From Bacteroidota bacterium (GTDB taxonomy: Bacteria; Bacteroidota; Bacteroidia; Bacteroidales; FEN-979), in NCBI GenBank assembly GCA_026391715.1, contig JAPLDO010000240.1, forward strand, positions 1 through 46,086: a stretch of DNA of 46,086 bases, given 5' to 3'. Position 1 is the stretch's first letter; every line of letters begins with the position of its first letter. This document shows, in pieces, positions 1 to 46,086 of the stretch. Position numbers and translations under genes: made by a program. Below the pieces are notes generated by a model, which was given only the letters and a program-made list of their open reading frames with translations, was not told the origin of the DNA and searched no databases.

Positions 1-813
1 TTTTTAAACAACCTCGACATTACTGAATTTCGGAAGGTTGCTGTGATTGGTGAAAAGGTGAAATCCACTTTATTTAAGGGAAACGATACCGTTCCTATTG
101 GGAAATATATAAAGGTTAGCGGAGTACTTTTCCAGGTTGTTGGAATTTTCAGAGATTACAGTCGCAACGATAATGAACAGAAACGGGTTTATATTCCAAT
201 TTCTACAGCACAAAGGGTTTTCCAGGGAGAAAATGTTATCAACCAAATCTCATTTACAACAGGCGACGCCACAGATGGCGAATCGAAAATTATGATCCAG
301 AAGTCTAAACAAATTCTTTCAAAACTTCATACCGTTGATATTGAAGATAAGCAGGCTATTGAAGTCTGGAATAAAAGCGAGGATGTTAAAAAGTTTAAAG
401 CTCTGTTTGCCGGGATAAGGCTGTTTATCTGGATTATCGGAATCGGAACCATAATTGCAGGCATTGTGGGTGTTGGCAATATTATGATGATTGTGGTAAG
501 GGAGCGCACTAAGGAGATCGGCATAAGAAAATCGCTTGGAGCCACCCCCGGTTCGATTATTGCGCTTATAATGCAGGAAGCTATTGTCATTACTTCATTT
601 GCAGGATATATAGGATTGGTTCTGGGAGTCGGACTTCTTGAACTGATTTCAAGGAATATGCCCGCTTCGGAATTTTTCCGAAACCCTGAAGCTGATTTTT
701 CAATCGCCATTTCAGCAACAATCTTACTAATTGTGGCAGGAGCGATAGCAGGTTTTTTCCCTGCAATGAATGCAGCTCGCGTAAAGCCAGTTGAGGCTTT
801 AAGAGACGAATAA
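1..813 (+). CDS. ABC transporter permease, MacB/FtsX type (5' partial)
   Basis: The frame is open back to base 1, so the gene starts outside the window; a GTG at 43 is internal. What remains is the end of a MacB-type periplasmic core domain (first ~110 residues, including the segment ITEFRKVAVIGEKV) followed by the FtsX domain with three hydrophobic segments and the typical RERTKEIGIRKSLGATP loop. It ends with KPVEALRDE, matching the end of the next gene (KPIDALRYE), so the two are tandem paralogues. In this family the permeases work with a separate ATPase and an adaptor to move substrates or act on envelope lipoproteins across the inner membrane. The ATPase is not visible and is probably upstream. 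The substrate cannot be inferred. Confidence 0.9.
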   Translation, partial: FLNNLDITEFRKVAVIGEKVKSTLFKGNDTVPIGKYIKVSGVLFQVVGIFRDYSRNDNEQKRVYIPISTAQRVFQGENVINQISFTTGDATDGESKIMIQKSKQILSKLHTVDIEDKQAIEVWNKSEDVKKFKALFAGIRLFIWIIGIGTIIAGIVGVGNIMMIVVRERTKEIGIRKSLGATPGSIIALIMQEAIVITSFAGYIGLVLGVGLLELISRNMPASEFFRNPEADFSIAISATILLIVAGAIAGFFPAMNAARVKPVEALRDE

Positions 814-858
814 TCAATCCCCTTAACACTTAACACTTAACTCTTAATACTTTTTTTC

Positions 859-2121
859 ATGTTTGACCTTGATCGCTGGCAGGAAATTTATCACGTTCTG
901 AGGAAGAATAAACTCAGAACGTTTTTGACCGCATTCGGAGTTTTCTGGGGTATTTTCATGCTGGTTGTAATGCTTGGTTCGGGCAACGGATTACAGAACG
1001 GGGTAACGCAGAATTTCGGGGATATGGCAACCAACAGCGTTTTCATCTGGACTCAGCAAACGACTGTTCCCTACAAAGGATTTCCGCGCGGACGAAATTA
1101 CAATTTCGAAAATGGCGACGCCACTGCGATGCAAAATTCAATACCTGAAATCAAGTATCTCGCTCCTCGTATCCAGGCAGGGGGATTCATGCAAACCAAC
1201 AATGTAATAAGGGGATTGAAATCGGGCATTTTCAATATCATGGGTGATTACCCGGCTTTTAACATGATTGATCCGCTGAATTTCATCTATGGAAGGTTTA
1301 TTAATGAAATGGATATCAAGGAAAAACGAAAGGTGGCTGTTGTTGGGACGCGGGTTGTTGAAATTCTATTCAAAAAGGATGAAAATCCAATGGGGCAGTA
1401 CATCCAGATTCAGGGTGTTCATTTTAAGGTGATCGGTGTTTTTGCATCCAAAAGAACTGGCGAACAGGCAAGTCAGGAAAACCAGAATATTTATCTTCCG
1501 TTTACTACTTTGCAGCAAACCTATAATTACGGAAATGCCGTTGGTTTTTTTTCAGTAACAGCGAGGGATGGAATACCAGTTTCGGTTGTTGAAGATAAAG
1601 CCATCAGACTGCTAAAGCAACGTCATGCGATTTCTCCCGAAGACGAATCCGCTGTGGGTCATTTTAACCTGAAAAAAGAGTATGACAAGATGCAGGGTCT
1701 GTTTTTCGGTATTAGACTGCTTGTGTGGATCGTTGGAACAGGAACGCTGCTGGCAGGCGTTATCGGGGTAAGCAACATTATGCTCGTGGTAGTTAAAGAA
1801 CGGACAAAGGAGATCGGAATTCAACGTGCATTAGGAGCTACTCCATATAATATTATTTCGCAAATTATAACCGAATCGGTTTTTCTGACAACCTTTGCAG
1901 GCTATTTCGGTTTGGTTGTGGGAGTTGGATTGCTCGAACTGATCAGTTACGCGCTTGGGGCTTCTGGTCCCAATACGGAAATGTTTCTCCATCCTGGAAT
2001 TGATTTTTCGGTTGCCGTTACAGCTCTTTCGATTCTTGTTGTTTGCGGAGCGCTGGCAGGGATGATTCCAGCCCGCAGGGCGGTTTCGGTAAAACCAATT
2101 GATGCGCTGCGATATGAATAA
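859..2121 (+). CDS. ABC transporter permease, MacB/FtsX type
   Basis: A full-length 420-residue permease with the usual order: N-terminal membrane segment (~20-45), a large periplasmic MacB-PCD domain (~45-270), then three membrane segments of the FtsX domain (~285-310, 340-365, 385-410). The FtsX loop reads KERTKEIGIQRALGATP, almost the same as in the upstream permease. It begins with ATG 45 bases after that gene, in an intergenic stretch made of AACACTTA-like direct repeats, and is followed 29 bases later by the adaptor. Operon membership is inferred from strand and spacing. Permeases of this type form dimers, and two different ones side by side suggest a heterodimer. Confidence 0.92.
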   Translation: MFDLDRWQEIYHVLRKNKLRTFLTAFGVFWGIFMLVVMLGSGNGLQNGVTQNFGDMATNSVFIWTQQTTVPYKGFPRGRNYNFENGDATAMQNSIPEIKYLAPRIQAGGFMQTNNVIRGLKSGIFNIMGDYPAFNMIDPLNFIYGRFINEMDIKEKRKVAVVGTRVVEILFKKDENPMGQYIQIQGVHFKVIGVFASKRTGEQASQENQNIYLPFTTLQQTYNYGNAVGFFSVTARDGIPVSVVEDKAIRLLKQRHAISPEDESAVGHFNLKKEYDKMQGLFFGIRLLVWIVGTGTLLAGVIGVSNIMLVVVKERTKEIGIQRALGATPYNIISQIITESVFLTTFAGYFGLVVGVGLLELISYALGASGPNTEMFLHPGIDFSVAVTALSILVVCGALAGMIPARRAVSVKPIDALRYE

Positions 2122-2150
2122 TAAACACTTAGTAATAATATAATACTTCC

Positions 2151-3254
2151 ATGAAAAAAATTATCAAGATCACAGTTCTCATCATTATTCTTGCAGTATT
2201 CGTGCTTACAATAGTTTATCTCTACAGGAAATCGCAGGAAAAACCGGTTGTATTTCAAACAGAAAAGCCAATAATCACCAATATTATCAAAAAAACGGTG
2301 GCAACCGGCTCGGTAATTCCAAGGAAAGAGATTGAGATTAAACCACAGGTTTCTGGAATTGTTGAAGAAGTATTTGTTGAAGCCGGGAAGAATGTTCGTC
2401 AGGGCGATATCATCGCCCGCGTCAGGATCATTCCCGACTTGGTCAATCTTAACAATGCCGAAGCGCGTTTGGAAAAAGCCAAAATCAGTCAGGAAGATGC
2501 AAAAATGAATTTCGACCGGCAGGAGAAATTGTTCAATCAGGGAGTAATTGCAGCTTCTGAATATCAGCAGGTACAAATGGCTTTAAAAAATGCCAGGCAG
2601 GAGATTGACGCCGCCGAAGCCAACCTCGAACTGATCAGAGAAGGTGTGAATAAAAAATCGGGAAAGGCTACAAATACTCTGATTCGCTCAACAATAAACG
2701 GCATGTTGCTCGATGTTCCAATAAAAGTGGGCAGTTCAGTAATAGAGACTAATAATTTCAATGCCGGAACAACCATTGCCTCTGTTGCCGACGTAGGCGA
2801 TATGATTTTCCAGGGAAAAGTTGATGAAACAGAAGTCGGGAAAATTGTACCCGGCATGGATCTTCTTCTTATTATAGGCGCTATTGATAATGACACTTTC
2901 CACGCAACGCTCAAATATATTTCACCCAAAGGCATTCTCGAAAATGGCGCGGTGCAGTTTGAAATTAAAGCCGATGTAAGACTGAAGGAGAAACAGTTCA
3001 TCCGCGCCGGTTACAGCGCCAATGCCGACATCGTTCTCGATCGCCGGAACAAGGTTCTTGCTGTTAAAGAGGCATTGCTTTTGTTTGAAGGCGATTCAAC
3101 TTATGTGGAAGTGGAAACAGCCCCTGGTAAATTTGCAAAAAGGCTGATAAAAACCGGACTTTCAGATGGACTCAACATAGAAATTATTTCAGGGTTAACC
3201 GCCACTGATAAGGTCAAAATTCAGCAGATGAATATGTCAGCCGCACCCAAATAA
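2151..3254 (+). CDS. Efflux membrane-fusion adaptor (HlyD/MacA family)
   Basis: A 367-residue periplasmic adaptor. Residues 1-24 form an N-terminal membrane anchor. They are followed by a lipoyl-like half (VSGIVEEVFVEAG, with GD about nine residues on), a coiled-coil hairpin at ~100-165 rich in Lys, Glu and Ala, the second lipoyl half near GMLLDVPIKVG, and a beta-barrel domain. Such proteins connect an inner-membrane pump to an outer-membrane channel. Its position directly after two MacB-type permeases fits a MacAB-like tripartite system. No TolC-like gene is present in the window. The start is the only ATG next to the signal anchor. Confidence 0.9.
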   Translation: MKKIIKITVLIIILAVFVLTIVYLYRKSQEKPVVFQTEKPIITNIIKKTVATGSVIPRKEIEIKPQVSGIVEEVFVEAGKNVRQGDIIARVRIIPDLVNLNNAEARLEKAKISQEDAKMNFDRQEKLFNQGVIAASEYQQVQMALKNARQEIDAAEANLELIREGVNKKSGKATNTLIRSTINGMLLDVPIKVGSSVIETNNFNAGTTIASVADVGDMIFQGKVDETEVGKIVPGMDLLLIIGAIDNDTFHATLKYISPKGILENGAVQFEIKADVRLKEKQFIRAGYSANADIVLDRRNKVLAVKEALLLFEGDSTYVEVETAPGKFAKRLIKTGLSDGLNIEIISGLTATDKVKIQQMNMSAAPK

Positions 3255-3534
3255 AAAGCGCCAATTTTTTCACCTGACATTTCCTTCATTTCACCGTATA
3301 TTTTACCCCTTTCACCTACCTGATTTTCGGGTCAACCGATCTTTGAAACTCTTCAACCGGCATTTAAAACAGATGACCGAATTTATTTGATTTCAGTACG
3401 TTATCCATATTATCTTTACATCATAATTCAGATGTTAAACATAAGTTAAATTTTCCTGTTTGTTGTAACATCTTCATCAGGAAACCGTCAGATGTCCATT
3501 ATAAAAAAATAAACTAACCTTAAATTCAACAACC

Positions 3535-3891
3535 ATGAAAGCCTCAAAAATTATCCGTCTTTTTAGCATCGTAACGATGTTTGTATTAGTTGCAGGAATT
3601 TCCGCAAGCGCAGCAAGTCCGGTTTTAACCCCTGCCGACAATGTTTATAAAATCATTAAAGAATCAATTAAGTATCCGGATCAAGCAGTCAGAGAATCGT
3701 ATACCGGTACGGTTGATGTGATTTTTACCGTTGATGACGATGGTAAAATCAATGTTGAGAATACTCTTTCCGATAGTCCCGATATTGAAAAGATTGTAAA
3801 GGAGCAACTTTCAACAATCTGTTGCAAAGGCGTCAAAACTCCCTTTAATGAACATTATAAAATCACAATCTCATTTAAACTCATCGGATAA
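3535..3891 (+). CDS. Small secreted TonB C-terminal-like protein
   Basis: 118 residues. A signal peptide (residues 1-27, cut near ASAAS) is followed by a single small domain with the look of a TonB C-terminal fold: a YPDQAV segment, then GTVDVIFTVDDDGKI and a final beta-strand ITISFKLIG. There is no proline-rich linker and no membrane anchor beyond the signal, so it is not a functional TonB energy transducer. Stand-alone versions are common in Bacteroidota and their role is not established. Two adjacent cysteines (ICCKG) are unusual. It is a single-gene unit with a strong terminator 29 bases after its stop. Confidence 0.7.
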   Translation: MKASKIIRLFSIVTMFVLVAGISASAASPVLTPADNVYKIIKESIKYPDQAVRESYTGTVDVIFTVDDDGKINVENTLSDSPDIEKIVKEQLSTICCKGVKTPFNEHYKITISFKLIG

Positions 3892-3920
3892 ACCGGAGTA
3901 AGGATTTCCAAAGTCTTTAA

Positions 3921-3959
3921 CCAAAAAACCCTGTGAAGAATATTCACAGGGTTTTTTGG
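3921..3959. terminator. Rho-independent terminator, bidirectional
   Basis: A perfect hairpin with 17-bp arms (3921-3937 and 3943-3959) and a 5-base loop. The arms end in A-runs on one side and T-runs on the other, so it can stop transcription from either strand. It closes the small secreted-protein gene and isolates the aminotransferase downstream. Confidence 0.9.
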
Positions 3960-4138
3960 TTTGAGCAAGTAAATCTGTTAATAACGACACTATTCCCACT
4001 AATCGCCATTTCCCAAAAAACCATCCATGCTGAACCGCTTCCCCATAATTATCTTAAGGATTTGAAATTTGAGACGCTGGTACTAATTTTATCTTTTTCT
4101 TTTTTAACATTCAGGGTAATTTCCAACGGTTATTTTTC

Positions 4139-4146
4139 TAAATTTG
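4139..4146 (+). promoter_or_regulatory. Candidate Bacteroidota -7 box for aminotransferase
   Basis: TAAATTTG matches the Bacteroidota -7 consensus TAnnTTTG and lies 34 bases before the start codon of the aminotransferase, after the terminator. No clear TTTG -33 box is present at the usual spacing, so the call rests on the -7 box alone. Confidence 0.4.
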
Positions 4147-4180
4147 TTCTTTTTTTCAAAAACTTCATTTTCACTACATT

Positions 4181-5383
4181 ATGACAACACTTGCTAACAG
4201 AATCCAGTATCTGGCTGAAAGTGAAACCCTGGCAATGTCGCGCAAGAGCCGCGAACTGAAAGCAGAAGGACACGATGTGATCAACCTCAGCCTCGGCGAA
4301 CCCGATTTCAACACACCCGACTACATCAAAGATGCAGCAAAGGAGGGTATTGATCAGAATTATTCATTCTACTCACCCGTAGCCGGATTTGAAGATCTCC
4401 GGAAAGCAATCTGTGCGAAACTTAAACGGGATAATAATCTTGATTATGATTGCAATCAGATTGTTGTATCAACCGGAGCAAAACAATCCATTGCCAATGT
4501 GATGCTAAGCTTGATCAATCCGGGTGATGAAGTATTGGTTCCAGCCCCTTACTGGGTTTCGTACAAGGAGATCATCAAGGTTGCTGAAGGTAAGGCAGTC
4601 TTTATCAACGCCTCCATTCAAAATAATTTCAAGATAACGCCACAGCAACTGGAAGCCGCCATTACGCCAAAAACAAAGTTATTGATTTACAGTTCGCCGT
4701 GTAATCCAACAGGCTCGGTTTATACCCGTGATGAATTGAAAGGCATTGCTGAAATGTTGGTTAAGTACCCCGAAATCACTATTGTAGCGGATGAAATTTA
4801 CGAGCATATAAATTTCGTTGGGAAACATCAGAGCATTTGTCAGTTTGATTTTATTAAAGACCGTGTGGCGCTGGTAAACGGCGTTTCTAAAGGTTATGCT
4901 ATGACAGGTTGGCGGATTGGTTTTATTGCAGCGCCACTCGCTATTGCAAAAGCCTGCGACAAACTCCAGGGACAGTTCACTTCGGGCGCCTCCTCCATCG
5001 CACAGCGTGCCGCCTTGAAGGCATTTATCACCGAGCCGTCCTCTACCCCGGATTTGAAAATTATGCAACAAGCCTTCCTTGAGCGTCGTGACCTCATGTT
5101 GAAACTGCTTGCTGAAATACCGGGCATGAAACTAAACCATCCGGATGGCGCATTCTATATTTTTCCCGATATTGCTTACTATTTCGGGAAAACCAACGGA
5201 CAAATTACTATCAACAATGACAACGAACAGTGCATGTACCTGCTCAACAAGGTTTTTGTAGCCCTTGTACCAGGCGATGCTTTCGGCGATCCTAATTGCA
5301 TAAGGTTTTCTTATGCAACAAGCCTCGATAAACTTACTGAGTCGGCAAGGAGAATTAAAGAGGCTTTGGGAGATTTAAGGTAG
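4181..5383 (+). CDS. Class I pyridoxal-phosphate aminotransferase (aspartate aminotransferase type)
   Basis: 400 residues, typical of the fold-type I, subgroup Ib aspartate aminotransferases. Visible signatures are NLSLGEPDF at ~35-43, SSPCNPTGSVY around the substrate-binding Asn, ADEIYEHI, and the PLP lysine K237 in SKGYAMTGWRIG. The final arginine region reads NCIRFSYATS. The enzyme exchanges amino groups between aspartate/glutamate and oxaloacetate/2-oxoglutarate in the cytosol, which links nitrogen metabolism to the oxaloacetate made or used by the adjacent PEP carboxykinase. Exact substrate preference (aspartate versus prephenate or others) cannot be settled from sequence alone. Confidence 0.92.
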   Translation: MTTLANRIQYLAESETLAMSRKSRELKAEGHDVINLSLGEPDFNTPDYIKDAAKEGIDQNYSFYSPVAGFEDLRKAICAKLKRDNNLDYDCNQIVVSTGAKQSIANVMLSLINPGDEVLVPAPYWVSYKEIIKVAEGKAVFINASIQNNFKITPQQLEAAITPKTKLLIYSSPCNPTGSVYTRDELKGIAEMLVKYPEITIVADEIYEHINFVGKHQSICQFDFIKDRVALVNGVSKGYAMTGWRIGFIAAPLAIAKACDKLQGQFTSGASSIAQRAALKAFITEPSSTPDLKIMQQAFLERRDLMLKLLAEIPGMKLNHPDGAFYIFPDIAYYFGKTNGQITINNDNEQCMYLLNKVFVALVPGDAFGDPNCIRFSYATSLDKLTESARRIKEALGDLR

Positions 5384-5442
5384 CGAGGTAGCGAAATAGC
5401 GAAATAGCGAAAATTAATTATTAACAATTAACAATTAAAAAT

Positions 5443-7233
5443 ATGACAATTAGCAGGAAAGTTGAACAGTGGGTTAAAGAGTGGGCTGAACTTTGTCAGC
5501 CGGAAGCCATTCATTATTGCGATGGTTCGGAAGCTGAAAATCAGCGGTTGTTAAATTTGATGGTTAAGAGCGGAATGGCTGTGAAGCTGAATGATGAAAA
5601 ACGTCCGGGAAGTTACTATTTTCAAAGTGATCCGAGTGATGTGGCAAGGGTTGAGAATCGCACTTACATTTGCTCTGAAAAGCAAATTGATTCAGGTCCC
5701 ACGAATAACTGGATGGCTCCGGCGGAGATGAAAAAGATCCTTACGGAGATGTATCGCGGTTGCATGAAAGGCAGAACTATGTTTGTGATTCCTTTCAGTA
5801 TGGGTCCGCTGGGATCGAAAATTGCCCATATCGGGATTCAGATCACCGACTCGCCTTATGTAGTAGTAAATATGAGAATTATGACCCGGATGGGCGAAGC
5901 GGTTCTCAAGGTTCTTGGCGATGATGATTTTGTTCCCTGTATACATTCTGTCGGCGTCCCGCTGGCGGTTGGTCAGGAGGATGCTAAATGGCCTTGTGCG
6001 CCGATTGAAAAGAAATACATCTCCCATTTTCCCGACACCAATGAAACCTGGTCATTCGGAAGCGGTTACGGCGGCAACGCCCTGCTTGGGAAAAAATGCT
6101 TTGCGCTGCGTATTGCTTCCAATATGGCTCGCCGTGAAGGTTGGCTTGCCGAGCACATGCTCATCATGGGTATCACCAACCCACAGGGAGTGAAAAGATA
6201 CATTGCCGCCGCTTTCCCCAGCGCCTGCGGCAAAACCAACCTTGCTATGCTTATTCCTACTATTCCCGGATGGAAAGTTGAAACAGTTGGCGACGATATC
6301 GCCTGGATGAAATTTGGCGAAGACGGACGACTTTATGCCATAAACCCGGAAGCAGGTTTCTTTGGCGTGGCTCCTTTTACATCAATGGAAACCAACCCAA
6401 ATGCAATGCTGTCATGTAAAGCTAATTCCATTTTTACAAATACCGGACTTACTCCTGATGGCGACATCTGGTGGGAAGGTATCGGATCGGAAATTCCCGA
6501 AGGAACTATTACATGGACAAATGAAGTCTATAATAAAGACAATGGTAAGCCCGCAGCGCATCCAAATGCAAGATTTACTGCCCCAGCCCTCCAATGCCCG
6601 GTAATTGACAAAGATTGGGAAAATCCTAAAGGCGTGCCCATTTCAGCATTTCTTTTTGGCGGAAGGCGTCCCGGAACCGTTCCTCTTGTTTATGAGGCAT
6701 TTGATTGGAATCATGGCGTTTTCATGGGATCAATTGTCGGATCTGAAGTTACTGCCGCCGCCATCGGACTTAAAGCAGGAGTGCGCCGCGATCCATTTGC
6801 AATGCTTCCATTTTGTGGTTATCACATGGGCGATTATTTCGGACATTGGGTTAACATTGGCGAAAACGCCCCTGATCCTGACAAACTTCCAAAAATTTTC
6901 AATGTAAACTGGTTCCGCAAAGGACCCGATGGTAAATTCCTTTGGCCAGGTTATGGCGACAACATCCGCGTATTGAAATGGATCTTTGATCGAGTTGAGG
7001 GCATGGCAGCCGCCACTGAAACTGCCATCGGTTTCGTTCCGGTTAAAGGGTCAATAGATACTGATGGATTGCATGGCGTTGCGGAAAAAATGGATGAAAT
7101 ACTCAAAGTTGACAAATCAGAATGGCTGGAAGAATGTGAACTCATTTCTGACCACCAGAAAATCTTTGGCGAACGTCTTCCAAAAGAGATGAAAGCACAG
7201 TTTGAGGCGTTAAAAGAAAGGATTAGTAAATAG
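5443..7233 (+). CDS. pckG: Phosphoenolpyruvate carboxykinase, GTP-type
   Basis: A 596-residue enzyme of the GTP-dependent family, at the usual ~600 length. The P-loop-like kinase motif ACGKTN sits at residues 261-266 within [12 protein letters not shown]. It is followed by the metal-binding GDDIAWM and by [11 protein letters not shown], and the nucleotide-binding [20 protein letters not shown] lies further on. It interconverts oxaloacetate and PEP. In fermentative Bacteroidota PEP carboxykinases often run in the CO2-fixing direction toward succinate, but the direction here is inference. The gene follows the aminotransferase by 59 bases that contain GCGAAATA tandem repeats (about 5388-5410), and the damaged adenosyltransferase follows 7 bases later. 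Confidence 0.96.
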
Positions 7234-7240
7234 CGAAATA

Positions 7241-7793
7241 GTGAGCGAGTTTAAAATTTATACAAAAGGCGGCGACAAGGGTGAGACTTCCCTGTTGGGA
7301 GGCACCCGTGTCGCCAAATGCCATGAACGTGTTGAGGCTTATGGGAATCTGGATGAATTGAACTCGTTTCTTGGACTTATCAGGGATCAGGAAATAAATT
7401 CGCACTATAAGACGGTTCTCATAAGAATGCAGGAGAATCTTTTTGTCACTGATAGCAAGGGATCCTGAAAAACAAACTCATGCACTGCCGCTTCTTTCCG
7501 ATAAGGAGATAAAGCTGCTTGAAAACGAGATTGATGCTATGAATGAAGAACTTCCCGAACTTACAAACTTCATTCTTCCAGGCGGTCACACAGTGGTTTC
7601 TCAATGTCACATAGCCCGTACAGTTTGTCGCAGAGCAGAACGTTCGTTGATACGACTTAACCAAATCAGCCCGGTTGAGGATATAATAATTCGCCTGATC
7701 AATCGTTTGTCAGATTATTTATTTGTGCTGGCGAGAAAAGTGGGCAAGGATTTTGGAGTCAGTGAAACGCCATGGATTACCAAGACCCCGTAA
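7241..7793 (+). pseudogene. PduO-type cob(I)alamin adenosyltransferase, frameshifted
   Basis: Two overlapping frames together give one PduO-type ATP:cob(I)alamin adenosyltransferase. The first (7241-7468, GTG start) carries the N-terminal ATP-binding part (IYTKGGDKGETSLLGGTRV, then HERVEAYGNLDELNSF) and runs to MQENLFV before three wrong residues and a stop. The second frame, open from about 7443, resumes with SLIARDPEKQ and contains the C-terminal helices with HIARTVCRRAER and LSDYLFVLARK. The break lies at about 7438-7450. Intact relatives have about two or three more residues between the LFV and S-L motifs, so a short deletion of about 8 bases is likelier than a one-base error. The product would make adenosylcobalamin, for example for methylmalonyl-CoA mutase. 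Sequencing error remains possible. Confidence 0.8.
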
Positions 7794-7798
7794 TAAGA

Positions 7799-7831
7799 CT
7801 TGCTTTTTTGATTTGTTTTTTTTTACTTTTG
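7799..7831 (+). promoter_or_regulatory. Candidate Bacteroidota promoter for DUF2795 gene
   Basis: A -7 box TACTTTTG (7824-7831) fits TAnnTTTG, and CTTG at 7799-7802 lies 21 bases upstream, the spacing expected for a -33 box. The start codon follows 27 bases after the -7 box. Confidence 0.5.
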
Positions 7832-7858
7832 CAAAAAAACTATTTTAATTAGACAAAT

Positions 7859-8080
7859 ATGTACTGGACACTCGAATTGGCCTCAAAACTGGAAGATGCT
7901 CCCTGGCCTGCTACCAAGGAAGAGCTGGTCGATTGGGCGATCCGATCAGGCGCGCCTCAGGAAGTTATCGAAAACCTGAGAGAAATTGAAGATGAAGGTG
8001 AATCTTACGAGCGTATCGAAGACATCTGGCCTGATTATCCTACCAAAGAGGACTTTTTCTTTCATGAAGATGAGTATTAA
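7859..8080 (+). CDS. DUF2795 domain-containing small acidic protein
   Basis: 73 residues, strongly acidic, with the conserved Bacteroidota pattern WPATKEELVDWAIRSGAPQ, then VIENLREIEDEGE and the end IWPDYPTKEDFFFHEDEY. The match to DUF2795 covers the whole protein. The biochemical role is unknown; its strong conservation and small size suggest a housekeeping function. It stands alone, with its own likely promoter and a repeat-filled region downstream. Confidence 0.85.
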   Translation: MYWTLELASKLEDAPWPATKEELVDWAIRSGAPQEVIENLREIEDEGESYERIEDIWPDYPTKEDFFFHEDEY

Positions 8081-8143
8081 CATTTTACCGCTTTTGCGTG
8101 TCCCCTGTAATTTCTGCAATCGGGTTAAATTATAACATTCTGA

Positions 8144-8253
8144 TCTCAAATTCCAAGTCCCAGATTCCAATTCTCAAATCCCAAATCCTTGCTTTCAAGG
8201 CTTGTTAAACCAAGAGCCTCTTTTTTTCCTTCTTGGAATCTGGAACCTTAGAC
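8144..8253 (+). repeat. Intergenic repeat family 1, copy A
   Basis: This is one of three copies (others at 10710-10833 and 14034-14119). They share direct AATTCCAA-type units, a central hairpin core CCTTGCTTTCAAGG (here 8187-8200) and an opposite-strand TTGGAAT tail, so the whole element is roughly self-complementary at its ends. It holds no open frame. The rest of 8081-8606 is covered by this copy and the MITE-like element that follows. No gene is seen there. Confidence 0.7.
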
Positions 8254-8254
8254 C

Positions 8255-8517
8255 TTGAGCCCACTCCGAAAAGTCAATAAAATAAATAAACTGCTATTTG
8301 TCATATAATCCTTAATTGGACCCCTCCCCAAAAAGGGAGGGGAGTAACGTGCTAATCGGCATAATACCATGATTAACAGAGACATTGCATATTCCCACGG
8401 GACTCCCCCTTCCCTTTTTGGGGAAGGGGGCCGGGGGGAAGGGGTCTAAAGTCAGAGGCAATAACGTGATGATTGTAGCAATGTGGCAAAAAAAATGACT
8501 TTTCGGAGTGGACTCAA
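8255..8517. mobile_element. MITE-like element with 22-bp terminal inverted repeats
   Basis: The ends 8255-8276 and 8496-8517 are inverted copies with a single mismatch; both contain CACTCCGAAAAGT. They are flanked by near-identical 9-base direct repeats, CCTTAGACC at 8246-8254 and CCTTAAACC at 8518-8526, which look like a target-site duplication. Inside are two G/C-rich hairpins (8321-8342 and 8405-8430) and no coding frame. It sits at the edge of repeat copy A. The same end motif is found on the elements flanking the hydrogenase genes. No transposase is present in the window, so mobilisation would have to be in trans. Confidence 0.65.
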
Positions 8518-8606
8518 CCTTAAACCTGGAACCAATTTTACTTCGTAAATTCAGCTTTTTCTTTGTGAAACGCTGTGATTTTTCTAAGATTATTAAGGTA
8601 TAAACT

Positions 8607-9557
8607 ATGAAAGCATTAGTATTCAATGAATCACTGCAAATTTTGGAGGTTCCTATACCTCAGCCATTGAATGATGAAGTTTTAATCAGAGTACTTTACT
8701 CTTCCATCTGCAATACCGACCTTGAGATTATAAAAGGTTATATGGGTTTCAATGGAATACCGGGGCATGAATTTGTTGGCGAAGTTATTACAACTTCGAG
8801 TAGGTATTTTGGCAAAAAGGTGGTTGGTGAAATTAATTGTCCCTGCGGAAATTGTTACCTGTGCCTTACAGGTCGCCCCACACATTGTGAATCTCGCTCA
8901 ACGCTTGGTATTTTTAAACGCAACGGAGTTTTTGCTGAATATATCGTCCTTCCCGAAAGCAATCTGCATGTCGTACCTGACAACCTTTCTGAGGAGATTG
9001 CAGTATTTACTGAACCGCTTGCAGCCGCAATCGAAATATTTGAGCAAATTCATATCAAGCCTTCCCAAAATGTATTCATTTTCGGAGCCGGTAAACTTGG
9101 GTTACTTATCGCCCAGGTATTCAGGTTGAATGGCTGCGTTTTTAATGTCTTTGCCCGCAGTGAATCAACGGTTAAAAAAGCAGCAGACATGGGAGTTTAT
9201 GCCCGGTTAATCTCCACACTTAGTAATTCTGACAAGGCAGAAGTTTGTATTGAGGCTACCGGCGACCCGTCCGGGATTAACCTCGCGTTGGCACATTTAC
9301 ACCCACGTGGAAAACTGGTACTGAAAACGACTGTGGCGAATTGCGAAAAAATTGACCTGAACCAGATTGTTATAAACGAATTTGAGATTATTGGGTCTCG
9401 TTGCGGGTTATTCGAACCAGCTCTGAGACTGCTGAAGCAAAAACTTGTAGATCCGCAACAGATGATTGCCAAAACTTTTAATTTTGATCAAATTCGCGAT
9501 GCTTTTGAATTTGCCGCTAAACCAGGAACCCTTAAAGTATTAATCCGTCATTACTGA
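8607..9557 (+). CDS. Zinc-dependent alcohol dehydrogenase-like (MDR family)
   Basis: A 316-residue medium-chain dehydrogenase/reductase. The catalytic-zinc residues C35 and H54-E55 (GHE) are present. A structural-zinc quartet C80, C83, C86 and C94 is visible in the CPCGNCYLC region. The Rossmann glycine motif reads FGAGKLGLLIAQ. It is shorter than the usual ~340 residues, with a compact C-terminal part, as in a subgroup annotated only as threonine-dehydrogenase-like or BchC-like. The substrate cannot be named. It lies alone between a repeat region and a lipoprotein gene. Confidence 0.85.
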   Translation: MKALVFNESLQILEVPIPQPLNDEVLIRVLYSSICNTDLEIIKGYMGFNGIPGHEFVGEVITTSSRYFGKKVVGEINCPCGNCYLCLTGRPTHCESRSTLGIFKRNGVFAEYIVLPESNLHVVPDNLSEEIAVFTEPLAAAIEIFEQIHIKPSQNVFIFGAGKLGLLIAQVFRLNGCVFNVFARSESTVKKAADMGVYARLISTLSNSDKAEVCIEATGDPSGINLALAHLHPRGKLVLKTTVANCEKIDLNQIVINEFEIIGSRCGLFEPALRLLKQKLVDPQQMIAKTFNFDQIRDAFEFAAKPGTLKVLIRHY

Positions 9558-9698
9558 TAGAGAAAATTGTCAAACCAGATTTGTTTATAAAAAAAATTGC
9601 CGGGATTAAAAAAAAACATTTAATTTCGCATAGTTCATTAACAGAAACCTGAAATTAGAGTGTTACCAAAATTTACGAACAAATTCTCAATCACATTT

Positions 9699-10550
9699 AT
9701 GAAAGCATTCAAAAAAATTCAGTCGGGCGCTGCCTACGCAGCCTTCTTTCTCTTAATCGCCCTTTCGGGTTGCAACAATGCATCAAACCAGGATCAGCAG
9801 GCTAATGCCACAGTTGCCGACACCATCGCCAAAGAGGTGACTTTAAGTCCCGAATCCCAAAACATGCTTTACTCATTTCCAACTCCGTTCGAGGTAACCT
9901 CGTTACTTGAAAAAGCCAAAGCCGGTTTTATTTTCGATATTACGAATCCACCCGCCAATGTTGACAAATACAGTACTGAAATCAGCAAAGCCCTCAATCT
10001 CGGAATTTACAGCGCCGATTTATGTTACTCAGCCACGTATAACCGCACCGATGAAACCAATAAGTTTCTGGGATGCACAAACAAACTGGCCGACGAACTG
10101 GGCATTGCCGGCGTTTACGATCAGTCGTTACTCGAAAAGGTAAAGAAGTTCAATAATAATAAAGATTCCCTGATTAGTCTGATCAACAAGGTTTTTGGGC
10201 AGACCAACGATTTTCTTGCCAAAAATAATCGTACCCGTATTGCGGTACTAATTGCCTGCGGAGGTTTTTCAGAAGGGATTTATCTTGCCTCCACTCTGGG
10301 TGAAGTTGCCAAAGATAATGCCAGGATAATGGCAATTGTTGCAAACCAGAAGGATAATCACATGAAACTTCTCACCATTCTTGAAGCCTATAGCGCCGAC
10401 GAGAAAATGAAGCCTGTTTATGCTGAGATTCAAAAATTGAAACCCATCTGGGGGAATTATGGCATCGAATCGGGAAAGAAAATTGATCAGCAAAAAGTTG
10501 TTGAAATTTCCGACCTTGCTGAGAGCGTAAGATTGACTTTCGCAAAATAA
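9699..10550 (+). CDS. Conserved lipoprotein of unknown function
   Basis: The chosen start is ATG 9699; an in-frame GTG at 9660 adds only 13 residues with no purpose. From 9699 the protein has a lysine-rich n-region, a hydrophobic stretch and the lipobox LSGC with the lipidated Cys at residue 25, so it should be a 283-residue lipoprotein. The mature part is mostly helical by eye, with DLCYSATYNRTDETNKFLGC and a later VLIACGGFSEGIYLAS segment. No enzymatic motif was recognised. Similar proteins occur in Bacteroidota without an assigned role. Confidence 0.7.
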   Translation: MKAFKKIQSGAAYAAFFLLIALSGCNNASNQDQQANATVADTIAKEVTLSPESQNMLYSFPTPFEVTSLLEKAKAGFIFDITNPPANVDKYSTEISKALNLGIYSADLCYSATYNRTDETNKFLGCTNKLADELGIAGVYDQSLLEKVKKFNNNKDSLISLINKVFGQTNDFLAKNNRTRIAVLIACGGFSEGIYLASTLGEVAKDNARIMAIVANQKDNHMKLLTILEAYSADEKMKPVYAEIQKLKPIWGNYGIESGKKIDQQKVVEISDLAESVRLTFAK

Positions 10551-10709
10551 TTCTTTTTCAGCCAATTGAAACAGACTGCAATTGATAATTTCCATCCTTT
10601 CTTTTTTCTGTAATTAAAAGCTGACCGCAATTTATACTTGCATCGGTCATAAGCTAATGTTTGTACGGTTAAATACTGCAAACAGGGTAAGTCGTGACAT
10701 TCTTACAGC

Positions 10710-10833
10710 ACATTCCAAGCCCCAAATTCCAAGTTTCAATATCAAAAACCTTGCTTTCAAGTCTTTTTTAATAATGACTCTCTCTCTCATGTTTCCATTT
10801 AATTTGGAACTTGGAATTTGAGACTTGAAATTT
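10710..10833 (+). repeat. Intergenic repeat family 1, copy B
   Basis: Same order as copy A: ATTCCAAG-type direct units, the core CCTTGCTTTCAAG (10749-10761), a CT-rich spacer and the complementary TTGGAACTTGGAATTTGAG tail. The remaining DNA of this 672-base gap (10551-10709 and 10834-11222) is AT-rich, with no gene, hairpin terminator or clear promoter that I could support. Confidence 0.7.
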
Positions 10834-11222
10834 TTAAACGGAAGTTTTATCCCGATTTGAGTATAATATTATATTCGCTTGCAGTATAAAAAGCGAAATT
10901 CTTTTGCAGGATAATAATGACCATTTTAGGAAAACATTTCCCATTTTGAGACTGTTTTGTTATCACCAATATTTATCTCTTCTCATGCTTATGCTGTATA
11001 GTTACAGTTGATAAAATATTTCTGAGATAGCACGATTTTTGAGTATTTCAAATGTTTGAAAATTTGTTTGGAGTTTATTTAGAAAATTTAGCCTGAATTA
11101 TTCAGGTTAATGACTTGAATGATCTGAGAGGTTTTGCCAACATATTTGGGTTTATGAAAAATTTTCGATTTATTCAGGTATTTCAGATTTTAGTGAACTC
11201 TGGTATAAATAACTTATTATAG

Positions 11223-13280
11223 ATGAAAAAAGTTTACAAATCAGAAACCGGATTCCTTCGACAAAAAGCCTTAAAAATTTTTAAAAACAGACCTGGAAGA
11301 ATGGTTTTGCAGCTTTCGGAAACGGAAGCGCTAAAACTCATTAATGAGTTGGAAGTGCATAAGATAGAACTGGAATTGCAGAATGAGGAACTTATGCTTG
11401 CAAAGGGAGAGGCAGAAGTGGCTGCCGACAAATTCAATGAACTATTCGATTTTGCCCCAATAAGCTATTTTACGCTTACAAAAGAGGGTAAAATCATTGA
11501 TTTAAACTTCTGTGGAACGCAAATGGTTGGCAAAGAACGATCACTTTTAAAAAACAATCCGTTTGTCAGTTTTGTTTCCAAGGAAACAAAACAAATCTTT
11601 AATAGCTTTCTCGTGAATGTATTTAAAAACCAGGTTAAAGAAACATGTGAGGTAACGCTGAAAGACAAATTTAATAAGCCAATTTATGTTCACCTTACAG
11701 GCATTGTTAACGAAAATGGCGAGCAATGTTTTGTTACTGCATCGGATATAACCCAGCGAAGGCAGGAAGAAAAAGCGCTTAAAGATAGCATGGATAATCT
11801 TAATCGTTTGGTATATGGAATTCAGGCTGGAGTTATAATACAAGGTCCGAAAGCGGAAATATTGCTAACTAATCCCAAAGCGCTGGAATTACTGGGACTC
11901 GATGAAGCCCTGCTTTTGGGCAAGACTTCGTTCGACCCGGATTGGAATGTTATCCATGAAGATGGCTCTCCATTTCCCGGATCAACTCATCCAGTTCCTG
12001 TTGCAATTGAAAAACGGCAACCAATACGGGATGTAGTAATGGGCGTTTTTCGCCCTGGTAAAGGCGACCGCGTTTGGTTGCTTGTACATGCCGAACCTCA
12101 GTTAAACAAAGATGGAACTGTTCTACAGGTTGTATGCTCATTTAGCGATATAACCAAACGCAAGCGAGCGGAGAATGAACTATATCAACTTAATGAAAAA
12201 CTTGAAGAACGTGTAAAAGAGCGGACATCAGAATTACTTAAATCGTATCAGGAACTTGAACAAATTGAAGAAAAATATCGTACTGTTGCAAACTATACTT
12301 ACGATTGGGAATATTGGATTAATGCTGAAGGCAGTTACAACTATGTATCTCCGTCCTGTGAAAGAATAACAGGATATACAGTCCAGGAATTTATGGATGA
12401 TAATGAGTTGATTAATAAAATAATTCACCCGGATGATTTAAGCGTCTTTTTAAATCATGTTGCTCAACGCTTTCCAACAAAAGATAATAAACAACCGGAC
12501 TTTCGGATAATATCAAAAAGTGGCGAAATACGCTGGATTGGTCATACTTGTATAAAAATATACGTTGATGGGAAATACCTTGGAATAAGAGCTTCGAACC
12601 GCGATATTACCGAGAAAGTAAAAGCTGAAAACGAAGTGTTAACCATCGCAATTGAAGTTGAAGAACGCGAGCGTAATCGCTTTTCCCGTGAATTACATGA
12701 TGGATTGGGACCATTATTGTCAACAATAAAATTATACTTCCAGTGGCTTGCCGAGTCCAGTAATACTGAAAAGGCAAAAATAATTATAGAAAAAGGCAAC
12801 TATAATATCGAGACCGCTATTCAAACTACACGTGAGTTGGCTTATAGTTTAAGTCCCCATATTTTAAATGATTTCGGATTTGTTGATGCAGTTTTAAGTT
12901 TCACCCAAAGTTTAAATGAAACCCAAAAAATAAACATCAACTTTACATTCAGTTCCAACGACAGGTTTAATAATTTTTTAGAAATTAACCTTTTCAGGAT
13001 TACAACTGAACTAATCAACAATACGCTGAAATACGCCAGAGCAACTTACGTTCAACTGGTATTTAATTACGAGAAAGAAAACAGAAGGATCAACCTATCC
13101 TATATTGATAACGGCATCGGGTTTGATTTGACGGAAACAGTACAAACAAGCAAAGGATTGGGGCTACTTAATATTGAACAAAGGATTAAAATCCTTATGG
13201 GAACGTTAAAATTTGAAACCGCCGTTGGAAAAGGAATTCACGTTTATATTGATATACCTGTTAACGAAACCGGAAATTGA
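11223..13280 (+). CDS. PAS-domain sensor histidine kinase, NarL/HisKA_3 type
   Basis: 685 residues with no membrane segment, so a soluble kinase. An N-terminal helix (1-60) is followed by three PAS-like units: about 65-185, 190-310 (ending FSDITKRKRAENEL) and, after a coiled coil (~315-345), 345-475 with a PAC end RDITEKVKAEN. The dimerisation/phosphoacceptor helix is of the HisKA_3 class (EERERNRFSRELHDGLGP), with phosphorylated His at 492. A GHKL ATPase follows, with an N-box-like ELINNTLKYA and G-boxes DNGIGFD and GLGLLNI. The response regulator begins 30 bases after it, so they form a pair. The signal is not evident; PAS domains could bind haem, flavin or a small ligand. Confidence 0.93.
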   Translation: MKKVYKSETGFLRQKALKIFKNRPGRMVLQLSETEALKLINELEVHKIELELQNEELMLAKGEAEVAADKFNELFDFAPISYFTLTKEGKIIDLNFCGTQMVGKERSLLKNNPFVSFVSKETKQIFNSFLVNVFKNQVKETCEVTLKDKFNKPIYVHLTGIVNENGEQCFVTASDITQRRQEEKALKDSMDNLNRLVYGIQAGVIIQGPKAEILLTNPKALELLGLDEALLLGKTSFDPDWNVIHEDGSPFPGSTHPVPVAIEKRQPIRDVVMGVFRPGKGDRVWLLVHAEPQLNKDGTVLQVVCSFSDITKRKRAENELYQLNEKLEERVKERTSELLKSYQELEQIEEKYRTVANYTYDWEYWINAEGSYNYVSPSCERITGYTVQEFMDDNELINKIIHPDDLSVFLNHVAQRFPTKDNKQPDFRIISKSGEIRWIGHTCIKIYVDGKYLGIRASNRDITEKVKAENEVLTIAIEVEERERNRFSRELHDGLGPLLSTIKLYFQWLAESSNTEKAKIIIEKGNYNIETAIQTTRELAYSLSPHILNDFGFVDAVLSFTQSLNETQKININFTFSSNDRFNNFLEINLFRITTELINNTLKYARATYVQLVFNYEKENRRINLSYIDNGIGFDLTETVQTSKGLGLLNIEQRIKILMGTLKFETAVGKGIHVYIDIPVNETGN

Positions 13281-13310
13281 TTTGAATTAAAATTTAAGTA
13301 AACATCTATT

Positions 13311-13970
13311 ATGGGTTGTAATACTAAAATAATAATTGTTGATGATCATTCACTGTTTAGGGAAGGCATGAAACTTCTGATTGAAAAGGAAGAAATGGGA
13401 GAGGTGATAGCAGAAGCTGAAAACGGTCAGGCATTTCTCAATTTATTGGAAACGCTTAACCCTGATTTGGTGTTAATGGATATTGAAATGCCGGTTATGA
13501 ATGGAGTCGAGGCTACCATAAGAGCATTAGCAAAAAAGCCCGACCTGAAAATTCTGGCGCTTACAATGCGTAGCGAGAAAGATAATTATACTGAAATGAT
13601 CACTGCCGGAGCTTTCGGGTTTGTTCTAAAAACTTCGGGAAAACAGGAACTCGAAAAAGCAATTAAAACAGTGATTAAAGGCGAAAGCTACTTTTCTAAT
13701 GAGTTATTGCGCCAGATTATCATTAATAGCGCAAAAAAACCGTTAGTCACAAATGTTTGGGTACGTGTTGGCGTAAAATTAACGGAAAAGGAGATTGATG
13801 TTCTCCAATATTTTTGCAAAGGCTTAAACGCCTGTGAAATTGCTGATAAACTTTGCAGAAGTATAAAGACAATAGAAGCTCATCGTTCAAATCTTCTCGA
13901 AAAGACAGAAACAAAAAACACCCTCAACCTTGTGTTGTTTGCTATTAAAAATAAGTTGGTTGAAATTTAA
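13311..13970 (+). CDS. NarL/FixJ-family response regulator
   Basis: 219 residues: a receiver domain with phosphoacceptor D57 (LMDIEMPVMNG), acidic pocket DDH at 11-13 and conserved Lys in FVLKTSG, then a LuxR-type helix-turn-helix (LTEKEIDVLQYFCKGLNACEI, then IKTIEAHRSNLLEKT). It binds DNA when phosphorylated by the kinase immediately upstream. Its targets are unknown. The two genes form a self-contained two-component operon that ends before repeat copy C. Confidence 0.94.
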   Translation: MGCNTKIIIVDDHSLFREGMKLLIEKEEMGEVIAEAENGQAFLNLLETLNPDLVLMDIEMPVMNGVEATIRALAKKPDLKILALTMRSEKDNYTEMITAGAFGFVLKTSGKQELEKAIKTVIKGESYFSNELLRQIIINSAKKPLVTNVWVRVGVKLTEKEIDVLQYFCKGLNACEIADKLCRSIKTIEAHRSNLLEKTETKNTLNLVLFAIKNKLVEI

Positions 13971-14033
13971 TGGTTTTATCCCGAAAAAACCCAGTATATA
14001 TACGCTAAGCGGGGTAATGCCGCGTAATTTAAT

Positions 14034-14119
14034 AAATTCCAAATTCCAAATTCCAAAGGAGAAACGAGAGGAAGTCATGGTTTAAATAGCCTTGAAAGCA
14101 AGGGTTTGGAATTTGAAGT
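14034..14119 (-). repeat. Intergenic repeat family 1, copy C (inverted)
   Basis: On the minus strand this reads TTCAAATTCCAAACC, the core CCTTGCTTTCAAGG (plus strand 14090-14103), a spacer close to that of copy A (GTTAAACCA there, ATTTAAACCA here) and a tail of TTGGAATT units. It is in the opposite orientation to copies A and B. Confidence 0.7.
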
Positions 14120-14208
14120 ATCGTTATGTACTGAAAATAAGTTCGGAAATAAATTAGATTTTTTTCAGTTAACCATTAGGCGATTATATAAACAAAAAAC
14201 GACAAAAC

Positions 14209-15189
14209 ATGTCACAAATAACCAGAATCGGTGTAATGACCTCAGGCGGCGATTCGCCGGGGATGAATGCTGCCATCAGGGCGGTTGTGCGTACTTCAAT
14301 CTTTTGTGGCCTCGATGTTTTCGGCATTTACAGGGGATATGAAGGGCTTATTGACGATCAGATTGAACAATTATCGAGCAGTTCGGTGTCCAATATTATC
14401 CAACGGGGTGGCACAATCCTGAAAACAGCGCGAAGCAAACGTTTTATGGAATACACCGGGCGTTTGCAAGCCTACAACAACCTTAAAGCTCATAATATTG
14501 ACGCCATGGTGGTAATTGGAGGTAACGGAACTTTTACCGGGGCGTCGCTTTTTGACATGGAATTCGATTTCCCAATAATTGGTCTGCCTGGCACTATTGA
14601 CAACGATCTTTATGGAACTGACGCCACCATTGGGTATGATACTGCTATAAACACCGTGGTTGAGGCTGCCGACAAAATCCGGGATACAGCCTCCTCGCAT
14701 GATCGCCTTTTTTTCATCGAGGTGATGGGGCGCGACGCAGGTTTTATTGCCCTTCGTAGCGGGATTGCCTGCGGCGCAGAGTTTATCCTCGTGCCAGAAA
14801 CAACCACATACATTGATAACCTTGCCCGTTTGCTAAAACATGACTGGCGCAGGAGTAAAACTTCGGGGATCGTTATTGTTGCCGAAGGTGATGAATCTGG
14901 TGGGGCTTATGAGGTTGCTGCAAAGGTCAAAGAAAAAGTACCCGAACTTGATACCCGCGTTACTATTTTGGGGCATATCCAGCGTGGCGGATCGCCCAGC
15001 GCCTTTGATCGCGTTCTTGCAAGCACACTTGGGTTCATTTCGGTAAGAGGATTAATTCAAGGTCAGAGGGGTGTAATGGCAGGTATCGTGAATAAAGAAA
15101 TTGTTTATACGCCATTTGATAATGCCATAAAGCATCACAAGGATATCAATAAGGAGATGCTTGAAATGTCGCGAATTCTCGCTTTATAA
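14209..15189 (+). CDS. pfkA: 6-phosphofructokinase
   Basis: A 326-residue PfkA-type kinase that phosphorylates fructose 6-phosphate in glycolysis. It has TSGGDSPGMNAAIR at the nucleotide site, GTIDND (128-133) with the catalytic Asp, the MGRDAGF fructose-6-phosphate loop, and GHIQRGGSPSAFDR. A Gly at position 107 (GGNGT) indicates an ATP-using rather than pyrophosphate-using enzyme. The residue before it is Asn106, where many family members, including the E. coli enzyme, have Asp, which is worth noting. priA follows 18 bases later. Confidence 0.95.
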   Translation: MSQITRIGVMTSGGDSPGMNAAIRAVVRTSIFCGLDVFGIYRGYEGLIDDQIEQLSSSSVSNIIQRGGTILKTARSKRFMEYTGRLQAYNNLKAHNIDAMVVIGGNGTFTGASLFDMEFDFPIIGLPGTIDNDLYGTDATIGYDTAINTVVEAADKIRDTASSHDRLFFIEVMGRDAGFIALRSGIACGAEFILVPETTTYIDNLARLLKHDWRRSKTSGIVIVAEGDESGGAYEVAAKVKEKVPELDTRVTILGHIQRGGSPSAFDRVLASTLGFISVRGLIQGQRGVMAGIVNKEIVYTPFDNAIKHHKDINKEMLEMSRILAL

Positions 15190-15207
15190 TGTGATAATGA
15201 ATTCCTT

Positions 15208-17706
15208 TTGGAAAGAGTCACCCTGTTTGCCGATGTTCTTTTACTGCTTCCGATAAGCGGTACATTTACTTATCGTGTACCGTACCTTCTGAATGATGAG
15301 GTGAAAACCGGCATAAGAGTCGTGGTTCAGTTTGGCTCAAGAAAAATCTATACAGCGCTGGTTCTTCGGATTCATGAAACTCCACCTCAAAACCGGCTTC
15401 CCAAGTACATTCTTTCGGCGCTCGACGAAGAGCCGATTGTAACCCCGGTACAGCTCCGGTTCTGGGATTGGCTTGCCGCATACTATCTTTGTCATCCCGG
15501 CGAAGTTATGAACGCAGCATTTCCAGCGGCGCTTAAACTTGCAAGTGAATCGAAAATCGCTCTAAATCCTGATGCTCCCGACTTTCCTCCCGGATTGAAT
15601 GAAAAGGAGTTGTTATTGCTTGAAGCTTTGCGCAACCGGAAAGTTATTGCAGTTTCGGAAGTGGCAAAAATCCTTGATCAGCAAAAAACAATCCCGGTAA
15701 TAAAAACCCTTATCGAGAAAGGTTTAATCATATCTGAGGAAGAAATTAACGATCCGTATAAACCGAAACGTGAAGAATTTGTAAGATTGTCATCAACTAT
15801 TGCCGGTGATGAGGATGCGATGCGCGGCATGTTTGAGCAGCTTGAGAAAAGGGCAAAAAAACAGTTGGAAATCCTGATGACCTTCATCCGGCTGAGTCAA
15901 TATGGTTTTGAAATTCCCAAAGAAGTTAAACGCCGGGAGTTACTCATACAGTCCAAAGGTACCTCTGCACAATTATCGCTACTCGTGGAGAGAGGCGTTT
16001 TTGAGATTTATAGCCGGATTGTCAGCCGTCTCGATACCGGGAATATTGAACCGGTTTTATCCCGGTCTGAACTTACTCCGGTACAGGAAGAGGCTTTTCA
16101 ACAAATAAGGCGCACGTTTGAAACAAAGGATGTTGTTTTGCTGCACGGCGTAACCTCAAGCGGGAAAACGGAATTGTATATTAAACTTATGCAGCAGGTA
16201 ATAAACGAGGGGAAACAAGTGTTGTTTCTGCTTCCTGAAATCGCGCTCACAACGCAAATTGTAACCCGGTTGCGTAAGTATTTCGGAAATCGTGTAGGGG
16301 TTTACCATTCACGGTTTAATGTGCATGAAAGAGTAGACATTTACAAAGCAGTTTTGCAAAGCGCCAATCCGGGATCCGATTTTCAACCTTATGATATCAT
16401 CCTCGGCGCCCGCTCGGCAGTTTTTCTTCCGTTTTCCAACCTTGGACTTGTGGTTGTTGATGAAGAGCATGATTCTTCTTTCAAGCAAATGGATCCTGCT
16501 CCAAGGTACAACGGCAGGGATGCTGCCATTTATCTCGCACATCTGCATGGAGCTAAAACCTTGTTAGGCTCCGCCACTCCTTCAGTAGAAAGTTATTATA
16601 ATGTATTCCGGGGTAAATACGGATTAGTTGAATTATCGGAAAGGTATGCTAACATGCTTATGCCGCAGATTGAGGTTGTGAATATCCGGGAAGCAACCCA
16701 ACAGGGAATGATGAAAAGCCATTTTTCCACCGTATTGATTGAGCGCCTTAAAACTGCGCTAAATCAGGGTGAGCAGGCAATCCTTTTTCAAAACCGCCGC
16801 GGTTTTTCCCTCCGTCTCGAATGTGATACATGCCATTGGATGCCAACGTGTCTGAATTGTGACGTCACTCTGGTTTATCATAAGAAAATCAACCAGCTTC
16901 GTTGTCATTACTGCGGATTCGTTTCGCGCGTTCCCGAAAAATGTCCTGAATGTCAGGGACTCCAGATTAAAATGAAAGGGTTTGGGACTGAAAAGGTTGA
17001 AGAAGATCTTGGATTAATACTTCCCGGAACCAGGATTACGCGCATGGATCTCGATACCACGAGAAGTAAATATGCACTGCATCAGATCATATCCGATTTT
17101 GAAGCCCGTAAAGTTGATATTCTTGTTGGTACGCAAATGGTTACAAAAGGTCTCGATTTTGATAATGTCAGCCTGGTTTCTATTCTGAATGCCGATAACA
17201 TGCTCAGTTATCCCGATTTCAGATCAGCGGAACGCAGTTTTCAACTTATGGCGCAGGTTAGCGGCAGGAGCGGACGAAAGAACAAGCAAGGCAAAGTGAT
17301 TATTCAAACACGACAACCCGCTCACCTGGTGATAAGGCAGGTAGTAGCTAACGATTACGCAGGCATGTTTAACCATGAACTAACAGAAAGAAAAAAATTC
17401 GGTTATCCGCCTTTTACCCGTCTGATTCTTCTGAAACTAAAACACAAAGATTCGGATTTGCTGAATAATGCTGCCGGTATCCTGGCAAAATCACTGAGAC
17501 AGGAATTTGGAAACAGTATCCTTGGACCCGAATATCCTATGGTTTCAAGAATCATGAATTATTATATCAAACACATCATGTTCAAGATAGAGAAACCGGC
17601 TAAACTTGCTGCCGTAAAATCTTCAATGATGGAGATAATCTGGAAATTTCAGCAGGATCTAACCTGCCGTTCGGTGAGAATAATTATTGATGTGGATCCT
17701 CAGTAG
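15208..17706 (+). CDS. priA: Primosomal protein N' (PriA helicase)
   Basis: An 832-residue replication-restart helicase. The DNA-binding N-terminal domain (ADVLLLLPISGTFTYRVP) is followed by Walker A GVTSSGKT at 314-321, the DEEH box at 418-421, and a zinc-binding insertion with four CxxC pairs at about 539-583 (CDTC, CLNC, CHYC, CPEC). The helicase C-terminal motifs (GTQMVTKGLDFDNV, QVSGRSGR) come next. The only initiation codon in frame near the domain start is TTG at 15208, 18 bases after pfkA; a stop at 15187-15189 lies just upstream in frame. Its last 23 bases overlap the convergent ftsB-like gene. Confidence 0.95.
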   Translation: MERVTLFADVLLLLPISGTFTYRVPYLLNDEVKTGIRVVVQFGSRKIYTALVLRIHETPPQNRLPKYILSALDEEPIVTPVQLRFWDWLAAYYLCHPGEVMNAAFPAALKLASESKIALNPDAPDFPPGLNEKELLLLEALRNRKVIAVSEVAKILDQQKTIPVIKTLIEKGLIISEEEINDPYKPKREEFVRLSSTIAGDEDAMRGMFEQLEKRAKKQLEILMTFIRLSQYGFEIPKEVKRRELLIQSKGTSAQLSLLVERGVFEIYSRIVSRLDTGNIEPVLSRSELTPVQEEAFQQIRRTFETKDVVLLHGVTSSGKTELYIKLMQQVINEGKQVLFLLPEIALTTQIVTRLRKYFGNRVGVYHSRFNVHERVDIYKAVLQSANPGSDFQPYDIILGARSAVFLPFSNLGLVVVDEEHDSSFKQMDPAPRYNGRDAAIYLAHLHGAKTLLGSATPSVESYYNVFRGKYGLVELSERYANMLMPQIEVVNIREATQQGMMKSHFSTVLIERLKTALNQGEQAILFQNRRGFSLRLECDTCHWMPTCLNCDVTLVYHKKINQLRCHYCGFVSRVPEKCPECQGLQIKMKGFGTEKVEEDLGLILPGTRITRMDLDTTRSKYALHQIISDFEARKVDILVGTQMVTKGLDFDNVSLVSILNADNMLSYPDFRSAERSFQLMAQVSGRSGRKNKQGKVIIQTRQPAHLVIRQVVANDYAGMFNHELTERKKFGYPPFTRLILLKLKHKDSDLLNNAAGILAKSLRQEFGNSILGPEYPMVSRIMNYYIKHIMFKIEKPAKLAAVKSSMMEIIWKFQQDLTCRSVRIIIDVDPQ

Positions 17707-17998
17707 TATCAACAATCAAAAATAAATCTTCATTGTCTTTTTTCATCAGGTACCTTTCCCGCGCAAATTTTTCGAGTTGGGCGCTGTCGTTCATCAACCC
17801 ATGCGATAACGCCGAATCCTTCCGAATCTCCTGCAAATAATATTGTTTTGCCTGATACAGCGAATCGAGTTTTGCCTGTAGCTTGTTCCTTGTCAGAAGG
17901 TTGTTACTGTCGAAAAACACCATCCATGCCACAAATGCCACCGTTGTCAGGAAGTATTTGTTAATCAATACATAGAAGATTTTTTTCAAGATTATCAT
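17684..17998 (-). CDS. Septum formation initiator family protein (FtsB/DivIC-like)
   Basis: A 104-residue bitopic membrane protein. It has a short cytoplasmic N-terminus, one membrane helix (~14-30), a coiled coil (~35-70), and the signature LEKFARERYLMKKDNEDLFLI near the end. This family (FtsB/DivIC) joins FtsL and FtsQ/DivIB in the divisome. It lies 17 bases after ppk1 on the minus strand, and its 3' end overlaps the end of priA. Confidence 0.88.
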   Translation of the reverse strand: MIILKKIFYVLINKYFLTTVAFVAWMVFFDSNNLLTRNKLQAKLDSLYQAKQYYLQEIRKDSALSHGLMNDSAQLEKFARERYLMKKDNEDLFLIVDTTEDPHQ

Positions 17999-18015
17999 AC
18001 AGTTTTGGGATAGGA

Positions 18016-20073
18016 CTATTCAACCATTTTTTTCAGGTAATTGTAAATCTCGGTTTGTGATCTGACAGGCGGTCCGTCGGTTTTTTTATATTGATTAGGT
18101 TCGTCAGCGCCAATGATTCTCGCTTTCACATTGTCAGAAAGTTGGATATCAAGCATTTTCTTTAACTGCCATTGAATTTCGAGGTCGAGAATTGGCGTTG
18201 CCACCTCAATACGGTTGTCGAAATTACGAACCATCCAGTCGGCTGACGTAATATAATAGAGATTGTCGCCTCCATTGCAGTAAACCAGAATTCGCGCATG
18301 TTCGAGGAACCGGTCAACGATACTGATGGCTTCGATGTTGTCGCTGATACCGGGAATGCCGGGAATCAGTGTACAGATACCTCTGACGATAAGCTTGATT
18401 TTTACCCCTGCCTGACTTGCTTTATAAAGTTTTTTAACCATCGTTGCATCCACGAGGCTGTTTAGTTTCAAAATTACCCATGCCTCTTTTCCCAGCGCCG
18501 CGTTACGCATTTCATTATTCAGCATTTTGATATAGAAGTTGCGCATATTTACCGGAGCCACAATCAGCGCTTTGAATTTAAATGGGCGGTAACTCTCTTC
18601 GATTAGGTGAAAGGCGTTTACAACATCTGTGCAAATTGTCTGATTTGCCGTAAGCAAACTAACGTCGGAATATATACGGGCTGTGTCTTCATTGAAGTTT
18701 CCGGTGCCGATAAAAGCATAGAAAAAATTTGCCGCATTCTCTTTTCGCCGGATTAGAAGCAGTTTGCTGTGAACCTTAAATCCCGGAATGCTGTGAATAA
18801 CTTTTACGCCCTCCTCACGCAACCGTTCTGTCCATAAAATATTGGCTTCTTCATCAAAACGCGCCTGAAGTTCCATGAAAGCGGTAACATACTTTCCGTT
18901 TCTCGCTGCGTTAATCAGCGCATTGATTATACTTGAGTTTTTGGCGGCCCGGTAAATGGTCATTTTAATTGATCTGACCTTAGGATCAATAGACGCTTCG
19001 CGGAGCAAGTCAATTATGTACTGAAACGACTGGTAAGGGTATTGAAGGAGAATATCTTTTTCCCTGATGGATGTAAGAATGCTCCTGTTTGGGGGGAGGT
19101 CTTTATGGGTTAGAGGAATGAGCGGCGGATATTCAAGTTCTCTGTGGTCAAGATTTGGAAAGCTCATAAAATCTTTGAAGTTATGATATCTTCCTCCGCC
19201 TCTGATGGGGTCATCCTTAGTAATATCAAGTCTTTTAGAGATTATTTTCAGCAGATCGGCAGGGATGGATTTGTCGTAAACAAACCTCACCGGTATTCCG
19301 CGTTTTCGTTGTTTCAGGCTTTCTGACATAATTTCGAGAAAACTCTTAGAAACGTCGGTGTCAATATCAATCTCTGCATCACGGGTAATTTTTACGGTAT
19401 ATGCCGAAAATGAATCGTAACCAAAGATTGAAAAAATATCGGACAGGCAGTACCGCACCACATCATCCAGCAGAATGATAAACCTTTTTTCGCCTTCCTG
19501 CGGAAGAATGAGAAATCGCGAAATGGTTTTTGTCGGAATCTCAATAAGCGCATAATCGTCCTTGAGCGCCTTATCAATTCGTCCAACTGTAACGGCAAGG
19601 TATATGGATTTATCGCGCAATGAAGAGATATCCCGCAAACTGCTGATCATAATCGGGAAAAGGGCTACCCTGACTTTTTCGTTGAAATATTTTCTTACAA
19701 AAGCGCCCTGTGATTTGGTGAGGTGAGTTTCATCAATGATAAAAATATCCTGTTTCTTAAGGTCGGTGAGAATATTTTCATAAACCTCCATGAATTCGCG
19801 TTCCTGGCGCTGAACCAATTCACCAATCTCTTTAAGGGCTTTCCGAGGATTTACCGGCGTATCATACTGAATACGTTCAACTTTCAGCATTCTGTTCAGG
19901 GTTGCCACACGTACCCGGAAAAATTCATCGCGGTTGTTTGAAAAAATTCCGAGAAACTTTAACCGCTCCAGCAGTGGATTTCGAGGATCGGCGGCTTCCT
20001 GTAATACGCGACCGTTGAAATAGAGCCAGTTCAGGTCGCGGTTTAGAATAGGCGCTCTTCCGTTTGTTGTCAT
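18016..20073 (-). CDS. ppk1: Polyphosphate kinase 1
   Basis: A 685-residue Ppk1, at the usual length. The N-terminal start NRDLNWLYFNGRVLQEA, the R-rich head domain, and the phosphorylated His at residue 435 in GFKVHSKLLLI are visible, with a second HxR-type site in FLEHARILVY. It makes polyphosphate reversibly from ATP. The gene starts one base after the sixA stop codon, so the two are probably translationally coupled. Confidence 0.95.
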   Translation of the reverse strand: MTTNGRAPILNRDLNWLYFNGRVLQEAADPRNPLLERLKFLGIFSNNRDEFFRVRVATLNRMLKVERIQYDTPVNPRKALKEIGELVQRQEREFMEVYENILTDLKKQDIFIIDETHLTKSQGAFVRKYFNEKVRVALFPIMISSLRDISSLRDKSIYLAVTVGRIDKALKDDYALIEIPTKTISRFLILPQEGEKRFIILLDDVVRYCLSDIFSIFGYDSFSAYTVKITRDAEIDIDTDVSKSFLEIMSESLKQRKRGIPVRFVYDKSIPADLLKIISKRLDITKDDPIRGGGRYHNFKDFMSFPNLDHRELEYPPLIPLTHKDLPPNRSILTSIREKDILLQYPYQSFQYIIDLLREASIDPKVRSIKMTIYRAAKNSSIINALINAARNGKYVTAFMELQARFDEEANILWTERLREEGVKVIHSIPGFKVHSKLLLIRRKENAANFFYAFIGTGNFNEDTARIYSDVSLLTANQTICTDVVNAFHLIEESYRPFKFKALIVAPVNMRNFYIKMLNNEMRNAALGKEAWVILKLNSLVDATMVKKLYKASQAGVKIKLIVRGICTLIPGIPGISDNIEAISIVDRFLEHARILVYCNGGDNLYYITSADWMVRNFDNRIEVATPILDLEIQWQLKKMLDIQLSDNVKARIIGADEPNQYKKTDGPPVRSQTEIYNYLKKMVE

Positions 20074-20074
20074 C

Positions 20075-20569
20075 TTATTTCAGCATTTTGGGGAAAACAA
20101 CAAATTCCTGTTTTGCTTCCACCGATGGAATATGCTCCCATTTTTCCGTGTCGAAGGAAAGACAAACAACACATGAGGTTGGCATATTGTCAATTCCCGG
20201 ATGCAAAAACAAGTTTGCCAGGTTAGTAATTGTCGGGTTGTGTCCGAAGATCATCAACGAATTCAGATTATTTGCAGCGCCATAAACAATATCGAGAATA
20301 CGGTCATAATAACCATCGTAAATTTTCCGGTCTGTTTTGATTTTGGATATCGGATAATCTAATCCGGCAGCAATAATTTGGGCGGTTTCATAAGCTCTGA
20401 CTGCCGGACTTGAGATAATTAAATCAATTTTAGTCTCACGCTTTTGAAGGAAATCCAGTACCAACATAGTTTTTTTCACTCCTTTGGGAATAAGCGGTCT
20501 GTCTGCATCCGACACGCCCGGCATCTCCCAGGAGGCTTTAGCGTGACGGATTAAGTATAATGTTTTCAT
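20075..20569 (-). CDS. sixA: Phosphohistidine phosphatase, SixA family
   Basis: The start is set at ATG 20567-20569, giving 164 residues that begin MKTLYLIRHAKASW with the histidine-phosphatase RHG-like RHA motif at 8-10. Extending upstream would translate a G/C-rich intergenic repeat (…PCPLPKTGRG…) and is rejected. The second catalytic His is in FGHNPTI. SixA-type enzymes remove phosphate from phosphohistidine proteins. The pairing with ppk1, itself a histidine-phosphorylated enzyme, is suggestive, but no substrate link is shown. Confidence 0.9.
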   Translation of the reverse strand: MKTLYLIRHAKASWEMPGVSDADRPLIPKGVKKTMLVLDFLQKRETKIDLIISSPAVRAYETAQIIAAGLDYPISKIKTDRKIYDGYYDRILDIVYGAANNLNSLMIFGHNPTITNLANLFLHPGIDNMPTSCVVCLSFDTEKWEHIPSVEAKQEFVVFPKMLK

Positions 20570-20587
20570 AATGTTTAGTTTTAAACT

Positions 20588-20726
20588 CCCCCTCCCTGTT
20601 TTGGGGAGGGGGCAGGGGGTGGGGTCTGTGATGTGGCCGGGGGGTGGGGTCTTTGAGCCGGGGTCAGGGGTCCTGGGACTTTGGGGTGTAGTCTGTAATG
20701 GGTTGTGAAAGGCGACCGGGGTCAGG
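20588..20726. repeat. G-rich intergenic repeat with hairpin
   Basis: A hairpin with 9-bp arms (CCCCCTCCC at 20588-20596 and its complement at 20604-20612) is followed by several GGGGTC-type units up to the glyA stop codon. Similar C/G hairpins occur within the MITE-like element at 8321-8342 and 8405-8430, and a decayed one lies near 31820. It might act as an attenuator between glyA and sixA. There is no gene in it. Confidence 0.6.
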
Positions 20727-22007
20727 TCAATAAGCAAACAACGGAAATTCGGCCATCATTGCATTAACCTTTGCGCGTACCAAAAGGATTTTTGCTTCGT
20801 TTTCAATATCGCTGATTACTTCGTCCATGAGGTCAACTATTTTCGGCATCTCTTTTTCGCTGAGTCCTCTTGTGGTCAAAGCCGGGGTGCCCACGCGCAA
20901 ACCGGATGTTTGGAAAGGAGAGCGGCTGTCGAACGGCACCATGTTTTTATTAACGGTGATGTCGGCTTTTACCAAAATGTTTTCAACCTGTTTTCCGGTA
21001 ATGTTGGGAAATTTAGAACGTAAATCAATTAGCATAAGGTGGTTGTCAGTTCCTCCTGAAATTACGTGATAACCCTTATCCATAAAGGCTTTTGCCATGG
21101 CGGCGGCATTTTTCTGCACCTGGAGAACATAGTCCATATATTCGTCGGAAAGCGCTTCAAAAAATGAAACTGCTTTAGCCGCTATTACATGTTCCAGCGG
21201 ACCTCCCTGTATTCCGGGAAATACGGCAGAATCGAGTAACTGCGACATCATCTTGATTTCACCTTTGGGAGTTTTCAAACCCCATGGATTTTCAAAATCC
21301 TTACCAATCAGGATCATTCCGCAGCGCGGACCGCGCAGGGTTTTGTGAGTGGTTGTGGTGACGATGTGGCAGTGTGGCATTGGGTCGTTCAAAAGTCCTC
21401 GGGCAATCAAACCGGCCGGGTGAGCAATATCAGCCATCAGGATTGCGCCAATCTGGTCGGCGATACTACGCATACGTTTGTAATCCCAGTCGCGCGAGTA
21501 AGCTGAAGCGCCTGCAATAATCAGTTTGGGTTTGAGCGCCAACGCCTTCTCCTCCATTTTATCATAATTGATCATTCCGGTTTCCTGTTCAACCTGGTAA
21601 GCGATGGCGTTATATAGTATTCCGGATGAGTTGACCAGCGACCCGTGCGAAAGATGCCCGCCATGAGCGAGATCAAGCCCCATGAAGGTGTCGCCCGGTT
21701 TAAGGCAGGTCATCAGCACAGCCATGTTTGCCTGTGCGCCTGAATGTGGCTGAACATTTGCCCATTCGGCATTGAACAGTTCTTTAGCCCGGTCAATGGC
21801 GAGCTGTTCCGAAATGTCAACATTCTGACATCCTCCATAATATCTCTTTCCCGGATATCCTTCAGCGTATTTGTTTGTCAGGCAGGAACCCATGGCTTTC
21901 AATACCTGGTCGCTGACAAAATTTTCCGAAGCAATCAGTTCGAGTCCCGATGTTTGCCGATGCAATTCATCCTTAATGATATTGAAAATAGCGCTATCTT
22001 TTTTCAT
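20727..22007 (-). CDS. glyA: Serine hydroxymethyltransferase
   Basis: A 426-residue PLP enzyme converting serine and tetrahydrofolate to glycine and methylene-tetrahydrofolate. The N-terminal ELIASENF motif, [13 protein letters not shown] and the PLP lysine K222 in [12 protein letters not shown] are all present. It is the first gene of the minus-strand set glyA-sixA-ppk1-ftsB, although the 157-base G-rich repeat after it may uncouple it from the rest. Confidence 0.97.
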
Positions 22008-22066
22008 AACAGATTAAAATTTTGGTGTTTATATCACGTTTGATAGTATAAGTTCTTTAGAAGGAA

Positions 22067-22074
22067 CAAAAGTA
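22067..22074 (-). promoter_or_regulatory. Candidate Bacteroidota -7 box for glyA
   Basis: On the minus strand this reads TACTTTTG, fitting TAnnTTTG, about 60 bases before the glyA start codon. No -33 box was found at the expected spacing. Confidence 0.35.
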
Positions 22075-22093
22075 AAGTTATTTCAGATAATAT

Positions 22094-23308
22094 ATGGATA
22101 TTTGCTATTTAAAAGTACGTTGTTTGAAGTTACCTGGCGTGAAATATTTGATTTCTCTGTTTTTTATCATTTCCATTTTTCCCGGATATGCCCAATTAAC
22201 CGGCGGGAAAAATGACACAATTAATCCCGGTGTCCCTGTTACCCTTTCTGCAACTTATGGTCTGATCGGAATCGGCATTTCCTCCAAACAGAATAATGAG
22301 GATTGGGTGCAGGGTCCGTTTCCGATTGGATTTGGATTTTCGTTTTTCGGCGATCCCTATTCTGAGTTTTGGGTGGGCGCAAACGGTTGGATAAGTTTCA
22401 GTCCTAATCCCAATTCCAATGGAATCCGGGAGGCATTTTTTATACCGAGCGCCGCGCCTAATAACCCCAAAAAATGTATTTGCGGGCCTTTTCAGGATCT
22501 GTATCCAACAATGGATGGAAGTCCGTTCATCTTTTACCAGACCATCGGAACCGCGCCAAACCGTAAATTGGTGGTGATGTGGTGTGAATGTCCGATGTAT
22601 ATCTGCACAGATCTAACGGTAACATTTCAGATCGTGCTGAATGAAGCAGATTCCACTATTGAGAACCATATTTTCAGGAAACCTGCCTGCCCTGATAATT
22701 ATAGCAACAAGGCGACGCTCGGATTACAGGACGGAACAGGTTACGTTGGTTTTGCGGTTCCCGGTTATAATGCTACCTCATGGAGTTCCGATACAATGGC
22801 ATGGAAATATGTACCAACATCGGTTGACAGCTTTCAGATTGTAAGGATTCCATACAAATTCCAACCCATAACGCCTGGCGATAAGATCAGTTTCCGGTGG
22901 TACGCTGGCGCCGAATATCTTTCAGATCAGCAGAGTATTACTGTGGCGCCTGAGGAAACCACAATCTATACCGTTTATTGTACCCTTTGCAGCGGTATGG
23001 AATTCAAAGCCGAAGTCATTGTATTTGTTGTCCCATACATCCCAAATTCTTTTACGCCCAATGGCGATGGCGTCAATGATAATTTTAAAATTATCGGGCT
23101 GCCTTTTGAAAACATTACACTGTTTAATCTTCAGATTTTCAACCGCTGGGGGCAGTCTGTTTTCTACACAAATGATATTCGCGATTCATGGGATGGTAAA
23201 CAGAACGGAGAATATTGCCCGGAAGGCTACTATGTTTGGGTTATCTATTATGAGGACAACAAGAAAACAAAGACGAGTAATAAGGGGACGCTTATGTTGC
23301 TTCGGTGA
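22094..23308 (+). CDS. T9SS type B sorting-domain protein (gliding-motility-associated C-terminus)
   Basis: 404 residues. The C-terminal ~90 residues (PNSFTPNGDGVNDNFKI, then IFNRWGQSVF and GYYVWVI) match the type B sorting domain of the type IX secretion system, so the protein should be exported across the outer membrane and attached or released there. The middle part has a Ser/Asn/Pro-rich beta-type domain and an Ig/PKD-like segment before the sorting domain. ATG 22094 gives 15 extra residues; an in-frame GTG at 22139 gives a cleaner signal peptide (KYLISLFFIISIFPGYAQ). No catalytic motif was seen. Confidence 0.88.
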   Translation: MDICYLKVRCLKLPGVKYLISLFFIISIFPGYAQLTGGKNDTINPGVPVTLSATYGLIGIGISSKQNNEDWVQGPFPIGFGFSFFGDPYSEFWVGANGWISFSPNPNSNGIREAFFIPSAAPNNPKKCICGPFQDLYPTMDGSPFIFYQTIGTAPNRKLVVMWCECPMYICTDLTVTFQIVLNEADSTIENHIFRKPACPDNYSNKATLGLQDGTGYVGFAVPGYNATSWSSDTMAWKYVPTSVDSFQIVRIPYKFQPITPGDKISFRWYAGAEYLSDQQSITVAPEETTIYTVYCTLCSGMEFKAEVIVFVVPYIPNSFTPNGDGVNDNFKIIGLPFENITLFNLQIFNRWGQSVFYTNDIRDSWDGKQNGEYCPEGYYVWVIYYEDNKKTKTSNKGTLMLLR

Positions 23309-23401
23309 TGGAATGAATAATCGGGTAATCGAAAATGACGCCTTTTACTCTAATAATATTATCTTTACTACTCAATTACTAACTCCTTTCATACTGCTAT
23401 T

Positions 23402-24793
23402 ATGAAGATAACTTTTTACGGCGCTGCGGGCGGCGTTACCGGCGCCTCTTACTTCTGCGAATCCGAAACCGCCAGGATTCTGATTGATTGCGGGATGTTC
23501 CAGGGCAACAAGCAATCAGAAACGATGAACAAAAAACCGCCGCCTGTTGACTATAGAAACCTCGATGCCATTGTGCTCACCCACGCACATCTCGACCATT
23601 GCGGAAGATTGCCTCTTGCTGTTAAGGCAGGTTATTCGGGACCGGTTTTTGCCACGCCAGCCACCATGGACCTCGTTGCTCTTGTTTTACGCGATTCGCT
23701 TAAAGTTCAGAATTCTGACCTGGAGAAAATGAACCGGATGCTTGTCAGGCTGGGAAAACCTAAGTTTGAACCGCTTTATGATGAACAGGAAGTGGAACAG
23801 GCTATCAGCTTGTTGAAACCAATGGCTTATCATCAACCGTTGATTGTCGCTCCCGGCATGGAGATTATTGTCAGAGAAGCCGGTCACATCCTTGGATCAG
23901 GAACATTAAAACTCACTGTTTTTGAAGAAAAGAAAAAGAAATCGGTGATTTTTTCCGGTGATGTGGGCGCCAAAGGAATGCCCATCGTGCGCGATCCCGA
24001 ACCCTTCCATGAAGCCGACATGGTTATCATGGAATCAACTTATGGCGACCGCGATCACAAACCGTTGCAGGATACCATCAATGAGGCAATTGACATTATC
24101 CGGGAGGCGTTGCATAAAAATGGAAAGATACTTGTGCCTTCCTTTGCCATTGGGCGTACGCAGGATGTTCTTTATTACATAGAGCAGGCTTTCAGACAAG
24201 GCGGGCTTCCGAGGTTTCCGATTTATATTGACAGCCCAATGGCAATTGAAGCTTCGAGAATATATATGGATCATCCTGAGTTGTTTGATGAGGAGATGCT
24301 GGAGTTTATCAGAAGCGGGGAAATGGAACGCGATAAAGGATATATCCGCCCCACCCAAAGCGCTGAAGAATCAAAAGGATTGAATTACATTAAAGGTACA
24401 TGCATGATCATTGCAGGCTCGGGTATGTGTAACGCCGGTCGAATTCAACATCACCTGCGGCACAACCTGTGGAAACCCGAAACTTCAGTCTTGATTGTAG
24501 GTTACCAGGCTGCCGGAACGCTGGGACGTAAACTTGTAAATGGTGAAAAAACTGTAAAGATTTACGGCGAAAGGATTGCCGTAAGGGCTGCCATTCATAA
24601 ACTCGGCGGATTCAGCGCTCATGCAGGTCAGTCCGAACTGCTCAAATGGTTTAATGCGCTTGCTCCGATTCGTCCACGTATTGTCCTTACGCATGGTGAA
24701 GATATAGCTCGTGAAACACTGTCGGGTATTCTTACGCACCGCTACGGAATTCAGCCGGCTCTTCCCGAATATGGAGAAACTATATCAATTTAG
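23402..24793 (+). CDS. MBL-fold / beta-CASP ribonuclease-type metallohydrolase
   Basis: A 463-residue protein of the YSH1/CPSF-like family. The metallo-beta-lactamase signature HAHLDH is at 61-66, further metal ligands lie in the EAGHILGSG and FSGDVG segments, and the beta-CASP domain carries SGMCNAGRIQHHL and a final GGFSAHAGQ (RNA-specificity motif). The family cleaves RNA, usually as an endo- or exonuclease. The stop lies just before the damaged 5' end of pyruvate kinase. The C-terminus looks complete (GIQPALPEYGE). Confidence 0.9.
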   Translation: MKITFYGAAGGVTGASYFCESETARILIDCGMFQGNKQSETMNKKPPPVDYRNLDAIVLTHAHLDHCGRLPLAVKAGYSGPVFATPATMDLVALVLRDSLKVQNSDLEKMNRMLVRLGKPKFEPLYDEQEVEQAISLLKPMAYHQPLIVAPGMEIIVREAGHILGSGTLKLTVFEEKKKKSVIFSGDVGAKGMPIVRDPEPFHEADMVIMESTYGDRDHKPLQDTINEAIDIIREALHKNGKILVPSFAIGRTQDVLYYIEQAFRQGGLPRFPIYIDSPMAIEASRIYMDHPELFDEEMLEFIRSGEMERDKGYIRPTQSAEESKGLNYIKGTCMIIAGSGMCNAGRIQHHLRHNLWKPETSVLIVGYQAAGTLGRKLVNGEKTVKIYGERIAVRAAIHKLGGFSAHAGQSELLKWFNALAPIRPRIVLTHGEDIARETLSGILTHRYGIQPALPEYGETISI

Positions 24794-24805
24794 ACGCTTG
24801 AATTG

Positions 24806-24825
24806 CCCCGACCTTCAGGTCGGGG
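24806..24825. repeat. Palindromic hairpin between the nuclease and pyruvate kinase
   Basis: A hairpin with 9-bp arms (CCCCGACCT and its complement) and a 2-base loop lies exactly in the short gap where the lost 5' end of pyruvate kinase would be expected. It has no T-run, so it is not a clear terminator. It could mark the point of a recombination or deletion. Confidence 0.6.
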
Positions 24826-24915
24826 ATATGGAAACTCCTGAATTTCTCTCATGGAAATTATGAGGATCATGCCGCCGTAATCCAATCACTACGTAAAATT
24901 TCGGATGAACTTTCT

Positions 24916-26151
24916 ATGCCGGTAACAATTCTTCAGGATCTTCAGGGTCCCAAGATCAGGGTAGGTAAACTTCCGGGAGGTAAAATTGATATTGTGCAGG
25001 ATCAGATTGTCACCCTGCTTCCGGAATCAGAGTTTACTGGCGCTCCGGCAACTATTCCCATTGACTACTCTTATGTTTCGGAGGAGGCAAAGCCAGGTAT
25101 GCAGGTACTGCTTGCCGATGGACTATTTGAGCTGGAGGTAACAGAAATAAGCGGAAAAGATGTGAAGTGCCGCGTGATTGAGGGCGGTTGTTTGACCGAC
25201 CGCAAAGGCGTCAATTTTCCAAACCTGAATCTTCGGCTTCCATCATTGACTGAGAAGGATATTCAAGACCTGGAATTTGGTCTTTCACAGAATGTGGACT
25301 GGATTTCGCTGAGTTTTGTCAGATCGGCTGAGGATGTTGTTTTGCTGAGAAAACTCATCAACGACCAGGGATTTCAAAAGCCCATCATTGCCAAAATAGA
25401 GAAACCACAGGCAATTGAGAGCCTGGAGGAGATCGTTGCCGCAGTGAACGGCATTATGGTTGCGCGGGGCGACCTCGGCGTTGAAATGAGTCCTGAAAAG
25501 GTTCCAATGCTACAAAAGAAGATTATTGAACTTTGCAACCGATCCGGAAAAACTGTGATAACAGCCACACAGATGCTCGAAAGCATGATCCATGAACCTC
25601 GCCCCACCAGAGCTGAAGCCAGCGATGTTGCCAATGCCATTATTGATGGCTCCGACGCCATTATGCTTTCCGGTGAAACGGCAATGGGCAGTTTTCCAGT
25701 TAAAGCTGTTGAAATGATGGCGCGGATTGCTCTTGATGTGGAGGCAAAGATTGATTTCAAAACCTATCCTCATATTGACCATTCCCCATTGACGGCGCTG
25801 GGCGCCGCCGCTAATCAGATATCCAAAGTTATAAATCCGGCATGCATAGTGGTACTAACCGCCAGCGGGCGGAGCGCGCAGTTTGTCGCCGCCGAAAGAC
25901 CTACGGCGCCAATTTATGCATTCACTACACATACTGCCGTTTATCATGCTTTAAATCTGTTATGGGGTATCAAACCGATTCTTATCCATGAACATCCCAA
26001 TAACTTTGAGGAGATGTTGTTGATGACTGAAAACAACCTGCTTTCGCGAAAGCTGATTTGTCCAGGAGATACTATCGTTTTTCTTGGAGGTATCCCGGCT
26101 CATAAACCCGGTGGTACCAATTTTCTTAAAATTCATACAATCGGTTTATAG
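24916..26151 (+). CDS. pyk: Pyruvate kinase, N-terminally truncated
   Basis: From ATG 24916 the sequence reads as pyruvate kinase: ILQDLQGPKIRVG, the catalytic-Lys region IIAKIEKPQAIE, MVARGDLGVE, ITATQMLESM and the C-terminal allosteric domain. The frame stays open upstream of this ATG to 24802 and still encodes NFSHGNYEDHAAV, the conserved piece after the first strand. Before it comes only IAPTFRSGIWKLL and then a TGA at 24799-24801. The ~33 residues with the family's opening TKIVATIGP-type strand and the Arg before NFSHG are absent and cannot fit in the 48 bases after the nuclease gene. No ATG, GTG or TTG is in frame before 24916. The protein would lack its first strand and part of the active site, so activity is doubtful; misassembly is an alternative. 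Confidence 0.85.
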   Translation: MPVTILQDLQGPKIRVGKLPGGKIDIVQDQIVTLLPESEFTGAPATIPIDYSYVSEEAKPGMQVLLADGLFELEVTEISGKDVKCRVIEGGCLTDRKGVNFPNLNLRLPSLTEKDIQDLEFGLSQNVDWISLSFVRSAEDVVLLRKLINDQGFQKPIIAKIEKPQAIESLEEIVAAVNGIMVARGDLGVEMSPEKVPMLQKKIIELCNRSGKTVITATQMLESMIHEPRPTRAEASDVANAIIDGSDAIMLSGETAMGSFPVKAVEMMARIALDVEAKIDFKTYPHIDHSPLTALGAAANQISKVINPACIVVLTASGRSAQFVAAERPTAPIYAFTTHTAVYHALNLLWGIKPILIHEHPNNFEEMLLMTENNLLSRKLICPGDTIVFLGGIPAHKPGGTNFLKIHTIGL

Positions 26152-26200
26152 TTATTCGGGTAAAATTTACTTTCTTTGTAACAATTCAAAAAAAATCCTT

Positions 26201-26827
26201 ATGAAAAGAAACTCTTTATTTTTTATGGCAATGTTTTTCATCCCAATGGTTTTACTAGCGCAAACCGTTGAGGTTACCCCATTTGGCGGGTATGTTTTTC
26301 CAGGCACAATGAATGCCAATGGCGGTGAAATCCGTTTCAACGGAAATGCCCAGTATGGCGGGATGATCAGTATAGCCGTCAGTCGCGTAATGGACGTGGA
26401 TCTGATATACAACCGTATTGACACCAAAGCCGACGTCAATTCATACAATATCATAGGAGGCAATATCTGGCAGGTTCCGCTGAGTATCAATTATATGCAT
26501 GTTGGATTTACAAAAAATTTCAGGGTAAATCAGATGGTTTCACCTTTCGTTGGATTTAATCTTGGCGCCAGCCTGTTTTATCCAAAGGAGAATTACCAGG
26601 AAGAGTGGTTTTTCTCGATGGGGATGAATGGCGGAGCCAAGTTCTATTTCAGTAAAAGAGTTGGTTTTCGTCTTCAAGCCCAGGCTTTCATGCCAATCCA
26701 GGGGTCAGGTTTTTCATTTTTCGCAGGTTCAGGAGGTTCAGGCGGCGGCGTTTCAGTTTACTCAACCCTGTTTCAGTTTGGTTTTACCGGCGGATTGATT
26801 TTCCGGCTGGGCAATGTTAATCAATAA
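26201..26827 (+). CDS. Outer-membrane beta-barrel protein
   Basis: The start is taken at ATG 26201, which opens a clear signal peptide (KRNSLFFMAMFFIPMVLLAQ). The upstream extension to 26084 is inside the pyruvate kinase gene. The mature part has about eight alternating beta-strand segments with glycine turns (FVGFNLGASLFYP, FTGGLIFRLG at the end), typical of a small OmpA/OMP_b-brl-like barrel. The function is unknown. It is the first of three same-strand envelope genes (26201-30040). Confidence 0.8.
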   Translation: MKRNSLFFMAMFFIPMVLLAQTVEVTPFGGYVFPGTMNANGGEIRFNGNAQYGGMISIAVSRVMDVDLIYNRIDTKADVNSYNIIGGNIWQVPLSINYMHVGFTKNFRVNQMVSPFVGFNLGASLFYPKENYQEEWFFSMGMNGGAKFYFSKRVGFRLQAQAFMPIQGSGFSFFAGSGGSGGGVSVYSTLFQFGFTGGLIFRLGNVNQ

Positions 26828-26848
26828 TAATTTCAATAGTTCCGTATC

Positions 26849-29218
26849 ATGAGAAAGATGGTTTTACCCGTCATTGGGATCGCATGTACTTGCTTTCTTA
26901 TGACCTATTTAACATTGTCGGGAACTTGCCAGAATCCGGCGAAAAAATCCGCATCCGATAATACTTCCAAAGAGAATAGTTCATGGCCCAAAGAGATTAA
27001 TACGGCTAACCGAAGGATAATCATCTATCAACCGCAGCCTGATTCACTAATCGGGAATAAACTATATTCAAGGTCAGCCGTTCAGATAATAAAAACAGGC
27101 GAATCCCCCGTTTTCGGAGCCATCTGGGTAATGACAGCCATTAGCGCCGACCGCGAAACGCGTCAGATTATTCTGGTGAATGCAACTATTCTGAATGTCA
27201 GGTTTCCCGGTCAGGATTCTATTCCTAAAGAAAAGATAGAAGCTTTCAGGAATCTGCTTGAAACGGAAATCCCGAAATGGGAAATCAATTCAACCATTGA
27301 TGAATTAACGGCAACATTAAAGGAGAATGCATCGGTAATCAAACAAACCTCCAATTACGACAATACCCCGCCGGAGATTATCTTTACGACCAAACCTACA
27401 ATACTCGTAATGTTTGACGGCGAACCTTCCTTCAAAGCCTTTGACAAATCGGGAATCCAGCGTGCCATCAACACCCCTTTTTTCGTCGTGCAATACCCCA
27501 AAGACAGGCAGTATTACCTCTACGGCAGTACATACTGGTTCAAAACTCTGGATGTTATGAAGGGTGTCTGGACTGCTGTTAAGGATCCTCCGGCAGAAAT
27601 CAGAAAACTTCAAAAAGAAATGCAGGGCAATGATTCTGTCGCTGAACCCAAAGCTACCGCGCAATCAAAGGATAAGGCAAAAGAGCAGAAAGTTATACCA
27701 CAAATCATAGTTCGGACCAAACCCGCAGAACTTTTACAGTCAGATGGAACGCCTGATTTCGCACCCATTCAGGGAACGCAACTGCTTTACATGACCAATA
27801 CCGACAACAATATCTTCATGACCATTGACAAGCAATTGTACTACATCCTGATCTCAGGGCGATGGTATTCTGCGCCTGCGATGACTGGTCCCTGGACATT
27901 TAGTGCATCAGATAAATTGCCAGCCGATTTCGCAAAGATCCCGGAAGGGTCGGATAAAGATATTGTACTCGCCTCTGTTGCAGGAACAGATGCGGCAAAA
28001 GAGGCTGTGATGGACGCTCAGATTCCGCAAACAGCGGCAGTTGACAGAAAAACTGCCACCTGCACTGTAAAATACGACGGCGATCCAAAGTTTGTACAGA
28101 TCAAAGGCGCCCTGCTCTATCGTGCAGCCAACACCGGTTCCACAGTGATCTTGTCGAACAAAACCTACTACGTATGTGAGAGCGCTGTCTGGTTTACGGG
28201 AGCCGCCCCGGATGGACCGTGGGCTGTTGCTACTGAGATCCCCGCTGAGATTCAGAAAATACCCCCCGAAGATCCTGCATACAATGTGAAGTACGTTTAC
28301 ATTTATGATGTTCAGCCTACGGTGGTTTACATGGGATATGTACCCGGTTATATGGGTTGCTACGTTTACGGTCCAACAATTGTTTACGGCGCCGGTTATT
28401 CTTATCCAGGCTGGTATGGCTCCTACTATTATCCACGACCAGTTACCTGGGGTTTCAGCATGAACTATAATCCATGGACTGGTTGGAGCATGGGCTTTGG
28501 AGTTTCATACCAATGCTTCCATATTGGCTTTGGAAGTCCGATGTACCATGGCGGCTGGTGGGGACCACCCATGTATCGCCCGCCTTATGCAATGACATAC
28601 AACCATTATTACGGAAGAGGTCCGGTTTACGTGCGGAATACGAATATCACCGTAAATAATTACAACCGGAATAATTTTAGCCAGAACAACATTTACAATA
28701 ATCATAACCGCGGCGTACAGCCGGTTGGCAACCCGGCGAACAGACAACCAGGAACATCGGGAACATTTCCGTCAACAAAGCCTGCCAACCAACCTGGATC
28801 GCGACAAGGCGCAGGACAGAGTCCTACGCGTGATGTGCAGTCTGGTCAGGATAATCGCGCAACCAGATCACCGGGTACAAAGAACAACGTTTATACCGAC
28901 CGTAGTGGAAATGTTTACCGTAACGACGGGAACAAATGGGAACAGAATACCGGTAAAAACTGGCAGCAGGCTGACCGGTCGTCATCGTCTGTAAAACCGG
29001 GCAATCCCACCTCCCCTTCACCAAAACCTGCCGATACAAGACAAACGCCTTCAACTCGTGAATCTTCAGGTTTTGATCGTCAGCAGATGGATCGCCAAAG
29101 CCAGCAACGCGACAGAGGAGCCCAAAACCAGATTAATAACGCCAATTTTCAGCGCAGCAGCGGCGGAAATCGCAGTAGCTTTGGCGGCGGCGGAGGAACA
29201 AGGGGAGGAAGAAGATAA
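26849..29218 (+). CDS. Secreted three-repeat protein (carbohydrate-binding V/XII-like family)
   Basis: 789 residues with a signal sequence and possible lipid Cys at the N-terminus (FLMTYLTLSGTC). It has three degenerate repeats at about 175-255, 287-365 and 405-470. Each has a DGEP or DGxP, then NT, then a YY and a GPW-type end; the last repeat is followed by YVYIYDVQPTVVYMGYVPGY. After that comes a Tyr/Gly-rich segment (~495-590) and an Asn/Gln/Ser/Gly-rich low-complexity tail ending GGGGGTRGGRR. Databases hold this family under a carbohydrate-binding label, but no binding has been shown as far as I know. It probably acts in the envelope or outside the cell. Confidence 0.72.
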   Translation: MRKMVLPVIGIACTCFLMTYLTLSGTCQNPAKKSASDNTSKENSSWPKEINTANRRIIIYQPQPDSLIGNKLYSRSAVQIIKTGESPVFGAIWVMTAISADRETRQIILVNATILNVRFPGQDSIPKEKIEAFRNLLETEIPKWEINSTIDELTATLKENASVIKQTSNYDNTPPEIIFTTKPTILVMFDGEPSFKAFDKSGIQRAINTPFFVVQYPKDRQYYLYGSTYWFKTLDVMKGVWTAVKDPPAEIRKLQKEMQGNDSVAEPKATAQSKDKAKEQKVIPQIIVRTKPAELLQSDGTPDFAPIQGTQLLYMTNTDNNIFMTIDKQLYYILISGRWYSAPAMTGPWTFSASDKLPADFAKIPEGSDKDIVLASVAGTDAAKEAVMDAQIPQTAAVDRKTATCTVKYDGDPKFVQIKGALLYRAANTGSTVILSNKTYYVCESAVWFTGAAPDGPWAVATEIPAEIQKIPPEDPAYNVKYVYIYDVQPTVVYMGYVPGYMGCYVYGPTIVYGAGYSYPGWYGSYYYPRPVTWGFSMNYNPWTGWSMGFGVSYQCFHIGFGSPMYHGGWWGPPMYRPPYAMTYNHYYGRGPVYVRNTNITVNNYNRNNFSQNNIYNNHNRGVQPVGNPANRQPGTSGTFPSTKPANQPGSRQGAGQSPTRDVQSGQDNRATRSPGTKNNVYTDRSGNVYRNDGNKWEQNTGKNWQQADRSSSSVKPGNPTSPSPKPADTRQTPSTRESSGFDRQQMDRQSQQRDRGAQNQINNANFQRSSGGNRSSFGGGGGTRGGRR

Positions 29219-29257
29219 CCAGCCATTATCTGTGTTAATAAACAAATATTCAGGACT

Positions 29258-30040
29258 ATGAAACATTGTTGTATTTCGTTGATAATATTCTGGTTGATTT
29301 TGCCGTCGGTTTACGCTCAGGACTCAGTCAGGTTTGCCGGAAGCGAAAATAAAAAAGAGATTTCACTGAAACCATACCATCGGAATGTGATCAAATTCAA
29401 TCCAACTCCGATGCTTATCTGGACAAGTTCAAAGAATATCACTTTTAGTTACGAAAGGGTATTAAATCATAACCAATCTCTGGTTGTTCAACTTGGGTAT
29501 CTTGAATTTCCCGCGCTTTTCAAAGATACTATTCTTCACCTTGTTTCGATCTCAAGCCATCAGAAATGGGGAATAAATTTCCTTGTTGAATACCGTTTTT
29601 ATCCTGGAAAACGAAACAGGCGACCCGCTCCCGACGGACTTTATCTGGGACCCTACCTTTCCTATTATGGGTTTCACTTCAAAAACGGGCTTGATGTGTT
29701 GAATACCAATACTGACGCTCATGCAAGGCTGACAGGAGATTTCAATATCGCAAACCTTGGTCTGAGTCTTGGCTACCAATTTATTTTCTGGAAACGGATT
29801 TCTCTCGATCTTCTTTTGTTTGGTCCTTCGTTCAGCATGATTTCTGCCGACTTTCGTCTTGATGGCGATTTGGACGCAAGCAAGATCAGCGAAATTGATA
29901 AAGAGATAATCAATAAACTGATCGAAAAATTTCCAATTATAGGGACACTTTTCAGCGGGGAAGAACTCCGATACACAGGCTACAAAATGCAATTAAGCCC
30001 TGGTTTCAGATACTCAATTCAGTTCGGATTTCACTTTTGA
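29258..30040 (+). CDS. DUF3575-like outer-membrane protein
   Basis: 260 residues with a signal peptide (1-20, ending VYAQ). The sequence opens with RNVIKFNPTPMLIW and ITFSYERVL, the pattern of DUF3575 barrels, and ends with an amphipathic strand and Phe (SIQFGFHF), as needed for outer-membrane insertion. There is no known ligand. It follows the three-repeat protein by 39 bases and converges with ppnP. Confidence 0.6.
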   Translation: MKHCCISLIIFWLILPSVYAQDSVRFAGSENKKEISLKPYHRNVIKFNPTPMLIWTSSKNITFSYERVLNHNQSLVVQLGYLEFPALFKDTILHLVSISSHQKWGINFLVEYRFYPGKRNRRPAPDGLYLGPYLSYYGFHFKNGLDVLNTNTDAHARLTGDFNIANLGLSLGYQFIFWKRISLDLLLFGPSFSMISADFRLDGDLDASKISEIDKEIINKLIEKFPIIGTLFSGEELRYTGYKMQLSPGFRYSIQFGFHF

Positions 30041-30069
30041 AAGCCCAAGATTCCTGCTTTAGCCGGAGG

Positions 30070-30351
30070 TTACCGATACAGACAAAGATAAGCCGCATCA
30101 GCAGCTATCCTCAGCCTGAATTTTTTATCCTTAGGCACGATGAAAGTATCAAACGGTTTATAATATTTCCATTCCGGTTCGTCGGGAAGTTGAACTTCCA
30201 TTACACCTGAAATTACAGTCATGTATTCAACCGTTGAAGTCCCAAATTCATATTCACCCGGCGCCATAACTCCCATCGTTGCGGGTCCTTCAGTCGTGGT
30301 GAAGGCAATGGATTTTACCTTTCCGTCGAAATATTCATTTGTTTTGAACAT
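30070..30351 (-). CDS. ppnP: Pyrimidine/purine nucleoside phosphorylase
   Basis: A 93-residue small cupin of the PpnP (YaiE) family: [11 protein letters not shown] at the start, [22 protein letters not shown] with the conserved acidic residues, and [13 protein letters not shown]. The family splits nucleosides with phosphate to free base and ribose-1-phosphate. Full length. It is the last gene of a minus-strand group (DUF4136 protein, barrel protein, ppnP). Confidence 0.93.
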
Positions 30352-30392
30352 AGCTTTTCTTATGTATTCAAATAAGCCAATTGTGGTTTAAA

Positions 30393-31043
30393 TTAACGAA
30401 CAATGAGAACCAGTCCGACCTTCAAATTCATCATCTGAAGATTTTTTGAAGCCCAGTTGTTGGCAAATTCAATTTTATTTGTGGTCCATTTGTAATTAAA
30501 TGCAACCAATGCGCCCCAGCTTGAATAGTTTCCAAACTTAATGAGGGCTCCAACTTCTGGCGTCAGTGAAAAGTCCCATCTGGTTTTATATATGTCATAT
30601 TCCTGGATCATAAGGTGATGTTCCATATAGTCGCCTCCGATGCCAAGACCAATATATGGAGAAACCATTTTTCCCGGCATAATATGGTATGCAATGACTC
30701 CCTGAAATGGCACCATCCATGTAAAGCGGTAGTTGGTGGCTGTTATTGCTCCGCCATCTTCACCATAATATGTTTCATAACCGTAACTCTGGCTTACGCG
30801 CTGCCATAAAATGTTGAAACCTGCAACCAGACCTCCTTTAATAAAATACCGTCCGCCAAGGTCAAAACCTGCGGGACTGGCATTGCCGACCCATTTGTTG
30901 AAATCACCCATGGTGAAGGTGGTATTCCAGGAAAATGTATAATAGGAACCTGGCGTGAATCCCAGTGATGAAGGCGTATCCTGTGCCTTAGCGACGCTTA
31001 CAGTTATGACCATCGCAAGAATAGCAATAAATATCTTTTTCAT
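30393..31043 (-). CDS. Outer-membrane beta-barrel protein
   Basis: 216 residues with a signal peptide (KKIFIAILAMVITVSVAKAQ) and a string of amphipathic strands with aromatic residues (FIKGGLVAGFNILWQ, MVSPYIGLGIGGDYM). It belongs to the general porin-like small-barrel class. Specific function unknown. It starts 20 bases after the DUF4136 gene, so co-transcription is likely. Confidence 0.78.
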   Translation of the reverse strand: MKKIFIAILAMVITVSVAKAQDTPSSLGFTPGSYYTFSWNTTFTMGDFNKWVGNASPAGFDLGGRYFIKGGLVAGFNILWQRVSQSYGYETYYGEDGGAITATNYRFTWMVPFQGVIAYHIMPGKMVSPYIGLGIGGDYMEHHLMIQEYDIYKTRWDFSLTPEVGALIKFGNYSSWGALVAFNYKWTTNKIEFANNWASKNLQMMNLKVGLVLIVR

Positions 31044-31063
31044 ATAGAAGCTTGTTTATATTA

Positions 31064-31693
31064 TTAATGTTGAACCGGAAAACCAGTTGTTTGCTTAAAT
31101 GCCTGATCAATGCACTGCTCTATCTGGGCAGTAGTGTGATCTCCTGTAAGCAGCCCGCGAATATAGGCATTCCACCGCACAGGAATTTTTTTATCCGTAG
31201 TCGGATGTTTAACATCCATCATGTCAATAAGGATAGTGCCAGTGGAATAGGTAGTAATGTAAGTGGGATAATAGGGGTAGTAGTAACCGCCGCCACCCCA
31301 GTAATTTGGAGGGTAATAACCCGGATAACCCCAGTACCAACCGGGATAGTAAACATTGATGTTGACATTTTTAATATATGAAACTCCGATATACAAATCA
31401 GCGGTTTTCGCATTGGTAGTTCTTTGGTACCCCCTGCTTGTCATATTTTGTGAAATCCGGGCAGTAAGCGCCTGAATATCTGCGCTGGTTTTCATTCCAC
31501 TGTCTTTGTCAGAAATTACCGCGATGGAGTCGCTCATGTAATAGTAAGTGAATTTTGTTAAATCAACCGACGTATCATATTTGGTGTAGATTACCAAATC
31601 TTCGAGCAACCTGTCTGATGATGGCGGGTACTTTGTACATGAGGCGAGGAACAGTCCTGCGCCAAGCAAAAGAAGAATCAGTTTTGTTTTCAT
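31064..31693 (-). CDS. DUF4136 lipoprotein
   Basis: 209 residues with a lipobox (LFLASC) at about residue 19 and a DUF4136 domain (DLTKFTYYYMSDSIAV, LTARISQNMTSRGYQ, ADLYIGVSYIKNVNI). It contains a Tyr/Trp/Gly/Pro-rich insert near 118-145. Members are envelope lipoproteins of unknown role. It is the first gene of the minus-strand group and has a likely promoter box just upstream. Confidence 0.82.
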   Translation of the reverse strand: MKTKLILLLLGAGLFLASCTKYPPSSDRLLEDLVIYTKYDTSVDLTKFTYYYMSDSIAVISDKDSGMKTSADIQALTARISQNMTSRGYQRTTNAKTADLYIGVSYIKNVNINVYYPGWYWGYPGYYPPNYWGGGGYYYPYYPTYITTYSTGTILIDMMDVKHPTTDKKIPVRWNAYIRGLLTGDHTTAQIEQCIDQAFKQTTGFPVQH

Positions 31694-31714
31694 AATGATT
31701 TAGATTTGTTGGTG

Positions 31715-31722
31715 CAAATATA
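31715..31722 (-). promoter_or_regulatory. Candidate Bacteroidota -7 box for DUF4136 gene
   Basis: On the minus strand TATATTTG, matching TAnnTTTG, lies 21 bases before the start codon, a typical short leader. No clear -33 box was found. Confidence 0.45.
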
Positions 31723-31889
31723 TTGAATAATTGGTTGACTGCTGAATTATTTTGAAATTGGAAAGACATACAGAAGTAAAAAGAAATCGCATTAGTAAGA
31801 ACGCATGGAGGAATTAGTCCCTTCCTTTTTGGGATGGGATCAAGGGTGGCGACCTGGAGTGATTTAATGCAGGTTATCAAAATAATACG

Positions 31890-31897
31890 TATCTTTG
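31890..31897 (+). promoter_or_regulatory. Candidate Bacteroidota -7 box for RNA helicase
   Basis: TATCTTTG matches TAnnTTTG, 75 bases before the helicase start codon. A leader of about 65-70 bases would fit a cold-shock-type helicase gene, but no structure was demonstrated. Confidence 0.4.
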
Positions 31898-31972
31898 CAG
31901 CGAAATAATCAGTGTCTGAGGTCAGATAAATCCGATTAACATTTCCCTCCCTCCCTCACATTAAATAACAAC

Positions 31973-33955
31973 ATGATCACATTTGAAGAACTGGGCATCG
32001 ACACCGATATCGTGCTTGCCTTGGTTGAACTTGGTTTTGAAAACCCTATGCCCGTGCAGGAGAAGGTCATTCCACTGCTACTCGGACCAAAAACAGATAT
32101 CGTGGCGCTTGCCCAGACAGGAACAGGAAAAACTGCCGCTTATGGGTTGCCTATCATTCAGAAATCCGACACAGGAGGACACATCCCGCAGGCGCTAATC
32201 CTTTGCCCTACCCGCGAACTCTGCATGCAAATTGCAGGCGACCTGAACGATTTTGCAAAATATGTTGATGATCTTCATATCCTTCCGGTATATGGCGGCG
32301 CCAGTATCGAAAACCAGGTTAAAGCGCTGAAAAAAGGGGTTCAGATTGTGGTGGCAACTCCCGGCAGGCTTCTTGACCTTATCCGCCGCAAAGCGATTAA
32401 ACTTCGCGAGGTTCATACGGTCGTTCTCGATGAAGCCGATGAAATGCTGAATATGGGCTTTCTCGACAGCATTAACGACATTCTCGCTGAAGTGCCCGAT
32501 GAACGTAGCACACTGCTTTTTTCAGCAACCATGCCCAACGAGGTTGCAACCATTGCCAGGAACTACATGCGCTCGCCCATCGAAATCACTATCGGTAACC
32601 GGAATTCCGGCGCTGAAAATATAAAACACCTCTATTACACTGTTCATGCAAGAGATAAATATACAGCCCTCAAAAGAATAGTTGATTTTTATCCGTCAGT
32701 TTATGGAATCGTATTCTGTAGAACGCGAATAGATACCCAGGAAATAGCCGATAAACTTATCGCCGACGGCTATAATGCCGACGCATTACATGGCGATCTG
32801 TCGCAGGCGCAACGCGACAGCGTGATGCAGAAATTCCGAATCCGCCATACGCAACTACTCGTTGCTACCGACGTTGCCGCCCGCGGACTCGACGTTGACG
32901 ACCTTACACATATCATTAATTACGCTCTTCCCGACGATATTCAGGCATATACCCACCGCAGCGGCCGTACTGGTCGCGCCGGTAAAGCCGGAATCTCAAT
33001 CGCCATTATCAATCTGAAGGAAAAACATCTTATCAGGCAAATCGAAAAACTGATCGGCAAACCATTTGTCGCAGCCAAAGTCCCTGGCGGCAGGGAAATT
33101 TGCGAAAAACAGCTCTTCAACCTGATTAATAAAATGGAAAATGTAGAGATCGAACATACCGACATAGATCCATTTCTGCCCGCCATTTACCGCAAACTCG
33201 AATGGCTCGAAAAGGAAGACGTCATCAAACGCTTTGTTGCGCTCGAATTTAACCGCTTCCTCGAATATTACCGTAATGCAAAAGACATCAACGTAAATGA
33301 GGAAAAACATAGCGAAACCTCCAGGGACAGGGAAGATCGGCGTGGACCAAGAAAGGAAGTTTCGAGTTTTGCGCGACTATCAATAAACATCGGAAAAGCT
33401 GACGGACTTTTTCCAAACAACCTTATCGAACTTATAAATGCCAACAGCCCCGGGAAACGTATAAGAATCGGAGATATCAGCCTTGGTAAAAACGATGGAG
33501 TATTTGAAGTTGACAGTGAATTTGCCAAATTCCTTGTGCAGAACCTCGGCGACGCCGAATTCCATGGGACTAACCTTGTAGTCAATTTTGTTAAAGGGCA
33601 GGAGCAGGTGCAGGTTAATGAACGCAGAAGTTTCAAGGAAAAGAAAAAGGAAGATAATCCTCCCTTTGAAAAACGTTCTTTTGAAAAACGTTCTTTTGAA
33701 AAACGATCTTCTGAAAAACCATCTTTTGAAAAACGTCCTTTTGAAAAACGATCTTCTGAAAAACGATCTTCTGAAAAACCATCTTTTGAAAAACGATCTT
33801 TTGAAAAACGTCCTTTTGAAAAACGGGTTGTTGAAAAGGATTCAAACAGCGGCGATGGCTTCCAGAAAAGCAAAGGGTATAAAAATGTACAAGAGTTAAT
33901 GGATTTGTCTGGCGCCGACAAGGGCAAACCCAGTAAGAAAAAGAAACGCAAATAG
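31973..33955 (+). CDS. DEAD-box RNA helicase (DeaD/CsdA-like)
   Basis: 660 residues. The Q-motif region is at 1-30, Walker A AQTGTGKT at 47-54, DEAD at 153-156, SAT at 184-186, and the C-terminal helicase domain carries ARGLDVDDLTHI and HRSGRTGRAG. A DbpA-type RNA-binding domain lies at about 465-550 (SFARLSINIGKADG to LVVNFV). A basic tail holds 11 tandem five-residue units of the F-E-K-R type (564-618) and then a Lys-rich end. It unwinds RNA in ribosome assembly or cold adaptation. The tail is presumably a disordered RNA-binding arm. Confidence 0.93.
   Translation: MITFEELGIDTDIVLALVELGFENPMPVQEKVIPLLLGPKTDIVALAQTGTGKTAAYGLPIIQKSDTGGHIPQALILCPTRELCMQIAGDLNDFAKYVDDLHILPVYGGASIENQVKALKKGVQIVVATPGRLLDLIRRKAIKLREVHTVVLDEADEMLNMGFLDSINDILAEVPDERSTLLFSATMPNEVATIARNYMRSPIEITIGNRNSGAENIKHLYYTVHARDKYTALKRIVDFYPSVYGIVFCRTRIDTQEIADKLIADGYNADALHGDLSQAQRDSVMQKFRIRHTQLLVATDVAARGLDVDDLTHIINYALPDDIQAYTHRSGRTGRAGKAGISIAIINLKEKHLIRQIEKLIGKPFVAAKVPGGREICEKQLFNLINKMENVEIEHTDIDPFLPAIYRKLEWLEKEDVIKRFVALEFNRFLEYYRNAKDINVNEEKHSETSRDREDRRGPRKEVSSFARLSINIGKADGLFPNNLIELINANSPGKRIRIGDISLGKNDGVFEVDSEFAKFLVQNLGDAEFHGTNLVVNFVKGQEQVQVNERRSFKEKKKEDNPPFEKRSFEKRSFEKRSSEKPSFEKRPFEKRSSEKRSSEKPSFEKRSFEKRPFEKRVVEKDSNSGDGFQKSKGYKNVQELMDLSGADKGKPSKKKKRK
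33662..33826 (+). repeat. 15-bp coding tandem repeat (11 units, FEKR-type)
   Basis: Eleven 15-base units, each [S/P]-[F/S]-E-K-[R/P], in frame with the helicase, plus one decayed unit after it. Because 15 is a multiple of three, all other frames are also open here, which creates false reading frames on both strands. Confidence 0.92.
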
Positions 33956-33963
33956 CTTCGCGA

Positions 33964-34104
33964 TTATTCATCTCTGGCAGGCGCTATTGCTTCATAACCG
34001 ATAGCTGCATCGAAAATCTCATTTACAAACTGTGGGGCAACCATTTGGGTAACGCCAGAATTAGGGCGACTATCGCCATGACCTGCTGCGTACATTTCGA
34101 GCAT
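33964..34104 (-). pseudogene. Possible 3' gene remnant (C-terminal 46 residues)
   Basis: A minus-strand frame begins at an ATG at 34104 and ends at a TAA at 33964-33966. It has protein-like content (MYAAGHGDSRPNSGV, then QFVNEIFDAAIGYEAI). Upstream it runs into the repeat element starting near 34100, where the frame continues a short way without a plausible start. It looks like the tail of a gene whose body was lost when the element arrived. The parent family was not recognised. It could also be a short real gene or chance. Confidence 0.4.
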
Positions 34105-34252
34105 TATCCCAAAAGGAAACAATTTGGACTAAAGTCCAGTAACTATCTGGTTATCAATTGTCACTACTTAAGGTAGTGGCAATTCAAGTTGCTGATATAC
34201 CGGGCTTTAGCCAAATATTTGTTTTTATAACCACTATTAGGAGTGGGTTCAT
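34100..34252 (+). mobile_element. Palindromic repeat element, left copy (degenerate)
   Basis: Bases 34114-34215 match the reverse complement of 43760-43863 with very few differences; the match is then weaker out to 34252. Shared parts are the GGACTAAAGTCC palindrome, a central palindrome around TTAAGGTAGTGGCAATT and GGGCTTTAGCC. This copy has a one-base deletion and a transition in its central palindrome and decayed ends, so it is the older copy. It ends 15 bases before the phosphatase stop codon. The remaining DNA between the helicase and the phosphatase holds the gene remnant described separately. Confidence 0.75.
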
Positions 34253-34267
34253 AGATAAAATCATTTA

Positions 34268-35452
34268 TCAATAAAATTTCATAGTAACCTCCTTGAGAAA
34301 TTTCTCTTCAAGAGTTCGGGCAATACGATGCACAACAGTTCTGCGAAGTTCGAGTTCAATAGGCAGCGTTGGATCCTGATGAGCAACGTTGATATTTGTT
34401 CCCACAAGAAAATGAATCTCGTCGCTTTCAAGAATAAAGCGGATGATTTCATCGGCAGGACCTTTACCAGGCGAGTAATTACTGTTGTAATTCTTTAACA
34501 CTTCACTTACTTTACTCAGAGTGAGAATACCTTCTGTGATAAGATCAACGCCATTCATATAGGATACCGGAGGAAGTTCGGGATCAAACATCTCTTTTGC
34601 GTCAATAATCGTTTCGTCCCATTCGCGGGCAACCATGTCGCCTGTTGTGGCTCCGCAGATAATCTTTTTGCCGTCAAACTGTTTCAACAGCCCTGTGAAC
34701 ATCGTATCGTTTTTCGGATCCTGCGGAGGACCGGAAAATATCATAAGTTTCCGCGGTTCCCGAAAATAGATAACTCCGCAACTGATGTCGTCGAGCGGAT
34801 AAAAACTATCATTCTGGTTAGCTTTGTTTATCACCTTGGTTCCCAGTTTTACGGCAGAAATATTATGCTCTTCATGAATAGCGTCTTCAATGTACTTCTG
34901 AAGATTTTCAAGTCCCCAGCCAAGTATGTATTTTTCGGTACCCAACCCCGATTGCGTAACCCCGTCGGAGCAGAATACTATCCTGTCTTCCTTCTTTGGT
35001 TTAAAAGTTGTAGTTAATACCTCCCTTCTCTGATTTCGGTCTTTGCCAAGAATCACACAATTCCATTGCGGTTCAAACAGATGTACCCCCCGAATGATAA
35101 GGGTTTTTGGATTCTCATATTCTATGATTCTTACTTCTCCTTCTACATCAATTTCAATAATGGTGAAAGTTGAAAAATTCATATTCTTAACGCTGTCATA
35201 AGGCAGGGTTTTCATAATAACCTCTGCAATCCGCTGAACGCTTTTATGTTCCCGAGTAAAATTAACAGACAAGGTTGCGGTTAATGTTCCCAACAGATTT
35301 GCCTTGATCCCATGACCCATACCATCAGACAAAACGACAATGATCCGCCCTTCCTCCTTGATCCGACGGGAAATGAAAACATCGCCGCAAACCCGCGCCT
35401 CTCCATGACACTTTTGCTGACAGTTTACCTCGATGAAAAACTTCTCATTCAA
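34268..35452 (-). CDS. SpoIIE-family serine phosphatase, hydrogenase-associated
   Basis: 394 residues. The N-terminal half is a PP2C/SpoIIE phosphatase with metal-binding D24 (CGDVF), D43 in SDGMGHG and FCSDGVTQSG near 170. The C-terminal ~170 residues (from LMIFSGPPQDPKNDTMF) form an extra domain of unknown role, with ICGATTGDMVAREW and MNGVDLITEGI. Three cysteines near the start (C11, C15, C22) are notable in a redox setting. It lies just downstream of the PAS sensor on the same strand. Phosphatases of this type are known neighbours of sensory [FeFe]-hydrogenase-like proteins. The likely role is to dephosphorylate a regulator in response to the sensor; the target is not identified. Confidence 0.85.
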   Translation of the reverse strand: MNEKFFIEVNCQQKCHGEARVCGDVFISRRIKEEGRIIVVLSDGMGHGIKANLLGTLTATLSVNFTREHKSVQRIAEVIMKTLPYDSVKNMNFSTFTIIEIDVEGEVRIIEYENPKTLIIRGVHLFEPQWNCVILGKDRNQRREVLTTTFKPKKEDRIVFCSDGVTQSGLGTEKYILGWGLENLQKYIEDAIHEEHNISAVKLGTKVINKANQNDSFYPLDDISCGVIYFREPRKLMIFSGPPQDPKNDTMFTGLLKQFDGKKIICGATTGDMVAREWDETIIDAKEMFDPELPPVSYMNGVDLITEGILTLSKVSEVLKNYNSNYSPGKGPADEIIRFILESDEIHFLVGTNINVAHQDPTLPIELELRRTVVHRIARTLEEKFLKEVTMKFY

Positions 35453-35488
35453 AACATTTCAATTTTGTAATTTTCTATTCATAAAGTT

Positions 35489-35521
35489 TCGTCCTTCGTC
35501 CCTCGTCCTTCGTCCCTCGTC
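35489..35521. repeat. Short tandem repeat between phosphatase and PAS sensor
   Basis: Two perfect 14-base units (TCGTCCTTCGTCCC) plus a 5-base start of a third lie in the 67-base gap between the two minus-strand genes. The last bases overlap the stop codon of the PAS sensor. It may vary in copy number. Confidence 0.8.
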
Positions 35522-37388
35522 ATTTCCCCTGTGTATTCTTATACGAATCAATTATCGAATTAAGCATCTGTTCTGTCTTCGAGGCGCCCTCGCCAAGCAG
35601 ATAAGCGATTTTTTGAACCATGTCAAAATTCTCATCAATTACCTCAGTCAACCTCATCATAATCTGCTCTTTTCTAACTTCGGGCAAATACATATCACGC
35701 AGAATTCCACCGACATATTTATGACTGCGAATGGAAAAAATGGAAACTCCGAGTTTGGTATCTTCGTACATAATATCCTTGTTTTCAATAGGCTCATCAG
35801 TAGTTAGAACATAAGAAAACATTTTATAGAAATGAACCGGCAACAATGATTTCAGATCGGCGCCAACTAGTCCGGGAATCACTTCGTCAATCAGCGCAGC
35901 CTCTTCGCCAATAATACGGATAAAAGCCTTGTTTGACTGATAGATTTTAAGGTTCTCATCCACAATTACAACCCCTGATAACAGGTTTTGCAACATAATG
36001 GAAATAATTTCCGCAGATTCTTTCTGCGCTTCCTTTTCCCGTTTTGCAGTTTCCTCCGACGCTTTCAGGGCAACTTTTGTTCTGGCAAGGTTTTCATTTG
36101 TTTCGCGAAGTGTTCTGATATATTCCTGTCGGTTACGGCCGCTGAATACATGGCACATTTCGGTAGTTGCCAATCCCTGGGTAATGGCAATAGCGAGATC
36201 CCTACAGTTTGAATAACCACACGATTCACAACCAATTTCATCGTGGCTATGCCCTTCACGGTTGATCATTTTCAGGGCTTCCTCTATTTTATCCTCTTCA
36301 GGAACCGGTAACCGCTGGTCATCAGCTTCAAACTGCCGCGAAAGATCCAACTCCGAAAACGACAACGCCTCTTTCGTCCATTCTTCATGATCAAAGGTAT
36401 TCAGCCGTTTATTAGCATACTCGGTGACAAGCGTCATCCTGAGAAATTTTTCGCCGCCCAGCGAGGTTCCAGGTCCCATCAAACATCCTTCATCATAGAA
36501 GATGTTGAAGTTACGTTTGATCAGATCAATCCTGCTGTCAAATTCTTTAACGGCATCCAGCATGTTATTCCTCCCTTCAGTGGTTATTGTACTTCCGGTA
36601 AGAAGATCTTCATTGATATTGGAGGCTTGCAGAAATCCGTTGCTGATGGGATATAATGATCCTTTGAAACCAAGCGGGGGATCAAAATCCGAAAACTCAA
36701 CCTTACCCTCTCTGATATTAAATTCATCAAACAGTTGACGCAACTCTACAAAAGTCAATACCGAATCAATACGCCCTTCGCCTTCAAATTTAAGCGCTTC
36801 ATCCTTGGTGGCAATACATGGTCCGATAAAAACTATTTTAATGTCAGATCCATATTTCATCCGCATTACTTTAGCGGAAGCAATCATCGGTGAAACGAGC
36901 GGCGCCAGGTTAATGATTAGTCCGGGGTGATATTTTTCGATGTAAGAAACAACCGACGGACAGTTTGCGGTGATATAATGTTTCCCTTTAAAATTCTCAA
37001 ATAATTCTTTATACTTTGCCGCAATCAGGTCAACGCCAAAGGATACTTCACTTACGTAAGTAAATCCAAGATGCTTGATCATCTCAACAAATTTGCGGTA
37101 ATCGGTAATGTCGTGAAATTCGCCTGAAATTGTTGGATCGCAAATTGCGGCAACTTTCCCGCCCGCAGCAAGAATCCCTTTTGCCTCTTCCACCGAACTC
37201 CGGTAGGAAATAGCCCGCGGTGAACAGGCTCTGTAACAACTGCCGCAACCAATACATCGCTCGGGAATGATAGATGGCAGTTCGGTTCCATCGTCCACCC
37301 GAATGGCTTTCACCGGACAAATACGGACGCAGGAATAGCATTTGATGCAGGTTTTATGTGAAATCTGAAATAATGGTTCAATCGGCAT
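35520..37388 (-). CDS. Hydrogenase-like sensor: 2x[4Fe-4S]-[FeFe]-hydrogenase-FeS-PAS
   Basis: 622 residues. Two ferredoxin clusters (C14/17/20/24 and C45/48/51/55), an [FeFe]-hydrogenase large-subunit C-terminal domain (~75-340), a PF04060-type FeS motif (C387, C390, C395, C412), a coiled coil (~420-460) and a PAS domain (~460-570). The H-cluster loops are altered: TANCP at 140-144 (Cys for proton transfer is Asn142, ligand C143 kept), IGPC at 188-191 (the Met is Gly, the ligand kept), Thr194 where the usual Lys stands, and YDEGC at 298-302, where the third ligand Cys is Tyr298. It therefore has at most three of four cluster ligands and is unlikely to be a catalytic hydrogenase. It is probably an H2, redox or ligand sensor acting on the adjacent phosphatase. 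It diverges from hydC. Confidence 0.9.
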   Translation of the reverse strand: MPIEPLFQISHKTCIKCYSCVRICPVKAIRVDDGTELPSIIPERCIGCGSCYRACSPRAISYRSSVEEAKGILAAGGKVAAICDPTISGEFHDITDYRKFVEMIKHLGFTYVSEVSFGVDLIAAKYKELFENFKGKHYITANCPSVVSYIEKYHPGLIINLAPLVSPMIASAKVMRMKYGSDIKIVFIGPCIATKDEALKFEGEGRIDSVLTFVELRQLFDEFNIREGKVEFSDFDPPLGFKGSLYPISNGFLQASNINEDLLTGSTITTEGRNNMLDAVKEFDSRIDLIKRNFNIFYDEGCLMGPGTSLGGEKFLRMTLVTEYANKRLNTFDHEEWTKEALSFSELDLSRQFEADDQRLPVPEEDKIEEALKMINREGHSHDEIGCESCGYSNCRDLAIAITQGLATTEMCHVFSGRNRQEYIRTLRETNENLARTKVALKASEETAKREKEAQKESAEIISIMLQNLLSGVVIVDENLKIYQSNKAFIRIIGEEAALIDEVIPGLVGADLKSLLPVHFYKMFSYVLTTDEPIENKDIMYEDTKLGVSIFSIRSHKYVGGILRDMYLPEVRKEQIMMRLTEVIDENFDMVQKIAYLLGEGASKTEQMLNSIIDSYKNTQGK

Positions 37389-37495
37389 GGCGTTGGTATA
37401 ATGGTCAAAAATATGAATATCCCGCTACAAATAACCTTATGATGAAAAATAATTTTTCGGGATTACCTTATTTCGGTTTTGTTTAATTTTTCACA

Positions 37496-37513
37496 TTGTT
37501 ATCTGTTTCACAG
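37496..37513 (+). promoter_or_regulatory. Candidate Rex operator upstream of hydC
   Basis: TTGTTATCTGTTTCACAG agrees with the Rex consensus TTGTGAANNNNTTCACAA at 11 of 14 defined positions, at the exact 18-base spacing. It lies in the divergent control region between the PAS sensor and hydC, and a rex gene lies at the end of the same module. It is about 50 bases before the likely hydC transcription start, which is further than a simple blocking site. Its use is inference. Confidence 0.4.
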
Positions 37514-37543
37514 TAAAAATTAGAATAGTTGAGTTTATTATCT

Positions 37544-37551
37544 TAATTTTG
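37544..37551 (+). promoter_or_regulatory. Candidate Bacteroidota -7 box for hydCBA
   Basis: TAATTTTG fits TAnnTTTG and lies 25 bases before the hydC start codon. No good -33 box is seen, which may mean that an activator is needed. A minus-strand TATTTTTG (37406-37413), 17 bases before the PAS-sensor start, is a matching candidate for the divergent gene. Confidence 0.4.
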
Positions 37552-37576
37552 TCAGGCTGAATCAGATTAAAGGGAC

Positions 37577-38041
37577 ATGAAAGAAATTCTCGACAGAATA
37601 CTGCCAAATTATCCTCCGAATAAAAACGACGGGCTTCTTCCTATTTTACAGGAAATTCAGAAGGAGTGCGGATATCTCACTGATGAAATTCTGTCGGAAG
37701 TTGGAAAATATCTCAACATGCCGGCAAACAAGGTATATGGCGTGGCTACCTTTTACGATCAGTTCAGATTCAAGCCGCGAGGTCAGTTCCATATTCGGTT
37801 GTGTAAAGGCACTGCATGCTATTTGCACGGATCTGCTACATACCTTAATGAGTTGGAAAAGCAATTGAGAGTGAAGGCAGGCACAACCAGCCGCGATGGA
37901 AAATTCAGTCTTGAAGTGGCTCATTGTCTCGGCGCATGTGAATCAGCGCCAGTAATGAGGATTAACGACGCCTGGTATCCGAAAGTATCTCCGCAGGAAT
38001 TATCCCGGATTATTCGTTCCCTTAAAGAAAAAACTGTTTAA
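37577..38041 (+). CDS. hydC: [FeFe]-hydrogenase subunit HydC (NuoE-like)
   Basis: 154 residues, a thioredoxin-like [2Fe-2S] protein of the NuoE/HydC family. The four ligands C76, C81, C117 and C121 are in place (LCKGTAC and HCLGAC). The N-terminal helical bundle (LPILQEIQKECGYL) is complete. In HydABC complexes this subunit carries electrons between HydB and HydA. hydB follows 16 bases later. Confidence 0.93.
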   Translation: MKEILDRILPNYPPNKNDGLLPILQEIQKECGYLTDEILSEVGKYLNMPANKVYGVATFYDQFRFKPRGQFHIRLCKGTACYLHGSATYLNELEKQLRVKAGTTSRDGKFSLEVAHCLGACESAPVMRINDAWYPKVSPQELSRIIRSLKEKTV

Positions 38042-38057
38042 TATGGCTGTGTGAAAT

Positions 38058-39992
38058 ATGTTGGATAATAAAGAATTCCTTGTCGAAAAAATCCTGAAAA
38101 ATTATTCGGGAATTTATGATAAACCCACTGCTGAAAGACTTTCACAATTAAAACGTGATAAAATTCTACATCCTGTTATCTATGTGAGTATGGGAACTTG
38201 TGGAATGATAGCAGGCGCCGGTAAAACGAAAACAGCAGTTGAACAGTACCTTGAAAAAAACAAGGTGGACGCCGAAATTGTTGTAGTCGGATGCCTCGGA
38301 CTTTGCGCCGCTGAGCCACTTCTTGATGTTCAGCTTCCCGGAAAAACCAGGATTTCCTTTCAACTTGCTACCGAAGACAAGGTTGACGATTTGCTCAACT
38401 CAGTTTTTCATCATCATCTGTCGCCTGATAATTTACTTGGTCAGCATAAAAATCCCTTGCTTGAAGACTGGCCGAACATCCGTTACATTGACGAAATTCC
38501 GTTTTTCCTCCATCAGCAAAGAATCATCCTGCGTAATTCAGGAATCATTTCACCTTATCTGATTGACGACTATCTGGCTCATGGCGGTTATAAATCACTG
38601 TACAAAACTGTTTTGAATTACACTGCCGACAAAGTTTGTGAAATTGTTGATACCAGTGAATTACGGGGTAGGGGAGGCGGAGGATTCCCCACGGCGCGGA
38701 AATGGATGGTTGCCCTTGGAACCGGCAGCGATCACAAATACCTGATTTGCAATGCCGACGAGAGCGACCCTGGCGCTTTTATGAACCGTGGAATTATCGA
38801 AGGCGACCCGCACCGCGTTATCGAAGGAATTGCAATTGCCGCTTACGCAATTGGCGCTAAAAACGCATTCATACACGTTAGATCTGAGTATTCTCAGTCG
38901 CTCTCCATCCTTGAACTCGCAGTGAAAACAGCAAAATCGTATGGATTTTTAGGCGAAAATATCTTTGGAAGCGGTTTTAACCTGACTATCCATATCCGGC
39001 AAAGCGCCGGCGCATTTGTGTGCGGCGAAGAAACCGCGCTCATCGCCAGTCTCGAAGGTCGTCGCGGCGTCCCTCAATCGAAACCTCCTTATCCCGCTGA
39101 AAAAGGATTATTCGGAAATCCGACAATTGTTAATAACATTGAAACACTCGCTAATATTCCTGCGATTCTCGAAAACGGTCCCATCTGGTTCAAATCAATT
39201 GGCACAAAAGAAAGCAGAGGCACTAAAATTTTCAGCATCGCCGGAAAAGCCGAACAAACAGGCTTCATAGAAATAGCTATGGGGATTCCGATTTCAAAAA
39301 TTGTCAATGAAATTGCCGGTGGCGTAAAAAACGGGAAAAAGTTAAAGGCGGTTCAGCTCGGCGGACCATCGGGCGTTTGTATTTCTGTTAAAGACCTTGA
39401 TACGCCAATTGGATATGAATCGCTGCAGGCAATTGGTTCTTCACTGGGACTTGGCGGGTTGATCATACTTGACGAGGATACCTGCATGGTCAATCTTTCG
39501 AGATATTTCATTGAATTTCTTCAGAAAGAGAGTTGCGGAAAATGTATTCCCTGCCGCGAAGGAACAAAAAGAATGCTTCAGATTCTCGATGAAGTTACAC
39601 GTCGCCCGCGGGAAGAGAGTTCGCATGAAACGCTGGAACGATTTAAAGGGGTGATGGAACTTGAAACCCTCGCCGAAGTTATCCGCGATACTTCCCTCTG
39701 CGGACTTGGGCAGAATGCTCCCAATCCTGTCCTCTCTTCTCTTAAATGGTTCAGAGAAGAATATGAAGACCATATTTTCGACCGTAAATGCAACGCAGGC
39801 GTATGCCATGACCTGCGAACCTTTGTGATTGACGCCGACGTATGTAACGGATGTAATATTTGTCAGAAAAAATGCCCCGAACACGCAATTATCGGTTCAA
39901 TCAAACTACCCCATTTTATCATTGAAGCAAGATGTACAGGTTGTGGAATTTGTTTCGACAGTTGCAAATTCAATGCTATTTACTTTAAATAA
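38058..39992 (+). CDS. hydB: [FeFe]-hydrogenase subunit HydB (NuoF-like, NADH/FMN)
   Basis: 644 residues. An N-terminal [2Fe-2S] thioredoxin-like domain (C48, C79, C83), then the NuoF core with the FMN/NADH glycine loop GRGGGGFPTARKW (~204-216) and NADESDPGAFMNR, then the N3-type cluster C493/C496/C499 and C548. It finishes with a ferredoxin domain (C596/599/602/606 and C626/629/632/636). It oxidises NADH or reduces NAD+ and is where electron bifurcation is thought to occur in this family. hydA follows 8 bases after the stop. Confidence 0.95.
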   Translation: MLDNKEFLVEKILKNYSGIYDKPTAERLSQLKRDKILHPVIYVSMGTCGMIAGAGKTKTAVEQYLEKNKVDAEIVVVGCLGLCAAEPLLDVQLPGKTRISFQLATEDKVDDLLNSVFHHHLSPDNLLGQHKNPLLEDWPNIRYIDEIPFFLHQQRIILRNSGIISPYLIDDYLAHGGYKSLYKTVLNYTADKVCEIVDTSELRGRGGGGFPTARKWMVALGTGSDHKYLICNADESDPGAFMNRGIIEGDPHRVIEGIAIAAYAIGAKNAFIHVRSEYSQSLSILELAVKTAKSYGFLGENIFGSGFNLTIHIRQSAGAFVCGEETALIASLEGRRGVPQSKPPYPAEKGLFGNPTIVNNIETLANIPAILENGPIWFKSIGTKESRGTKIFSIAGKAEQTGFIEIAMGIPISKIVNEIAGGVKNGKKLKAVQLGGPSGVCISVKDLDTPIGYESLQAIGSSLGLGGLIILDEDTCMVNLSRYFIEFLQKESCGKCIPCREGTKRMLQILDEVTRRPREESSHETLERFKGVMELETLAEVIRDTSLCGLGQNAPNPVLSSLKWFREEYEDHIFDRKCNAGVCHDLRTFVIDADVCNGCNICQKKCPEHAIIGSIKLPHFIIEARCTGCGICFDSCKFNAIYFK

Positions 39993-40000
39993 CCAATGGC

Positions 40001-41722
40001 ATGCAATTCAATATTGAAATTAACAATCAGCAGGTTTCAGCCAAACGTGGTGAGACAATAAAAAATGTACTCGACAGATTCGGCATACATGTTCCCACCT
40101 TGTGTTACCTGGAGGGTTTCACCCCGACTGGCGGATGCCGGATGTGCGTTGTGGAGATTGAGGGAATTACAGGGCTGGTTCCTGCCTGTTCGCATCAGGT
40201 AACCGAATGGATGAAAATTAAAACTCATTCGCCCCGTGTATTAAAAGCAAGGAAAACATTGGTCGAACTTCTCCTTGCAAGTCATCCCGATGATTGCCTC
40301 TACTGCGAAAGCAGCGGAAATTGCGGGTTGCAGAACCTTGCTATGGAAATGAATATTAAGGAGCGAAAGTATCACGGAAAAAAAGAGAATATTCAAATTG
40401 ATAATGCCTGTCCATCCATTGTAAGGGATCCGGCGAAATGTGTGCTTTGCGGACGTTGTATCCGGGTTTGTGACGAAACCGTAGGCGTTTCTGCAATTGA
40501 CGTGATTGGCAGAGGAAGCGGCAGCCGCATCGGGACTTCATATAATAAAGGGCTGAACATTCAGAACTGCGTAAAATGCGGACAATGCATCATGGTTTGC
40601 CCTACCGGAGCGCTCACTGAAAAATCGGGTTATCAGGCGGTTATTGACGCTCTTCATAACCCGGCGCTTTTTCCTGTGGTTCAATTCTCACCAACCGTTC
40701 CCGCTGCAATTGCCGAAGATTTCGGATTGAAACCAAGCAAAGATTTGCTCAATCTTTTGCGTGCAGCGCTGAAAGCAATTGGTTTTCGCCAGATATTCGA
40801 TGTTTCTATGGCTGCCGATCTTACAATTATGGAAGAGGCGGTTGAATTTCTTGACCGTTTGAACAATCATGGAAAACTCCCCATGATAACATCGTGTTGC
40901 CCTTCGTGGGTTAGATATGTCGAAGAAATTAAACCACAACTTCTTCCCAATTTGTCAACTACCCGATCGCCTCAGCAAATTATGGGGCGATTAATAAAAA
41001 ACTATATTACATCCTCTGCCGGACAAAAAGCTGAAGATGTATTTGTTGTTTCTGTGATGCCCTGCACCGCCAAGAAATATGAAGCCAATGGCGACCGCAT
41101 GAAAGATGGTTCAACCCGGTATGTGGATGCTGTTCTCACAACGAGGGAACTGGCAAGGATCATTCGCCTTATGGGGATTGAATTCAGCGGTATAGAACCA
41201 GAACCCGCTGATACTGCATTTGGCATGAGAAGTTCGGCTGGAAATTTGTTTGGAGTATCAGGCGGTCATCTTGAAGGTCTGCTGCGAACTATTCAGTATA
41301 TTTCAACCGGACCTGATACCAATTCTATAAAAATAAGTGAATTGCGCGGATTAAAAAACAAGAAGGAAGCCCGCTTTAAATTTGGAAAACAGTTCATCAG
41401 GGTAGCTGCTGTAAATGGGTTGAACAACGCAAAAATACTGATGGAAGAGGTTGCTGCCGGTCGTGAAGATTACCAGATTATTGAAGTTATGGCATGCCCT
41501 TATGGCTGCATTAATGGCGGGGGGCAAAAACTCAATCCCGACGAAAAGAACCTGAAATCGCGAATGAAAGCCCTTTATGACGTTGACGATGAGGAGATGA
41601 TCAAAGTGGCGCATAAAAATCCGATTATAACAGATTTATATGATAAATTCCTTGCAAAGCCTGGAAGTACACAAAATAAGGAATTATTGCATGTTTCACG
41701 AAATATTCCGGAGGCGCAATGA
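40001..41722 (+). CDS. hydA: [FeFe]-hydrogenase catalytic subunit HydA (group A3-like)
   Basis: 573 residues, whose H-cluster positions coincide with Clostridium pasteurianum CpI. [2Fe-2S]: C35, C46, C49, C63. His-ligated cluster: H95, C99, C102, C108. Two [4Fe-4S]: C147/150/153/157 and C190/193/196/200. H-cluster loops: TSCCP at 297-301, MPCTAK at 353-358 and MACPYGC at 497-503, all intact, including proton-transfer C299 and K358. This should be an active H2-producing or -using enzyme. The maturases HydE, HydF and HydG are not in the window. The stop overlaps the next start by four bases (ATGA). Confidence 0.97.
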   Translation: MQFNIEINNQQVSAKRGETIKNVLDRFGIHVPTLCYLEGFTPTGGCRMCVVEIEGITGLVPACSHQVTEWMKIKTHSPRVLKARKTLVELLLASHPDDCLYCESSGNCGLQNLAMEMNIKERKYHGKKENIQIDNACPSIVRDPAKCVLCGRCIRVCDETVGVSAIDVIGRGSGSRIGTSYNKGLNIQNCVKCGQCIMVCPTGALTEKSGYQAVIDALHNPALFPVVQFSPTVPAAIAEDFGLKPSKDLLNLLRAALKAIGFRQIFDVSMAADLTIMEEAVEFLDRLNNHGKLPMITSCCPSWVRYVEEIKPQLLPNLSTTRSPQQIMGRLIKNYITSSAGQKAEDVFVVSVMPCTAKKYEANGDRMKDGSTRYVDAVLTTRELARIIRLMGIEFSGIEPEPADTAFGMRSSAGNLFGVSGGHLEGLLRTIQYISTGPDTNSIKISELRGLKNKKEARFKFGKQFIRVAAVNGLNNAKILMEEVAAGREDYQIIEVMACPYGCINGGGQKLNPDEKNLKSRMKALYDVDDEEMIKVAHKNPIITDLYDKFLAKPGSTQNKELLHVSRNIPEAQ

Positions 41723-43704
41723 GCCATAGCTATCACCGGCAACTCGTTTTTACAATCAAGGACCGATGCAGGGTTTGCTTTACCTGTGTTCGCGAATGTC
41801 CTGTAAAAGCTATTAAAATCATCAACGGACAAGCCGAAGTAATCAACGACCGTTGTATCGGTTGCGGCAATTGTGTTAGGGTTTGCAGCCAGGGAGCTAA
41901 AATTGCACTACGGTCAGTTGATGCGGTGTTTGATCTTTTAACCTCTAAAAGTAAAATTGCCGCCTGCATTGCGCCAAGTTTTCCTGCGGAATTTACAGAA
42001 ATTACCGACTATAAAGTCCTGGTTGGGATGATAAGAAAACTGGGATTTGATTATGTTACCGAGGTTTCGTTTGGCGCTGATATCGTTGCAAGGGAATATG
42101 AAAAAATGATCAAAACAAATGATTTTGAAGGAGATATTTCATCCGATTGTCCGGCAATTGTATACTTTATCCGTCATTATCATCCCGACATTGTTTCCTA
42201 TCTCGCTCCAATCGCTTCGCCAATGGTGGCAATGTCGCGCGTGATGAAAAAGAAGCATGGGGAAGCGCTCAAAGTGGTTTTTATAGGTCCATGTTTTGCG
42301 AAAAAAGCTGAAACAAACGAAACCGATGAGGTTCTAACCTTTCGCGAACTCCGGGAAATGTTTGACAAATCAAATATCCGGGCTGAAAATACCGATCCTT
42401 CCGAATTTGATCCGCCTCATGGCGGTAAGGGCGCAATATTTCCCATCAGCCGCGGTCTCTATTATACTGCCAACAACCATGAATCAATTCCGGAAGAAAG
42501 GGTAATAATCGCCGAAGGTCAGGTAAATTATAAAGAAGCCATCACCGAATTTGAAGAGGGCTATATCCGCAAAAAACACCTGATGCTTCTATGTTGCGAA
42601 GGTTGTATAATGGGACCCGGCACTTCTCCCGGCGGCAAAAGGTTCGCCAGAAGCGCTGCGGTTGGCGAATATGTCAACAAAAAACTTCAGAATATTAACA
42701 AGGAATCTTGGGAACGGGATATTCAGGAATATTGCAGAATTGACCTGTCTCAGACTTTTACGCCTGAAGATCGCCGCCTGGCTCCTCCAACTAATGAAGA
42801 TGTTCAATTGGCGCTGCAATCAATGGGAAAGTTTTCCCCCGGCGACCACCTGAACTGCGGCGCCTGTGGTTATGATACCTGTGTGGATCATGCCAGCGCC
42901 ATTGTTAATGGGCATGCTGAAACCGAGATGTGCCTTCCTTTCACAATCGAAAAACTGCATGATTCAATAAATAACCTGAATGTTTCCAACGAAAAACTTG
43001 CCAAAGCAAAAGCAGCGCTTCAACAATCGGAAAAACTTGCCCACATGGGACAGCTTTCTGCCGGAATTGCTCACGAACTTAATAATCCGCTTGGCGTTAT
43101 TACCATGTACAGTTCAATTCTGATGGATGAAACCCCTGAAGGCGACCCCGTTCGAGAAGACCTGAAACTTATCGTGGAGCAAGCCGACAGATGTAAAAAA
43201 ATCGTCAGTGGATTGCTTAATTTTGCCCGTAAAAACCAGGTTAATCTTACAGAAACCAATGTGGTGAAATTCATGGAGCATAGCCTTAATTCCATCATCA
43301 AACCCGAAAAAGTGACTTGCACATTTACATCAAACATTGCCGATCCAATAGGATTCCTCGATATTGACCAGATGATGCAGGTAGTCACAAACCTTGAAAA
43401 GAACGCTATTGAGGCAATGCGCGATGGAGGATCGCTTAATGTCAGCGTTGAAGGAGACCGCGAAGAAATCACCTTCATTGTGAGCGACACAGGGAGTGGA
43501 ATCCTGAAAGAAAACATGGATAAAATCTTCACGCCTTTTTTTACTACCAAGGAAATGGGCAAAGGAACCGGTCTTGGATTAGCTCTCATCTATGGAATCG
43601 TAAAAATGCACAAAGGAAAAATCCATGTTGATTCAAATGCCGATCCGGCAGAAGGACCAACCGGCACAACTTTCAGGATAAGTATTCCGAGGGGGAGAAA
43701 TTGA
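41719..43704 (+). CDS. Hydrogenase-like sensor histidine kinase
   Basis: 661 residues. Two ferredoxin clusters (C17/20/23/27 and C46/49/52/56), a hydrogenase large-subunit-like domain (~75-340), a PF04060-type FeS motif (C380, C383, C388, C405), a short coiled coil, a HisKA domain with phospho-acceptor H452 (GIAHELNNP) and an HATPase (DTGSG, GTGLGLALI). In the H-cluster loops all four ligand Cys are kept (C144, C192, C292, C296) and so is K195. Proton-transfer Cys is Asp143 and the L2 Met is Gly190. It can thus hold a modified H-cluster and sense H2 or CO-like ligands. ATGA overlap with hydA means stoichiometric co-translation. The lone receiver and the receiver-kinase downstream are candidate partners. 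Confidence 0.93.
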   Translation: MSHSYHRQLVFTIKDRCRVCFTCVRECPVKAIKIINGQAEVINDRCIGCGNCVRVCSQGAKIALRSVDAVFDLLTSKSKIAACIAPSFPAEFTEITDYKVLVGMIRKLGFDYVTEVSFGADIVAREYEKMIKTNDFEGDISSDCPAIVYFIRHYHPDIVSYLAPIASPMVAMSRVMKKKHGEALKVVFIGPCFAKKAETNETDEVLTFRELREMFDKSNIRAENTDPSEFDPPHGGKGAIFPISRGLYYTANNHESIPEERVIIAEGQVNYKEAITEFEEGYIRKKHLMLLCCEGCIMGPGTSPGGKRFARSAAVGEYVNKKLQNINKESWERDIQEYCRIDLSQTFTPEDRRLAPPTNEDVQLALQSMGKFSPGDHLNCGACGYDTCVDHASAIVNGHAETEMCLPFTIEKLHDSINNLNVSNEKLAKAKAALQQSEKLAHMGQLSAGIAHELNNPLGVITMYSSILMDETPEGDPVREDLKLIVEQADRCKKIVSGLLNFARKNQVNLTETNVVKFMEHSLNSIIKPEKVTCTFTSNIADPIGFLDIDQMMQVVTNLEKNAIEAMRDGGSLNVSVEGDREEITFIVSDTGSGILKENMDKIFTPFFTTKEMGKGTGLGLALIYGIVKMHKGKIHVDSNADPAEGPTGTTFRISIPRGRN

Positions 43705-43725
43705 TGAACAATAGAACATTAAAGA

Positions 43726-43883
43726 TTGAGTCCACTCCGAAAAGTGGGTATAAAAATCAAAATTTGGCTAAAGCCCGGTATATCAGCAACTTGAATTGCC
43801 ACTACCTTAAGGTAGTGGCAATTGATAACCAGATAGTTACTGGACTTTAGTCCAAAATTGTTGCCATTTCGGAGGAGTTTCAA
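43726..43883 (-). mobile_element. Palindromic repeat element, right copy
   Basis: A 158-base element in inverted orientation to that at 34100-34252. Left end 43726-43742 and right end 43867-43883 are imperfect inverted repeats (13 of 17). The left one is also shared with the MITE-like element at 8255. Inside are a perfect 30-bp palindrome (43794-43823) and the two short palindromes GGCTAAAGCC and GGACTTTAGTCC. It separates the sensor kinase from its likely receiver gene and could act as a terminator or a folded RNA element. Confidence 0.75.
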
Positions 43884-43902
43884 AATTAGAAAATTAAAAA
43901 AT

Positions 43903-44307
43903 ATGAATCATTCGAATTATACAATTTTGATAGTAGATGATGATCAGGATTATCTATTTCAGTTACAAACAAAAGTAGAACGTTTTGGCTTTAAAACCAT
44001 TACTGCCGACGGGCAACGGGAAGCTGAGGCGCTACTCGAAAAAGTGAAACCCGACCTGGCGATTCTCGACCTGATGATGGAAAACGAAGACAGTGGCTTC
44101 ATCCTTTGCTTTAAAATGAAAAAGAAATATCCCGATGTGCCGATCATCATCGCCACAGGCGTTACCGCAGAAACCGGGATAACTTTCGACGTGAATGATG
44201 AAAATAACCGGAAATGGATCAAAGCCGATCGTTTTCTCGACAAAGGCATTCGTTCGGATTTGCTGAAGGAAGAGATTGAAAAATTGCTGTTGCAAAATTC
44301 GATATAA
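43903..44307 (+). CDS. Stand-alone receiver-domain response regulator
   Basis: The start is taken at ATG 43903; the longer frame from 43858 begins inside the repeat element. It is a 134-residue receiver domain only, with acidic residues 12-14 (VDDDQD), phospho-acceptor D56 (AILDLMME) and a Lys in FLDKGI. There is no DNA-binding or enzyme output, so it must act by protein contact or phosphate transfer, most likely from the hydrogenase-like kinase upstream to the hybrid kinase downstream. Confidence 0.85.
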   Translation: MNHSNYTILIVDDDQDYLFQLQTKVERFGFKTITADGQREAEALLEKVKPDLAILDLMMENEDSGFILCFKMKKKYPDVPIIIATGVTAETGITFDVNDENNRKWIKADRFLDKGIRSDLLKEEIEKLLLQNSI

Positions 44308-44354
44308 TGTTATCAAACATGTTTTTTCGCATATTTTTGATTTGAAATAAATAC

Positions 44355-45488
44355 ATGGCAACACTTAAAATTCTCGTCGTTGATGACGAACCCGGAATCA
44401 GAAGCGGAATAACCAGGATACTTCGCAATTTCAGGGTAGACTATCCTTTCATGGATGAAGCTTTCGACTTTGAAGTGCTTGAAGCCGCAACAGGAGAAGC
44501 CGGTATTGAGATTGTTGAATCAAATCAGCCGGATATAGTTTTACTCGACAACAAACTGCCAGGAATTCAGGGTGTTGAAGTCTTAGCGTATATCAAGGAA
44601 AAAAAGAAAAACATTATCGTTGTGATGATCACCTCCTACGCCTCACTTGAACTCGCCGTAAAAGCCACATCCGATGGCGCTTATGATTTTATCCCTAAAC
44701 CATTTACTCCTCAGGAACTCAAGTCGTGCATTGAGAATATAACCAAACGGGTTTTTCTCAAAAAAATGACGCATACCTTACAGGATACAGGAAAACAGAT
44801 ACGATTCACTTTTTTATCGGTGTTGTCGCATGAACTAAAAGCCCCGTTGAATTCAATTGAAGGTTACCTGAAAATGATCAGGGAACGTCAGAATGGGAAT
44901 AAACTTGAAGATTATGATGTGATGATTGACCGTTCGCTCGACCGGATCAAGGGAATGCGCAGCCTGATTCTCGATTTACTCGATCTCACCAGAGTTGAAT
45001 CGGGAAAAGCGAAACGCAACATCGCCGAGGTTGATCTCGTGATGATCGCCCGTACGGCGATGGATACTATGCGCCCTTACGCTATTCAGAGGGATGTGAA
45101 GATGAATTTAGTGAGTGATGGAAAAATTATCATTCAGGCTGATGCCGAAGAGATGGAAATAATTTTTAATAACCTTATATCCAATGCAATTAAATACAAT
45201 CTGGATGGAGGTACTGTTGATTGCACGCTTGCCCGCCAGGATGGGTGTATTGCGATTACCGTTGTTGATACCGGCATCGGAATGAGCGCGGCGGAAATCG
45301 AAAAAATCTTTGATGACTTTGTTCGCATTAAAAACGAAAAAACCAAAAATATCACCGGAAGCGGTCTTGGTCTTTCGATCGTAAAAAAACTGATTGATAA
45401 TTATTCAGGAAAAATAGAAGTGATAAGTATTCCGGATCAGGGTAGTACATTTAATGTCAGACTTCCAATTGATAAACCATGTTTGTAA
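44355..45488 (+). CDS. Response regulator-histidine kinase hybrid
   Basis: 377 residues: receiver (1-125) with D65 (VLLDNKLPG) and K115 (PKPFTP), a linker helix, HisKA with H159 (LSVLSHELKAPLNS), and HATPase (DTGIGMS, GSGLGLSIV). There is no membrane segment. The receiver-first order fits a kinase switched by phosphorylation from another kinase, so this may be the second stage of a relay started by the hydrogenase-like kinase. Its own target is not visible. Its last 10 bases overlap rex. Confidence 0.9.
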   Translation: MATLKILVVDDEPGIRSGITRILRNFRVDYPFMDEAFDFEVLEAATGEAGIEIVESNQPDIVLLDNKLPGIQGVEVLAYIKEKKKNIIVVMITSYASLELAVKATSDGAYDFIPKPFTPQELKSCIENITKRVFLKKMTHTLQDTGKQIRFTFLSVLSHELKAPLNSIEGYLKMIRERQNGNKLEDYDVMIDRSLDRIKGMRSLILDLLDLTRVESGKAKRNIAEVDLVMIARTAMDTMRPYAIQRDVKMNLVSDGKIIIQADAEEMEIIFNNLISNAIKYNLDGGTVDCTLARQDGCIAITVVDTGIGMSAAEIEKIFDDFVRIKNEKTKNITGSGLGLSIVKKLIDNYSGKIEVISIPDQGSTFNVRLPIDKPCL

Positions 45489-46086
45489 AAAATTTACCAC
45501 ACAAAACTGTTGAGCGGTTAAGCCAGTATCGCAGGTCGTTACTGATGATCCTTTCGAAGGAAAAAACCCACGTATTTTCGCATGAAATGGCTCAGTTGCT
45601 TCACATTACCCCAGTCCAGGTTCGGCGCGACCTTATGCTTATCGGGTATTCAGGAAACCTTCGTAAGGGGTATGACATCAAGGAGCTGATTGAACTGATT
45701 GGAAGAATTATTGATTCTGAACGGGGTCAGCGGGTAACAGTTGTAGGACTTGGCAACCTGGGGAAAGCAATTATCAGCTATTTCAAAGGAAAGCGATCGA
45801 AGCTATCAATCATAGCCGCTTTCGATATTAACCCGGAGAAAATCAACCGGGTTTACGACGGCGTGGCATGTCATCATATCAGTCAGATGGCTGACATTAT
45901 CAAGCAGAACAACATTTCAATCGGCATAATTGCCGTACCATCCGAGCAGGCTCCTGAGATCGCTGAAACGCTGGTTTTGTCGGGAATCAAAGGAATTTTG
46001 AATTTCACGCCAAAACCATTGAATGTTCCTCCTTATGTCTATCTCGAAGAATATGACATGATAACCTCGCTCGAAAAGGTTGCTTT
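45479..46086 (+). CDS. rex: Redox-sensing transcriptional repressor Rex (3' partial)
   Basis: The frame starts at ATG 45479, overlapping the kinase gene by 10 bases, and runs off the window after 202 codons, close to the usual ~210. The N-terminal winged-helix part reads KTVERLSQYRRSLL and TPVQVRRDLMLIGYSG, the core of Rex proteins. A Rossmann NAD-binding domain follows (VVGLGNLGKAI at about 82-92) with FDINPEKIN. Rex represses fermentation and respiration genes when NADH is low relative to NAD+. Here it lies in the same transcription unit as the hydrogenase regulators, so it may control hydCBA. Confidence 0.92.
   Translation, partial: MFVKNLPHKTVERLSQYRRSLLMILSKEKTHVFSHEMAQLLHITPVQVRRDLMLIGYSGNLRKGYDIKELIELIGRIIDSERGQRVTVVGLGNLGKAIISYFKGKRSKLSIIAAFDINPEKINRVYDGVACHHISQMADIIKQNNISIGIIAVPSEQAPEIAETLVLSGIKGILNFTPKPLNVPPYVYLEEYDMITSLEKVA

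Follow-up and report, generated by a model that had tools for sequence, protein, structure and literature searches.

A recurrent Bacteroidales gene cluster around HydABC hydrogenase and its putative role in H2 and redox control

Genes and features of the locus

The window analyzed here is a stretch of 46,086 nucleotides that makes up an entire contig (C208 of genome G000). Nine genes lie between positions 34268 and 46084, and profile searches and reading frames bear out both the order and the inventory given in an earlier note on this DNA, namely one catalytic [FeFe] hydrogenase with its partner subunits, two hydrogenase-like sensors, a phosphatase, a lone receiver, a receiver-kinase, and rex. 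The phosphatase and the PAS-type sensor are encoded on the minus strand, divergently from the remaining seven genes, and the two arms share an intergenic region of 188 bases (37389–37576). In order, the features are:

34268..35452 (-), SpoIIE/PP2C-type Ser/Thr phosphatase, 394 aa (PF07228, E 3.9e-15)
35520..37388 (-), PAS-type hydrogenase-like sensor, 622 aa (PF02906, E 2.3e-37; PF04060)
37496..37513, strand (.), candidate Rex operator TTGTTATCTGTTTCACAG, one mismatch to TTGTKA-N6-TMACAA
37577..38041 (+), hydC, NuoE-like, 154 aa (PF01257, E 6.2e-49)
38058..39992 (+), hydB, NuoF-like FMN/NADH part with C-terminal 4Fe-4S domains, 644 aa (PF01512, PF10589, Fer4)
40001..41722 (+), hydA, catalytic [FeFe] hydrogenase, 573 aa (TIGR02512, 424.3 bits; cut-off 405.95)
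41719..43704 (+), HKS, hydrogenase-like sensor-histidine kinase fusion, 661 aa (PF02906, E 1.1e-43; HisKA; HATPase_c)
43903..44307 (+), lone receiver domain, 134 aa (PF00072, E 4.6e-15)
44355..45488 (+), receiver-histidine kinase, 377 aa (PF00072, PF00512, PF02518)
45479..46084 (+), rex, redox-sensing repressor (NF003995, 194.9 bits; cut-off 126)

The start of HKS overlaps the end of hydA, the receiver most likely begins at the ATG at 43903 rather than at the TTG at 43858, and rex is incomplete, with 202 aa visible and no stop, because the contig ends there. The profile search found no DNA-binding domain in the receiver-kinase, and Rex is the sole protein among the nine to carry one; judged by domain content, the output of the relay lies outside the cluster.

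HydA possesses the complete H-cluster motifs (TSCCP, MPCTAKKYE, and MACPYGC) together with N-terminal 2Fe-2S/4Fe-4S domains (PF13510, PF10588, and PF02256), and HydB and HydC contribute the NuoF part with C-terminal 4Fe-4S domains and the NuoE-like subunit, respectively, as expected of HydABC. The gene set hydC-hydB-hydA is one that we take to be group A3 and putatively electron-bifurcating; the best NCBIfam model for HydA is that of group A6 (NF040763), at a score of 685.1 that falls below its cut-off of 765. The genome encodes further hydrogenases besides HydA, with PF02906 matching at six places, of which three lie on other contigs.

An inverted repeat pair, I1 and I2, flanks most of the cluster and was considered as a possible part of it. 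This was rejected, since the repeat is a dispersed element: of 159 candidates, 40 were scored, and at least 40 near full-length copies occur in the genome, counting the two in the window.

Conservation of the neighbourhood and the Rex operator

Gene co-occurrence in related genomes, the check that the earlier note had proposed, was followed in an order-level sample of 393 genomes, where 119 HKS-type rows beside the window's own were examined (two genomes, G522 and G718, contribute two rows each), and in an outgroup for which 17 of the 25 full-length HKS loci listed were taken in. Genes were tallied by tblastn, and each was counted only where the contig extended past a set threshold. The layout is not accidental: of the 119 same-order loci, 74 have sufficient flanking sequence, and 38 of these contain the complete set of nine genes. 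A two-pattern scan of genome contigs gave at least 80 loci, one of the two patterns being a general kinase motif, and a search of viral contigs found no close relatives.

The genes differ greatly in how faithfully they are kept. HKS and hydA are neighbours in 107 of 112 loci (15/17 in the outgroup), and the receiver (108/112) and receiver-kinase (101/107) are similarly constant, each occurring in 17/17 outgroup loci. Median gaps from hydA through rex are 17, 14, 10, and 23.5 bases, short enough to fit a single transcript. The PAS-type sensor, on the other hand, occurs in 47 of 86 informative HKS-keeping loci, being missing in 39, and in none of 15 outgroup loci. The phosphatase follows it exactly (46/46 loci with the sensor, 0/34 without, and 0/15 in the outgroup), and rex is found in 57/104 loci and in 0/17 of the outgroup. 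Rex and the PAS-type sensor tend to come and go together (40 loci with both, 28 with neither, 6 with rex only, and 4 with the PAS-type sensor only), though both are clustered on the tree and the phylogenetically independent pairs number three on well-supported branches, too few for significance. The earlier expectation that the sensors, phosphatase, and rex are all kept beside hydCBA holds for HKS and only in part for the others, and the idea of one fixed circuit is not supported, with many HKS loci lacking the PAS-type sensor and an outgroup lacking PAS-type sensor, phosphatase, and rex alike.

Could the genes simply be co-located, with Rex controlling the hydrogenase operon while the targets of the sensors and relay lie elsewhere, and with no shared circuit? 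Several observations are compatible with this view. No DNA-binding output of the relay is encoded in the cluster, HKS occurs without its usual neighbours in three loci (L076, L137, and L277), and in 30 of the 39 loci without the PAS-type sensor another receiver stands in place of the PAS half. Moreover, the one PAS-only locus that was read (L296) holds a 2Fe-2S protein, the PAS sensor, the phosphatase, and a TM1266-like gene, with no hydCBA. The near-constant adjacency of HKS and hydA, extending into the outgroup, the inseparability of phosphatase and PAS-type sensor, and the co-variation of the latter with rex nevertheless make mere co-location an unlikely explanation.

Evidence for a probable regulatory link between rex and the cluster comes from the shared promoter region. 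The site at 37496–37513 is the only match with at most one mismatch in the window, where 0.66 would be expected by chance, and it scores best in 33901–46086 under a matrix built without the window's own family. Among loci with hydC found and a readable upstream region, the only ones counted in the scan, a Rex-like palindrome with at most one mismatch precedes hydC in 39/51 rex loci and in 4/6 loci where the PAS-type sensor but no rex was seen, versus 0/32 loci with neither gene and 0/15 in the outgroup. When these rex loci were tiled throughout, with the hydC regions left in, 68 of 3969 tiles held such a site. The pattern was adjusted after the first scan; the controls and the held-out test are independent of that adjustment, and in family-held-out scoring 46/51 rex loci exceed the best of 32 controls. 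Four of the 51 (L124, L132, L162, and L163) have no site even at two mismatches or fewer, and L290, whose region was misplaced, was scored as a miss at the one-mismatch level. In the window's own genome, further Rex-like sites precede two other hydrogenase operons (C58:8298 and 8342; C70:8057), and the strict pattern genome-wide shows no enrichment (37 places versus 62 for a reversed control). With a Rex protein and a predicted upstream palindromic operator, the cluster has the features of a Rex regulon member, and the notion that rex is a chance neighbour was rejected on the co-occurrence of the operator with rex and on held-out scoring.

Two sensors with different active sites

The kinase-fused sensor has features expected of a group C sensory hydrogenase: two N-terminal clusters, a C-terminal Cx2Cx4Cx16C motif, a signalling domain, and an adjacent group A gene. 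The four H-cluster cysteines of L1, L2, and L3 are present in 137/137 rows, as is Lys358, while Glu361 is found in 135/137 and an Asp occupies the place of Cys299 in 111/137, the window included (residue numbers of CpI). Lys358 helps hold the [2Fe] subcluster. In another set, which took in all frames bearing the HKS label, the H-cluster cysteines are absent from 1 of 119 rows. The Cx2Cx4Cx16C cysteines (C380, C383, C388, and C405) and the kinase histidine H452 are invariant in 27 rows. Because both the H-cluster site and the kinase are intact, HKS is likely an H2 sensor.

The PAS-type sensor has the same general plan, running from two N-terminal [4Fe-4S] motifs through the H-domain and Cx2Cx4Cx16C to a long helix and a PAS-like domain. 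No Pfam PAS model matches the last of these regions even at E≤1; in an AlphaFold2 model (pLDDT 79.9), the strands and helices of residues 472–565 follow each other as in a PAS domain, and a Foldseek search with the whole model, in which all of the best 50 rows listed are hydrogenases, did not confirm a PAS fold. Of the group C features, the protein has the N-terminal clusters (Fer4 motifs) and Cx2Cx4Cx16C, and lacks the full set of H-cluster cysteines and Lys358. In the window, its motifs read NCP (L1), PCIATKDE (L2), and YDEGC (L3), leaving three of the four H-cluster cysteines, with the L3 Cys lost and a Thr at the Lys358 position. Lys358 is missing from 50/50 PAS rows, as against 0/137 HKS rows, and the L3 Cys is lost in 18/50 rows through seven changes on the tree, including the window, all four relatives sampled from its family, and others elsewhere. 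In two loci (L284 and L288), all four H-cluster cysteines are gone, and the proteins still sit in the cluster with phosphatase and rex.

These losses bear directly on the possibility that both proteins are true H2 sensors of different affinity, one feeding the kinase relay and the other the phosphatase, to give low- and high-H2 responses. Such a division of labor would agree with the invariance of Cx2Cx4Cx16C in both sensors (C387, C390, C395, and C412 in 26 rows of the PAS-type protein), with the N-terminal ferredoxin cysteines kept by the window's PAS-type sensor, and with PAS rows that retain Lys359 (48/50) and the L3 cysteine (32/50); Asp, Asn, or His at a lost Cys could also still bind the cluster and yield a modified H-cluster. 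The universal loss of Lys358, the repeated loss of the L3 Cys, the two cluster-resident proteins without any H-cluster Cys, and the lack of one N-terminal cluster Cys in some PAS rows all weigh against it, and we regard it as improbable. Equivalence of the two sensors, each detecting H2 as the earlier note had implied, was rejected: only HKS is a good H2-sensor candidate, since the PAS-type protein lacks residues of the H-cluster site.

Recurrent ligand loss might also suggest a decaying remnant with no function. This is very improbable given the open reading frame, the 46–76% identity to 25 relatives (mean column identity 64%), the invariant C-terminal cluster motif, and a phosphatase partner whose catalytic aspartates D24, D43, D163, D221, and D222 are kept in 49/49 rows. 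That phosphatase has the PP2C fold of the SpoIIE/RsbU type, its AlphaFold2 model (pLDDT 86.7) matching SpoIIE (5mqh) and RsbX (3w40) in Foldseek. An extra C-terminal domain (about residues 232–394) matched no Pfam or NCBIfam family, and its best hit among solved structures reached only E 0.41. STAS domains occur in six places in the genome, none of them on this contig and hence none adjacent as a SpoIIE/RsbU partner; the genome's other three SpoIIE genes share a contig with STAS domains.

A proposed control circuit and its relation to known systems

Taken together, we propose, with a probability of about 0.6, that the locus is a conserved Bacteroidales control cluster around HydABC, consisting of a core and an optional half. 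The core would be hydC-hydB-hydA-HKS-receiver-receiver-kinase, in which HKS would most likely sense H2, or the redox state imposed by H2, and phosphorylate the receiver and/or the receiver-kinase, which would in turn convey the signal beyond the cluster to its target. The optional half, present here, would comprise the 3′ rex with its predicted operator in the shared promoter region, through which NADH/NAD+ could gate transcription of hydCBA and the sensors, as well as the divergent PAS-type sensor and phosphatase. As its H-cluster site is damaged, the PAS-type sensor probably no longer reacts with H2, and its remaining Fe-S clusters or simple contact may switch the phosphatase, whose substrate might be a STAS-type regulator phosphorylated on Ser/Thr. 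This arm thus probably reads something other than H2. More tentatively, the PAS-type protein could be a "pseudo-hydrogenase" sensor, in which H2 chemistry was lost several times independently and which, without leaving the hydrogenase gene cluster, became a redox or contact switch of the phosphatase, its paralogue HKS having kept the H2 site. Of the integrated H2/redox circuit first suggested for this DNA, the shared gene set and the coupling of rex to the PAS-type sensor and operator hold up well; the wiring between the arms does not share that support.

Sensor-hydrogenase relays have precedents. In HoxABCJ of Ralstonia eutropha, HoxJ is the kinase and HoxA the DNA-binding regulator. There, a hydrogenase-like sensor, the feature shared with the present cluster, signals via HoxJ to the regulator that governs hydrogenase genes (PMC5707799). 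The sensor is [NiFe] with a separate kinase rather than [FeFe] with a fused one, and the relay described here has no DNA-binding counterpart of HoxA in the cluster. PAS-bearing sensory hydrogenases are likewise linked to hydrogenase genes in Thermoanaerobacterium saccharolyticum hfsABCD, with a Rex site predicted upstream, and in Ruminococcus albus hydS as summarized in the same work, and have been proposed to signal via a Ser/Thr protein kinase; the available portions of these accounts describe no kinase-fused second sensor, receiver, or receiver-kinase, unlike the present cluster (PMC5707799, PMC5886521). Thermotoga maritima HydS is a PAS sensory hydrogenase in an operon with another hydrogenase, and its second-sphere residues are altered, but conservation is reported both for the ligands of its H-cluster and for its hydrogen-bonding residues (PMC10055695), whereas Lys358 and one cluster Cys are missing from the PAS sensor of the window.

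The closest parallel is BfuABC of Bacteroidota, a HydABC-type enzyme that can cluster with BfuT sensors (group C3) upstream of bfuC and downstream of bfuA, just as one sensory hydrogenase lies upstream of hydC and another downstream of hydA here (PMC11406978). The double-sensor layout is already mentioned there, without analysis, for three species (Perlabentimonas gracilis, Tenuifilum thalassicum, and Williamwhitmania taraxaci); BfuT is described in PAS and histidine-kinase forms, and the implications of two bfuT genes are called unclear (PMC11406978). Neither "phosphatase" nor "response regulator" occurs in the main text of that paper, and its available portions do not take up the residue losses, the relay, or a Rex operator (PMC11406978).

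H2 sensing by fermenting anaerobes is not settled, and the available portions of two papers still describe group C and D enzymes as putative or proposed sensors (PMC13104023, PMC10055695). The cluster brings together a candidate H2 sensor with an intact site and its relay genes, a second sensor whose ligand-loss variants form a natural series while the phosphatase partner stays the same, and, on the shared promoter, a predicted NADH switch, so that the question is testable with few proteins. It also serves as a warning that an annotated sensory [FeFe] hydrogenase is not always an H2 sensor. Should the pseudo-hydrogenase reading be true, a duplicated sensor fold would read both H2 and redox state in these bacteria, with NADH added through Rex.

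Gene order and genomic surroundings

The window is one complete contig (C208 of its own genome, G000; 5.0 Mb, 99% complete), and gene calls and domain scans bore out the nine genes in the order claimed by the earlier note; HKS here denotes the hydrogenase-like sensor fused to a histidine kinase. By coordinates, hydA and HKS overlap, as do receiver-kinase and rex, and rex is incomplete, being cut by the contig end. At the sequence level, gene content, linkage, an operator-like site and the residue state of the sensors are established for this cluster, whose features are as follows.

Features of the hydrogenase cluster
Minus strand: phosphatase, PAS-type sensor
37496-37513: candidate Rex operator, the sole match (at most one mismatch) in 46 kb, chance expectation 0.66
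Plus strand, in this order: hydC, hydB, hydA, HKS (kinase-fused sensor), receiver, receiver-kinase, rex

A gene that by eye resembles a helicase has a run of FEKRS-type repeats as its tail, at 33588-33899. Two inverted copies of a ~130-base repeat (34123-34251 and 43727-43856), with arms 91-98% complementary, flank most of the cluster, one of them lying between HKS and the receiver gene. This is a dispersed REP-like element, of which 40 near full-length copies were scored in the genome, the window's two included.

The phosphatase aspartates are invariant in 49/49 aligned rows. Among proteins of known structure, profile comparison puts RsbX closest to the phosphatase, whose predicted model matches SpoIIE, RsbX and RsbU-type domains. 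The C-terminal ~160 residues (34268-34759) are well conserved, with many invariant positions, and matched no Pfam or NCBIfam family and, by sequence, no solved structure. The genome carries three further SpoIIE genes, on contigs C219, C156 and C81, each with STAS domains, and six STAS places, none of them on the contig of the cluster's phosphatase, whose target would be a STAS-type protein. HydF, which is required for [FeFe] hydrogenase maturation, was also found in this genome. Elsewhere in it (contig C192; L186:12100-13524), a gene for a 474-aa [FeFe] hydrogenase-like protein is followed by an 850-aa gene; the N-terminus of the hydrogenase-like protein (SRRKFFGK...LSCSK) resembles a Tat plus lipoprotein signal, and the protein may therefore be exported.

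Conservation and history of the layout

Matches to the HKS sensor part at E <= 1e-40 occurred in 190 of 393 genomes of the order, a count that includes PAS-type sensors. Apart from the window itself, 119 HKS-type rows (48-73% identity) were listed and all were fetched. The proteins encoded in the window served as tblastn queries for scoring these loci, a gene being counted only where the contig reached far enough; in L197, a same-family relative, HKS is 74% identical. The co-occurrence in relatives by which the earlier note proposed to check its shared circuit held in part. All nine genes were present at 38/74 informative loci, and hydA (107/112), hydB (100/104), hydC (95/102), the receiver (108/112) and the receiver-kinase (101/107) are nearly constant, but the PAS sensor occurred at only 47/86, the phosphatase at 46/80 and rex at 57/104. 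PAS sensor and phosphatase are inseparable (both 46, neither 34, mixed 0); PAS sensor and rex occurred together at 40 loci, with neither at 28, rex only at six and PAS only at four. An extra receiver before hydC was found at 30/39 loci without the PAS sensor vs 0/47 with it, and some of the former also carry genes for a LuxR-type regulator, a Cache-PAS kinase, HydG and HydF.

Counter-cases include HKS without its usual neighbours (L076, L137, L277), relay and rex with hydA absent before HKS (L073, L078) and a different gene order (L166); locus searches of L293 and L294 found no receiver-kinase. A small thioredoxin-like [2Fe-2S] protein gene precedes the PAS sensor at L072:14457-14705 and is present at 46/98 informative loci, being absent from the window and its four sampled family relatives. 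At L296:6666-10348, a 2Fe-2S protein, PAS sensor, phosphatase and TM1266-like gene form a unit with no hydCBA beside it.

Outside the class, at least 25 full-length HKS genes (41-45% identity) and at least one split gene were found among 394 genomes other than the window's; in same-class genomes outside the order, the best of the matches listed (1.2e-34) was about at the level of other kinases. Seventeen of the full-length outgroup loci were fetched, and these carry hydCBA (15/17), receiver (17/17) and receiver-kinase (17/17), with PAS sensor (0/15), phosphatase (0/15) and rex (0/17) not found at the corresponding places. The core therefore appears to be older, and the PAS/phosphatase/rex half a Bacteroidales addition. 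Two other MAGs likewise carry the core, one from Neomarinimicrobiota (L208) and one titled Candidatus Kuenenia (L205); L205 and L206 have a rex-like gene before hydC, and in a Desulfobacteraceae MAG (L201) HKS and receiver-kinase are present, but hydA is not directly before HKS. Mapped on a quick-method tree of HKS, the PAS label requires ten changes, three of these forced by starred branches, and an independent-pairs test of PAS with rex had three pairs only, too few for significance.

A candidate Rex operator

Published Rex consensus sequences, as given in the available text of two papers, are TTGTGAANNNNTTCACAA (PMC6391272) and TTGTTANNNNNNTAACNN, the latter with a predicted site before hfsABCD (PMC5886521). 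Guided by these, the 230 bases before hydC were scanned for TTGTKA-N6-TMACAA. With at most one mismatch, sites occurred at 39/51 rex loci and at 4/6 loci with PAS and no rex seen, at 0/32 loci with neither and at 0/15 outgroup loci, against a background of 68 of 3969 240-base tiles across the same rex loci; with up to two mismatches, the counts were 47/51, 6/6, 4/32 and 2/15. Because an initial scan had guided the fitting of the pattern, the test was rerun with matrices leaving out each family in turn, and 46/51 rex loci then scored above the best of the 32 controls. With the matrix lacking its own family, 37496-37513 is the top site of 33901-46086.

Sites also lie upstream of two other hydrogenase operons of the genome (C70:8057; C58:8298 and 8342, where the hydC frame itself begins at 8342 and the likely start codon is further in). 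Genome-wide, the strict pattern showed no enrichment (37 vs 62 for the reversed control). Rex would bind at the operator-like site.

Intact and damaged sensors

The sensors were aligned with HydA, residues being numbered as in CpI. In HKS (n=137, the best frame per locus, window included), the four H-cluster cysteines and Lys358 are retained in every row, Glu361 in 135/137, and Asp stands at the Cys299 place in 111/137; counting every HKS-labelled frame instead gives one exception in 119. At that place, Asp is the sole replacement excepted from activity loss in the part of PMC10055695 available. HKS thus probably senses H2, with phosphotransfer presumably following within the relay.

In the PAS sensors (n=50, window included), Lys358 is gone from 50/50 and Lys359 retained in 48/50, whereas HydS of T. 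maritima is reported to have kept its cysteines and hydrogen-bonding residues. The L3 cysteine adjoining the bridging one is missing in 18/50, with seven changes on the PAS tree; the window (Asp there) and four sampled relatives of its family are among these. L109 also lacks the L2 cysteine, and L284 and L288 lack the other three, leaving no H-cluster cysteine in sensors whose neighbours (phosphatase, hydCBA, HKS, the relay genes and rex) are still in place and intact. Several PAS sensors are without one N-terminal cluster cysteine, which the window retains. The PAS arm would instead be driven by a redox or contact signal.

Among titles and abstracts, with subscription journals mostly outside coverage, we found no treatment of the relay, the Rex operator and ligand loss together; the present analysis adds the measured conservation of the layout, a predicted gate by NADH and a division of the two sensors into one intact and one damaged. 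Difficulty in locating H-cluster motifs is reported for group C1 of the Hydrogenedentota (PMC11406978), so weakened sensory hydrogenases may be commoner than has been noted.
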